Assembly (NCBI GenBank): GCA_938088195.1
Contig: CALKEO010000015.1
Span: 1 to 47,634 of the forward strand
Length of the DNA stretch: 47,634 bases
Reading direction: 5' to 3'
DNA from: an uncultured Flavobacteriaceae bacterium
GTDB lineage: Bacteria; Bacteroidota; Bacteroidia; Flavobacteriales; Flavobacteriaceae
The notes under the pieces are model-generated. The model ran no database searches and was not told where the DNA came from. It was given only the letters and a program-made list of their open reading frames with translations. The translations under genes and the position numbers were made by a program. Shown one piece after another: positions 1-47,634 of the stretch. Each line of letters starts with the position of its first letter. The stretch's first letter is position 1.

Positions 1-2
1 AC

Positions 3-128
3 CCTAAAGAGTGGAATAACCTATTATACAATAAAACACATCCTAAAAGAAACGAAATGGTGGAGATTTTAAAAGAAATAACTTATCCAATGGTTCCTAA
101 CGGAATTAAAATTTTAAATAAAAAGTAA
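3..128 (+). CDS. C-terminal end of a probable sulfatase (partial)
   Basis: Only the last 41 codons are present; the reading frame is open from base 3 to a TAA at 126-128, and the gene begins before the window. The fragment starts PKEWNNLLYN, which resembles the DPxEWxNL segment near the C-terminus of many type I formylglycine sulfatases (iduronate-2-sulfatase-like proteins of polysaccharide utilization loci). It lies 2 bp upstream of the GH2 gene on the same strand, so the two are probably co-transcribed. A sulfatase beside a GH2 enzyme would fit breakdown of a sulfated algal glycan. No catalytic residue is in view, so the family call rests on this short motif and on context. Confidence 0.5.
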   Translation, partial: PKEWNNLLYNKTHPKRNEMVEILKEITYPMVPNGIKILNKK

Positions 129-130
129 TT

Positions 131-3067
131 ATGAAAAAATTTAATTTAATAATATTTCTCATATCATTAATTTCCTTTTCTCAACATAGAGATAATCCTA
201 TTTCATTAAATGGAGAATGGGAAATTATATACGATACAATAAATAATGGTAGAGAAAAACAGGCTCATACAAAACAGGGATTTGATAAATTAAATTCAGA
301 GAAAATTTTAGTTCCAAGTGGTTGGGAGGAATATAAAAAAGATTTTGAAGGAGTTGTATATTATAAAAAAACATTCAGAGCTCCCAAGGAGTTTGAAGAC
401 AAGGTAGTTCACTTAAATTTTGATGCAGTAAATTATTTATCCGAAGTTTATTTAAATGATAATGCTCTTGGATATCACGAAGGTGGTTTTTCTCCCTTTA
501 AATTTAATATAGAACATGTCTTAAATTTTGATGAAATCAATACGCTTATATTAAGAGTTCTAGGTCCTATAACCATACAAGACAAGTCAATTGACGGAAT
601 GGGTCAAATGGAAACCCCGCAGTGGCGAGGGTCTTACACAGGTGGAATATGGCAAAATGTGTATTTAGAGGCAACAGGAAAAATAATGATTGATGATTTA
701 TTTATTAAATCGGATATATATTTAAAAAAATCTGATGTAGATTTTAAAATTATAAATAGAAATAATAACGAACAAAAAACATTACTTATTAATAAGGTTT
801 TTAACCAAAAGGGTGATGAAATAGCCTCTCAGGAAACAGAATTATTATTGTCTCCAGGGATCAATAAAATCAATGAGGAAATAATGTTTGATTCTATACA
901 ACTATGGTCTCCTGATTCCCCTAATCTATATAAGTTAAAATCTTATTTAAAAACAAAAAATAAAATAGAAGATAAAGTTTCAGAGACATTTGGGTTTAGA
1001 GAATTTACAATTAAAAATGAAAAATTTTATTTGAACAACAAACCTATTTATTTAAAAGCAGCATTTTTTGAAGGATTATATCCTGTAAAGTTAGCCTATC
1101 CTGACTCAAAGGAAATGGTAATAAAAGAAATTATATTGGCTAAAAAAGCTGGATTTAATATGATTAGACCATGGAGAAAACCACCCCCTCCAATGTGGTT
1201 AAAAATAGCTGACTCTCTGGGAATATTAACAGTTGGAAGTATGGCTATAGAATGTATGGACATGCCAATAGAAACAGCGTATCTACCTAGACGTGTAGAA
1301 AATGAAATAACAGAGAGTATTTTAAGAGACAGAAATCATGTCTCAATTGTTCAATGGGAATTGTTTAATGAAATTAGAAGACCAGTATTAGCTAATATGT
1401 TAAAGCCTATGGCATTAAAAGCTAGAGATTTAGACCCCACTAGAATGATACTTGACGAATCTGGAGGCTGGGCTGAGGGAGCAAACCTATTTCTTCCCTT
1501 CGAAAAAACACCAACTAAATTTAATGATATTCACAATTATCCTGGACCTAATATTAATAAAAATAAATTTGACGGTTTTTTGACAATTGGTAATACAAAA
1601 GAAGAGAATTTACAAAAACAACTATATGCCAGAACACCAGGCAGAAACGTTTTACCAAACCTTCCATCCTATGTTTCAGAAATAGGATATGGAAGTTTAC
1701 CAAATCTTGAAGACAATGAAAAAATGTTTAAAGAAAAAGGCAATCCTATTACTTATCCTTACTTGTATCACTTAAATTATAATAAAGAAATTAAAAAAGC
1801 ATTAATAAAAACTGGGCTCAATAAAATTTTTAAAAAAACAGAGGATTTTTATAAACTTCAACAAAAAGTACATGGAACAGCCAATAAAAGAATGTTGGAA
1901 GCCATTAGATCAAATCCAAGTATTATTGGTTATTGTGTTCATGCCCTTACAGCTGGTGATTGGGTAATAGGAGCTGGATTATTAGACTTATGGAGAAACC
2001 CTAAAGGTGATGCTTATTATAAAACAAAAGAAGCTAACCAAGAAAGATTAATAGTTGTCAGATCTGATAAAAGAAACTATTACCAAAATGAGAGAATTAA
2101 CTTAAAATTTATTGGTATAAATGAAAAAAATAGCTTAGAGATTAATTTAAATATTAAAATTTTCAAAGGAAAAAAAATTATTTATAATAAATCTCAATTT
2201 AAAACTCTTAAAAATGGAGTAAGTGATTTATTTGAAGTCTCTTTCCAGGACTTTGATTCAGGAGAATATAAAATTTACGCAAAGATTACAGACAATAAAA
2301 AAACTATTATAAGTTCATCAAATAAAAATTTTAACATTTTTGAAAAATTAAAAAGTAAAAAAAGATTAAAAGTTGCTATTTTGAAGGATGATCTAAAAAT
2401 TACAAATTTTTTGGAGGCTAATGATATTGATTTTATAAAGTTCGATGAAAAAAATTCAAAAAAAATTCCAATCTTAATATTTGATAATAAACTTACGGAT
2501 CAATCATCAAAAGACGGTAACATAATAGTCAAATCCTCAAACAACAATTTATTTAACAGAACCATAGAAAAAGTAAATAAATTTGTTTCCGAAGGTGGTA
2601 TAGCTCTATATATAAATACTCCTGCTAGAATTATTCGAAGAACAGGTGAAAATTTAACATTTAAGATTGAAGGGGAAAAATTATTACCAATGGATCCAAT
2701 TAAAAATATTTCTCAAGGTCTTTGGGATGGGATTCTTCATATCAATAAAAAACATCCCATATTCAATGGTCTCCCAGTAGATATCCCTCTCACTGATATA
2801 TATGAAAACATTGGTCCGACTGTTAGTTTTAGAGATTTAAAAGGTGAAAATATTGTTCAAACAATAGCTTTTGATAGAATACCAAATGGGAACATTATGA
2901 AAAGAAATTATATTGGTTCCGGAGATGTATGGTCTGGTTCTGACCTTTCAATTGTGAACCACAATGATGGGAAAATGCTATTGTCGACCTTAAAACTATA
3001 TGAAAATATTGGGTATGATCCCGTGGCAGATAAAATTCTATTTAATATTATAAATTACTTTAATTAA
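131..3067 (+). CDS. Secreted glycoside hydrolase family 2 protein
   Basis: A 978-residue GH2-type exo-glycosidase (beta-galactosidase/glucuronidase/mannosidase superfamily). Residues 1-18 form a signal peptide ending FSQ. A jelly-roll sugar-binding domain follows (about 25-180, with LNGEWE and VPSGWEE), then an immunoglobulin-like domain (about 185-290, ending FGFREF), then the TIM barrel (about 295-650). The likely acid/base is E414 in WELFNE and the likely nucleophile is E517 in YVSEIGYG. About 300 residues follow the barrel: a beta-rich part, then a segment (about 735-978) that may be a glutamine-amidotransferase-like or trimerisation-type fold; I cannot assign it. It follows a probable sulfatase tail by 2 bp, suggesting the end of a polysaccharide utilization locus. 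Substrate cannot be read from sequence. Confidence 0.88.
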   Translation: MKKFNLIIFLISLISFSQHRDNPISLNGEWEIIYDTINNGREKQAHTKQGFDKLNSEKILVPSGWEEYKKDFEGVVYYKKTFRAPKEFEDKVVHLNFDAVNYLSEVYLNDNALGYHEGGFSPFKFNIEHVLNFDEINTLILRVLGPITIQDKSIDGMGQMETPQWRGSYTGGIWQNVYLEATGKIMIDDLFIKSDIYLKKSDVDFKIINRNNNEQKTLLINKVFNQKGDEIASQETELLLSPGINKINEEIMFDSIQLWSPDSPNLYKLKSYLKTKNKIEDKVSETFGFREFTIKNEKFYLNNKPIYLKAAFFEGLYPVKLAYPDSKEMVIKEIILAKKAGFNMIRPWRKPPPPMWLKIADSLGILTVGSMAIECMDMPIETAYLPRRVENEITESILRDRNHVSIVQWELFNEIRRPVLANMLKPMALKARDLDPTRMILDESGGWAEGANLFLPFEKTPTKFNDIHNYPGPNINKNKFDGFLTIGNTKEENLQKQLYARTPGRNVLPNLPSYVSEIGYGSLPNLEDNEKMFKEKGNPITYPYLYHLNYNKEIKKALIKTGLNKIFKKTEDFYKLQQKVHGTANKRMLEAIRSNPSIIGYCVHALTAGDWVIGAGLLDLWRNPKGDAYYKTKEANQERLIVVRSDKRNYYQNERINLKFIGINEKNSLEINLNIKIFKGKKIIYNKSQFKTLKNGVSDLFEVSFQDFDSGEYKIYAKITDNKKTIISSSNKNFNIFEKLKSKKRLKVAILKDDLKITNFLEANDIDFIKFDEKNSKKIPILIFDNKLTDQSSKDGNIIVKSSNNNLFNRTIEKVNKFVSEGGIALYINTPARIIRRTGENLTFKIEGEKLLPMDPIKNISQGLWDGILHINKKHPIFNGLPVDIPLTDIYENIGPTVSFRDLKGENIVQTIAFDRIPNGNIMKRNYIGSGDVWSGSDLSIVNHNDGKMLLSTLKLYENIGYDPVADKILFNIINYFN

Positions 3068-3091
3068 TATTAATTTAAGTAATTTAGGTTG

Positions 3092-3814
3092 ATGAATAGC
3101 TTAATATTAACCTTTTACACACAAAGATTCCCCCCATATATTATAGATTTAATGTCATACGAGGGTTTAAGAAACTTTTCAATCACATTCATTTTAATTT
3201 TATTTTTTTTATGGTCTGGTAGATATCTTGAAGAAAAAAATAAAATTATTTTTGCTAAAGCTATCTCAGTTCTTACATTGATAATTACTGTATCCAATCA
3301 CATAATAGATGTTAATAATGGTAACTGGGATATTTATGAGAATTTACCTCTGCACTTGTGCTCTATTTCTAATTTAATAGCTTGCTTTGTTCTTTTTATT
3401 CCTAAAAATCAGAAATTATTTGAATTTCTTTTTTACTGTGGATTTTGGGGAGGCCTAATGGCGATTTTAACCGCTCAAATAAATGATTATGATGGAAGTT
3501 TATTCAAGTATATACAATACTATACAAGCCACGGAACCATTATTTTCATGCCTCTATACATGTTTTATCACCTTAATTATAAATTATCAAAATTTTCTTG
3601 GTTAAAACTTTTACTAATACTAAACATTTTTATGGCCATAATAATCCCTATAAATTTTAAAATTGGATCTAATTATATGTATTTAGCTGAAGCTCCTAAT
3701 ATTAAAAATCCTCTGGTTTACGGCGATTGGCCATTTTATATTGTTAACTGGGAATTTATTATTATTATTTTGTTTTATTTAACCTACGTAATTTTTTCGA
3801 AACAAAAAGTTTAG
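3092..3814 (+). CDS. TIGR02206/YwaF-like integral membrane protein
   Basis: About 240 residues with seven predicted hydrophobic segments (roughly 28-44, 54-72, 86-106, 112-130, 149-166, 172-190, 217-237). The segment PLHLCSISNLIACFVLF is characteristic of the TIGR02206/YwaF (TMEM164-like) family of multi-pass proteins, whose role in bacteria is unknown. I chose the ATG at 3092; a TTG lies directly before it at 3089, but the ATG is better placed behind a TTTAGG stretch. It ends 3 bp before the methyltransferase gene at 3818, so the two are probably one transcript. Family call fairly confident; function unknown. Confidence 0.75.
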   Translation: MNSLILTFYTQRFPPYIIDLMSYEGLRNFSITFILILFFLWSGRYLEEKNKIIFAKAISVLTLIITVSNHIIDVNNGNWDIYENLPLHLCSISNLIACFVLFIPKNQKLFEFLFYCGFWGGLMAILTAQINDYDGSLFKYIQYYTSHGTIIFMPLYMFYHLNYKLSKFSWLKLLLILNIFMAIIIPINFKIGSNYMYLAEAPNIKNPLVYGDWPFYIVNWEFIIIILFYLTYVIFSKQKV

Positions 3815-3817
3815 TTT

Positions 3818-4432
3818 ATGAAGAAACAGCCTATAGAAGTATTTAGTGATTGGGTTACCAGTGGAAAGGATGATGGAATGGAAAAAAATCATTTAGAATC
3901 AGTGACTAAAATGTTAGATTTTTCTTTGAAAAATTTTAAAAATTTTAGTTTTATCGATGCTGGATGTGGAACAGGATGGGTAGTTCGCATGGTATCTAAG
4001 ATGAACTTATGCGTTAATGCATGCGGAATCGATGGTTCAAGAAAAATGATTGAAAAAGCTAAAAGGTTAGATATAAACAATCAATATTTTTGTTCTAATT
4101 TATTAACATGGAAACCTAAATTTAAAAAAGATCTGGTTCACTCTATGGAAGTTTTGTATTATTTTGAAAACCCATCAATAGTTTTAAAAAATTTTTTTGA
4201 TAATTGGTTAACTGAAAGAGGACGTTTGATAATAGGAATTGACTTTTATAAAGAAAACCTCTCTTGTCATGATTGGCCTGACAAAACAAATGTTAGTATA
4301 ATGAAATTATTAACTATCAATGATTGGATTAGAATGTTTGAAGACTGTGGATTTAAAAACATAAAAAGTTGGAGAGTTGGGCAAAAAAAAGATTGGGGAG
4401 GAACTTTAATTGTTTATGGGACTAAGATTTAA
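3818..4432 (+). CDS. Class I SAM-dependent methyltransferase
   Basis: A 204-residue Rossmann-fold methyltransferase. Motif I is visible as FIDAGCGTGWVVRMV near residue 50, followed by an acidic loop GIDGSRKMIEKAK that would contact the SAM ribose, and a motif IV region DLVHSMEVLYYF. It is a single-domain enzyme with no added substrate-recognition domain, so the acceptor (small molecule, lipid or protein) cannot be predicted. It follows the TIGR02206-like membrane protein by 3 bp. Its TAA shares bases with the stop codon of the convergent rhodanese gene (TTAA at 4429-4432). Confidence 0.8.
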   Translation: MKKQPIEVFSDWVTSGKDDGMEKNHLESVTKMLDFSLKNFKNFSFIDAGCGTGWVVRMVSKMNLCVNACGIDGSRKMIEKAKRLDINNQYFCSNLLTWKPKFKKDLVHSMEVLYYFENPSIVLKNFFDNWLTERGRLIIGIDFYKENLSCHDWPDKTNVSIMKLLTINDWIRMFEDCGFKNIKSWRVGQKKDWGGTLIVYGTKI

Positions 4433-4809
4433 TTATCCTTCAACTCATTTAAATTCCAATCAATATAGCCTCCTTTCAAATCGTATACCTTAGAAAAACC
4501 CATCTCAAGTAATTTATCAGCTGATTTTTTACTTCTGTTCCCAGATCTACAATATACATATACAGGATTTTTTTTATCCAGTCTCTGAAATGATTGGTAA
4601 AATACCTCTTCATTTTTAAAATCAATATTGATAGCACCCTCAATGTGTCCAGCATTAAATTCTTCGCTAGTCCTTACATCAATTAATTGTACATTATTTA
4701 CAATCTGATTTTTAAAATCCATATAATCAAGAATTTCAAACTTATCAACTGAGTTATCACATGAACTAAATATTAGTAAAATAGTTGCAATAAATGAGAA
4801 ATTTTTCAT
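4429..4809 (-). CDS. Rhodanese-domain lipoprotein
   Basis: A 126-residue single rhodanese domain behind a lipoprotein signal: hydrophobic stretch then IFSSC, with the lipidated cysteine at residue 17. The rhodanese fold is recognisable from LIDVRTSEEFNAGHI and the active-site loop YCRSGNRS, with catalytic Cys87, which would carry a persulfide during sulfur transfer. The enzyme would sit on the periplasmic side of a membrane. It is directly downstream of, and overlaps by 4 bp (4806-4809), the ETHE1-rhodanese gene, so the two are one operon, probably for thiosulfate/persulfide handling. The exact sulfur donor and acceptor are unknown. Confidence 0.85.
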   Translation of the reverse strand: MKNFSFIATILLIFSSCDNSVDKFEILDYMDFKNQIVNNVQLIDVRTSEEFNAGHIEGAINIDFKNEEVFYQSFQRLDKKNPVYVYCRSGNRSKKSADKLLEMGFSKVYDLKGGYIDWNLNELKDN

Positions 4810-6194
4810 TTATAATTAATATTTAATTTAACTTTTTTAATTTCAGAAAATCCTCCACTAATATCAAAAAGATTATCAATTCCTGATTTTTTTAATATTG
4901 AACATGCTATCATGCTTCTATATCCACCCGCACAATGAACATAATGTGTGCTTAATTTATTAAGTTTAGAAATATGTAAATCAATATCATTTAGAGGGAT
5001 ATTAATAGCATCTGTTAAAAAACCATTTTTTGTTTCACTATTTTTTCTAACATCTAATAAACTTAATTTGTTATTAACAATTTTCTTTAAATTTAATGCT
5101 GAAATTGAATTTATGTAATCTATTTTTTCATTTGATTTTTTCCAAGAATCAAAACCACCTTCTAAATAACCAAGAACATTATCAAAACCTACTCTTGATA
5201 ATCTAGTTATGACCTCTTTTTCTTTATTTTTTTCACAAACAATTAATATTTGAGTGTTTATGTCTTTTAAGACTGATCCAACCCAAGGAGCAAACTGTCC
5301 ATTAAGGCCAATAAATATTGATCCTGGAATAAAACCTTTACTAAACAAATCTGGTGTTCTAACATCGAGAACTACTGTTTCTTTTGAATTTGATAACACT
5401 TTAAATTCTTGAAGATTTAGAGAATTTAAATTATTTTTTAAAACATCATCAAAGTCAAGACATCCCTCTATATTTAATTTAACATTTGATGGAAAATAAG
5501 TTGGAGGTTCAGGTAAATTTTCTGTGAGCTGCTTAATAAAATCTTCTCTACTAAGAGAATCGTTCAATGAATAATTGATTTTTTTTTGATTTTCAAGAGT
5601 ATCAACTGTTTGTTTCATCATATTCTTACCACAAGCAGAGCCCGCACCATGCCCTGGATAAACTAAAACATCATTTGGAAGTGGTTTTATTCTATTATTA
5701 ATAGAATCATGTAATATACCTGCTAATTCTTCTTTTGAAAGACCGGCGTATCTTTGAGCTACATCAGGAATACCAACATCACCTAAAAAAAGTGTATCTC
5801 CTGTAAAAATGCAGTGTTCTTTTCCATTTTCATCTTTTAATAAATAGGACGTACTTTCTAAAGTATGTCCAGGTGTATGAATAGTTGTTAAAGTGACATT
5901 GCCAATTTTGAATATTTCATTATCATTTGCAACGATCGTTTTAAATTCAGGTTTAGCATTTGGTCCAAAAACTATAGAAGCTCCTGTCTTTTTTGCTAGA
6001 CTCAAATGTCCACTAACAAAATCAGCATGAAAATGAGTTTCAAAAATATACCTAATCTTCGATTCATATTTATTGGCTAAATCAATGTAATATGTAACCT
6101 CTCTTAATGGATCAATTACTGCTGCCTCACCATTACTTTCAATAAAGTAAGCACCTTGTGATAAGCATCCTGTATAAATTTGTTTTACTCTCAA
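4806..6194 (-). CDS. MBL-fold persulfide dioxygenase-like protein with two rhodanese domains
   Basis: A 462-residue fusion. Residues 1-240 are an ETHE1-like metallo-beta-lactamase domain with the metal motif THFHADFVSGH (H54, H56, D58, H63), then TPGH, FTGDTLF and VYPGHG. Two rhodanese domains follow. In the first (about 255-355) the active loop is degenerate (VCEKNKE). The second (about 370-455) keeps an intact loop HCAGGYRS. ETHE1 enzymes oxidise glutathione or low-molecular-weight persulfide to sulfite, and the rhodanese would supply or remove sulfane sulfur. The start is a TTG at 6194: no in-frame ATG precedes the conserved N-terminus (MRVKQIYTGCLSQGAYFI). Upstream gene of the pair with the rhodanese lipoprotein. 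Confidence 0.85.
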   Translation of the reverse strand: MRVKQIYTGCLSQGAYFIESNGEAAVIDPLREVTYYIDLANKYESKIRYIFETHFHADFVSGHLSLAKKTGASIVFGPNAKPEFKTIVANDNEIFKIGNVTLTTIHTPGHTLESTSYLLKDENGKEHCIFTGDTLFLGDVGIPDVAQRYAGLSKEELAGILHDSINNRIKPLPNDVLVYPGHGAGSACGKNMMKQTVDTLENQKKINYSLNDSLSREDFIKQLTENLPEPPTYFPSNVKLNIEGCLDFDDVLKNNLNSLNLQEFKVLSNSKETVVLDVRTPDLFSKGFIPGSIFIGLNGQFAPWVGSVLKDINTQILIVCEKNKEKEVITRLSRVGFDNVLGYLEGGFDSWKKSNEKIDYINSISALNLKKIVNNKLSLLDVRKNSETKNGFLTDAINIPLNDIDLHISKLNKLSTHYVHCAGGYRSMIACSILKKSGIDNLFDISGGFSEIKKVKLNINYK

Positions 6195-6214
6195 CTGACT
6201 TATGAATTTAAATA

Positions 6215-6222
6215 CAAAAATA
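6215..6222 (-). promoter_or_regulatory. Possible -7 box of the ETHE1-rhodanese operon
   Basis: Minus-strand TATTTTTG matches the Bacteroidota -7 consensus TAnnTTTG and ends 20 nt before the TTG start. No good -33 TTG was found at the usual distance, and such octamers occur by chance in AT-rich DNA, so this is tentative. Confidence 0.3.
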
Positions 6223-6227
6223 AAAAA

Positions 6228-8231
6228 CTAATCAGGATATTCAACTCTTAAATGATAGATATTATTTAATTTTTCTTTGAAAATTTTTTTTGCAATTTGA
6301 ATTTCTTTTAAGGTGATGTCTGAATCAATAAATTGATTGTCCTCTATTTGTTTATCAATTATTTTTTCAACAAAATCATTAATTAATTTAACATTTGGAT
6401 CCTTGATACTTTTAGATGCAGCTTCCACACTATCTGCCATCATAACTATTGCTGTTTCCTTTGAAAAAGGTTTTGGACCTAAATAACGAAAATCAGAAAC
6501 AATAGCTTTTGTATTATTTTTCATCTCTTTATCGTAAAAAAACCTAATTATTGATGTTCCGTGATGAGTTCTAATAAAATCAATAACTCTATCAGGCAAT
6601 TGATTTTTTTTTGCTAATTCAATACCAATTGAAATGTGGTTCTTTATAATATTCGAACTTTCAATTGCTTCTAACTCGTCATGGGGGTTGAAAGAGGAAC
6701 TTTGATTCTCAATAAAATAATTAGGATTTTTCATTTTTCCTATGTCATGATACAAAGCACCAACTCTTACTAGCATTACATTAGCAGAAATTTGTACAGC
6801 TACAGCCTCAGCCAAATTAGAAACAGCTAAGGAATGATAAAAAGTGCCAGGTGCCTTTTCAGAAAGGTCTTTTAGAAGTGGAGAGTTCGTATTAGTAAGC
6901 TCTAAAAGTGAAACATCAGAAACCAAACCAAAAATCTTCTCAAATATGTATATTAATGGGTGAACAAAAAGTGTAGCCAGCCCATTAAAAACAAAAAGTA
7001 AAGGAATGTTTAAAGAAACATCACTAATATTTCCATTTATGATTATTGTAATTGAAAAATAAGATATTATATATATCCCCGTAATAATAGAAACTGAAAT
7101 AAATAAATTTGCTCTTTGATAAAGATCAGAAGGAGTTAAAATTGTAATAATTCCAGCAATTGTGTGTAGAAATAAAAATTGGAAACTTTCTGTAACTATA
7201 AAGCCTAAAACAAGGAGAGTTAGTACATGAACAAATAAACCTAATCTTGAGTCGAAAAAAGCACGTATTAAAAGTGGAATGGAACATAAAGGTACCACGT
7301 AAATATAGAAGGGTTGAAATTTATAAACGAAGATTGATATTGTAACAAATATTAGAATTATTAAAAAAATGAAAGTTAATTTTGTATTATCTAAGTAGAT
7401 ATTTAATCTATTTTTTCTCAGAAACAATAAAAGAAAAAATAATATCGTACCCACAATAATTGAATAGCCAATAATTATCCAATTGTAATTAGATTTAGAC
7501 CAAATTTGTGATTCAAATTTTGATTTTAAAGATTTAAGTACTGATAATTTTTCTGAATCAACAATCTCTCCTCTTGATATTATTCTTTCCCCACTATTTA
7601 CAAAACCTTTGAAAAAAGATATTTTTCCTAAAAGACTGGTTTTATTTAAATCTGTTTTTAATTCGTCAAATATTAAATTAGGCAGCAGACTAAATTTAAT
7701 TATTGAATCAAATAAAATTGAGTCAGTTGAGGTTTTGTATGAAATGGAATCGAAATTAAAATCATCAACTTTATTTAGTTCATTGAACCTTGTTTTAAAT
7801 TTGGAATCAGATGAAGTTATATAAACTGAATCATTATTAAAATTAACAAAATCGCTAACCAAACCTGGAAAATATACTTTATCTAATCTCTGTATAACCT
7901 CATCATACAGGTATGGGATCTTTTCTTTAATATTTAAAACAATGGAATTAATAATCGAATCGGAAGTAATAGTGGATTTTTTGAAATATCTAATTGATTG
8001 ATTAGAAACATTTAACTTCTCAAGTTCAATTTCAGTAACACTCTTTTCAATTGAAAAATCAAAGGGAGATAATAATGTTTCATATTTCCATGGTTTTCCT
8101 TCTTCAAATTCATATTGAAATTTTGAATTTTTAGGAATTAAATAGACGATAAGTGCAACAGAGAATAAAAAAAGAATAAACTTGTAAATCTGTGATTGAA
8201 GTTTAAAAACAATATTTAACTTATCTTTCAT
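6228..8231 (-). CDS. 7TM-HD (PgpH-like) phosphodiesterase
   Basis: A 667-residue membrane protein with the PgpH/7TMR-HD architecture: one N-terminal membrane segment (about 15-35), a long extracytoplasmic region (about 36-245), a run of seven membrane helices (about 250-440) and a cytoplasmic HD domain (about 455-640). HD residues visible are H466 (TFYHSLAV), H495-D496 (YHDIGKMKNP), later histidines in FNPHDELE and RTHHG, and an aspartate in MMADSVEAA. PgpH relatives hydrolyse cyclic di-AMP, controlling turgor and cell-wall homeostasis; that activity is inferred here from family. No di-adenylate cyclase lies in the window. It ends 33 bp upstream of the ETHE1-rhodanese gene and is divergent from the NlpC/P60 gene. 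Confidence 0.87.
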   Translation of the reverse strand: MKDKLNIVFKLQSQIYKFILFLFSVALIVYLIPKNSKFQYEFEEGKPWKYETLLSPFDFSIEKSVTEIELEKLNVSNQSIRYFKKSTITSDSIINSIVLNIKEKIPYLYDEVIQRLDKVYFPGLVSDFVNFNNDSVYITSSDSKFKTRFNELNKVDDFNFDSISYKTSTDSILFDSIIKFSLLPNLIFDELKTDLNKTSLLGKISFFKGFVNSGERIISRGEIVDSEKLSVLKSLKSKFESQIWSKSNYNWIIIGYSIIVGTILFFLLLFLRKNRLNIYLDNTKLTFIFLIILIFVTISIFVYKFQPFYIYVVPLCSIPLLIRAFFDSRLGLFVHVLTLLVLGFIVTESFQFLFLHTIAGIITILTPSDLYQRANLFISVSIITGIYIISYFSITIIINGNISDVSLNIPLLFVFNGLATLFVHPLIYIFEKIFGLVSDVSLLELTNTNSPLLKDLSEKAPGTFYHSLAVSNLAEAVAVQISANVMLVRVGALYHDIGKMKNPNYFIENQSSSFNPHDELEAIESSNIIKNHISIGIELAKKNQLPDRVIDFIRTHHGTSIIRFFYDKEMKNNTKAIVSDFRYLGPKPFSKETAIVMMADSVEAASKSIKDPNVKLINDFVEKIIDKQIEDNQFIDSDITLKEIQIAKKIFKEKLNNIYHLRVEYPD

Positions 8232-8246
8232 TAAATTACATTATTT

Positions 8247-8254
8247 CAAAAGTA
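8247..8254 (-). promoter_or_regulatory. Possible -7 box for the 7TM-HD gene
   Basis: Minus-strand TACTTTTG fits TAnnTTTG and ends 15 nt before the ATG at 8231, in the divergent gap with the NlpC/P60 gene. No clear -33 element. Confidence 0.35.
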
Positions 8255-8303
8255 TAAAAATATTTATTTAAAATTATTGATAACTAAAAAAAGGAAAACT
8301 TAA

Positions 8304-9044
8304 ATGAAAAAATTTGGAGTTTGTGAATTGAGTGTTATTCCGGTAAGAAAAAGTCCCGTCAGTAAAAGTGAAATGGTTACTCAACTTTTATATGGAGAAA
8401 TTTTTACAATTATAAATTTTGAGGAAAAGTGGTCAGAAATATGCAATACTCATGATAATTACACTGGATGGATTAATAATACTCAAATTAGATTTATTGA
8501 AAGGTCTACTTACAATTCACTTAAAAAAAATAAAGCAATTTACTCTTTAGATATAAATGGGAGTGTTACAAACAAAAAAGGTATAAAATTTTCAATTCCC
8601 ATGGGGAGCGTCGTTAGTTCCTGTCTTTTATTGAATACTATTTTCCATGGGAAAAAAGGAATATTGACAAAATCAAAAATTATAAAAGCGGCAAAATTAT
8701 TTTTAGAATCACCCTATTTATGGGGAGGAAGAATTACAAGTGGTATTGACTGTTCTGGATTTTCACAATTAATTTACAGAATATGTGGTCTTGAGATTGA
8801 CAGAGATGCTAGACAACAAGCCCTTCAAGGAAAAAAAATTGATTCTTCAAAAATCAATCCAGGAAACTTGGCTTTCTTTGGAAACTCTATTAAGGAAATT
8901 ACTCATGTAGGAATAATGTTGAACAAAAATGAAATAATACACGCCTTTGGAAAAATAAGGATTGATATTGTTAATAATGAGGGTATTATAAATTTAGAAA
9001 GTAAAAAATTAACTCATAAAATAGTACAGTTTAGAGAATATTAA
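8304..9044 (+). CDS. NlpC/P60 (C40) family peptidase with SH3 domains
   Basis: A 246-residue cell-wall endopeptidase, probably cleaving gamma-D-glutamyl-diamino acid bonds in peptidoglycan stem peptides. The N-terminal half (about 1-110) looks like two bacterial SH3 domains (VIPVRKSPVSKSEMVTQLLYGE; WSEICN; YTGWI), and the C-terminal half (about 120-240) is the catalytic domain: C150 in GIDCSGF, H201 in THVGIML and H213 in IIHAFG form the expected Cys-His-His set. There is no obvious signal peptide, so it may act in cell-wall recycling in the cytoplasm, as Bacteroides YkfC-like enzymes do; this is inference. An AAAGGA purine run precedes the ATG. Its TAA overlaps the convergent TPR stop codon (TTAA, 9041-9044). 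Confidence 0.88.
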   Translation: MKKFGVCELSVIPVRKSPVSKSEMVTQLLYGEIFTIINFEEKWSEICNTHDNYTGWINNTQIRFIERSTYNSLKKNKAIYSLDINGSVTNKKGIKFSIPMGSVVSSCLLLNTIFHGKKGILTKSKIIKAAKLFLESPYLWGGRITSGIDCSGFSQLIYRICGLEIDRDARQQALQGKKIDSSKINPGNLAFFGNSIKEITHVGIMLNKNEIIHAFGKIRIDIVNNEGIINLESKKLTHKIVQFREY

Positions 9045-10297
9045 TTTTCTAATTCATTGATTTTAGAAGACATTAATTTAAATTTTTCATCTTCTCCTAC
9101 AGTATAATATATGTTTTTTGCAGTTTTAAGAGCTTCAATATTATTTGGATTAATATCAATAAGCTTCTCTAAAAATGGTAAACAAGATTTATACAACTCT
9201 TCTCTTTTAGCTTTTAATCTATCATATTTTTCGTAATCACTTCTCTTAGTGGAAGTGGCCAATTCATTCATTTGATCAACTAAAGAAGCCTCTCCTTCCA
9301 AAATTAGTCCAACTAAATTTAAGTAAGATGCTTCATAAGTTGGATCTAGTTCTATAGATTTTTTATAGTAATTCATGGCATCCTCAAATTGTCCTTGTTC
9401 CGTATTAATCACACCTAAATTATAATATAAAATAGCATTTTCTGGGTCTCTTTTGATAGCTTCTTGCATCAGAACCTTAAACTTGTCCTTATCCCCAAGT
9501 TTCATATACAAATCAGCCTCGGAAAGTAAAAGATTTAAATCCTCAGGATTGATTTTTCTGGCATCTTTAATTGCAGCAATAGCTTTATCAGTTTCTCCCA
9601 ATTGCACATAAATCAAAGCAATATTCTTTACTATCTCTGGAAGTCTTGATTCTGTATCACCTGATCTAGGATTAATATAATCTTTTGATTTTTTGAAAAG
9701 ATTGAATTCAGTTTCACTAACTTTTTGTTCGACTTGAGTTTCAACAGGGGTCACAAAATATTCTGTGACAATACCAGTATAACCCATATCTTTTAACAAA
9801 TTATAATACTCTAGTGCTAGCTTATAGTCTTTGCCATTTACAGAACTTGATGCTGCAAAGTATAAATAATCAATATTACTAGTGCCATCAGGGTTAATTA
9901 AATAAGCATCGTGTAATTTTTTTGAGGCACTTAAAAATTTCTCATTTTTGTTGTCTTCTACTGCAGAATTAACTAATTCAATTTCAATTTGATCAATAAA
10001 AACTTGAGCATTTTGTTTGTACTTATTTAATTTATCTAAATCAATAGCTTTTCTAAGATTGGGAATAGCATTGTTAAAGTTATTATCACCTTTTTCTGCC
10101 CATCCAAGTAAGTAATAATATTGTGCTTGATATTTTTGATCGGAAGACGAAATTAAACCTTCAACTTGAGAAAGAATATCTAAAGCCTCGTTGTAAAAAC
10201 CTTCATCTAGTCGTTTTTCAGCACTTCTTAGTTCCTTTTTTTGTGAAAAACCAAAAAATGTGGTTAACATTAAAATTGATATTATAAAATTTTTCAT
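9041..10297 (-). CDS. Exported tetratricopeptide-repeat protein
   Basis: 418 residues with a signal peptide (about 1-19, ending FSQ) and TPR units along most of the length. The clearest are at about 55-95 (YYLLGWAEKGDNNFNNAI), 225-255 (ALIYVQLGETDKAIAAIKDA), 260-290 and 290-325 (ILYYNLGVINTEQGQFEDAM). It is therefore a periplasmic or surface-facing scaffold with no catalytic motif. It starts 8 bp after gyrA ends, the pairing often seen in flavobacteria, so it is probably transcribed with gyrA; the functional reason is unknown. Confidence 0.85.
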   Translation of the reverse strand: MKNFIISILMLTTFFGFSQKKELRSAEKRLDEGFYNEALDILSQVEGLISSSDQKYQAQYYYLLGWAEKGDNNFNNAIPNLRKAIDLDKLNKYKQNAQVFIDQIEIELVNSAVEDNKNEKFLSASKKLHDAYLINPDGTSNIDYLYFAASSSVNGKDYKLALEYYNLLKDMGYTGIVTEYFVTPVETQVEQKVSETEFNLFKKSKDYINPRSGDTESRLPEIVKNIALIYVQLGETDKAIAAIKDARKINPEDLNLLLSEADLYMKLGDKDKFKVLMQEAIKRDPENAILYYNLGVINTEQGQFEDAMNYYKKSIELDPTYEASYLNLVGLILEGEASLVDQMNELATSTKRSDYEKYDRLKAKREELYKSCLPFLEKLIDINPNNIEALKTAKNIYYTVGEDEKFKLMSSKINELEN

Positions 10298-10305
10298 CTT
10301 AAAAA

Positions 10306-12825
10306 TTATTTTAAATCATTATTTTTTTCATCAGAGCTTTGATCTGTAATACTAACATCAATATCTTCCAAATCTTGAACATCATCGTCATCATGAACAA
10401 CTTTTGCAACAGCAGCAATTGAATCGTTTTCTTTTAAATTAATTAGTTTAACTCCTTGGGTAGCTCTACCCATAACTCTCAATGAAGCAACTTCCATCCT
10501 AATGGCTATTCCTGATTTATTTATAATCATTAAATCATCATTGTCCGTAACATTTTTAAGAGAAACTAATTTACCTGTTTTTTCAGTAATGGATATTGTT
10601 TTAACTCCCTTTCCTCCTCTGTTAGTTATTCTGTAAGCATCCAAACTAGATCTTTTCCCATATCCATTTTCGGAAACTACTAATATGTCGCTATCCATAT
10701 CATTAACTGATATCATACCAACCACTTTATCTTTATCATCCTTTAGTCTTATTCCTCTGACACCTGATGCATTTCTGCCCATGGGTCGAGTTTTGCTTTC
10801 CTCAAATCTTATACATTTTCCAGATTCGACAGCTAATAAAACCTGAGAATTTCCAGTTGTTAATTTAGCTTCTAACAACTCGTCATCATCTTTAATGGTT
10901 ATTGCATTTATTCCATTAGACCTAGGTCTAGAATATTGTTCTAATGATGTTTTTTTAACTTGACCATTTTTAGTGGCCATGATAACAAAATGACTATTAA
11001 TATATTCCTCATCTTTCAAGTCTTGTGTACAAATAAAAGCTTTCACTTCATCGTCTTGCTCTATATTAATTAAATTTTGAATTGCTCTTCCCTTAGATGT
11101 TTTACTTCCCTCAGGAATTTCATAAACTCTCATCCAAAAACATTTTCCCTTTTGTGTAAAAAAGAGCATGTATTGATGATTAGTACCCACAAATAAATGT
11201 TCTAAAAAATCTTCATTTCTTGTTGTTGATGCTTTTTGTCCTACTCCCCCTCTGTGCTGGGTTTTATATTCAACAAGTGGTGTTCTTTTAATATAACCTG
11301 CATTTGAAATTGTTAAAACAACTTTCTCATCAGGAATCATATCCTCAATACTAAGATCACCTCCAGCATATTCGATGACTGATCTTCTATTGTCGCCATA
11401 CTTTGTTAAAATTTCAGAAAGTTCCGATTTAATGATATCCATTCTTCGGTCTTTACTTTCTAAAATATCTTTCAAGTCTTTAATAGTATTCATTAAATCA
11501 TCAAATTCTGATCTTAATTTATCTTGTTCTAAGCCCGTTAGTTGTCTTAATCTCATTTCGACAATAGCTTTCGACTGAATTTCGCTAAGCTTAAATTCGC
11601 TAATTAACTTTTCTTTTGCTTGATCAGCATTTGATGAGGATCTAATCAAAGAAATAACTTTATCAATATTATCAGAAGCTATAATTAAACCTTCCAAAAT
11701 ATGAGCTCTCTCTTCAGCTTTTCTTAATTCAAATTTTGTTCTTCTTACTACTACATCATGTCTGTGATCAACAAAATGGCTAATCATTTCTTTAAGATTA
11801 AGCATTTGAGGTCTTCCTTTAACCAAAGCTATATTGTTAACACTAAAAGAAGATTGTAATGGCGTGTACTTGTACAAAGTATTTAAAACTATATTTGGAA
11901 TTGCATCTCTTTTCAAAATGTAAACAATACGCATTCCTTTTCTGTCTGATTCGTCTCTAATTGTAGAAATACCTTCAATTTTTTTATCATTAATCATTTC
12001 AGCGGTCTTCTTAATCATTTCTGCTTTATTAACTTGATAAGGTATTTCAGTTACTATAATACATTCTCTTCCATTAACTTCTTCGATTTCAGCTTTTGCA
12101 CGCATTACAATCCTTCCTCTTCCAGTATGAAAAGCTTCTTTAACTCCGTCATATCCATAGATAATACCACCTGTTGGAAAATCAGGTGCTTTAACATGTT
12201 CAATTAATTCATCAATTGTAATATCATTATTTTGAATGAATGCTATTGTACCATTGATAACTTCTGTAATATTGTGAGGAGGCATGTTAGTTGCCATTCC
12301 AACAGCAATTCCAGAAGCTCCATTAACCAATAAATTAGGAATTTTAGTAGGTAAAACGGTAGGCTCCATAATTGAGTCATCATAATTTAGTTGATGATCA
12401 ACTGTTTCTTTATCTAAATCAGCAACCATTTCTTCGGAAATTTTTTGCATTCGTGCTTCAGTGTAACGCATTGCTGCAGGACTGTCACCATCAACAGAAC
12501 CATAGTTACCTTGACCGTCAACCATCAAATACCTAAGACTCCAATCTTGAGCCATCCTTACCATTGTATCATAGACAGACGAGTCTCCGTGAGGATGGTA
12601 TTTTCCTAGCACCTCTCCAACAATAAAGGCTGATTTTTTAAATTTACTTGATGATTTTAAACCTAGTTGATGCATACCATAAAGTACTCTTCTGTGCACT
12701 GGCTTTAGTCCATCTCTGACATCAGGAAGTGCTCTTGAAACTATCACAGACATTGAATAATCAATATATGCGGATTTCATAGCATCCTCTATATTTATTG
12801 GGATAAGTTTTTCTCCTTCACTCAT
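10306..12825 (-). CDS. gyrA: DNA gyrase subunit A
   Basis: 839 residues, the breakage-reunion subunit of the type II topoisomerase that introduces negative supercoils. The winged-helix and tower domains occupy about 1-500 with the catalytic tyrosine Y121 in [10 protein letters not shown]. Six beta-pinwheel repeats fill about 505-810. The GyrA box is visible as NRGGKG at about residue 738, distinguishing it from ParC. The quinolone-resistance positions ([11 protein letters not shown]82 and D86 correspond to E. coli S83 and D87) are wild type. The last ~30 residues are strongly acidic ([14 protein letters not shown]). It heads an operon with the TPR gene and is divergent from clpC. Confidence 0.97.
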
Positions 12826-12848
12826 AAAACTAATTTATTATAAAAAAT

Positions 12849-12856
12849 CAAATATA
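12849..12856 (-). promoter_or_regulatory. Candidate gyrA -7 box
   Basis: Minus-strand TATATTTG matches TAnnTTTG and ends 23 nt before the gyrA ATG, a good distance for a short leader. No clean TTG was seen 17-23 nt further upstream. Confidence 0.45.
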
Positions 12857-12932
12857 ATAATTGCCTCAGAGATAAACTCGCTTTGATTTTATATTTTAAA
12901 TAAATTTATTAACATATTATATTAAAAATAAA

Positions 12933-12946
12933 TCTGTAATTACAGA
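12933..12946. promoter_or_regulatory. 14-bp perfect palindrome between gyrA and clpC
   Basis: TCTGTAATTACAGA reads the same on both strands. It lies about 38 bp upstream of the candidate clpC -7 box and about 77 bp upstream of the gyrA one, in the 200-bp divergent gap, so it could be a dimeric-regulator operator. No known regulator is recognised from the sequence. Confidence 0.35.
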
Positions 12947-12984
12947 ATAAAAAACTTGCAATTAATTTATTTTTTTTGTCTATT

Positions 12985-12992
12985 TACTTTTG
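12985..12992 (+). promoter_or_regulatory. Candidate clpC -7 box
   Basis: TACTTTTG matches TAnnTTTG and ends 33 nt before the clpC ATG. A TTG at 12956-12958 is 26 nt upstream, somewhat beyond the usual 17-23 nt spacing, so the -33 element is uncertain. Confidence 0.45.
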
Positions 12993-13025
12993 ATTAGTAA
13001 ATAATTTTTATACATATATTTTAAT

Positions 13026-15557
13026 ATGGACGATAATTTTTCATCAAGAGTAAAAGATGTAATAACTTACAGTAAAGAAGAAGCACTAAGGCTTGGTCAT
13101 GACTTTATTGGAACAGAACATCTAATTCTTGGAATGTTACGAGATGGTGGTGGAAAAGCTATATCAATACTAAATTCTTTAGAAGTTGATTTAGATTACC
13201 TTAGAAAAAAAGTTGAAATTTTAAGTCCACCTAATCCAATAAATGACTTTGGCCAAAATCATAAAAAAAATTTACACTTAACCAGACAGGCTGAAAGAGC
13301 TTTGAAAACTACATTTCTCGAAGCTAAACTTTTTCAAGGAAAATCTATAAATACTGCGCATCTTTTGCTTTGCATTTTAAGAAATGAAAATGATCCAACC
13401 GCTAAACTTTTAATTAAACTTCAACTGGATTATGAAACCATAAAAGAACAATTCAAGTACATGCTCACAGAGTCTGATGAAAATTTCTCAGACCTACCAA
13501 CATCTGAAACATTTCCTGATGATTCAAAAGATGAGGATAGTCCAATTGAAGAAAATCCATTTACAATCAAAACTGATAGTAAATTGAAAGCTAAATCAAA
13601 AACACCTGTCTTAGATAATTTTGGGAGAGATTTAACTTCATTTGCATTAAAAGGCAAGTTAGATCCTGTTATTGGTAGAGAAAAAGAAATTGAAAGAGTA
13701 TCCCAAATATTAAGCAGAAGAAAAAAAAACAATCCACTGCTTATTGGTGAACCGGGTGTTGGGAAGTCTGCAATAGCTGAAGGTTTAGCACTAAGAATTG
13801 TTGAAAAAAAGGTTTCTAGGATTCTTTATAATAAAAGAGTGGTAACTCTTGATTTGGCAAGTATTGTAGCAGGAACTAAATACAGGGGGCAGTTTGAAGA
13901 AAGAATGAAAGCTGTAATGAACGAAATTGAAAAAAATGATGATATCATTTTATTTATAGATGAAATTCATACTATTGTTGGTGCTGGAGGAGCTACAGGA
14001 AGTTTAGACGCATCAAATATGTTTAAACCTGCACTTGCTCGAGGAGAAATTCAATGTATAGGAGCTACAACACTTGATGAATACAGACAATACATTGAGA
14101 AAGACGGAGCATTGGAGAGAAGATTTCAAAAAATTATTGTTAAACCTACAAATATTGAAGAAACAATTGAAATTCTTAAAAACATCAAGGATAAATACGA
14201 ATCTCACCATAACGTCAATTTTACTGATGAAGCTATCGTGGCTTGTGTAAAATTAACTGATAGGTATATTTCTGACCGTTTCCTGCCAGATAAAGCAATT
14301 GACGCTATGGACGAAGCAGGTTCAAGAGTTCATATTACTAATATGAATGTTCCAAAAAATATTGTAGAAATGGAAGAGAATCTTGAAAAGGTAAGAGAAA
14401 ATAAAAATACTGTTGTTAAAAAGCAAAAATATGAGGAAGCTGCTAAATTAAGAGATGATGAAAAAAGAATAGAGAAAGAATTGTTATTAGCTCAGGAGAA
14501 ATGGCAAGAGGATTTAAAACAGCAAAGAGAAACAGTTTCTGAAGATGATATTTCAAAAGTCGTTTCAATGATGACAGGTATTCCAATAAATAAAATAGCC
14601 AAAGCTGAATTAAATCAGTTATCCAATCTGGATAATAAAATTTCCGGAAGTGTAATTGGTCAAGAGGATGCGGTAATGAAAGTTGTTAAGGCTATACAAA
14701 GAAATAGAGCTGGTATTAAAGATCCAAACAAACCCATTGGTTCTTTTATATTTTTAGGACAAACTGGTGTTGGGAAAACACAACTTGCTAAAATTCTTTC
14801 TGCAGAACTTTTTAATGGAGTCGATTCACTTATAAGAGTAGACATGAGCGAGTACATGGAAAAATTTGCAGTATCGAGATTAATTGGTGCACCACCTGGT
14901 TACGTTGGATATGAAGAAGGAGGTCAATTAACAGAAAAAGTTAGAAGAAAACCGTATAGTGTGATTTTACTTGATGAAGTAGAAAAAGCTCATCCTGATG
15001 TGTTTAATATGTTACTTCAAGTTTTAGATGAAGGTACATTGACTGATAGTTTGGGTAGGAAAGTTGATTTTAAAAACACTGTAATTATTATGACCTCTAA
15101 TTTAGGAGCAAGAGAAGTAAAGGATTTTGGTAACGGTGTAGGGTTTGGAACTGATTCATTATTGGCTCAGGAATCAAAAAATATTAGAAGTACAATTGAA
15201 AAATCATTAAAAAAAGCCTTCTCACCTGAATTTTTAAATAGAGTTGATGAAATTGTTATTTTTAATAGCCTAGAAAAAGAAGATTTAAAGAAAATTATTG
15301 AATTAGAACTTAAAACTCTTGTTGATAGAACAAGAGAACTTGGATATGATGTTAAAATTACTGTAAAAGCACTGAGTTTCTTATGTGACAAGGGATATGA
15401 CAAGAAGTACGGAGCTAGACCACTTAAAAGAGCAATCCAAAAATACGTTGAAGATCTTTTAGCCGAAGAAATAGTTAAAGAAAAATTAAAAACTGGCGAT
15501 GAAATAAAGATTGATTGGGATGGTAAGTCTGAAAACTTAGCAACAAATAAGAAGTAA
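13026..15557 (+). CDS. clpC: ATP-dependent Clp protease ATP-binding subunit ClpC
   Basis: 843-residue Hsp100 AAA+ unfoldase that feeds substrates to ClpP. Two N-terminal Clp-N repeats span about 1-145, then a charged linker. The first AAA+ module has Walker A GEPGVGKS (241-248) and Walker B ILFIDEIHT. A UVR-like/middle segment (YEEAAKLRDDEKRIEKE) lies near residue 470, placing it with ClpC rather than ClpA or ClpB. The second AAA+ module has Walker A GQTGVGKT (578-585) and Walker B VILLDEVEKAHPD, followed by a D2-small domain. Transcribed alone, divergent from gyrA; the next gene is thrA after a 212-bp gap. Only short linker stretches diverge from the family norm. Confidence 0.96.
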   Translation: MDDNFSSRVKDVITYSKEEALRLGHDFIGTEHLILGMLRDGGGKAISILNSLEVDLDYLRKKVEILSPPNPINDFGQNHKKNLHLTRQAERALKTTFLEAKLFQGKSINTAHLLLCILRNENDPTAKLLIKLQLDYETIKEQFKYMLTESDENFSDLPTSETFPDDSKDEDSPIEENPFTIKTDSKLKAKSKTPVLDNFGRDLTSFALKGKLDPVIGREKEIERVSQILSRRKKNNPLLIGEPGVGKSAIAEGLALRIVEKKVSRILYNKRVVTLDLASIVAGTKYRGQFEERMKAVMNEIEKNDDIILFIDEIHTIVGAGGATGSLDASNMFKPALARGEIQCIGATTLDEYRQYIEKDGALERRFQKIIVKPTNIEETIEILKNIKDKYESHHNVNFTDEAIVACVKLTDRYISDRFLPDKAIDAMDEAGSRVHITNMNVPKNIVEMEENLEKVRENKNTVVKKQKYEEAAKLRDDEKRIEKELLLAQEKWQEDLKQQRETVSEDDISKVVSMMTGIPINKIAKAELNQLSNLDNKISGSVIGQEDAVMKVVKAIQRNRAGIKDPNKPIGSFIFLGQTGVGKTQLAKILSAELFNGVDSLIRVDMSEYMEKFAVSRLIGAPPGYVGYEEGGQLTEKVRRKPYSVILLDEVEKAHPDVFNMLLQVLDEGTLTDSLGRKVDFKNTVIIMTSNLGAREVKDFGNGVGFGTDSLLAQESKNIRSTIEKSLKKAFSPEFLNRVDEIVIFNSLEKEDLKKIIELELKTLVDRTRELGYDVKITVKALSFLCDKGYDKKYGARPLKRAIQKYVEDLLAEEIVKEKLKTGDEIKIDWDGKSENLATNKK

Positions 15558-15769
15558 TTTTAAAAAAACTGTCAACTAATCCCGCTAAATAAACATTTAA
15601 TTTTTGCCAAATTATTTAAAATAAAGTTTTTTTATTATCTAATTATCAGCTTTATATCCTTTATTTAATTTAATATTATCAAATTCCTATTTTACATAAA
15701 AAAAAACTATACCGCCTCAAATATGAGTGTTATTTTTTTTAGGTTTGAAAGAAAGTTAAACTTATTGTA

Positions 15770-18214
15770 ATGATAGTAATAAAATTTGGTGGTTCATCGA
15801 TATCAAGTTCCAAAAATATTGAAAAGTCGTTAAGAATAATTAATAACTATAAGGGAAATGTCATTGTATTTTTTTCGGCTTTTGGAGGAATTACTAATCT
15901 TTTATTAGAATGTGGAAAATTAGCTAGTTTACAAAACAAAGAATATTTAAATAAACTTGAAGAAATTAAAGAAAAGCACCTTCACATTTGCAAATCATTG
16001 TTTGATATAAATAATCAAAGTCCAATATTAAGTTTTGTTCAACAAAATTTAAATCATCTAGAAAGTATTTTGGAGGGTGTTTATAATCTGAAAGAATTTA
16101 GTAATAAATCCTCTGCAACAATAGCAGGTTTTGGCGAATTAATGTCTCACCACATTATAGGAAAATTAGGTGAATCAAGAGGATTAGATTTTTTAGTTAA
16201 AGATTCTAGAGAAATAATTACTACCAAGCTTGTTAAAGTTAATAATAACCAGGTTGACTTCGATTTAACAAAAAAAAAATGGGATCTATTTTATAAAAAA
16301 GTAAAACAAAGAATAGTAATAATGCCAGGATTTATTGCAAGAGATAATTTTGGAAATGATGTCACTCTTGGAAGAGGAGGTTCTGATTACTCTGCCTCAA
16401 TAATTGCCTCCATTTGCGACGCAAAAAAATTAGATATTTGGACAGATGTTAGTGGAATGTACACAGCTAATCCTAGAATTGTAAAACAAGCCATTTCCAT
16501 TGATTTCCTGTCATATCAAGAGGCTATGGAACTATCACACTTTGGTGCAAAAGTAATTTTTCCACCAACTATACAACCCGTGATGAATCGAAATATTCCA
16601 ATCACTATAAAAAACACTTTTAGTCCTAGTGATAAAGGAACAGAAATTTCAAATACAAATAATTCAAGGTTCAATATAGTTAAAGGAATTAGTCATATTC
16701 AAGAAATTTCTCTTTTAACTCTTGAGGGGAGTGGAATGATAGGTTCACCAGGATTTTCCAAAAAATTATTTGATGTTTTATCCTTAAACAATATTAATAT
16801 AATAATGATAACTCAGGCATCATCGGAGCACTCAATTTGTGTTGGGATAAAGGAAGATGAATGCGATAGAGCTGAAAAAATAATTGAAGAGGAATTTAAT
16901 TTTGAAATAATTAACAACATTATTAAACCCTTAAAAACGGAAAGAAACCTTGCTATAATAGCTTTGGTTGGTGATAAAATGAAAAATCATCAGGGAATTA
17001 GCGGAAAAATGTTTAGTGTATTTGGGTTTAATAATATAAACGTAAAAGCAATTTCTCAAGGGGCTTCAGAAAGAAATATAACTGCTGTAATTTGTCAAAA
17101 AGATGTTAAGAAAGCTCTAAACACTTTACACGAAAAATTTTTTGAAAAAAACATCAAACAATTAAATTTATTTGTCACTGGAGTTGGTAATGTTGGAAGA
17201 AAATTATTAGAACAAATTTCAAAACAAGAAAATTACCTCAAAAAAAATTTACAGATTCAAATCAAAATTGTTGGAATTTCTAATTCTAGAAAGATGATTT
17301 TTAAAAAATCCGGATTAAACATTGATAATTGGTCAAATGAGTTAATAAAGGGAAAAAAAGCAAATGAAATAGAGTTTTTTAAAAAATGTAAAAAACTAAA
17401 CCTAAGAAATAGCATTTTTATTGACAACACAGCGAGTGAAGTAATATCTAAAAATTATAAGGATTATTTAAAAAGTAGTATAAGTGTAGTTACCTGCAAT
17501 AAAATTGCCTGCTCTGATGATTTTTCTAATTATAAACACCTAATAGATTTAGCACAGCAATATAGTTCATCATTTTTATTTGAAACTAATGTTGGTGCTG
17601 GACTTCCAGTAATTGATACTCTAAATAACCTTATTGCTTCAGGAGATAGGATTAAATCAATCCAAGCAGTATTATCGGGAAGTTTAAATTATATCTTTAA
17701 TAATTTCAATCATAAAAATTCCTTTTCAAATGTAGTTAAAAGCGCAATGGATGAAGGCTACACTGAACCTGATCCCAAGATTGATTTAAGTGGAATAGAT
17801 GTGGCTAGAAAAATTTTAATTTTAGCAAGAGTTTCTGGAAAGAAATTAGAGTTATCTGATATTTTAAATAATTCATTTCTCCCAAAAAATTGTTTAAATA
17901 CAAAAAATAATAATGATTTTTTAGAATCTCTCTCAGCAAACTCAAATCATTTTGATAAAATATTGGATAAGGCAAACAGTAAACAATCAAAAATCAAATA
18001 CGTCGCTGAGCTAAATAAAAATAAAGCTAGCGTTGGTTTAAAATTTATTCCAAAAGAACATGATTTTTATAATTTAGAGGGAAGTGATAATATTGTATTA
18101 TTCTTCACTGAAAGATACCATACCCAACCACTAATTGTTAAGGGAGCTGGAGCTGGAGCGGATGTAACAGCTGCTGGAATTTTTGGTGACATTATTAAAA
18201 TTGGAAAAAGATAA
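15770..18214 (+). CDS. thrA: Bifunctional aspartate kinase/homoserine dehydrogenase
   Basis: 814-residue two-function enzyme for the first and third steps from aspartate to threonine/methionine. The aspartokinase domain covers about 1-290 (KFGGSS at the N-terminus, GRGGSDYSA, IWTDVSG). A tandem ACT regulatory region follows at about 305-455, where threonine would give feedback inhibition. The homoserine dehydrogenase domain covers about 465-814 with the NAD(P) loop GVGNVG at 471-476, and ETNVGAGLP and EGYTEPDP further on. Length matches E. coli ThrA-type fusions. It begins the thrA-thrB-thrC operon: thrB starts one base after the stop codon. The 212-bp leader shows no convincing attenuator. 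Confidence 0.96.
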   Translation: MIVIKFGGSSISSSKNIEKSLRIINNYKGNVIVFFSAFGGITNLLLECGKLASLQNKEYLNKLEEIKEKHLHICKSLFDINNQSPILSFVQQNLNHLESILEGVYNLKEFSNKSSATIAGFGELMSHHIIGKLGESRGLDFLVKDSREIITTKLVKVNNNQVDFDLTKKKWDLFYKKVKQRIVIMPGFIARDNFGNDVTLGRGGSDYSASIIASICDAKKLDIWTDVSGMYTANPRIVKQAISIDFLSYQEAMELSHFGAKVIFPPTIQPVMNRNIPITIKNTFSPSDKGTEISNTNNSRFNIVKGISHIQEISLLTLEGSGMIGSPGFSKKLFDVLSLNNINIIMITQASSEHSICVGIKEDECDRAEKIIEEEFNFEIINNIIKPLKTERNLAIIALVGDKMKNHQGISGKMFSVFGFNNINVKAISQGASERNITAVICQKDVKKALNTLHEKFFEKNIKQLNLFVTGVGNVGRKLLEQISKQENYLKKNLQIQIKIVGISNSRKMIFKKSGLNIDNWSNELIKGKKANEIEFFKKCKKLNLRNSIFIDNTASEVISKNYKDYLKSSISVVTCNKIACSDDFSNYKHLIDLAQQYSSSFLFETNVGAGLPVIDTLNNLIASGDRIKSIQAVLSGSLNYIFNNFNHKNSFSNVVKSAMDEGYTEPDPKIDLSGIDVARKILILARVSGKKLELSDILNNSFLPKNCLNTKNNNDFLESLSANSNHFDKILDKANSKQSKIKYVAELNKNKASVGLKFIPKEHDFYNLEGSDNIVLFFTERYHTQPLIVKGAGAGADVTAAGIFGDIIKIGKR

Positions 18215-18215
18215 A

Positions 18216-19139
18216 ATGAATGAAATTAAAATATTTTCACCAGCAAGCGTTGCAAACCTATCATGTGGATATGATATTTTAGGAGCATGTTTAGGTGGGA
18301 TTGGTGATGAAATAATTGTTAGAAAAACGAATAAAAAAGGGATAATAATCACTAAAATTTCAGGCCAAAAATTAACAAAAGATATAAATAAAAATGTAGC
18401 AGGTGTATCAGCTTGCGCCTTATTAAAAGATCTTAATTACAAAAAAGGCTTCGAAATTGAAATTAAAAAAGGAATAAAACCAGGAAGTGGTATTGGAAGT
18501 AGTGCCGCTAGTGCTGCAGGTAGTGTTTATGCAATCAACGAATTGTTAGGAAAACCATTTTCCAAAAAGGAATTAATAAAATATGCAATAATTGGAGAAA
18601 AGGCTGCATGTGGAAGTCCTATTGCTGATAATGTAGCAGCAGTTTTGCTTGGAGGGTTCACTTTTGTAAGAGAAAAAAATGATATCATTAAACTCAACAG
18701 TCCTATAAATCTAGCATTCACCATTCTACATCCACAAATTGAAGTTAAAACATCTGACTCTCGTGCATTAGTAAAAAAAAATGTTTCTCTAAAAAATATG
18801 GTTAAACAATCTGCTAATCTTGGTGCATTTGTAAGTGCTTTATATACTGAAGATTATGATTTACTAAGTAGGTCTATGAAAGATTTTGTTATTGAGCCAC
18901 TGAGATCAATATTAATTCCAAATTTTGAAAAATTAAAACAAAGTAGTTTTAAAAATAATGCTCTTGGCTTCGGCATTTCTGGATCTGGTCCATCAGTTTT
19001 TGCACTATCAAAAGGAATTTCACAAGCCAAAATAATAGGAAAGTCTTTTGAAATAATTTATAAAAAATTGAATGTTAATTTTGATATTCATACCTCCTAC
19101 TTAAACAATAAGGGAATTCAAATAATCGAATCTAAATAA
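18216..19139 (+). CDS. thrB: Homoserine kinase
   Basis: 307-residue GHMP-family kinase that phosphorylates homoserine with ATP, the fourth step of threonine synthesis. The N-terminus IKIFSPASVANLSCGYDILG is typical of ThrB, and the ATP loop is KPGSGIGSSAASAAGS at about residues 87-102. A C-terminal glycine-rich GFGISGSGPSVFAL closes the active site. I chose the ATG at 18216 because an earlier in-frame ATG at 18183 would add 11 residues encoded inside thrA, and the one at 18216 gives the family N-terminus directly after the thrA stop codon. Second gene of the thr operon. Confidence 0.96.
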   Translation: MNEIKIFSPASVANLSCGYDILGACLGGIGDEIIVRKTNKKGIIITKISGQKLTKDINKNVAGVSACALLKDLNYKKGFEIEIKKGIKPGSGIGSSAASAAGSVYAINELLGKPFSKKELIKYAIIGEKAACGSPIADNVAAVLLGGFTFVREKNDIIKLNSPINLAFTILHPQIEVKTSDSRALVKKNVSLKNMVKQSANLGAFVSALYTEDYDLLSRSMKDFVIEPLRSILIPNFEKLKQSSFKNNALGFGISGSGPSVFALSKGISQAKIIGKSFEIIYKKLNVNFDIHTSYLNNKGIQIIESK

Positions 19140-19142
19140 TTT

Positions 19143-20462
19143 ATGCTGTATAAAAGCTTAAACAAAATTTCTAAAAAAGTAAATTTTGAAACTGCGGTAA
19201 AAAACGGTCTTGCTGGTGATGGTGGTCTTTATTTTCCAGAAAATATTAAACCTTTAGGTAACAATTTTTACCAAAAAATTATAAAAAAATCTAATCATCA
19301 AATTGCATTTGAAGTTATTAATCAATTTATTGGAGATTCAATTGATAAAAATAATATTCATAAAATTATTAAGAATACTTTAATGTTTGATTTTCCATTA
19401 ATCAAAATTGAAAAAAACATCAGAGTTGTTGAACTTTATCATGGCCCAACATTAGCATTCAAAGATGTTGGAGCTAAATTCATGGCTAATTGTTTAAATT
19501 ATTTTAATAAAAAAAACAAATATAATTCAACAATTTTGGTAGCAACCTCTGGAGATACGGGTGCTGCTGTTGCTAATGGATTTTTAGGTATTGACGGTAC
19601 CCAGGTTGTAATATTATATCCAAGTGAACGAGTAAGTGAAATTCAAGAGAAGCAGCTCACAACAAATAAAAAAAATATTATAGCATTTGAAGTTGACGGA
19701 ACTTTTGATGATTGCCAAAAAATGGTTAAAAAAGCTTTTTTAGACAAAGAGTTTACCAATTCACTTAACCTTACTTCTGCTAATTCAATTAATGTAGCCA
19801 GATGGCTTCCGCAATCATTTTATTATTTTTTTGCATACAAAGAGTTTTTAAAAGAAAATAATAATAAAGATTTGTCAATAAGTGTACCCAGTGGAAATTT
19901 TGGAAATATTTGTGCAGGAATAATATCAACTAAATTAGGATTACCTATCCATCATTTTATTGCTAGCACTAATATAAATGATACCGTACCTAAATATTTA
20001 CAAACAGGGAAATATTCTCCTAAGGCCTCTGTCAGAACTATCTCCAATGCAATGGATGTTGGAGAGCCAAGCAACTTTGTAAGAATTTTAGAAATTTTCA
20101 ATAATGATTTTAAAAAACTTAAAAATTTCTTTTCTTCTTATAGTTTTAATGATACACAAACATTAGAAGCTATAACAAATGTTTACAAAAGACATGACTA
20201 TATCTTGGATCCACATGGTGCAGTTGGCTACTTAGGTTTAAAGAAATACCTAAATAAAAATTTAAATTCAACAGGGATATTTTTTGAAACAGCTCACCCT
20301 ATTAAATTTTCTGAAGATGTTGAAAAAACCTTAGGAATTAAACTAAAAAAACCTGAACTAATTAAAGAATTAATAAAAAAAAATAAATATTCAATTCAAA
20401 TAAAAAATTATAACGAGTTTAAAAATGAGCTGTTAAAAATTAGTCAAAAGAATAATTTTTAG
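19143..20462 (+). CDS. thrC: Threonine synthase
   Basis: 439-residue pyridoxal-phosphate enzyme converting O-phosphohomoserine to threonine. The PLP lysine is K107 in GPTLAFKDVGAKF, and the phosphate-binding region is ATSGDTGAAVANGF. The C-terminal part has DPHGAVGYLGL and ETAHPIKFSEDVE, both typical of the ThrC fungal/gamma-proteobacterial-type subfamily. It begins 3 bp after thrB and ends the thr operon. Its last 23 bp overlap the 3' end of the convergent S9 peptidase gene, leaving no intergenic terminator. Confidence 0.96.
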   Translation: MLYKSLNKISKKVNFETAVKNGLAGDGGLYFPENIKPLGNNFYQKIIKKSNHQIAFEVINQFIGDSIDKNNIHKIIKNTLMFDFPLIKIEKNIRVVELYHGPTLAFKDVGAKFMANCLNYFNKKNKYNSTILVATSGDTGAAVANGFLGIDGTQVVILYPSERVSEIQEKQLTTNKKNIIAFEVDGTFDDCQKMVKKAFLDKEFTNSLNLTSANSINVARWLPQSFYYFFAYKEFLKENNNKDLSISVPSGNFGNICAGIISTKLGLPIHHFIASTNINDTVPKYLQTGKYSPKASVRTISNAMDVGEPSNFVRILEIFNNDFKKLKNFFSSYSFNDTQTLEAITNVYKRHDYILDPHGAVGYLGLKKYLNKNLNSTGIFFETAHPIKFSEDVEKTLGIKLKKPELIKELIKKNKYSIQIKNYNEFKNELLKISQKNNF

Positions 20463-22623
20463 GAGGATTAATACTTTTCAAATGTTTAACAAAATAATCC
20501 CACTTTCTTCTCATCATATAATTATTTAAATTTCCATAAGAGTGTCTTTTATTTGGAAATAAAATTAGATCAAAATCTTTATTTGCATTGATTAGAGCAT
20601 CAACAACTAAAAATGTACTTGATGGAGGAACATTATCATCCAATAATCCATGAGCTAAAAGTAATTTGCCCTTAAGGTTATTAACTAAAAGTTGATTTGC
20701 CTGGATATCATAATTTGATTTAGAAATATCAAAATCTAATTTTCCATCTTTTTTATTTAAATCCAAAGGTTTTAACAAACCATGCCATTTTTCACCCCAG
20801 TCTGCAATATAATTTCTATTGTCGTGATTTCCAGATGTAGAAACTGCTACATCATAAAAATCAGGATATTTTAGAATAGCGGCTGTAGAAGCAAAACCAC
20901 CTCCGGAATGTCCCCAGATACCAACTTTTGAAATATCCATAAATGAATATCTATTTGCAAGCTGTTGGATAGCATAAATATTATCAGGAATCCCATTATC
21001 GCCCATATTTCCGTAATAAGCATCGTGAAAGGATTTTGATCTTCCTGGTGTCCCCATGGCATCAACACTAACTACAATGAAACCAAGCTCAGCTAAAGAC
21101 TGAAAATCTTTTCTTGAAACCATAAATGAATAGTTGCCCACGCTTCCTGATTGAGGACCAGGATATATGTAATTTAAAATAGGATATTTTTTATTTTTTT
21201 TATAATCACTTGGCAAATACATAATTCCAAATAAATCTGTTTTATCATCCCTTGCTTTTACATTAAATTCTAAAGGTTCTTGCCATCCATTTTTTATTAG
21301 TTCGTCGGTATTTGAACTTGATAGTTGTAGTAAGTTTTTACCATTTCTATCTTTTAAAATTGAAATTGGTGAAGTATTGGTGGTTGAATAAGTTGTTACA
21401 AAATAATTCCAATTTGGGGATGAGCTTATAGAATGGGAACCTCTTTCAGGTGTCAAACAAATTAATTTATTACCATCAAAATTAATTTTATATAAGTAGA
21501 TGTGATATGGATTTCCTTTCTCTCTTCCACCAGCAGTAAAAATTATTTCACGATTAATGTAATCGATGTGCATAATTTTTCTAACTAACCAATTTCCAGA
21601 GGTTATTCTATTTTTTAATTTTTTAGTTGACAAATCATACAAATAAAGATGTCCCCAATTATCTTTTTCAGAATACCAAATAAATTCATTAGAATCAAAT
21701 AACACTTTCCAATTTTCAGCTCTTACGCCAGACTCATAATAAGTTTTAACATTTTCTTTAAATAATGAAAAAACATCTCCAGTTTTTGAATCAGCAATTT
21801 GCAAATGTGCTTCTTTATGATCTCTTGAGGTTGAAATAAATGCTAACTTTGAGGAATCATCACTCCATTGAGTATCAAGAAATTCACCATCTCTTCCTGC
21901 AATATGATCAGTTGTTGTTGATCGCTGAAAATCATTGTTCATTTTGAATTTGATAATTTTCTTCGACTTAACATCAATAATAAGTCTCTCAATTTCAAAT
22001 ATTTTATCATCACCTGGAAGAGCATACTTCCAAGCCTCAAGTTTAGGGTGACCTACATTAGTTGATGTTAAATACATCTCACCCACTCCCCTGGCATCTT
22101 GTCTAAAAGTTGCTATTTTTTTTGAATCTGGACTCCATTTTAAAACAGGCGACTTTGATTTTTTCCATCCAGCATTGTTAGTAGCATAGCCATAATTATT
22201 AAAACCATCAAAAGTTAGCTGAAATCTCTTATCTGTTTTGGTGTTTCTAACCCATAAATTAAAATTATCTATATAAATAGCCAACTCTCTGTTGGGTGAT
22301 AATATTTCATAACTATTTTTTTTTGAAAATTTACTTCTTTTGGTTTCGAAGGTTTTATTTTCTGAATAAATGGTTTTTTCTAATGAATTTAAATTAATCG
22401 TAAAGCTTTCTGATCCGTTTTTTTTCTTCAGTTTATAATGTAAAAATTCTTCATCATCCCATTCTTGAGAAATTAAAATATTGTTAAGGTATTGGAGAAA
22501 ATGTTTGCCCATGTGAAGAGATGCATTTTTGTAATCTTTCTCTGACATGGATGATTTAGTAGGAGTATCACATGAGAGTATTGTAAACAAAAAGAACAAA
22601 TAAACATTTAAATATTTTTTCAT
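20440..22623 (-). CDS. S9 family (DPP IV-like) peptidase lipoprotein
   Basis: 727-residue serine exopeptidase of the prolyl oligopeptidase clan, probably removing dipeptides from peptides imported or produced by extracellular proteases. A lipoprotein signal (FTILSC) comes first; then a beta-propeller domain (about 90-470, with repeated strand motifs such as LKWSPDSKKIATF) and an alpha/beta-hydrolase domain (about 480-727). The catalytic triad is visible: S573 in WGHSGGGF, D662 in HGLLDDNV and H694 in NKRHSYG. It follows the M1 aminopeptidase gene by 1 bp, making a two-gene peptide-degradation operon. The 23-bp overlap with thrC is at the 3' end. Confidence 0.92.
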   Translation of the reverse strand: MKKYLNVYLFFLFTILSCDTPTKSSMSEKDYKNASLHMGKHFLQYLNNILISQEWDDEEFLHYKLKKKNGSESFTINLNSLEKTIYSENKTFETKRSKFSKKNSYEILSPNRELAIYIDNFNLWVRNTKTDKRFQLTFDGFNNYGYATNNAGWKKSKSPVLKWSPDSKKIATFRQDARGVGEMYLTSTNVGHPKLEAWKYALPGDDKIFEIERLIIDVKSKKIIKFKMNNDFQRSTTTDHIAGRDGEFLDTQWSDDSSKLAFISTSRDHKEAHLQIADSKTGDVFSLFKENVKTYYESGVRAENWKVLFDSNEFIWYSEKDNWGHLYLYDLSTKKLKNRITSGNWLVRKIMHIDYINREIIFTAGGREKGNPYHIYLYKINFDGNKLICLTPERGSHSISSSPNWNYFVTTYSTTNTSPISILKDRNGKNLLQLSSSNTDELIKNGWQEPLEFNVKARDDKTDLFGIMYLPSDYKKNKKYPILNYIYPGPQSGSVGNYSFMVSRKDFQSLAELGFIVVSVDAMGTPGRSKSFHDAYYGNMGDNGIPDNIYAIQQLANRYSFMDISKVGIWGHSGGGFASTAAILKYPDFYDVAVSTSGNHDNRNYIADWGEKWHGLLKPLDLNKKDGKLDFDISKSNYDIQANQLLVNNLKGKLLLAHGLLDDNVPPSSTFLVVDALINANKDFDLILFPNKRHSYGNLNNYMMRRKWDYFVKHLKSINPPKNYSFD

Positions 22624-22624
22624 T

Positions 22625-24265
22625 TTATTTAATTACATGCTTTGAATCCACGTAGTAATTGTTATCAATTTTAAAAGAATCTTTTATTTCAATAAATTTC
22701 CATTGCTTAGTTGGATATATTATTTTGTTACCCGATTTTAAAATTATTTTTAAAGGCATATTGAAACCATCTATTACATTATTCCATTTAAAAAATAATT
22801 TCTCATTATCCATATAATGCTCTAAAACAGGTATTCGAACGTCCCTTAAATATTGATCAAAAAATGGTTTTAAATCCATTTTCATTTTTTTTGATATATA
22901 ATTTTCAACTTGAGTAGTTGTCACTGTTTGGTGATAAAATTCATTATTTAAACCCCTTAAAACTTGTCTCCATTTTTCATCATCATTAGTAATTTGTCTT
23001 AAAGTATGTAATATGTTAGAACCTTTATCATACATGTCTCCAGATCCACTCTTGTTAACATTATAAGTACCAATGATTGGTTTTATATTACGTATCCTTT
23101 TTCTTTTTCCAATAACATATTCTGACGAAGCTTTTTTTCCAAAATGAAAATCTAAAAATAGATTTTCGGAATAAGTTGTGAAACTTTCGTGAATCCACAT
23201 ATCAGCAATATCTTTGTAAGTAATATTATTAGCAAACCATTCATGTCCAGTCTCGTGTATAATAATGTAATCAAACATTAAACCCCAGCCCGACCCAGAT
23301 AAATCTCTTCCCAAATATCCTTGCTTAAATTTGTTTCCATATGTTACGGAACTTTGATGCTCCATACCCAAATAAGGTGCTTCAACAAGTTTAAAACTGT
23401 CTTCATAAAAAGGATATGGACCAAACCAATGTTCAAAAGCTTCCATTGATTTTATAGCATCTTTAAAATGAATTTTAGCAATTTCTAAATTATCTCTTAG
23501 TACATAGTAATCCATGTCTAAATCACCAGATTCACCCTTATATATTTCCGAAAAGTTAACATAATCTCCAATATTGATATTTACACCATAATTATTTATT
23601 GGATTTTTAACCTCCCAGTGATAAGTGTTAGAATTTTCTTTTTCTTCAATTTTTATTAATCTACCATTTGAAACATTAAAAAGTCCCTTAGGAACATTAA
23701 CGCTCATTAACATTCCTTCAACTTCATCGTACATATGATCCTTATTTGGCCACCAAACACTAGCGCCTAAGCCTTGACATGAAGATGCAATGAAATGATT
23801 TCCATTTTTATCTTTTGTCCATGAAATTCCTCCATCCCATGGCGCTCTAACAGCGGTTTTAGGCTTACCTTCATAAAATACTTTGATTTTATTTTTAGCT
23901 CCTCTTATTTGTTTTTTTTTAAGTTTGATAAAATGAGCATTACCATCATGTCTAATTTCTAAATTTTCATCATTCTGTTCAGCTTTTGTTAAAACCAAAG
24001 GATTTTGTAAATCAATTTGGATTTCAGAGTAAGATTCCAAAACAGTATAACTTATCTCATTCGACCCCTTTATTGTACGGTTTACCGGATCTACAGAAAT
24101 ATCTAGATGATAATAAGTTAAATCCCACCAAATTCTTTCTTTTGTTATAGAACCTCTCAAAGTATCTTGACGTGTGAAATTGTTTATGTCATTTATAATA
24201 CCCTGAGAAAAAAGTGGAAAAGAAGTAAGAAAAATTAAAATAATTATAAGTAATTTTTTATTCAT
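22625..24265 (-). CDS. M1 family metallo-aminopeptidase
   Basis: 546-residue zinc aminopeptidase behind a signal peptide (about 1-21, ending FSQ). The N-terminal beta-sandwich (about 45-230) includes the aminopeptidase substrate loop GMEHQS in place of GAMEN. The zinc site is HETGH (H337, E338, H341) plus E360 in WIHESF, the HExxH-x18-E pattern. The length is short for M1 enzymes; the large C-terminal ARM-repeat domain is missing, as in leukotriene-A4-hydrolase-short bacterial forms. It releases N-terminal residues from peptides in the periplasm, and is followed after 1 bp by the S9 peptidase gene. Divergent from gcvT. Confidence 0.92.
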   Translation of the reverse strand: MNKKLLIIILIFLTSFPLFSQGIINDINNFTRQDTLRGSITKERIWWDLTYYHLDISVDPVNRTIKGSNEISYTVLESYSEIQIDLQNPLVLTKAEQNDENLEIRHDGNAHFIKLKKKQIRGAKNKIKVFYEGKPKTAVRAPWDGGISWTKDKNGNHFIASSCQGLGASVWWPNKDHMYDEVEGMLMSVNVPKGLFNVSNGRLIKIEEKENSNTYHWEVKNPINNYGVNINIGDYVNFSEIYKGESGDLDMDYYVLRDNLEIAKIHFKDAIKSMEAFEHWFGPYPFYEDSFKLVEAPYLGMEHQSSVTYGNKFKQGYLGRDLSGSGWGLMFDYIIIHETGHEWFANNITYKDIADMWIHESFTTYSENLFLDFHFGKKASSEYVIGKRKRIRNIKPIIGTYNVNKSGSGDMYDKGSNILHTLRQITNDDEKWRQVLRGLNNEFYHQTVTTTQVENYISKKMKMDLKPFFDQYLRDVRIPVLEHYMDNEKLFFKWNNVIDGFNMPLKIILKSGNKIIYPTKQWKFIEIKDSFKIDNNYYVDSKHVIK

Positions 24266-24320
24266 ATTATTTAATTGTAATTAAAAAAATTCTTCGAAAT
24301 TTACATATAATTTCCTTAAG

Positions 24321-25406
24321 ATGAAAAAAACAGTATTATATGACAAACACATAGCACTAAACGGAAAAATGGTTCCCTTTGCTGGCTACTTAATGCCTGT
24401 TCAATACGAGGGAGTCAATATTGAACATTTACATGTTAGAAGTTCTGTTGGTCTTTTTGATGTTTCGCACATGGGTGAATTTTTTTTAGAGGGTAAGAAC
24501 GCTACTGATTTACTACAACTACTGTGTTCAAATGATATTTGTTCAATTCAAAATCATAAAGCTCAATACACATGCCTTATCAATGAATTTGGAGGAATAA
24601 TTGATGACTTAATCATTTATAAGTTTAATGAAAATAAATTCATGTTGGTTGTTAATGCAGGGAATATTAATAAAGATTGGGAGTGGATTAAATTGCACAA
24701 TAAAAAATTTGGAAATAAATTAGAAAATTGGTCAGATAAGATGTCTCTTTTAGCTCTACAAGGACCGAAATCATATAATATTTTAGAAAAAGTCATCAAT
24801 TTTGATATCCATGCTTTGAAAAATTATAGTTTTATTATCTGTAATCTAGGCTTAGCAAAAAATGTAATAGTATCAACAACTGGATATACCGGTTCAGGGG
24901 GAGTTGAAATATATTGTGACAATAAAGACGTTGATTTGATTTGGAAAACTCTATTTGATCTCGGAAAAGAGTTTGATTTAAAACCCATTGGATTAGCTGC
25001 ACGAGATACATTAAGATTAGAAATGGGCTATTGTTTGTATGGAAATGAAATTAATGATAAAACCAATCCAATTGAAGCTAATTTAAAATGGATAACTAAG
25101 TTAAATAAAGATTTTATTGGAAAAAAACATGTTATTAATACAATAGAAAAAGGTCCAACTAATAAACTCATTGGTTTCAAAATAGTAGAAAGGGGAATCC
25201 CAAGAAGTAATTATAAAATTTTTGATAATAATGATAATGAAATTGGAATCGTTACATCTGGAACTATGTCACCCTCACTAAAGCAAGCAATTGGCCTTGG
25301 TTATGTAAAAAATAAATTTTCTAAGCCAGATTCCCCAATATTTATTAAAATTAGAAATAAAAAGATAAAAGCTGTTATCGTCAAAACTCCTTTTGTAAAA
25401 ATATAA
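24321..25406 (+). CDS. gcvT: Glycine cleavage system T protein (aminomethyltransferase)
   Basis: 361 residues, the tetrahydrofolate-binding subunit of the glycine cleavage complex, transferring the methylene group from the H-protein lipoate arm to THF. The N-terminus (MVPFAGYLMPVQYEG, then VGLFDVSHMGE) and the folate-site region (GYTGSGGVEIYCD, ARDTLRLEMGYCLYG) are diagnostic. The C-terminal barrel ends with GIVTSGTMSPSLKQAIGLGYV. gcvP and gcvH are not in the window, which is normal for flavobacteria. First gene of a plus-strand set with the SDR gene (3-bp gap) and then the YebC gene. Confidence 0.96.
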   Translation: MKKTVLYDKHIALNGKMVPFAGYLMPVQYEGVNIEHLHVRSSVGLFDVSHMGEFFLEGKNATDLLQLLCSNDICSIQNHKAQYTCLINEFGGIIDDLIIYKFNENKFMLVVNAGNINKDWEWIKLHNKKFGNKLENWSDKMSLLALQGPKSYNILEKVINFDIHALKNYSFIICNLGLAKNVIVSTTGYTGSGGVEIYCDNKDVDLIWKTLFDLGKEFDLKPIGLAARDTLRLEMGYCLYGNEINDKTNPIEANLKWITKLNKDFIGKKHVINTIEKGPTNKLIGFKIVERGIPRSNYKIFDNNDNEIGIVTSGTMSPSLKQAIGLGYVKNKFSKPDSPIFIKIRNKKIKAVIVKTPFVKI

Positions 25407-25409
25407 TTT

Positions 25410-26207
25410 GTGATTAAGGTTCTTATTTTTGGTGGAAGCGGATATTTGGGTAATACTATTTTTAAAGAATTAAGTCCATTTTATGATGTTTATGGAACCT
25501 TTTACAAAAAACTAAATTTTAAAAAAAACAAAAGATTCTTTTACTTTCCTTTAGAAAAAAACTCATTGAAAATTGTAGAGAAAGTAAAACCGACTCTAAT
25601 AATTTCGAGTTTAAAAGGTGATTTCAACGACCAAGTCATTTTTCATAATAAATTAATAGACCTCTGTGACAAAAAATGTATCAAACTTTTATTCATTTCA
25701 TCTTCTAATGTTTTTGATTCGTTTACAAACTACCCTAGTTATGAATACGACAAGACTTTTTCAGAAAGTGTTTTTGGAAGATTTAAAATTAGTATTGAAA
25801 ATAAAATTTTAAGAATGAAATCTAAAAATTGGATCATACTAAGGTCTCCAATGATATTTGATAAAAACTCATCCAGAATAAAGGATATTATTAATAAATC
25901 TAAAGAATCTATTGCCATCGAAATATTTCCAAATCTTATTGTGAATATAAATTCAGCAAAAATTTTTGCAAAACAAATTCATTACATAATTAGTAGAAAC
26001 ATCTCTGGAATTATTCATCACGGAAGTAATGATCTAGTTAATCATGATGAATATATTTTTTCAATAGTAAAAAAACTGAAACTTAAAACAATTAAATACA
26101 AATACGTATACACCACTAACGAAAATAGATACCTTGCTTTATTCTCTAATCGTGATATTTTTCCAAGTCATTTGCAATTTAGTTATTCAAAAACATTAAA
26201 AATATAA
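25410..26207 (+). CDS. SDR/RmlD-like sugar-nucleotide binding protein
   Basis: 265 residues of the extended short-chain dehydrogenase type. The dinucleotide loop is GGSGYLGN near residue 8, and the middle has SSSNVFDSFTNYPSYEYD, reminiscent of the S-x-Y-x3-K region of RmlD (dTDP-4-dehydrorhamnose reductase). The canonical YxxxK is not clear (Y then E-Y-D-K), so catalysis is uncertain. Start is GTG at 25410, 3 bp after gcvT; this frame has no better ATG. In many flavobacteria the gene sits between gcvT and the YebC gene, but its role there is unknown. The substrate cannot be deduced. Confidence 0.75.
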   Translation: MIKVLIFGGSGYLGNTIFKELSPFYDVYGTFYKKLNFKKNKRFFYFPLEKNSLKIVEKVKPTLIISSLKGDFNDQVIFHNKLIDLCDKKCIKLLFISSSNVFDSFTNYPSYEYDKTFSESVFGRFKISIENKILRMKSKNWIILRSPMIFDKNSSRIKDIINKSKESIAIEIFPNLIVNINSAKIFAKQIHYIISRNISGIIHHGSNDLVNHDEYIFSIVKKLKLKTIKYKYVYTTNENRYLALFSNRDIFPSHLQFSYSKTLKI

Positions 26208-26243
26208 TTAGTAAATGAATTTTATGAAAACTATATTTTAATT

Positions 26244-26251
26244 TATCTTTG
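26244..26251 (+). promoter_or_regulatory. Candidate -7 box 5 nt upstream of the YebC start (leaderless)
   Basis: TATCTTTG matches TAnnTTTG and ends 5 nt before the ATG at 26257. A transcript starting about 6-7 nt after the box would begin at or near the A of the start codon. No -33 TTG at the usual distance. Confidence 0.55.
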
Positions 26252-26256
26252 AGAAT

Positions 26257-26961
26257 ATGGGAAGAGCCTTTGAGTTCAGAAAAGCAAGAAAAATGAAACG
26301 TTGGTCTGCGATGGCTAAAACCTTTACTAGAATCGGTAAAGATATAGTTATGGCTGTTAATGATGGTGGACCTATCCCTGAAAGTAATTCGAAACTTAGA
26401 GCAGTAATACAGAACGCCAAGGCTGCAAATATGCCCAAAGACAACATTGAGAGAGCAATTAAAAAGGCTTCTGATAAATCAACTGAGAATTACAAAGAAA
26501 TAGTTTTTGAAGGTTATGGTCCCTATGGTATTGCTGTAATAGTTGAAACAGCTAGCAATAACAATAACAGGACAGTAGCTAATGTGAGAAGCTATTTTAA
26601 TAAATATGGAGGGAATTTGGGAACAGCAGGATCTGTTGAATTTATGTTTGAAAGAGTTTGTTGTTTTAAAATTAATTCAAAGATTGATTTAGAAGAGCTT
26701 GAATTAGATTTTATTGATTTTGGGGTTGATGAAGTTCTAAATGATGAAGATGGGATTTGCTTATATTCTCCTTTTGAAAACTATGGTGATATACAAAAAG
26801 AAATAGAAAAACGCGAAATTGAAATAATTTCATCAAACTTTGAAAGAATTCCTAAACAACTAAAAAGTTTGAGTGAGGAACAAAGAAAAGAGGTTGAAAT
26901 ATTAATTGAAAAGATTGAGGAAGATGATGATGTACAAAACGTATATCACAATATGAAATAA
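26257..26961 (+). CDS. YebC/PmpR family protein
   Basis: 234 residues of the YebC/TACO1 family, whose members act as DNA-binding regulators or help ribosomes through proline-rich stretches. The N-terminal conserved block is visible (MGRAFEFRKARKMKRWSAMA, KTFTRIGKDIV, NAKAANMPKDNIERAIKKAS), then the middle domain (EGYGPYGIAVIVETASNNNNRT) and a C-terminal acidic part. Length is usual (about 235). The start ATG lies directly after a TAnnTTTG box, so the mRNA may be leaderless. Its stop is adjacent (no gap) to the stop of the convergent acyltransferase gene. Confidence 0.94.
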   Translation: MGRAFEFRKARKMKRWSAMAKTFTRIGKDIVMAVNDGGPIPESNSKLRAVIQNAKAANMPKDNIERAIKKASDKSTENYKEIVFEGYGPYGIAVIVETASNNNNRTVANVRSYFNKYGGNLGTAGSVEFMFERVCCFKINSKIDLEELELDFIDFGVDEVLNDEDGICLYSPFENYGDIQKEIEKREIEIISSNFERIPKQLKSLSEEQRKEVEILIEKIEEDDDVQNVYHNMK

Positions 26962-27501
26962 TTAAGAATATTCAGGAATTTTACCTTTTATATCTTTAAA
27001 AAAACTCATTAAAAATTTTATATCTCTCTCTTTACTGTCTGTTAAATAATATGGGTCTGAAATTTTAATTTCTTTATCTTTAAAATTTAAAGAAGCACTA
27101 ATAATTGGAACATTAGCTTCTTTTGCAATATAATAAAAGCCTGTTTTCCAAACCTCAACTTTTTTTCTAGTTCCCTCTGGAGATAATGCTAGTCTAAACA
27201 AATCAGTTTTCTTAAAAATATCTGCGATAGACTTAACATTGTTTGATTTTTTTCCTCTTTTCACAGGTTTACCTCCCAACTTTCTTAAAAAATAACCAAG
27301 TGGAAATTTAAAAAGTTCTTTTTTCCCAATAAAATTAATTTCTTTTTGCATTATTTTTCTTGCCATAACAGCTATGAACAAATCTTGCCAATGAGTATGT
27401 GGAGCAGCAATTATAACACACTTTTTTAACAAATTGAGGTTTCCAACCAATCTCCAACCTAAAACTTTAAAATAAATAAACCTAGTTAAAAAAAGAATCA
27501 T
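26962..27501 (-). CDS. 1-acylglycerol-3-phosphate acyltransferase-like protein
   Basis: 179 residues of the PlsC/LPLAT superfamily, which moves an acyl chain from acyl-ACP or acyl-CoA to a glycerophospholipid or lipid acceptor at the inner membrane. Visible motifs: HTHWQD (the HX4D block, residue 35 region), FPLGYFLRKLGGKPVKRG, and LSPEGTRKK (the EGTR block). It is shorter than PlsC (about 240) and has one hydrophobic N-terminal segment, resembling the small flavobacterial acyltransferases. It overlaps the 3' end of kdsB by 4 bp (ATGA), implying translational coupling. Acceptor unknown; an envelope-lipid role is plausible from its neighbour. Confidence 0.85.
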   Translation of the reverse strand: MILFLTRFIYFKVLGWRLVGNLNLLKKCVIIAAPHTHWQDLFIAVMARKIMQKEINFIGKKELFKFPLGYFLRKLGGKPVKRGKKSNNVKSIADIFKKTDLFRLALSPEGTRKKVEVWKTGFYYIAKEANVPIISASLNFKDKEIKISDPYYLTDSKERDIKFLMSFFKDIKGKIPEYS

Positions 27502-28223
27502 ATGATTTTTCTTGCGTTTATTAAATCCTCCATCGTGTCAATACCAATTCCCTTATAAATTGTTTCTACCATTTTTATTTTTTTTCCATTCTCTAAAAAT
27601 CTTAATTGTTCTAATTTTTCAAATTTCTCAAGAGTTGATGGTTTTGAATTATAAAAATAAATTAAAGCCTCTTTTTTAAAAGCATATACTCCAATATGTT
27701 TGTAATAGTTAGGTTTATCATTAGGTAATCTATTAAAAGGGATAATAGATCTTGAAAAGTAAAGTGCAAAATTATCATTATCAACAACAACCTTAACATT
27801 ACTTGAGGATTCAACATCCTTAATTTTATCGATTGGCTGCATCAAGGAAGCTAAATCAATCTTTTTATAATGATCATTTTTAAAAATATCAATTAATTTT
27901 TTTAAACTAAGTTTATCAATAAATGGTTCATCACCTTGAACATTTAATATTATATCAGAATTAATTTTAGAAGCAAATTCAGCTATTCTATCAGATCCAC
28001 TTTCATGTTTAACGGCACTCATAAAAACATCTCCACCATTATCCTTTATTAAATTGAAAATGATTAGTGAATCAGTAATTACATAAACTTCATCAAACAA
28101 ACATGAATTAACGACATTTTGATAAGTTTTCAAAATAATTGGTAATCCTCCTAAATCCATCATTAATTTTCCAGGAAGTCTTTCTGAATCAAGTCTTGCC
28201 GGAATCATTGCAATTGTTTTCAT
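27498..28223 (-). CDS. kdsB: 3-deoxy-manno-octulosonate cytidylyltransferase
   Basis: 241 residues. Activates Kdo with CTP to CMP-Kdo for transfer onto lipid A in lipopolysaccharide synthesis. The N-terminal nucleotide motif is IPARLDSERLPGK, and QGDEPFI, the metal/nucleotide-contact block, lies at about residue 96. The remaining sequence (SRSIIPFNR, YYKHIGVYAFKKEAL, LEKLEQLRFLENG) is the standard KdsB core, and the length is that of the family. It follows the helicase gene by 32 bp and overlaps the acyltransferase start by 4 bp, so all three minus-strand genes are probably one transcript. Confidence 0.96.
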   Translation of the reverse strand: MKTIAMIPARLDSERLPGKLMMDLGGLPIILKTYQNVVNSCLFDEVYVITDSLIIFNLIKDNGGDVFMSAVKHESGSDRIAEFASKINSDIILNVQGDEPFIDKLSLKKLIDIFKNDHYKKIDLASLMQPIDKIKDVESSSNVKVVVDNDNFALYFSRSIIPFNRLPNDKPNYYKHIGVYAFKKEALIYFYNSKPSTLEKFEKLEQLRFLENGKKIKMVETIYKGIGIDTMEDLINARKII

Positions 28224-28255
28224 CTTTTTTATATAAAATTACGTTTATATTTTAA

Positions 28256-29650
28256 TTAAAATCCTATCAAATAAAGTTTGCTTTCTGCTCGTGTTACTGC
28301 AGTGTATAACCACCTTAGATAATCTATATTTGGTCCTTCTTTCAAAAAAGGTTTTTCTATAAACACTATAGGCCATTGGCCTCCTTGAGCTTTATGACAT
28401 GTTATAGCATATGAAAACTTAACATGAAGCGCATTAAAAAAAGGATTTTCTTTAGTTTTTATAAACCTTTTATATTTAGATTTTATATGTAAATAATCCT
28501 TTTGAATTTCTTGGTATAAAAGATTGGATTGATCATATGATAAAGATGGTAATTCAGAATCTAATGTATTTAAAATGATAGTTGTATCAAAAGAGGGTTG
28601 GCTTGCGTAATCAACCATTCTAATTTTTATTTCAGCAAATTCAAATCCATATAACTCTCTAATTCTGTATATTTCTAAGACTTCAATTATATCTCCATTT
28701 GCCAAAAAAGAAATATTTGGATCAGAATCGGACCAAAAATAATTATTCTTAGTTATCATTAACAGATCACCAATACAAACTTTATGATCATGAGATAAAA
28801 TTGTTTTTCTTATCTGTTGATTATATTGATTAGCTCTTTTATTTGAACGAACAATTATTATAGAATTATCCCTTCCATTTTCATTAAAACTATTTTCAAT
28901 TGATTCTTGAATTTCAAAACCATCAGAAAGAAAATGGATATCGTTAAATTTTTTAAATTTAAAATCTAAGTCTTCATTGATTATGTTATCTCTAATAACA
29001 GTCGCATTATAAAGTATTCCTGATTCTTCAGTTTGTCTAACTACATCACTAATTTCATATTGATCAATTTTAAGATTATAATTTTGCTCTAAGTATTCAG
29101 CATTCAGTGCTGGACTAATCGATTGATTTACCGGAGGCAATTGAGCGCTATCTCCAATAAAAATTAATTTAGAATTAGTTTTAAAATCAATAAATTCTAT
29201 AATATCACTTAATAAGGATTTTTTTTTAAAAAGGTCATTAGAATTTAATGATTCTGAAATCATCGAAGCTTCATCAACAATAAAAACAATATTTTTTAAT
29301 TTATTAGTTTTTAAGGTAGATTTGAAATTTCCTGAACTATCAACTTTTGAGTAATAAATTTTCTTGTGAACTGTGTAAGTTTTTCTTTGAGTATATTTAG
29401 ATAAAACTTTAGCAGCCCGACCTGTAGGAGCCAATAAACTATAACTCATTTTACTGTAATGTAAATTTTCAACTAAAGTTTTCATTAATGTAGTTTTACC
29501 TGTTCCTGCATATCCCCTCAATAAAAAAACAGTTGAATTATTTTTATTATATAAAAAATCCGTTAAACTTTTCAAAGCAGAAAATTGATCTTTAGTGGGA
29601 TTTAAAAGAAAATTTCTCAAAAGTAATTTATTAAATTCTGATGAATTCAT
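28256..29650 (-). CDS. RecD/Pif1-like ATP-dependent DNA helicase
   Basis: 464-residue single-chain SF1 helicase. The Walker A motif is GYAGTGKTT (46-54), motif II VDEASMIS near residue 120, and QLPPVNQS in motif III. The C-terminal part has TCHKAQGGQWPIVFIEKPF and YTAVTRAESKLYL, i.e. the UvrD_C_2-type motifs V and VI. This matches the flavobacterial AAA/RecD-like family that lacks RecBC partners. Likely a 5'-3' helicase in repair or recombination; polarity is inferred from family. First gene of the minus-strand set with kdsB. Confidence 0.88.
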   Translation of the reverse strand: MNSSEFNKLLLRNFLLNPTKDQFSALKSLTDFLYNKNNSTVFLLRGYAGTGKTTLMKTLVENLHYSKMSYSLLAPTGRAAKVLSKYTQRKTYTVHKKIYYSKVDSSGNFKSTLKTNKLKNIVFIVDEASMISESLNSNDLFKKKSLLSDIIEFIDFKTNSKLIFIGDSAQLPPVNQSISPALNAEYLEQNYNLKIDQYEISDVVRQTEESGILYNATVIRDNIINEDLDFKFKKFNDIHFLSDGFEIQESIENSFNENGRDNSIIIVRSNKRANQYNQQIRKTILSHDHKVCIGDLLMITKNNYFWSDSDPNISFLANGDIIEVLEIYRIRELYGFEFAEIKIRMVDYASQPSFDTTIILNTLDSELPSLSYDQSNLLYQEIQKDYLHIKSKYKRFIKTKENPFFNALHVKFSYAITCHKAQGGQWPIVFIEKPFLKEGPNIDYLRWLYTAVTRAESKLYLIGF

Positions 29651-29692
29651 ATGATTTTAAATTTTAAGTAAACCTATTATTAATACTTACTT

Positions 29693-29720
29693 TTGAGAAT
29701 AAAAAAAAATTGTAGTTTTG
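29693..29720 (+). promoter_or_regulatory. Candidate promoter of the hypothetical-DUF3822-rsmD operon
   Basis: A TTG (29693-29695, within TTTTG) is separated by 17 nt from TAGTTTTG (29713-29720), matching the Bacteroidota pattern TTG-N17-23-TAnnTTTG. The box ends 22 nt before the ATG at 29743. The best two-part promoter I found in the window. Confidence 0.6.
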
Positions 29721-29742
29721 TTTAAATATAATTAATTATACA

Positions 29743-30411
29743 ATGGAATTCATATCTAAATACATGAGAATTATTAAATCCGTTCTTTGGATTTTAATAA
29801 TTGTTTTTGCTTATAAAGTTTACGGTTCAATAAATGGTCCAATTGAATTTAATAAAGTTAAAAACGAAAGATACTTAAAAGTAATTGATAAACTAAAAGA
29901 CATAAGAAATGCTCAAATAGCTTACAAAAGCGTTAACGGTATTTACTCTGATAATTTTGATAGTTTAATTAGTTTTATTGATTCAGCACAATACACATTA
30001 ATTCAAAAAAGAGATTCAAGTTTTTTAGAATACGATAGAACTTTTAGAATTGATATGTTAAGAGAGGTCGTAGTAATAGATACCTTAGGATTTGCCTCTG
30101 TCAAAGATTCTTTATTTGGTAATTCCAATAGATATAAAAATATGGCAAGTATTCCTATAGATGGAGTTGATGAAACTTTCAAAATTAAATCTGATGTTAT
30201 TGACAAAAATGGATATAATGTTCCTGTCTTTGAGGTTAGAGTTTCTAAAGATGTCGTTTTGTTTGATCAAAATAAAGATTTATTAAAACAAGAAAAAGGC
30301 CTAATGTCTGTTGATGGCGTTAATGGTCCTGACATTGTTTTAGGATCACTAAGCGAGGTTAGCACCAATGGAAATTGGCCAACAACCTATGATGCAATTG
30401 CTAGAAACTAA
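29743..30411 (+). CDS. Unknown membrane-anchored protein, pseudopilin-like N-terminus
   Basis: 222 residues with no family I can name. One hydrophobic helix at about 12-28 (SVLWILIIVFAYKVYGS) is followed by an amphipathic charged helix and the segment DIRNAQIAYKSVNGIYSDNF, which resembles the aligned-helix-to-globular transition of type II secretion or type IV pilins. There is no prepilin-peptidase site (no G|FTLxE), so it would be membrane-anchored rather than processed. The rest (60-222) is a hydrophilic globular domain, extracytoplasmic if N-in. It leads an operon with the DUF3822 gene and rsmD. See the linked finding. Confidence 0.7.
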   Translation: MEFISKYMRIIKSVLWILIIVFAYKVYGSINGPIEFNKVKNERYLKVIDKLKDIRNAQIAYKSVNGIYSDNFDSLISFIDSAQYTLIQKRDSSFLEYDRTFRIDMLREVVVIDTLGFASVKDSLFGNSNRYKNMASIPIDGVDETFKIKSDVIDKNGYNVPVFEVRVSKDVVLFDQNKDLLKQEKGLMSVDGVNGPDIVLGSLSEVSTNGNWPTTYDAIARN

Positions 30412-31189
30412 AATAGAGCTTGGCAAAAACCTTTTAATAAAACTTGGTCATGATAGTGTATCATTGATTTTGTCCAAGCCTGATGGTACTTTAACAAACC
30501 ATTTCTACAAAGGGTTTTCAAAAAAAATTGAAACTCATTCACTCGTGAATAAATTAGATTCTGTTATTTCCGAATCTAATTTTACCAAACAAAGCATAAC
30601 AAATGTTAAATTAATTGTTTGTAATAGGATATCGTCAATAGTACCAGAAAATCTTTTTGAAGAGAAATTATGTTTAGAATATTTAAAATTTAATGCCAAA
30701 TTATTAAAAAATGATTTCGCTGCAAATGACAAAATTGAAGAAATTGGAGCAATCAATGTCTACATTCCCTTCGTAAATGTTAATAATTATTTAATAGAAA
30801 AATTTGGAGCATTTAATTACTACCACTATTCAACAATTTTAATCAAAAAATTAATAAAAATTGCAAATCATAAAAAGACATCATTTTTTGTTAATATTCA
30901 GTTAGATTCTATCCAAATCATATTATTTAAAAACAAAAAACTTCTATTGTACAATAATTTTGAAATAAAAGAGAAGGAAGACATTATCTATTTTTTACTA
31001 CTGTCTATAGAACAAAATAAAATTGATAATAATAAAACCAAAATTTCATTACACGGAATTATTAAAAAAGACACTTATTTATTACTAGAAAAATTTATTA
31101 ATAATATAGAAATTATTGATTTGTCTAAGAAAACAGCTAATACAACAGAGTTAAATAATTTAACAAAAATTGATTATTTGCTTATATGA
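30389..31189 (+). CDS. DUF3822 family protein (actin-like ATPase fold)
   Basis: About 266 residues of DUF3822, a Bacteroidota family whose solved member from Bacteroides is recalled to have an actin-like (ASKHA) fold. Two repeated half-domains are visible: an N-terminal strand-turn-strand LLIKLGHDSVSLILSKPDG, and a second copy from about residue 165 (FFVNIQLDSIQIILFKNKK) ending ISLHGII. The phosphate-loop aspartates and glycines of true ATPases look missing, so ATP turnover is doubtful. The start is uncertain: candidate ATGs at 30368, 30389 and 30392 all lie inside the end of the preceding gene, and I chose 30389. The last 4 bp overlap rsmD. Confidence 0.7.
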   Translation: MMQLLETKIELGKNLLIKLGHDSVSLILSKPDGTLTNHFYKGFSKKIETHSLVNKLDSVISESNFTKQSITNVKLIVCNRISSIVPENLFEEKLCLEYLKFNAKLLKNDFAANDKIEEIGAINVYIPFVNVNNYLIEKFGAFNYYHYSTILIKKLIKIANHKKTSFFVNIQLDSIQIILFKNKKLLLYNNFEIKEKEDIIYFLLLSIEQNKIDNNKTKISLHGIIKKDTYLLLEKFINNIEIIDLSKKTANTTELNNLTKIDYLLI

Positions 31190-31722
31190 GAATAATTTCT
31201 GGAATAAATAAAGGCAGAAAAATAAATGCACCCAAAAAACTACCAGTAAGACCTACTACCGATCAAGCAAAAGAAGCTTTATTTAATATTATAAGTAATA
31301 GTTATTTTTTTTCAGAATTATCAGTCCTAGATTTATTTACCGGCACTGGAAATATTAGCTATGAATTTGCGTCAAGAGGTTCAAAGAAAATCACGTGTGT
31401 AGATTCAAATAAAAGTTGCATAAAATTTGTTGAAAAAATTTCAAATGATCTTTCGTTAAATTTAAATATTATCAAATCAGATGTCTACACATATTTAAAA
31501 AAAAATAATGCAAATTATGATATAATATTTGCTGATCCGCCATACGATTTTGAATGCATCAATTATGAGAAAGTCATTCAGCTTATAATTGAAAATAGAA
31601 TAATAAATAATGGCGGTTTAATTATTCTTGAACATTCAAAAAATAAAATACTGAAAAACATTTTAAACTACTCAGAAACTAGAGAATATGGTGGATGTTG
31701 TTTTAGTTTTTTTAAAATTTAA
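31186..31722 (+). CDS. rsmD: 16S rRNA (guanine966-N2)-methyltransferase RsmD
   Basis: 178 residues. Methylates G966 of 16S rRNA in assembled 30S particles. The N-terminus MRIISGINKGRKINAPKKLP and RPTTDQAKEALFNI are RsmD hallmarks, with SAM motif I LDLFTGTGNISYEF near residue 45 and the catalytic FADPPYDF at about 112-119. It overlaps the preceding DUF3822 gene by ATGA, so translation is probably coupled. A 46-bp gap separates it from the convergent EEP gene; that gap is AT-rich and shows no firm terminator. Confidence 0.94.
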   Translation: MRIISGINKGRKINAPKKLPVRPTTDQAKEALFNIISNSYFFSELSVLDLFTGTGNISYEFASRGSKKITCVDSNKSCIKFVEKISNDLSLNLNIIKSDVYTYLKKNNANYDIIFADPPYDFECINYEKVIQLIIENRIINNGGLIILEHSKNKILKNILNYSETREYGGCCFSFFKI

Positions 31723-31768
31723 ACAACTGAATTCCAGTATTTTAAAAATATTAATATAAATATATGGT

Positions 31769-32791
31769 TTAAATTTTAATAAAAGCACTAATAGGCTTAT
31801 GATCTGATATATTTTTGTCATGAACAGTGAAGTTTTTAGCGGTGATTGAAGGTGAAACAAAAATATAATCAATTCTAATTGGCATAAATTTAAAAGCATA
31901 AGTTGATCCAAATCCTTTGCCTTTTAACTTAAATATATCATCCATTTTATTTGCAATTTCTTTATAAACAAAAGAATGTTCAGTATTATTTAGATCAACG
32001 GTTAAAATTGTTTTGTATGAAGATCTTGAAACGTGAGAAAGCAATGTGTCTAGTTGTTGTTTTTGATCCACATATCCACTTTTGATTTTACCAACGACAT
32101 TCTTAAAGCTTTTTACATCTGCCCTTATTTTTTTTACATCAACCTTAAAAGATTCAAAATGAGCATTATACACCCTAATTGTATCGTTTTTTTCAACTAT
32201 ATCGATAAATATGATACTATTGTTTGAATTATCAAATTCTATTGCACCTCTATTAATAATTTGATTATTTGTAAATATCGACTGGCCAACATTATTGCTG
32301 GACAAATAAATGTATTTGTTTTTGTATCCGCTCAAAATATCTTTGTATGCACCATGATACTCCTGTATCGACAAGACATCAGGCATTTTGTTAATAATAA
32401 ATTTTTTTATTTGTGAAGGAATACTATCTTGATCAATCCAGCGATAATGATTGAATAATCTGGAATTAAAACTCATCACGTGAAAGTCCTCTTTTTCTTC
32501 AACTGTCCTCTCTCCTATTTTAAAGAAAGAAACTGAATTATAAAACAGAAAAATTAATATAGAAAAAGATAAAAAAAATCTAAAATCAATTTTCAAAGAC
32601 CAATAAATGAAAAAACAAATATTTATAAGAAAAAATAAAGGATATAAAAATGTAAAGAACGAAAATACTGAGAAAATCGGATGATAATAATTATTTAAAA
32701 CAAAACAGATTGCTATAAAAAATGAATTAAATATGTTAATTGCAAACAGAATTTTTCGAAAAAAACTGGATTTATCCCTAAAAAAAATCAA
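31769..32791 (-). CDS. Membrane-anchored endonuclease/exonuclease/phosphatase family protein
   Basis: 340 residues: three N-terminal membrane helices (about 12-30, 38-58, 70-88), then an EEP (DNase I/exonuclease III-like) fold. Active-site residues visible are N in VMSFNSRLFNHY, E in VLSIQEYHG, H in YNAHFES, DLNNTEH, and the terminal SDHKPI. EEP enzymes cleave phosphodiester or phosphomonoester bonds; with this anchor and orientation the target would probably be an extracytoplasmic nucleic acid or phospholipid-like substrate, which I cannot specify. The start is a TTG at 32791 (no in-frame ATG until residue 106); it overlaps the preceding rhomboid gene by 4 bp. Confidence 0.85.
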   Translation of the reverse strand: MIFFRDKSSFFRKILFAINIFNSFFIAICFVLNNYYHPIFSVFSFFTFLYPLFFLINICFFIYWSLKIDFRFFLSFSILIFLFYNSVSFFKIGERTVEEKEDFHVMSFNSRLFNHYRWIDQDSIPSQIKKFIINKMPDVLSIQEYHGAYKDILSGYKNKYIYLSSNNVGQSIFTNNQIINRGAIEFDNSNNSIIFIDIVEKNDTIRVYNAHFESFKVDVKKIRADVKSFKNVVGKIKSGYVDQKQQLDTLLSHVSRSSYKTILTVDLNNTEHSFVYKEIANKMDDIFKLKGKGFGSTYAFKFMPIRIDYIFVSPSITAKNFTVHDKNISDHKPISAFIKI

Positions 32792-33648
32792 TTTTGTCCT
32801 GCTTTAAAAAGTACATCTTTTTCTTGCTTTGTCAAACTATCGTACCCTGATTTGCTTATTTTATCTAAAATTACATCTATTTTTTGTTGATCTATTGATT
32901 CCTTTGAACTCTTTTTGTAACTTTTAGCTTTATAAACCTTTCTAATGTTTTTATTTTTTTTAAAAATTGTTTTAAAATAATTTAATAAATCAATTACCCA
33001 ATTTCCAACATCTTTTCCAATAGATAATTGAGAGTTGTAAAAATAGCCCCAAGCTGCCCCTCCTAAGTGTGCTAAATGTCCACCAGCATTTCCTGATGGT
33101 ATTTGAATCAAATCCATAAGTATGAAAGCTACAGCTATATAAATTATCTTTACATCAAAGAAAATTATCCGGAAAGTAAATCTTGGAGAATATGAAGCTA
33201 AAAAAATAAATACAGCCATTGCTCCAGCAGAAGCACCAATCATTGGAGGTTTTAAACCCTCAAAAACAGGAAATAAATTATAGCTAATAAGGTAAGTAGA
33301 TGATCCACACAATAAACCTATAAAAAATATTTTAAATAATTTATCCTGACCAAAAAGATCTAAAACTACTCTTCCAGAGTAATACAATATTAACATATTA
33401 CCAACCAAATGCCACAGATCAGCGTGAAAGAAACCATATGTAATTAAAGACCAAGGCTTGTATATAAGCTCATAGAAAGATGGAGAGACCTCAAAAAATG
33501 AAATCAGGGAAAAAGAATTTATGTTAAATAAAAAAATGATTGTATTAAATAAAAAAGGCAAAACAAAACATATTACCATCCAGACAATAATTTGTCCTAG
33601 TACATCCAAATTAGAATACTTGTATCTTAAATTATTTATTAATTCCAT
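32788..33648 (-). CDS. Rhomboid family intramembrane serine protease (second copy)
   Basis: 286 residues with at least six membrane helices and the rhomboid catalytic dyad: S140 in IGASAGAMAVF and H194 in GGHLAHLGG, separated by the expected helix 4-6 distance. FFHADLWHLVGNMLILYY gives the conserved H/N loop ahead of helix 2. A basic, hydrophilic cytoplasmic tail (about 225-286, KKNKNIRKVYKAKSYKK) is not part of the core protease. It overlaps the other rhomboid by 10 bp and lies in the mutL operon. Substrates cleaved within the membrane are unknown. Confidence 0.92.
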   Translation of the reverse strand: MELINNLRYKYSNLDVLGQIIVWMVICFVLPFLFNTIIFLFNINSFSLISFFEVSPSFYELIYKPWSLITYGFFHADLWHLVGNMLILYYSGRVVLDLFGQDKLFKIFFIGLLCGSSTYLISYNLFPVFEGLKPPMIGASAGAMAVFIFLASYSPRFTFRIIFFDVKIIYIAVAFILMDLIQIPSGNAGGHLAHLGGAAWGYFYNSQLSIGKDVGNWVIDLLNYFKTIFKKNKNIRKVYKAKSYKKSSKESIDQQKIDVILDKISKSGYDSLTKQEKDVLFKAGQN

Positions 33649-34376
33649 CTATTTTTGTTAAACTGATTTTTATTCCAATACCAAACCATAATTAAACCCG
33701 TTAATGCTCCCCCAACATGTGCAAAATGAGCTATTGGTCCTAATGAAAACGAGGACAAACCAAAAAAGAGATCAATAATTATTAACCCAGGAACTAAAAA
33801 TTTTGCCTTAATTGGAATTGGAGGAAAAAGTAACATGAGTTCAGAATTTGGAAACGAAAAAGCAAAAGCAACTAAAACCCCATAAATAGCTCCAGAAGCT
33901 CCTACTAAAGAGGAATTAAAGGCAGCGTATGAGGATGACAAACTTTTTTCTTCAACAAATTGTAAAATTGAGGTATTATATGAACCCTCAGACAAAATAT
34001 TTTTAAATGATTCAAAAGACATGTTATTCACTTGTAAAGCACTAAAAACAGACTGAATTTCAAAATAATATGCTAATAATTGAATTGCTGCTGCTCCTAA
34101 GCCAGATGAAAAATAAAAAAACAAAAACTTCTTAGAACCCCACATTTGCACTAACGGTGATCCAAACATCCATAGTCCAAACATATTAAAAAGAATATGA
34201 TATAAATTTCCATGCATAAACATGTGAGTTATGAGTTGGCTTAAAAGAAATTTATCGTTTTGAAAATAATGAAGAGCTAGTAAATCATTACCCATCTCTC
34301 CTAAAAAACCTGAACCAATAAAAAATAATATATTAATTATTAATAATTGTTTGATTGTTTCTGGAATGGCTCTCAT
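33639..34376 (-). CDS. Rhomboid family intramembrane serine protease (first copy)
   Basis: 245 residues, six membrane helices and an intact dyad: S161 in GASGAIYG and H220 in IAHFAHVGGAL. HMFMHGNLYHILFNMFGLW is the conserved helix 2 region. It has an insert of about 40 hydrophilic residues between helices 3 and 4 (near 115-155) that the second copy lacks, so the pair is probably not a recent duplication. It begins 1 bp after mutL ends and overlaps the next rhomboid by 10 bp. Two adjacent active-looking rhomboids are common in flavobacteria, and the substrates are unknown. Confidence 0.92.
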   Translation of the reverse strand: MRAIPETIKQLLIINILFFIGSGFLGEMGNDLLALHYFQNDKFLLSQLITHMFMHGNLYHILFNMFGLWMFGSPLVQMWGSKKFLFFYFSSGLGAAAIQLLAYYFEIQSVFSALQVNNMSFESFKNILSEGSYNTSILQFVEEKSLSSSYAAFNSSLVGASGAIYGVLVAFAFSFPNSELMLLFPPIPIKAKFLVPGLIIIDLFFGLSSFSLGPIAHFAHVGGALTGLIMVWYWNKNQFNKNRWN

Positions 34377-34377
34377 T

Positions 34378-36147
34378 TTAAAACATTTTTTTTATTGAAT
34401 CAACCGGTATCACCTTACTAATTAATTTATTAAAAGGTGAAATATTCGAATCTTTACAAGCAAACAAATCGTTAATCAGAGATTCTTGTTCATCTTTTTC
34501 TAATATTTTTCCAGATTTGATAGAGGAACATTTTGATAAAACTTTAGCTATATAGTCATTTAGACTATTACTATTTGTTTTATAGTCAGAAATATGATTA
34601 GCAATCAATTCTTGAAAAAGTTGATCGATTTGATTTTCTGTAAATAAGGGATGAATTCCAATAACTTCGATCTCATTTTTATTAAACTTACTAAAATTAA
34701 AGCCAAGATGAATTAATGAGTTTTTAGCTTCAAAAAGTAAACGAATATCTTCGTCATTTAAATCAATTTTTATAGGAAAAATCAATATTTGAGAAAAGTT
34801 TTTTTGAAATGAAAGCTCACTTAAAAACCTTTCATAAAGTATTCTTTGATGAGCTCTTTTTTGATCAATTATTAACAAACCTGAACCTGTCTTTGTTATA
34901 ATATAAGAATTATTAAATTGAAAAGTTGAAAAAGAAATCTTACAGTCATCTTCTTTAAAGAAACCTAAGGAGACAGATTTATTTTTAATAGATGATTCGT
35001 GATTATCCTCATCATTATTATTTGTAGCTTTTAATGAATTAAATGGATTAAAAGATTTATCATAGTCTACACTTGGCATGGATGGTTTTTTATTTTTAAA
35101 ATCGTATGGCGTGTTTAAATTAACACTATTTTCAAAATCAATTAAAGGCGATATATTGAACTGTCCAAGACTATGTTTTATTGAAGATTTTAAAATAGCA
35201 TAAATAGATTGATCATTATCAAATTTAATTTCAGTTTTGTTGGGATGAATATTTACATCTATGGATTCATTAGGTACATTAAAACATAAAAAGTAAGCAG
35301 GATGATGACCCTCAGAAATCATCCCATCATATGCGGACTTTACAGCATGATGCATGTGAAGATTTTTTACAAACCTATTATTTACAAAAAAATACTGTGA
35401 ATTTTTTGTCTTTTTAGAATACTCAGGCTTTACAACAAAACCCTCTATTTTTGCAATATCCGTAGTTTCGCTAATTGGAACTAACTTCTCTTGAATTGAT
35501 TTGCCAAAAACTCTAACAATTCTTTCTTTAAATATGGATTTTTTTAAATTAAATATTTCATTTCCATTATTTATTAAAATAAAGTTAATGTCAAAATTTA
35601 TTAGAGCTACTCTTTGAAACTCATCAATTATATGCCTAAGCTCAACATTATCTGACTTCAAAAAATTTCTACGAGCAGGAATGTTAAAAAATAAATTCTT
35701 TACACAAACAGAAGTTCCTTTTTTACAAAGATTTTCCGATTTTGAAATAACTTTATTTCCAACTAATTTTATTTCATTTCCAATATCTCCCTCTAAATTA
35801 TTATTTGAAATTATCTCTAAATGAGAAACAGAAGCTATGCTAGAGAGAGCTTCCCCTCTAAAGCCCATTGTTTTTAAATCAAATAAATCATCTGAGTTAT
35901 TTATCTTTGAGGTAGCATGTCTTACAAAACATAAATCTAAATCTTCACTACTCATTCCAGAACCATTATCCAAAACCTGTATTAATGTTTTTCCGGCATC
36001 TTTGATTATCAGCTTTATGGTTTTGGCTTTACAATCAACTGAATTTTCTAAAAGTTCTTTAACAACAGACGACGGTCTTTGAACTACTTCACCAGCAGCA
36101 ATTTGATTAGCAACATTTTCAGGAAGTAATTTAATTAAACTTGTCAT
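34378..36147 (-). CDS. mutL: DNA mismatch repair protein MutL
   Basis: 589 residues. The N-terminal GHKL ATPase domain (about 1-330) has ANQIAAGEVVQRPSSVVKEL with catalytic E31, DNGSGM, and GFRGEALSSIASV. The C-terminal dimerisation domain (about 400-589) carries, in the region where MutL endonucleases have DQHA(X)2E(X)4E, the version DQKRAHQRILYE starting at D428, and near the end ACKDSNISPFNK where endonuclease-positive MutLs have a CPHGRP-like motif. The endonuclease residues are therefore altered. It overlaps the small membrane-protein gene by 4 bp and is followed after 1 bp by the first rhomboid. Confidence 0.95.
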   Translation of the reverse strand: MTSLIKLLPENVANQIAAGEVVQRPSSVVKELLENSVDCKAKTIKLIIKDAGKTLIQVLDNGSGMSSEDLDLCFVRHATSKINNSDDLFDLKTMGFRGEALSSIASVSHLEIISNNNLEGDIGNEIKLVGNKVISKSENLCKKGTSVCVKNLFFNIPARRNFLKSDNVELRHIIDEFQRVALINFDINFILINNGNEIFNLKKSIFKERIVRVFGKSIQEKLVPISETTDIAKIEGFVVKPEYSKKTKNSQYFFVNNRFVKNLHMHHAVKSAYDGMISEGHHPAYFLCFNVPNESIDVNIHPNKTEIKFDNDQSIYAILKSSIKHSLGQFNISPLIDFENSVNLNTPYDFKNKKPSMPSVDYDKSFNPFNSLKATNNNDEDNHESSIKNKSVSLGFFKEDDCKISFSTFQFNNSYIITKTGSGLLIIDQKRAHQRILYERFLSELSFQKNFSQILIFPIKIDLNDEDIRLLFEAKNSLIHLGFNFSKFNKNEIEVIGIHPLFTENQIDQLFQELIANHISDYKTNSNSLNDYIAKVLSKCSSIKSGKILEKDEQESLINDLFACKDSNISPFNKLISKVIPVDSIKKMF

Positions 36148-36431
36148 GAATAAAATATTGATAAGTCAAAATCAATTATAAACAAGAAAATCAATACTAA
36201 TAATAAAAAAATGACAACAATTCTATTAGAAAAACTTCTATTGGATCTGTTTCTGTGAAAAATTCTTGCTTCTTTCCACTGAGAAGATAAATCTGAGGTG
36301 TTGTTATAGTTTCTATTTTTTTTGTAAACAGAATCAAACTCATAAATATTTTTTATGGATTTATCTTTATAATATCTAGGATTATAATTAAATCGTTTAT
36401 TTTTTTCAAGTTTAAATAAATTGATTTTCAA
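36144..36431 (-). CDS. Small single-span membrane protein, flavobacterial FNYxPRYY type
   Basis: 95 residues. A basic N-terminal region with FNYNPRYYKDK is followed by a polar linker and one C-terminal membrane helix (about 71-90, VVIFLLLVLIFLFIIDFDLS), giving an N-in tail-anchor-like topology. Similar short proteins occur next to mutL in other flavobacteria and have sometimes been mislabelled as riboflavin synthase beta subunit; there is no support for that function here. The start must be the TTG at 36431: the protein contains no other methionine and a stop codon lies two codons upstream. First gene of the five-gene mutL operon; overlaps mutL by ATGA. Confidence 0.75.
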   Translation of the reverse strand: MKINLFKLEKNKRFNYNPRYYKDKSIKNIYEFDSVYKKNRNYNNTSDLSSQWKEARIFHRNRSNRSFSNRIVVIFLLLVLIFLFIIDFDLSIFYS

Positions 36432-36449
36432 CGCTTAAAATTTATTATC

Positions 36450-36457
36450 CAAATGTA
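36450..36457 (-). promoter_or_regulatory. Candidate -7 box of the mutL operon
   Basis: Minus-strand TACATTTG fits TAnnTTTG and ends 18 nt before the TTG start at 36431. The nearest TTG-containing element (minus strand, 36482-36486) is 24 nt upstream, one beyond the usual spacing. Confidence 0.45.
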
Positions 36458-36503
36458 CAAAAATGAGGATATAATTTGAGACAAAACATGTAATAGGAAT
36501 GAT

Positions 36504-36511
36504 TATATTTG
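36504..36511 (+). promoter_or_regulatory. Candidate -7 box 6 nt upstream of the DHH gene start (leaderless)
   Basis: TATATTTG matches TAnnTTTG and ends 6 nt before the ATG at 36518. A TTTG at 36475-36478 is 25 nt upstream, slightly long for a -33 element. The apparent TTG start of a longer frame at 36509 is simply the last bases of this box. Confidence 0.55.
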
Positions 36512-36517
36512 CGAATT

Positions 36518-37537
36518 ATGGAAATGAAAAATATCAATATTTTAGAGGACTATCTTTCAATACATAAAAATATAGTTGTTATTCCTCATACAAGTCCTGA
36601 CGGAGATGCAATTGGAAGTTGTTTGGCTTTGGTTCAACTATTAAATAAATTAGGTCACAATACCAATATGATCAGCCCTAATGAAGCGCCTTATTTTCTG
36701 AAATGGACACCTGGATTCAAAAACATCATTTATTATGATTCTGAAAATGAAAAATGTTCCTCATTGATTAACAATTCTGAACTAATCTTTACATTGGACT
36801 TTAATGATTTAAAAAGAATTGGAGACTTAGGTAAAGTAATAAAACAATCATCATCAAAAATTATTATGATTGATCACCATCAAAATCCAAAGGATTACGC
36901 TGATTTAATTTTTTCTGAGCCATCCACTGGATCAACCTGTGAATTATTGTATGAAATTATTGCTAGTTTGGGTTATGAAAAAAAAATTGATACAAACATA
37001 GCCTCATGTTTATATTTGGGAATAATGACTGATACTGGGTCCTTTCAATACTCAAATGTTACCCAAAGAACTCATCAAATTATTTCCAAATTAATTAAAC
37101 TTGGAGCTATTCAAAACGAAATTCACAATAAAGTATATAACGAATCTTCCATTAGCAGATTAAAAGTATTGGGATCCGCATTAAAAAACCTCAGACTTAT
37201 TAAAGAGTTAAATACTGTTTTTATGTTTCTAAAAAAAGAAGATTTAAAAAAGTTTGATTTTAAAAAAGGAGATAGCGAAGGAATTGTTAACTATGGACTA
37301 TCATTAAAAAATATCATTTTTAGTGTTATTTTTATTGAGGATTTAGAAGAAGAAAATAAGATTAAAATATCTTTTAGATCACAAGGTGAATTTTCTTGTA
37401 ATAAATTTGCAAATACACACTTTAACGGAGGAGGACATATTAATGCTGCAGGTGGTGTTGATAATGGTCCATTAAACGATACAATAAATAAATTTAAAAA
37501 AGTAATTTACTCATATAAAAAACAATTAAATAAATGA
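36518..37537 (+). CDS. DHH-family phosphoesterase (NrnA-like oligoribonuclease/PAP phosphatase)
   Basis: About 339 residues. The DHH domain has TSPDGDAIGS near residue 26, TLDFNDL, and MIDHHQNPKDYAD (the DHH signature); the DHHA1 domain at the end has FNGGGHINAAGG. This is the NrnA architecture: degrades 2-5-mer oligoribonucleotides to mononucleotides and dephosphorylates 3'-phosphoadenosine 5'-phosphate, replacing Orn in organisms that lack it. I chose ATG 36518 because the TTG further upstream falls in the -7 box. It overlaps the PPIase gene by ATGA. Length is usual for the family. Confidence 0.92.
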   Translation: MEMKNINILEDYLSIHKNIVVIPHTSPDGDAIGSCLALVQLLNKLGHNTNMISPNEAPYFLKWTPGFKNIIYYDSENEKCSSLINNSELIFTLDFNDLKRIGDLGKVIKQSSSKIIMIDHHQNPKDYADLIFSEPSTGSTCELLYEIIASLGYEKKIDTNIASCLYLGIMTDTGSFQYSNVTQRTHQIISKLIKLGAIQNEIHNKVYNESSISRLKVLGSALKNLRLIKELNTVFMFLKKEDLKKFDFKKGDSEGIVNYGLSLKNIIFSVIFIEDLEEENKIKISFRSQGEFSCNKFANTHFNGGGHINAAGGVDNGPLNDTINKFKKVIYSYKKQLNK

Positions 37538-38613
37538 AAAAATATTTTTACACTCTAATCATAGCTTTAACATTTTCGTCATGTGTTAGTTCACATCCTG
37601 ATTTAAATGATGGTTTATATGCAGAGATAAATACAAACAAGGGGGATATGATTATTAATTTAACATATAAAAAAACTCCAGTGACAGTGGCTAATTTTGT
37701 ATCATTAAGTGAGGGAGACAATAAAGAAGTAAGCTCTGAACATAACAATAAAAAATATTATAACGGCTTAATATTTCACAGAGTAATAGAAAACTTTATG
37801 ATTCAAGGCGGATGCCCAGAGGGATCAGGCATGGGTGACCCAGGATATAAATTTAAAGATGAGTTTGACGAAAACTTAAATCACGATGGGCCTGGTATTC
37901 TATCCATGGCTAATTCAGGACCTAATACCAATGGAAGTCAGTTTTTTATAACCCATAAAGAAACACCATGGTTGAATGGTGTCCACTCTGTTTTTGGTAA
38001 AGTTGTAAAAGGTTTAGAAATAGTTGATAAAATAGAACAAAATGATACTATTAAAAACATTTCTATAATTAGAGTTGGAAAAGAGGCTAAAAAATTTAAA
38101 GCATCAAAAATATTCTCTAATCATTTTGAAGAAGATAGGATTGAAAAAAAGAAAAAAATTGCATTTCAAGAAAATATAAAATTAGGGAAGAAAAAAGAAC
38201 ACGAATCAAAAAAACAGATTGCCAAATCAACTAATTCTGGATTGCAATATGTCAAAACATATTCAAGCAATGGAGAAAAAGTAAATCCAAACAAATCTGT
38301 AATGACTCACTATGCAGTTTATTTTGAAGATGGTTCCATACTGGACACAAGTTTACTAGAAATTGCAGAAAAATACGATATAGTTAATGTTCAGAAAAAA
38401 AATGCGAATGGCTATGTCCCATTAGAATGTAAAGTTGGTCCCAATGATGCGTTAATAAGTGGTTTCAAAGAAGGATTAAAGTTATTAAATGTAGGTGATA
38501 AAGCTATTTTATATTTACCCTATTATCTTGCTTATGGCGAGGCAGGTCGTGGTTCGGTTATACCACCTAAATCAAATTTAATATTTGAAGTAGAAATAAT
38601 AGAATTAAAATAA
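37534..38613 (+). CDS. Lipoprotein peptidyl-prolyl isomerase: cyclophilin-FKBP fusion
   Basis: 359 residues. A lipoprotein signal (LTFSSC, Cys17) anchors it to a membrane facing the periplasm. Residues about 28-190 are a cyclophilin domain (GLIFHRVIENFMIQGG, MANSGPNTNGSQFFIT, HSVFGKV). A lysine-rich linker follows (about 190-240, with many E/K), then a C-terminal FKBP-type domain (about 240-359; LISGFKEGLKLLNVGDKA, LPYYLAYGEAG, IPPKSNLIFEVEIIEL). Two unrelated isomerase families in one chain imply a foldase for exported proteins. It follows the DHH gene by overlap and precedes the DUF3810 gene by 12 bp. Confidence 0.92.
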   Translation: MKKYFYTLIIALTFSSCVSSHPDLNDGLYAEINTNKGDMIINLTYKKTPVTVANFVSLSEGDNKEVSSEHNNKKYYNGLIFHRVIENFMIQGGCPEGSGMGDPGYKFKDEFDENLNHDGPGILSMANSGPNTNGSQFFITHKETPWLNGVHSVFGKVVKGLEIVDKIEQNDTIKNISIIRVGKEAKKFKASKIFSNHFEEDRIEKKKKIAFQENIKLGKKKEHESKKQIAKSTNSGLQYVKTYSSNGEKVNPNKSVMTHYAVYFEDGSILDTSLLEIAEKYDIVNVQKKNANGYVPLECKVGPNDALISGFKEGLKLLNVGDKAILYLPYYLAYGEAGRGSVIPPKSNLIFEVEIIELK

Positions 38614-38625
38614 TTTTTTTAAGGA

Positions 38626-39693
38626 ATGTTTTTTTCATATATCATTCCCTATTTTAAAAAAAACATAGGTTTATTTATTTGTTTTGTTGTAATTGTATTT
38701 TTAGAGTTAGTTAAAAAAGACCCTGCATTAATAGATAAATACTACAGCTCACTGTTTTACATTAATAATTCAAAAATATTTTTGTATTACTTTGGGAAAA
38801 TACCTTTTTCTTTAGGAGATTTTTTATATTTTTTAATTCCAGTATTTCTTTTTTTGTTAAATAAGAAGCGAAACACGAGAAGAAAAAACTTGAAAATTTC
38901 TTTTCAATACTTAGCTGTAATATATATTTTTTTTCAATTACTATGGGGTTTAAATTACCATCGAACCCCTCTAATTGATAAATTCTCAATTAAAAACACT
39001 TACAACTTCGACTCATTAATCAAAGCAACCGATTTATTTATTGAAAACACTAACAGAATACATAAAAAAATTTCCAATAATGATACTATTCCAGTTAGTT
39101 TTAATATTGAAAAGGAGGAGTTGTTTAATAATTCTATAAACGCTATTAAAACATTTGATCACCCCCACATCATAAATAAAATTAAAAAAGTATCTAGTGT
39201 TAAAAATTCTATTTTAAGTACTCCCCTATCTTACATGGGTTTTAGCGGATATATAAACCCATTTACTTTGGAAGCTCAAATAAATGTTAACACCCCCCAA
39301 TTATATCTTCCTACTACAATATGTCACGAAATTGCACACCAAATGGGATATTCTGCTGAAAATGAAGCAAATTTTATAGGAATTTTAGCAGCCATAAGTT
39401 CAGAAAATAATTTAATTAGTTATAGCGGCTACGTACAAGGCTTAAGACATCTTTTAAATGAAATTTATAAAACCAATAAAACTAGCCATAGTGAAATTAT
39501 TTTGAAATTAAATAAAGGTGTTATTTTAAATATTCAGCAAGCAAATAACGAATTAAAAAAATATACAAATCCATTAGAACCGTATATAAAAAAAACGTAC
39601 GACTATTTTTTAAAAGCTAACAAACAAACTGCAGGTATTAAAAGTTACAGCTTGGTTGTTAATTTACTTGTTAATCAATACTCTAATCAATAA
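38626..39693 (+). CDS. DUF3810 membrane protein with zinc-protease motif
   Basis: 355 residues. Three membrane helices at the N-terminus (about 14-30, 62-82, 95-115) precede a globular domain that contains CHEIAHQMGYSAENEANF: H234, E235 and H238 form HExxH, with a downstream glutamate (E245 or E247) as possible third ligand. This is the DUF3810 family of Bacteroidota, probably a membrane-bound zinc metallopeptidase of unknown substrate. An AAGGA ribosome-binding-like sequence precedes the ATG. It is 12 bp after the PPIase gene and overlaps the convergent Asp-box gene by 11 bp at 39683-39693. Confidence 0.82.
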   Translation: MFFSYIIPYFKKNIGLFICFVVIVFLELVKKDPALIDKYYSSLFYINNSKIFLYYFGKIPFSLGDFLYFLIPVFLFLLNKKRNTRRKNLKISFQYLAVIYIFFQLLWGLNYHRTPLIDKFSIKNTYNFDSLIKATDLFIENTNRIHKKISNNDTIPVSFNIEKEELFNNSINAIKTFDHPHIINKIKKVSSVKNSILSTPLSYMGFSGYINPFTLEAQINVNTPQLYLPTTICHEIAHQMGYSAENEANFIGILAAISSENNLISYSGYVQGLRHLLNEIYKTNKTSHSEIILKLNKGVILNIQQANNELKKYTNPLEPYIKKTYDYFLKANKQTAGIKSYSLVVNLLVNQYSNQ

Positions 39694-42600
39694 TTTTAGG
39701 GGCACCTAAACTTTCTAAGTTCTGACTTAATTTATTAACTGCATTAATAAATTCATTTATTTCTGGAACTATACTTTCCCATTGTTTTTTTCCAATTTTA
39801 AAATTTTCAATATGATGCTTCGTTGGTCCGTACGAATTACCATACAAACTTCTTTTAGCAACTGAAATACGATCGGATACAAGTGGTATATCCTTTTCTC
39901 CAATTTCTTTTTTTGATTTATTACCAAAAAGAAGAACTTCAATTAAGTTCATCTCGTCCTTTAAACTTTTGACTCTATTTGTCAAGTCGGAATCAATATT
40001 ATTAATATACCTTAAAGCATAATCAAAATTAGTTTGTTTCTTTTTTGCTTTTGTATAATCAGAAATTATCATTGATGAACTAATTTCAAATTTATTCAAT
40101 TCAGTGATAAAATCTTCAATTTCAGTTGTTAATGGATTTTTTAATACATTTTCCCTAATTCTTTTTACCTTAAAAGTCTTACTTTCAGTTAACTCCTTTA
40201 ATTCACCATTAACTAATTCCAACAATCGTAAAGAATATTTTCCAGGCTTTACAGGAATTGAAGATTGATAATTTCTAGAATTTGAATTTAATGACACTGG
40301 CAAAGGTTTTGAAAGATTCCACGTCACTCTATTTATACCTTTTTTTGTTGAACCGTTAATTCTGTCAACTAATTCACCGTTTACATCCCTAATTTCTAAT
40401 ATTAACTTAGGTTTTGATTCATTAACCTCTTTATCTAATTCATTCCAACCAGAAAAAGGGACATCTTTGTTTAATTTATCTAATTCTTTCTCCCTTTCCG
40501 ACCTGATAGATTTCAAAGACTTGTAAGATTTGGGTAAGTTATATGTAAAAACAGCTCCATAAGGTGGGTTTTCCGAACTGTAATAAGATGACCCTTGACT
40601 AGACGTACCAGATCTTATTGGATTATACTGAAGTGCTTCTCTAACATCAAATAATAAATGCTCATTTCTATTTTCTTTATTTATTGATCTTAGCGGTGAA
40701 TAATCATCTAAAACATAAAAACCTCTTCCAAAAGTCGCTAAAACTAAATCATTTTCTCTTTTTTGAATTGCGAGGTCTCTAATTGAAATAGTCGGTAGTC
40801 CAGTTGAAAATTTAATCCATTTTTCACCTTGATTATTAGAAAAATACAACCCATATTCAGAAGCTAAAAATAATAGATTTGGATCAATATGATCTTGAAC
40901 AATCCTCCATATAAAAGTGTCTTCTGGCAATCCATTAACAATTGATTTCCAAGATTTTCCACCATTTGAAGTCTTATATAAATAAGGTCTATAATCCCCA
41001 AACTTGTGGTTGTCCAATGCTACATATGCAACTTGGCTATCAAAATGATCAGCTTTAATATCATTAACAAAAGAAGTGCTTGGAACGCCAGGTAGTTTAT
41101 CAACAGACATAGATATCCAAGTCAAACCACCATCCTTTGTTGTCTGGATTAAACCATCATCTGTACCAGCATATAAAATGTTTTGATTTAATACAGATTC
41201 ACTTAATGAGGTTATTGTGTTATATGTTGACATTGCATAAACATCAAGGGCAGTATCCCAACTTTGTTGTTTTCCCATAATAGGTAATTCTAACCTTTCC
41301 TGGTTCTTAGTTAAATCTTTAGAAATTGGAGTCCAACTGTCACCTCTGTCATCAGACTTCCAAACTCTTTGAGAACCAAAATACAGTCGCTTTGGATTAT
41401 GAGAACTTACTAAAATTGGAGAATCCCAATTAAACCTTTCGTAATCTTCATTTAATCCAGAATAGGGTCTTATCGACACAGCTTCACCTGTTGTTCTGTC
41501 AACTCTGTTAAGGTAACCTTGCTGAGACTGAGCATAAACTATATTTGGATTTCCTGGTTCAGTTGCTGGTTGATGTCCATCTCCTCCTAATAAAACGAAC
41601 CAGTCGCTATTTACAATTCCGTTAGACCTAAATGTTCTACTTGGACCGCCTTGTGTATTATTATCTTGAGTTCCACCATAAATATTATAAAAAGGGTATG
41701 AATCGTCAACAGCTAGTTTATAAAATTGAGTTAGAGGAAGATTATTAACATATTTCCATGATTTAGTATCATCAAAAGATTCATAAATTCCACCGTCTGT
41801 TCCGACTAGCAAATAGTTGGGGTCGTTTTTCTTAAATGTCATAGAATGATTGTCAGAATGTTTATTTCTTTCACTCATTCTATAAAAAGTTTTTCCGCCG
41901 TCATCAGAAACTTGAACTCTGACATCCATTAAATAAATTTTATCAAAATGGTGAGGAGAAGCAACTAATTCTTGATAATAATGCGGTCCAGTAGCGCCAG
42001 ATACTGTGTCGGACATTTTTTTCCAACTTTCTCCTCGGTTTGATGACCTGTAAACGGCTCCTTTTCTTCTATCAAGTTCAATGGCAGCATACAATACATC
42101 AGGATTTATTTCAGAGATAGCCAAACCAATTTTACCAAGTTTCCCAGTTGGTAAACCAGTTTTTAATTGTCTCCAGGAATCACCTCCATCTGTACTTTTA
42201 AATAGTTTTGTTCCTACTCCTCCACCAATATAAGCTGCAACATTTCTGTGTCTTTGCCAAGTGGCAGCATACATAATATTCTCATCTCTTGGATCCACAA
42301 CCACGTCAGTTACCCCAGTCCACTCGTTTACACTGAGAACTAAATTCCAATTACTACCACCATCAATAGATTTATAAAGTCCTCTATCACCACCACTTGA
42401 CCAAAGTGGGCCCTGAGAGGCAACAAAAACTATATTTGAATCTTTTTTATTCACTATAATTTTTGATATATGTTCGGAATTATTTAAACCTTTATTTTTC
42501 CATGTTTTTCCACCATCTTTTGTAACAAAAACACCTTTACCTATACCCACGTGTCTTCCACCAACATTCTCTCCTGTACCCAACCAAATAGTACTAGTAT

Positions 42601-42916
42601 TGTTGGGGTCAATTGTAATACTTCCTGTAGAATAAAATGGCTGGTTATCTGTTAAAGGTGTCCAGGTAGTTCCCGAATTGACGGTCTTCCATACGCCACC
42701 AGAACCCACAGCAACATACCATTCGTTCTCATTTTCAGGATTAATTGCAATTTCAGCAATTCTTCCCGACATAAAAGCAGGACCAATAGATCTAAATTTT
42801 AAACCTGAGTAAAGGCTTGACTCGTTGTTTGAGTCCTTTTTATTTTTTTGCGAAAAACTGTTGTTATAAGAAAACAAAAGAAAAAACAACAGAGTATATT
42901 TTATAACTTTGTTCAT
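39683..42916 (-). CDS. Secreted Asp-box (BNR/sortilin-like) repeat protein
   Basis: 1077 residues, signal peptide 1-23 (ending FSQ). At least eight SxDxGxTW-type Asp-boxes are visible (TKDGGKTWK, SIDGGSNWN, STDGGDSWR, SSNRGESWK, SDDRGDSWT, TKDGGLTWI, TSNGGKSWK, SNNQGEKWI), predicting a beta-propeller or two over about 40-750, related to VPS10/sortilin and often annotated as glycosyl hydrolase. No sialidase catalytic set is apparent, so enzymatic activity is uncertain. A further beta-rich region (about 840-950, with KKGINRVTWNLSKP) resembles a FlgD-like Ig fold. Exported, probably a binding or surface protein; its partner is unknown. Confidence 0.85.
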   Translation of the reverse strand: MNKVIKYTLLFFLLFSYNNSFSQKNKKDSNNESSLYSGLKFRSIGPAFMSGRIAEIAINPENENEWYVAVGSGGVWKTVNSGTTWTPLTDNQPFYSTGSITIDPNNTSTIWLGTGENVGGRHVGIGKGVFVTKDGGKTWKNKGLNNSEHISKIIVNKKDSNIVFVASQGPLWSSGGDRGLYKSIDGGSNWNLVLSVNEWTGVTDVVVDPRDENIMYAATWQRHRNVAAYIGGGVGTKLFKSTDGGDSWRQLKTGLPTGKLGKIGLAISEINPDVLYAAIELDRRKGAVYRSSNRGESWKKMSDTVSGATGPHYYQELVASPHHFDKIYLMDVRVQVSDDGGKTFYRMSERNKHSDNHSMTFKKNDPNYLLVGTDGGIYESFDDTKSWKYVNNLPLTQFYKLAVDDSYPFYNIYGGTQDNNTQGGPSRTFRSNGIVNSDWFVLLGGDGHQPATEPGNPNIVYAQSQQGYLNRVDRTTGEAVSIRPYSGLNEDYERFNWDSPILVSSHNPKRLYFGSQRVWKSDDRGDSWTPISKDLTKNQERLELPIMGKQQSWDTALDVYAMSTYNTITSLSESVLNQNILYAGTDDGLIQTTKDGGLTWISMSVDKLPGVPSTSFVNDIKADHFDSQVAYVALDNHKFGDYRPYLYKTSNGGKSWKSIVNGLPEDTFIWRIVQDHIDPNLLFLASEYGLYFSNNQGEKWIKFSTGLPTISIRDLAIQKRENDLVLATFGRGFYVLDDYSPLRSINKENRNEHLLFDVREALQYNPIRSGTSSQGSSYYSSENPPYGAVFTYNLPKSYKSLKSIRSEREKELDKLNKDVPFSGWNELDKEVNESKPKLILEIRDVNGELVDRINGSTKKGINRVTWNLSKPLPVSLNSNSRNYQSSIPVKPGKYSLRLLELVNGELKELTESKTFKVKRIRENVLKNPLTTEIEDFITELNKFEISSSMIISDYTKAKKKQTNFDYALRYINNIDSDLTNRVKSLKDEMNLIEVLLFGNKSKKEIGEKDIPLVSDRISVAKRSLYGNSYGPTKHHIENFKIGKKQWESIVPEINEFINAVNKLSQNLESLGAPKIID

Positions 42917-42986
42917 ATGATAATTTTTTATTGGAATAATTTAAATATAATTAATAATATCTATTTTTTCATTTTAAATTTACCAA

Positions 42987-44387
42987 ATGTCAAAAAATAA
43001 ATTGTTTGAATCTGTTGAAATATTTGATATTGGATCTAAGGGACAGACTATTGCTAAATCAAATGAAGGAATAGTTTTAATGGTTAAAAATGGAGTTCCT
43101 GGAGACATAGTTGATATAAAAACATATAGAAAAAAGAAAAATTACTTTTTAGGTAATATTGTTAACTATCAATCATATTCAAAATATAGAGTTAATCCTA
43201 AATGTGAACATTTTGGTTTGTGTGGAGGATGTAAATTACAAAATATTTCTTACGATTATCAAACTAAATTAAAAGAGAATAAAATTAAACACTCTTTTAA
43301 TAAAATTTTTAAAAATGTTAATATTAATCCGATTCTTAAGTGTAAAGACAAATTTAATTACAGAAATAAGCTTGAGTTTTCATTTACAGATAATAAATGG
43401 TTGACAAATGATGAAATTAAGAAAAATAATGATATTGATCGAAGAGGAATAGGGTTTCATAAAGCTGGAATGTGGGACAAAATAGTGGATATTAAACAGT
43501 GTCACCTACAAGAGGAACCGTCAAACAAGATTAGAATCGCGTTAAAACAATTTGCCAAGAATAACAATATTTCGTTTTATAATTCTAGATTAAAAAAAGG
43601 ACTATTAAGAACTGTTACAATAAGAAGCAGTAGTCTTAATCAATTTATGGTATTAGTTCAATTTTTTGAAAATAATGAAAAAGATATTTCATTAGTTATG
43701 GATTTTTTGAAAGACTCTTCTAAAGAAATTTACTCTTTACTTTACTGCATTAATAATAAAGAAAACGACAGTATATATGATAGAGAAATAATCCTTTATG
43801 AAGGTAAAAATTATATTGAAGAAAAAATAAAAGATTTGATTTTCAAGATTTATCCAAAATCTTTTTTTCAAACAAACATCGACCAGACAATAATACTTTA
43901 TAAAATAGTTGAAAAATTCGCTGATTTAAATGGTAGTGAAATTGTGTATGACCTTTATTCAGGTTTAGGAACTATTTCTCAATTTTTAGCAAAAAAAGCA
44001 AAAAAGGTAATAGGAATTGAAAGTATTGAGGAAGCTGTGAATTCTGCAAAGGAAAGTGCAATCGTGAATAATATTAATAATGTAAAATTTCAGACTGGGG
44101 ATATGAAAACAATTTTTACCTCTAACTTCATTAAAAAACACGGAAATCCCGATATTATTATAACGGACCCACCAAGAGATGGTATGCACAAGGATGTTAT
44201 TAAAGAAATATTAAAATTAAAAACTAAGACAATTGTATATGTTAGTTGTAACCCAGCTACTCAATTACGAGATTTAGAAAAATTAAAAGAAAAATATGCT
44301 ATTCTTAAAGTTCAACCTGTCGATATGTTTCCTCATACAGATCATGTTGAAAATGTTGTACTTTTGAAGCATAAGTTAATTAAATGA
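42987..44387 (+). CDS. rlmD: 23S rRNA (uracil-C5)-methyltransferase RlmD-type
   Basis: 466 residues. An N-terminal TRAM RNA-binding domain (about 1-60) is followed by the Fe-S cluster cysteines C73, C79, C82 (CEHFGLCGGCK) and C172 (KQCHL), then a SAM-binding domain (YDLYSGLGTISQFL) and the catalytic cysteine C421 in VSCNPAT. Members make 5-methyluridine at U1939 (RlmD) or U747 (RlmC) of 23S rRNA; length and TRAM domain fit RlmD, though the exact site cannot be told from sequence. Overlaps the start of the DUF6452 gene by 4 bp. Confidence 0.9.
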   Translation: MSKNKLFESVEIFDIGSKGQTIAKSNEGIVLMVKNGVPGDIVDIKTYRKKKNYFLGNIVNYQSYSKYRVNPKCEHFGLCGGCKLQNISYDYQTKLKENKIKHSFNKIFKNVNINPILKCKDKFNYRNKLEFSFTDNKWLTNDEIKKNNDIDRRGIGFHKAGMWDKIVDIKQCHLQEEPSNKIRIALKQFAKNNNISFYNSRLKKGLLRTVTIRSSSLNQFMVLVQFFENNEKDISLVMDFLKDSSKEIYSLLYCINNKENDSIYDREIILYEGKNYIEEKIKDLIFKIYPKSFFQTNIDQTIILYKIVEKFADLNGSEIVYDLYSGLGTISQFLAKKAKKVIGIESIEEAVNSAKESAIVNNINNVKFQTGDMKTIFTSNFIKKHGNPDIIITDPPRDGMHKDVIKEILKLKTKTIVYVSCNPATQLRDLEKLKEKYAILKVQPVDMFPHTDHVENVVLLKHKLIK

Positions 44388-44866
44388 AAAAAACAGTTTT
44401 AATAATTTTTATAACTTATTTTTTAAGTTCATGCGAACCTGATGATATATGTTTGAGCTCAATTTCAGATACACCTAAGTTAACTATTGGATTTTTCGAC
44501 GAAGCTAGTGGACAAAAAAAAGATGTAACCAATTTAAAAATTCAAGGAGACGGTATTGAAAAAAACTATTTAATTAAAACAACTGATTCTATTTCTATTC
44601 CGCTCAAAAATTTAGATAATATTTCTGGTTTTTTCTTTATTAAAGATTTTGATGAAGAAGTCGAAGGTTCTGGCAACAATGATCACATTTTATTTAATTA
44701 TCAAAATAATCATATTTACATAAGTAGAGCTTGTGGTTATGTTTCTAATTATGAACTAAACAAAATAATTATTGAAAACGACAACAGCAATTGGATCGTA
44801 AAATCTGAAATAACGAATCCAATAGTCATAAATGAAAAAGCTATACATGTTAAAATATTTCATTAA
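44384..44866 (+). CDS. DUF6452 family lipoprotein
   Basis: 160 residues with a lipoprotein signal (FLSSCEPDDIC, lipidated Cys17). The acidic residues right after the cysteine (EPDD) resemble the surface-export signal of Bacteroidota lipoproteins, so it may reach the outer leaflet; that is inference. The remainder is a small beta-rich domain typical of DUF6452, unknown function. It starts within the end of rlmD (ATGA overlap) and overlaps the DUF6048 gene, an order conserved in flavobacteria. Confidence 0.8.
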   Translation: MKKTVLIIFITYFLSSCEPDDICLSSISDTPKLTIGFFDEASGQKKDVTNLKIQGDGIEKNYLIKTTDSISIPLKNLDNISGFFFIKDFDEEVEGSGNNDHILFNYQNNHIYISRACGYVSNYELNKIIIENDNSNWIVKSEITNPIVINEKAIHVKIFH

Positions 44867-45545
44867 AACAATATTAATCACTGTAAGCTTAAGTAGTTTT
44901 TCTCAAGAAACTAGTGTGATTGATTCGTTATCAAAACAATCAGTTTTTGGAATAAAAATTGGTTTAGACCTAAGTAAACAAATAAGAATGTTAACAGAAT
45001 CTGACTTTAAGGGAATGGTATTTACTGGAGATTATAAAATTAACGAAAGACTTTATTTAGCTACTGAATTTGGATCTGAAGAAAAAAAGGTATCAAATGA
45101 GGTGCTTGATTTCAATACAGAAGGTACATTTTTAAAGCTCGGAGCTAATTATAATGTTTATAACAACAGAGAGGGAATGGATAATGAAATTTATGTTGGG
45201 TTTAGATATGCAATTGGAAATTTTAATCATAAATTAAACTCATACACGATATATAATTTGGATAATTATTGGAACCAAAATTTAGTTAATAGTAATATTG
45301 ATTTCAATAATTTAAACGCAAATTGGTTTGAATTAGTTTTTGGTTTTAATGCCAAAATAATTAATAATATTTATGGAGGTTTAAGTCTAAGGTTAAAAAG
45401 ATTATTGAATCAAAATATTCCTGAAAATTTTAACAATCTATACATACCAGGATTTAACAAGGTAACTGAGGAAAATAATATTGGAGTGGGGTTTTCCTAT
45501 TCAATTTACTATCATATTCCATTATTTAAAAAAAATAAAAATTAG
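44847..45545 (+). CDS. DUF6048 family beta-barrel-like exported protein
   Basis: About 232 residues: signal peptide MLKYFIKTILITVSLSSFSQ and then alternating beta strands (GIKIGLDLSKQI, LYLATEFGSEEK, YVGFRYAIGNF, NIYGGLSLRLKRL, IGVGFSYSIYYHIP), suggesting a small outer-membrane beta-barrel with a porin-like C-terminal strand. Matches the DUF6048 family, function unknown. I took the ATG at 44847, which starts the signal peptide; an upstream in-frame ATG at 44832 is the alternative. Both overlap the DUF6452 gene (20 or 35 bp). Its TAG shares bases with the stop of the convergent THUMP gene. Confidence 0.8.
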   Translation: MLKYFIKTILITVSLSSFSQETSVIDSLSKQSVFGIKIGLDLSKQIRMLTESDFKGMVFTGDYKINERLYLATEFGSEEKKVSNEVLDFNTEGTFLKLGANYNVYNNREGMDNEIYVGFRYAIGNFNHKLNSYTIYNLDNYWNQNLVNSNIDFNNLNANWFELVFGFNAKIINNIYGGLSLRLKRLLNQNIPENFNNLYIPGFNKVTEENNIGVGFSYSIYYHIPLFKKNKN

Positions 45546-46711
45546 TTAGATTTTAAATTTTTTTTATGTGTTTTTTTTGAACCACTATAAATTTCATATT
45601 TTACTAATCTACTTTCTAATTTTCCGTTATATAATTTAATTTTTCTTGAGGGTCGTAACCCCACTTGTTTTAATGACTCAATATTTGAAGTTATGAACCA
45701 TGCACAAGAATTTGAATAACTAGTCTTTAAGGTATCTCCTATTTTCTTGTAAAATAAACGAAAATCTATTTGTAATCTCTCGCCATAGGGCGGATTAAAT
45801 AAAATATGTAAAAAATTTTCAGAAAACTTTTTAGTTTTAAAAAAATCAAATTGATTTACCTTAATCAGGTGATCAAATCCAGAGTTAATAATATTTTGAT
45901 TTGATTTTTTAACAGCAGAAGGAGCCTTATCATATCCAATTATTTTATAATCAAACGGTTTAACTTTGTTTAAAACTGATTTTTTAATCATTTCAAACAA
46001 ATCATTGTCAAAATTTTTCCAGTTTAAAAAGGAAAAGTTTGTTCTTTTAATGTTTACTGGATAATTCGTAGCAAACATTGCAGCTTCAATTAATAAAGTT
46101 CCACTTCCACACATGGGGTCTAAGAAATCAGACTGACAGTCCCAATCACTTAGCATCACTATACCAGCAGCTAAAACTTCATTTATAGGGGCTATATTTG
46201 TTAAAGTACGATACCCTCTTTGGTTAAGAGGTTTACCTGAAGCATCTAAAGAAATTGTACAATCATTTTTAGTAATATGAATATTAATTTTGATATCAGG
46301 GTTATCAAGATCAATATTAGGTCGGTTGTTATCTAACTTTCTAAATCTATCAACAATTCCGTCTTTAACTCTTTGTGAAACAAAAAGAGAATGAGAAAAC
46401 AAATCGGTATTTAAAACAGAATCAATTTGAAATGTATTGGAAATTGAAAAATAATCTTCCCAATTAAAATTAAAAACTGAACTATACAATTCTTTTTCAT
46501 TATTAACTTTAAAAGATTTTATAGGGGTTAATATTCTAATTGCTGATCTAAGGAAAAGATTAGATTTATATAAAAATCCTAGATCACCAAAAAAACTAAC
46601 ATTTCTAACACCAATTGTAATTTTTTTAGCACCTAGCTTTAATAATTCATCAGCTAATATATTTTCAAAACCAAAAAAGGTTTTAGCAATCATTTTAAAA
46701 TCATTAGACAT
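45542..46711 (-). CDS. THUMP-domain RNA (guanine-N2) methyltransferase, RlmL-like
   Basis: 389 residues. An N-terminal THUMP/ferredoxin-like RNA-binding region (about 8-155, starting AKTFFGFENILADELLKLG) is followed by a SAM-dependent catalytic domain: LDPMCGSGTLLIEAAMFA at about 198-215 and the base-binding NPPYGER near 310. These features fit the RlmL N-terminal half/TrmN-like group, methylating guanine N2 of 23S rRNA (G2445) or tRNA. It is the single-domain form of E. coli RlmKL, lacking the RlmK half. Faces the 46753 methyltransferase across a divergent gap. Confidence 0.9.
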   Translation of the reverse strand: MSNDFKMIAKTFFGFENILADELLKLGAKKITIGVRNVSFFGDLGFLYKSNLFLRSAIRILTPIKSFKVNNEKELYSSVFNFNWEDYFSISNTFQIDSVLNTDLFSHSLFVSQRVKDGIVDRFRKLDNNRPNIDLDNPDIKINIHITKNDCTISLDASGKPLNQRGYRTLTNIAPINEVLAAGIVMLSDWDCQSDFLDPMCGSGTLLIEAAMFATNYPVNIKRTNFSFLNWKNFDNDLFEMIKKSVLNKVKPFDYKIIGYDKAPSAVKKSNQNIINSGFDHLIKVNQFDFFKTKKFSENFLHILFNPPYGERLQIDFRLFYKKIGDTLKTSYSNSCAWFITSNIESLKQVGLRPSRKIKLYNGKLESRLVKYEIYSGSKKTHKKNLKSN

Positions 46712-46738
46712 ATCGATAATTAATTTTTAAAAATACTT

Positions 46739-46746
46739 TAATTTTG
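46739..46746 (+). promoter_or_regulatory. Candidate -7 box 6 nt upstream of the 46753 gene (leaderless)
   Basis: TAATTTTG fits TAnnTTTG and ends 6 nt before the ATG at 46753. A TTG at 46744-46746, usable as an earlier start codon, is the tail of this box. No -33 TTG found. Confidence 0.5.
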
Positions 46747-46752
46747 AAAGAT

Positions 46753-47514
46753 ATGAACAGGATTACAAAATTAGATTTAAAAAAAGAATATAATCAATGG
46801 TTTGACTCACCATTTTATCACATATTATATAAAAATAGAGACTATAATGAGGCGGAAGAATTTGTTAAAAATATTTTAAAATATTTAAAACTCAAGAAAG
46901 GTTCTAGCATCTTGGATGCTGCTTGTGGAAAAGGAAGACACTCTATAATAATAGAAAAACTCGGATACAATGTGTTGGGGATAGATTTATCAAAAAACAG
47001 CATAAAAGAAGCAAAAAAAAGTGAAAATATAAATTTAAAATTTAAAATTCATGATATTTCCGTTCCCTTAAAAAAAAAATTTGATGCTGTTTTTAATTTA
47101 TTCACAAGTTTTGGATATCACAGTAAAAAAAAAGATGTTGAGATTTTAAATACTTTGGAAAAAAATATTAAAAATGAAGGAATTGGATTAATTGATTTTT
47201 TTAATATTGATAAAATAAAAAAAGAATTAATAAGAGAAGAAAATATTAAAAAAGATAAAATAAAATTCAAAATAAAGAGAAAAGTTCACAATAATCAGGT
47301 TATTAAAAATATAAATTTCAATTTCAACTCAGTAGAATATAATTTTACAGAAAAAGTTAATGCATTAAAATTAAGTGATTTTAAAAAATATTTTAATAAA
47401 ACAAATCTAATCATAACTGAAGTGTTTGGGGATTACCAATTAAATAAATTTAAACCAGAAAACTCACCAAGACTCATAATATTATTCAAAAAAAAATCCC
47501 AGCCAAATAAATGA
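46753..47514 (+). CDS. Class I SAM-dependent methyltransferase
   Basis: About 253 residues. SAM motif I is ILDAACGKGRHSIIIEKLGY (near residue 54), the acidic loop is GIDLSKNSIKEAK, and motif IV is FDAVFNLFTSFGYHSKKKD. The C-terminal half is lysine-rich and beta-strand-like (FNFNSVEYNFTEKVNAL), typical of the methyltransferase-25/small-molecule group; the acceptor is not evident. I used the ATG at 46753 rather than TTG 46744, because the TTG lies in the -7 box. The last codons and stop (to 47514) are inside the stem of the rRNA terminator on the other strand. Confidence 0.85.
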   Translation: MNRITKLDLKKEYNQWFDSPFYHILYKNRDYNEAEEFVKNILKYLKLKKGSSILDAACGKGRHSIIIEKLGYNVLGIDLSKNSIKEAKKSENINLKFKIHDISVPLKKKFDAVFNLFTSFGYHSKKKDVEILNTLEKNIKNEGIGLIDFFNIDKIKKELIREENIKKDKIKFKIKRKVHNNQVIKNINFNFNSVEYNFTEKVNALKLSDFKKYFNKTNLIITEVFGDYQLNKFKPENSPRLIILFKKKSQPNK

Positions 47515-47522
47515 CTGGGATT
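47488..47522 (-). terminator. Rho-independent terminator of the rRNA operon
   Basis: On the minus strand AATCCCAGTC (47522-47513) pairs with GGCTGGGATT (47504-47495), a 10-bp stem with one G-U pair and an 8-nt loop, followed by a run of nine T (47496-47488, two of them in the stem). It starts a few bases after the 5S 3' end. On the plus strand there is no T-run, so it acts only for the rRNA. Confidence 0.9.
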
Positions 47523-47525
47523 CGA

Positions 47526-47634
47526 AGAAGGCGGTGACATACTCTCCCACCAAATGGCAGTACCATCTGCGCTATTAGGCTTAACTTCTCTGTTCGAAAT
47601 GGGAAGAGGTGAGCCCTAATGCAATAACCACCCT
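47526..47634 (-). rRNA. 5S ribosomal RNA
   Basis: About 109 nt on the minus strand. The 5' end AGGGTGGT pairs with the 3' end ACCGCCTT to make the terminal helix (with two G-U pairs), and the internal conserved parts CCCATTTCGAACAGAGAAG and GGTGGGAGAGTA are clear. The 5' end lies at or 1-2 nt beyond the window edge. It is the last gene of an rRNA operon that continues upstream outside the window (16S and 23S not seen). Confidence 0.93.

Follow-up and report, generated by a model that had tools for sequence, protein, structure and literature searches.

A probable pilin relative and a PilM-related DUF3822 protein in the rsmD operon of Bacteroidota: a candidate filament-derived pair without a filament machine

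In the rsmD operon of Bacteroidota, a membrane protein of a family without a name (here called X) is encoded immediately upstream of a DUF3822 protein (here called D) or its counterpart; the order of X, this second-slot gene, and rsmD is found phylum-wide, and both slots are conserved across Bacteroidota. We consider it probable that X and D represent a reduced offshoot of the type IV filament superfamily (pili and type II secretion) that has no machine and in which the pair would act as a strut or relay. The fuller picture, that of a phylum-wide module in which an uncleaved GspG-like protein and a PilM-like adaptor make up an anchored, probably glycosylated, nonpolymerizing strut or relay, a use of these parts not described so far, is offered as a tentative proposal that we judge somewhat less likely than not.

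Locus organization and the X family

The window, that is, the whole stretch of DNA analyzed, comprises 47,634 nucleotides of contig CALKEO010000015.1 (assembly GCA_938088195.1) from an uncultured Flavobacteriaceae bacterium. The features that concern us are as follows.

28256 to 29650, reverse strand: RecD-like helicase gene, divergent; context outside the module, flanking X (or an X-less D) in many lineages
29691 to 29720, forward strand: possible operon promoter of Bacteroidota type (TTTTG followed by TAGTTTTG), recognized by eye
29743 to 30411, forward strand: X, a 222-aa single-pass membrane protein of a family without a name (open reading frame, fold model, and profile comparison)
29767 to 29937, forward strand: transmembrane segment of X and its helical continuation (codons 9 to 65), one predicted helix with conserved P33
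30079 to 30087, forward strand: D-T-L triplet (codons 113 to 115 of X) of the type that is O-glycosylated in Bacteroidota, found in 167 of 180 relatives
30106 to 30114, forward strand: D-S-L triplet of the same type (codons 122 to 124 of X), present in 147 of 180 relatives
30343 to 30378, forward strand: C-terminal signature GS(L/M)...GNW of X (codons 201 to 212); G201 and W212 do not vary among 180 relatives
30389 to 31189, forward strand: D, the DUF3822 protein (PF12864) with a PilM-related actin fold; a start at 30389 or 30392 is likeliest, and one at 30368 is possible
31186 to 31722, forward strand: rsmD, a 16S rRNA methyltransferase gene (PF03602, 137 bits), third in the conserved order

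The sequence-only reading of this DNA had described a 222-aa open reading frame overlapped by a DUF3822 frame in an rsmD operon, and both frames are indeed present on the forward strand (29743 to 30411 and 30368 to 31189); X, D, and rsmD overlap successively in one operon, the latter two by the four bases ATGA (31186 to 31189). D matches PF12864 with 161.2 bits (E 3e-47), against a curated cutoff of 24.9. Of 79 related loci, 77 have a D-frame ATG within the terminal part of X, mostly 14 to 23 nt before the end of the X stop codon, and in 46 of these the following ATG is too far downstream to serve as the start of D, which makes the X/D overlap a general one; most likely, judging from these sequences, D starts at 30389 or 30392, a position that fits the relatives better than does the ATG at 30368.

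X alone found no match in Pfam, NCBIfam, or PDB sequence searches. A family-wide search recovered it from 144 of the 149 genomes of the window's family, and 99 of 247 genomes of the class carry it, so that the open reading frame is not a chance one. L75, G201, and W212 are invariant among 180 X proteins, with S202, D113, and T114 nearly so, and in the same genomes the mean column identity is 73% for X versus 33% for D. In small-genome marine lineages, D evolves very fast and the adjoining X is strongly conserved. No relatives were found in the viral contigs searched.

Similarity of X to pilins

X was modeled with AlphaFold2 from 56 relatives (mean pLDDT 80, pTM 0.69). The hydrophobic N-terminal helix and amphipathic continuation noted earlier are one predicted helix of 58 residues (8 to 65), followed by a second helix (72 to 81) and four principal strands, and the model is uncertain over the final 16 residues; the pilin hallmark of a long alpha1 helix lying against a beta-sheet is present in this predicted model. 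Foldseek returned nothing significant (best E 0.075), its top rows being chemoreceptor and CqsR sensor domains (E 0.07 to 0.8). In a second structural comparison (VIA, 996 chains), the first 14 ranks were occupied exclusively by type IV pilins and T2SS pseudopilins (Z 6.4 to 4.2), with PilA4 (Z 6.4) and GspG/EpsG (Z 6.0 and 5.8) as the best rows, and rank 15 was an unrelated response regulator (Z 3.0). Most of the pilin rows set residue n of the X model opposite residue n-11 of the mature pilin, which places P33, a proline in 156 of 180 X relatives, on the P22 of pilins.

Sequence profiles led to the same register. A pilin profile was assembled from seven Bacteroidota major pilins encoded beside GspF-type genes, together with nine plasmid-encoded proteins of environmental bacteria that are GspG or GspG-like, and residues 30 to 79 of X aligned with pilin residues 19 to 68 (offset 11) at a score of 30.3. 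None of 100 shuffles reached this value in either of two controls (11.7 +/- 1.9 for full shuffles and 16.1 +/- 0.9 when the post-membrane columns were shuffled), and a DUF3822 control profile scored 16.8. When only the Bacteroidota pilins were used, the score was 25.8, exceeded by 1 of 100 post-membrane shuffles, and the similarity to Bacteroidota minor pilins was weak (P 0.007 to 0.02). In the proposed comparison with GspG, X homologues of other classes matched it at an E value of 1.4e-5 and a probability of 80%; hhalign probabilities for X against pilins ranged from 14 to 80% across comparisons. Curated families gave less: the X of the window has no match to PF08334, PF07963, and similar pilin families, Pilin_GH was the commonest Pfam match over 48 X proteins but a weak one (5 of 48, best E 0.0059), and T2SSG was weakly matched by 2 of 17 distant X members (best E 0.013).

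Because the fold and the profile comparisons agree in one register, X is very likely pilin-like, as the pseudopilin-like pattern read from its sequence had implied. A competing explanation holds that X is no relative of pilins at all but a membrane helix joined to a small domain, either sensor-like (Cache/PAS-type) or of a new alpha+beta kind, whose likeness to pilins arose by convergence, with a PilM-like D serving some other purpose. The leading Foldseek rows are what this explanation would predict, and VIA Z scores below 8 would by themselves be no proof of pilin homology; the sensor rows, however, reach only Z 2.0 to 2.8 in the comparison that ranks pilins first, the sequence profiles independently choose pilins in the identical register, and the partner protein is related to PilM, so that we regard convergence as improbable.

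Over the phylum, PF08334 gave a single match, a solitary protein at another locus (L234:1243-1683; G457:C14, about 51.9 kb) that has two membrane helices at its N terminus and lacks a prepilin motif. This protein, from genus g127, in which most sampled species lack X, represents a second, unrelated uncleaved GspG-like domain in the phylum.

Relationship of D to PilM

The only PDB sequence match of D is 3hrg, which is BT_3980 of Bacteroides thetaiotaomicron and carries the description "actin-like ATPase fold." With an AF2 model of D (pLDDT 89), Foldseek placed 3hrg first, followed by PilM (E 4e-10) and FtsA, and VIA gave Z 26.0 for 3hrg (2.3 A over 241 residues), 14.9 for PilM-PilN, and 14.5 for FtsA, the last two being tied. 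D itself is not matched by PilM_2 (PF11104), but 4 of 17 proteins that occupy its slot in other classes are, at E values up to 0.1 (best 1.2e-9). Searched against the PDB, the profile of these 17 slot proteins returned four PilM sequences (2.7e-11, 1.6e-8, 1.9e-8, and 1.9e-4) and, besides PilM, nothing below 0.3, FtsA included. DUF3822 aligns with the slot-protein profile over 188 columns (E 1.7e-5), and the corresponding HMM recovers 63 of 152 DUF3822 proteins at E <1e-3. Matches to PF11104 over the phylum were mostly proteins of ~440 aa, which we took as FtsA from their length and matched range; they were set aside as evidence for PilM, and only three short ones beside X-like genes were followed.

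Given the fold of D together with the exclusively PilM matches of its slot counterparts in the PDB, we are confident that D is PilM related, PilM being the closest known relative of the second slot. The assignment of a PilM-like actin fold to DUF3822 stands on fold matches and, through the counterparts of other classes, on sequence as well. The degraded phosphate loops that went with it can be affirmed for the first loop, where the Asp is not conserved (position 25 is Q, L, H, K, Y, or S). No PilN neighbor is present at the X-D locus.

Distribution and linkage of X and D

D is present in 146 of 149 genomes of the window's family and in 220 of 247 genomes of the class. All family loci that were read have the order X, D, rsmD unless the contig ends; in all 52 class genomes for which the positions of both were listed, X and D are adjacent on the same strand; and in the loci read, X was met in this slot only. 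A broader X profile extended the search to other classes of Bacteroidota, yielding 20 loci in which a gene of ~300 codons follows X in nearly all and rsmD comes next in 19, often with coaD after it; the profiles of X from the class of the Flavobacteriaceae and from these other classes align at E 3e-21. The linkage of the pair, for which a survey of gene order had been suggested, is therefore phylum-wide. A role for X as part of the T9SS was considered and rejected, since clear X genes appear beside D in distant families of the class, and also in other classes, presumably irrespective of whether a T9SS is present.

The presence of X and that of D are strongly correlated, yet losses run both ways. 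In the large genus g127, all four sampled species have D without X, and X was missing from 13 species in a larger sample; within this genus, X seems to have been lost while D remains. One g127 species, G457, keeps X in the usual slot between the helicase gene and D (L290, G457:C2; cf. L053 and L181). At X-less loci, the helicase gene is often directly divergent from D, X being simply absent. Conversely, the sampled genomes of family f29 have no D, and rsmD directly follows X wherever rsmD was seen (L077, L189 to L191, L193, and L194); in other apparent absences (L186 to L188, L196, and L197), the slot is filled by a divergent D. It is in exactly this family, f29, that X has two further N-terminal membrane helices (L189 to L195). 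Co-occurrence, proposed earlier as a check on the pair, is a strong correlation with exceptions: a single family has X but no D, and numerous lineages have D but no X.

In covariation, D goes more with rsmD than with X. The partial correlations of distances were 0.17 for X and D given rsmD, 0.19 for X and rsmD given D, and 0.57 for D and rsmD given X, so that the pairwise distance matrices contain no covariation specific to X and D, in a test limited by saturated distances and shared phylogeny. These values, the loss of either gene without the other, and the very different rates of X and D would suit an account in which the two descend from one ancestral filament locus but are now independent, being held in place by the conserved rsmD/coaD operon and the overlap of the genes. 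We nevertheless judge that account unlikely, while giving it more weight than any other competitor: the adjacency persists phylum-wide although either gene can be lost singly, the two genes retained together are parts of unrelated function from one and the same superfamily, and X, whose losses have left D behind many times, was never met outside this slot in the loci read. The earlier suggestion that X and D work together remains plausible on the strength of the phylum-wide linkage and is weakened by the losses in both directions and by the lack of specific covariation; on balance, we hold the case for joint action and the case against it to be about equal.

Topology and glycosylation-type triplets of X

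In single-pass X proteins, the N-terminal tail is short and basic, and in multipass ones a short basic loop precedes the last membrane helix, an arrangement that suggests, from the sequences, a periplasmic location for the X domain; the net charge on the two sides of the membrane helix did not separate the sides. The O-glycosylation motif of Bacteroidota is given in PMC8550257 as D-S/T-A/I/L/V/M/T. Triplets of this type number 3.60 per X protein, compared with 0.47 for the reversed motif, whereas D has 0.76 versus 0.52 and RsmD has 0.20 versus 1.20; enrichment (~8-fold over the reversed motif) is thus confined to X, and in RsmD the triplets are rarer than their reverse. The enrichment fits a periplasmic, glycosylated X domain, but as similar triplets occur in the other classes, they could alternatively be structural.

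Filament machinery

Type IV pilins and pseudopilins have Gly or Ala at position -1 followed by a hydrophobic residue, Glu5 in the mature protein, and Pro22 in the first helix. X has no prepilin peptidase site, as had been seen in the window's protein alone: residue 11, equivalent to -1, is I, L, or V, and once S, in 52 relatives. Glu5 is likewise absent, residue 16 being W in 41, L in 7, I in 2, F in 1, and Y in 1 of the same 52.

Platform genes of type IV pili and type II secretion are missing from most of the Bacteroidota sampled. The genome from which the window comes (80% complete) has neither a GspF/PilC platform gene nor a prepilin peptidase gene; in its family these were found in 1 of 37 and 2 of 37 genomes, respectively, never together, and the single matches were all in draft MAGs. 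In the window's genus, some draft MAGs have a lone match to GspF or to prepilin peptidase (G530:C135, G514:C4, and G519:C72), never to both, possibly on contaminating contigs. A GspF-type platform gene was found in 27 of the 149 class genomes searched, and X occurs in 11 of these 27, about its overall rate, which indicates that X and D are not tied to the machine. Complete type IV filament (T2SS-like) loci, with prepilins, a platform, and GspL/PilN-like genes, exist in other families of the order (L235 and L236) and are unlinked to X and D.

These counts bear on whether X might still be a filament subunit, served by a machine that has gone unrecognized elsewhere in the genome and with D as its PilM. 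The pilin-like fold, the retained equivalent of Pro22, and the platform genes of those 27 class members are in keeping with such a role; the missing cleavage site and Glu5, the near absence of platform and peptidase from the family, and the indifference of X to the presence of a platform count so heavily against it that we think it highly improbable.

Discussion

Without cleavage, Glu5, or a platform, X would have no known route into a filament, and the simplest function left to the pair would be that of a fixed strut or a relay. We suggest that X is never cleaved and that its first helix would serve as a permanent anchor in the inner membrane, with the globular domain in the periplasm, while D would be cytoplasmic and, having no phosphate-loop Asp, would probably lack the usual nucleotide cycling. 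In PilM-PilN and FtsA-FtsN, the partner is a single-pass membrane protein whose short cytoplasmic tail is gripped by an actin-fold adaptor, and solved complexes of PilM-PilN and FtsA-FtsN type are among the structural matches of D. By analogy, D would bind the short cytoplasmic tail of X or its last cytoplasmic loop, and the pair would form a fixed strut or a signal relay across the inner membrane, with no filament. No PilN-type tail motif was recognized in X, and binding of D to the X tail, for which this analogy speaks, is a possibility that we entertain with considerable reserve. Gene order, conservation, the fold and profile resemblances, and the missing cleavage site, Glu5, and platform gene are observations; the periplasmic side, the binding of X to D, and the relay role are what we infer.

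Like GspG/EpsG (PF08334) and type IV pilins such as Thermus PilA4, X has a long N-terminal helix running from the membrane into a globular domain, a second helix, a beta-sheet, a proline equivalent to position 22, and a profile match through the helix. Unlike them, it has neither the G-1 cleavage site nor Glu5, sometimes has one or two extra membrane helices, bears the C-terminal GS...GNW signature, and occurs in most genomes without an assembly machine. D shares its actin-like fold with FtsA and with the PilM (PF11104) of type IVa pili, its nearest structural matches, and its counterparts in other classes match PilM sequences; it differs from PilM in being about 70 to 100 residues shorter, in lacking the phosphate-loop Asp, and in having a pilin-like neighbor rather than PilN.

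Type IV filament parts are known in the same phylum from the Cytophaga-type "T2SS" of Bacteroidetes, which, according to a survey of the filament superfamily (PMC6668835), branches with type IVa pili. That system has an ATPase, a platform, and pilins bearing an FTLxE cleavage motif at another locus (L235, L236, and L237 to L266); X and D lie outside it and occur without it, and no pair resembling X and D was met in the passages of the survey that were consulted. BT_3980 (3hrg) belongs to the same Pfam family as D and is annotated just as an actin-like ATPase fold of unknown function, with no partner X described. PMC8931616 describes BT_3979 as a putative methyltransferase, which fits rsmD, and BT_3981 would then be the X gene; nothing on BT_3981 was found in the open-access literature searched. 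Nor are DUF3822 and BT_3980 named anywhere in that literature, which for DUF3822 comprised 5.39 million papers, an earlier description elsewhere being possible, and the X-D pair appears to be undescribed, in agreement with the sequence-only reading.

If our interpretation is correct, a piece of the filament superfamily that nearly every genome of the window's family carries (144 of 149) has been hidden behind DUF3822 and an unnamed neighbor; DUF3822 would gain a family and a partner, and BT_3980 would become a testable protein. One could then also ask what purpose a pilin fold serves, together with a PilM-type adaptor, where there is nothing to polymerize, and the finding would bear on the evolutionary history of filament machines, whether of their assembly or of their dismantling.
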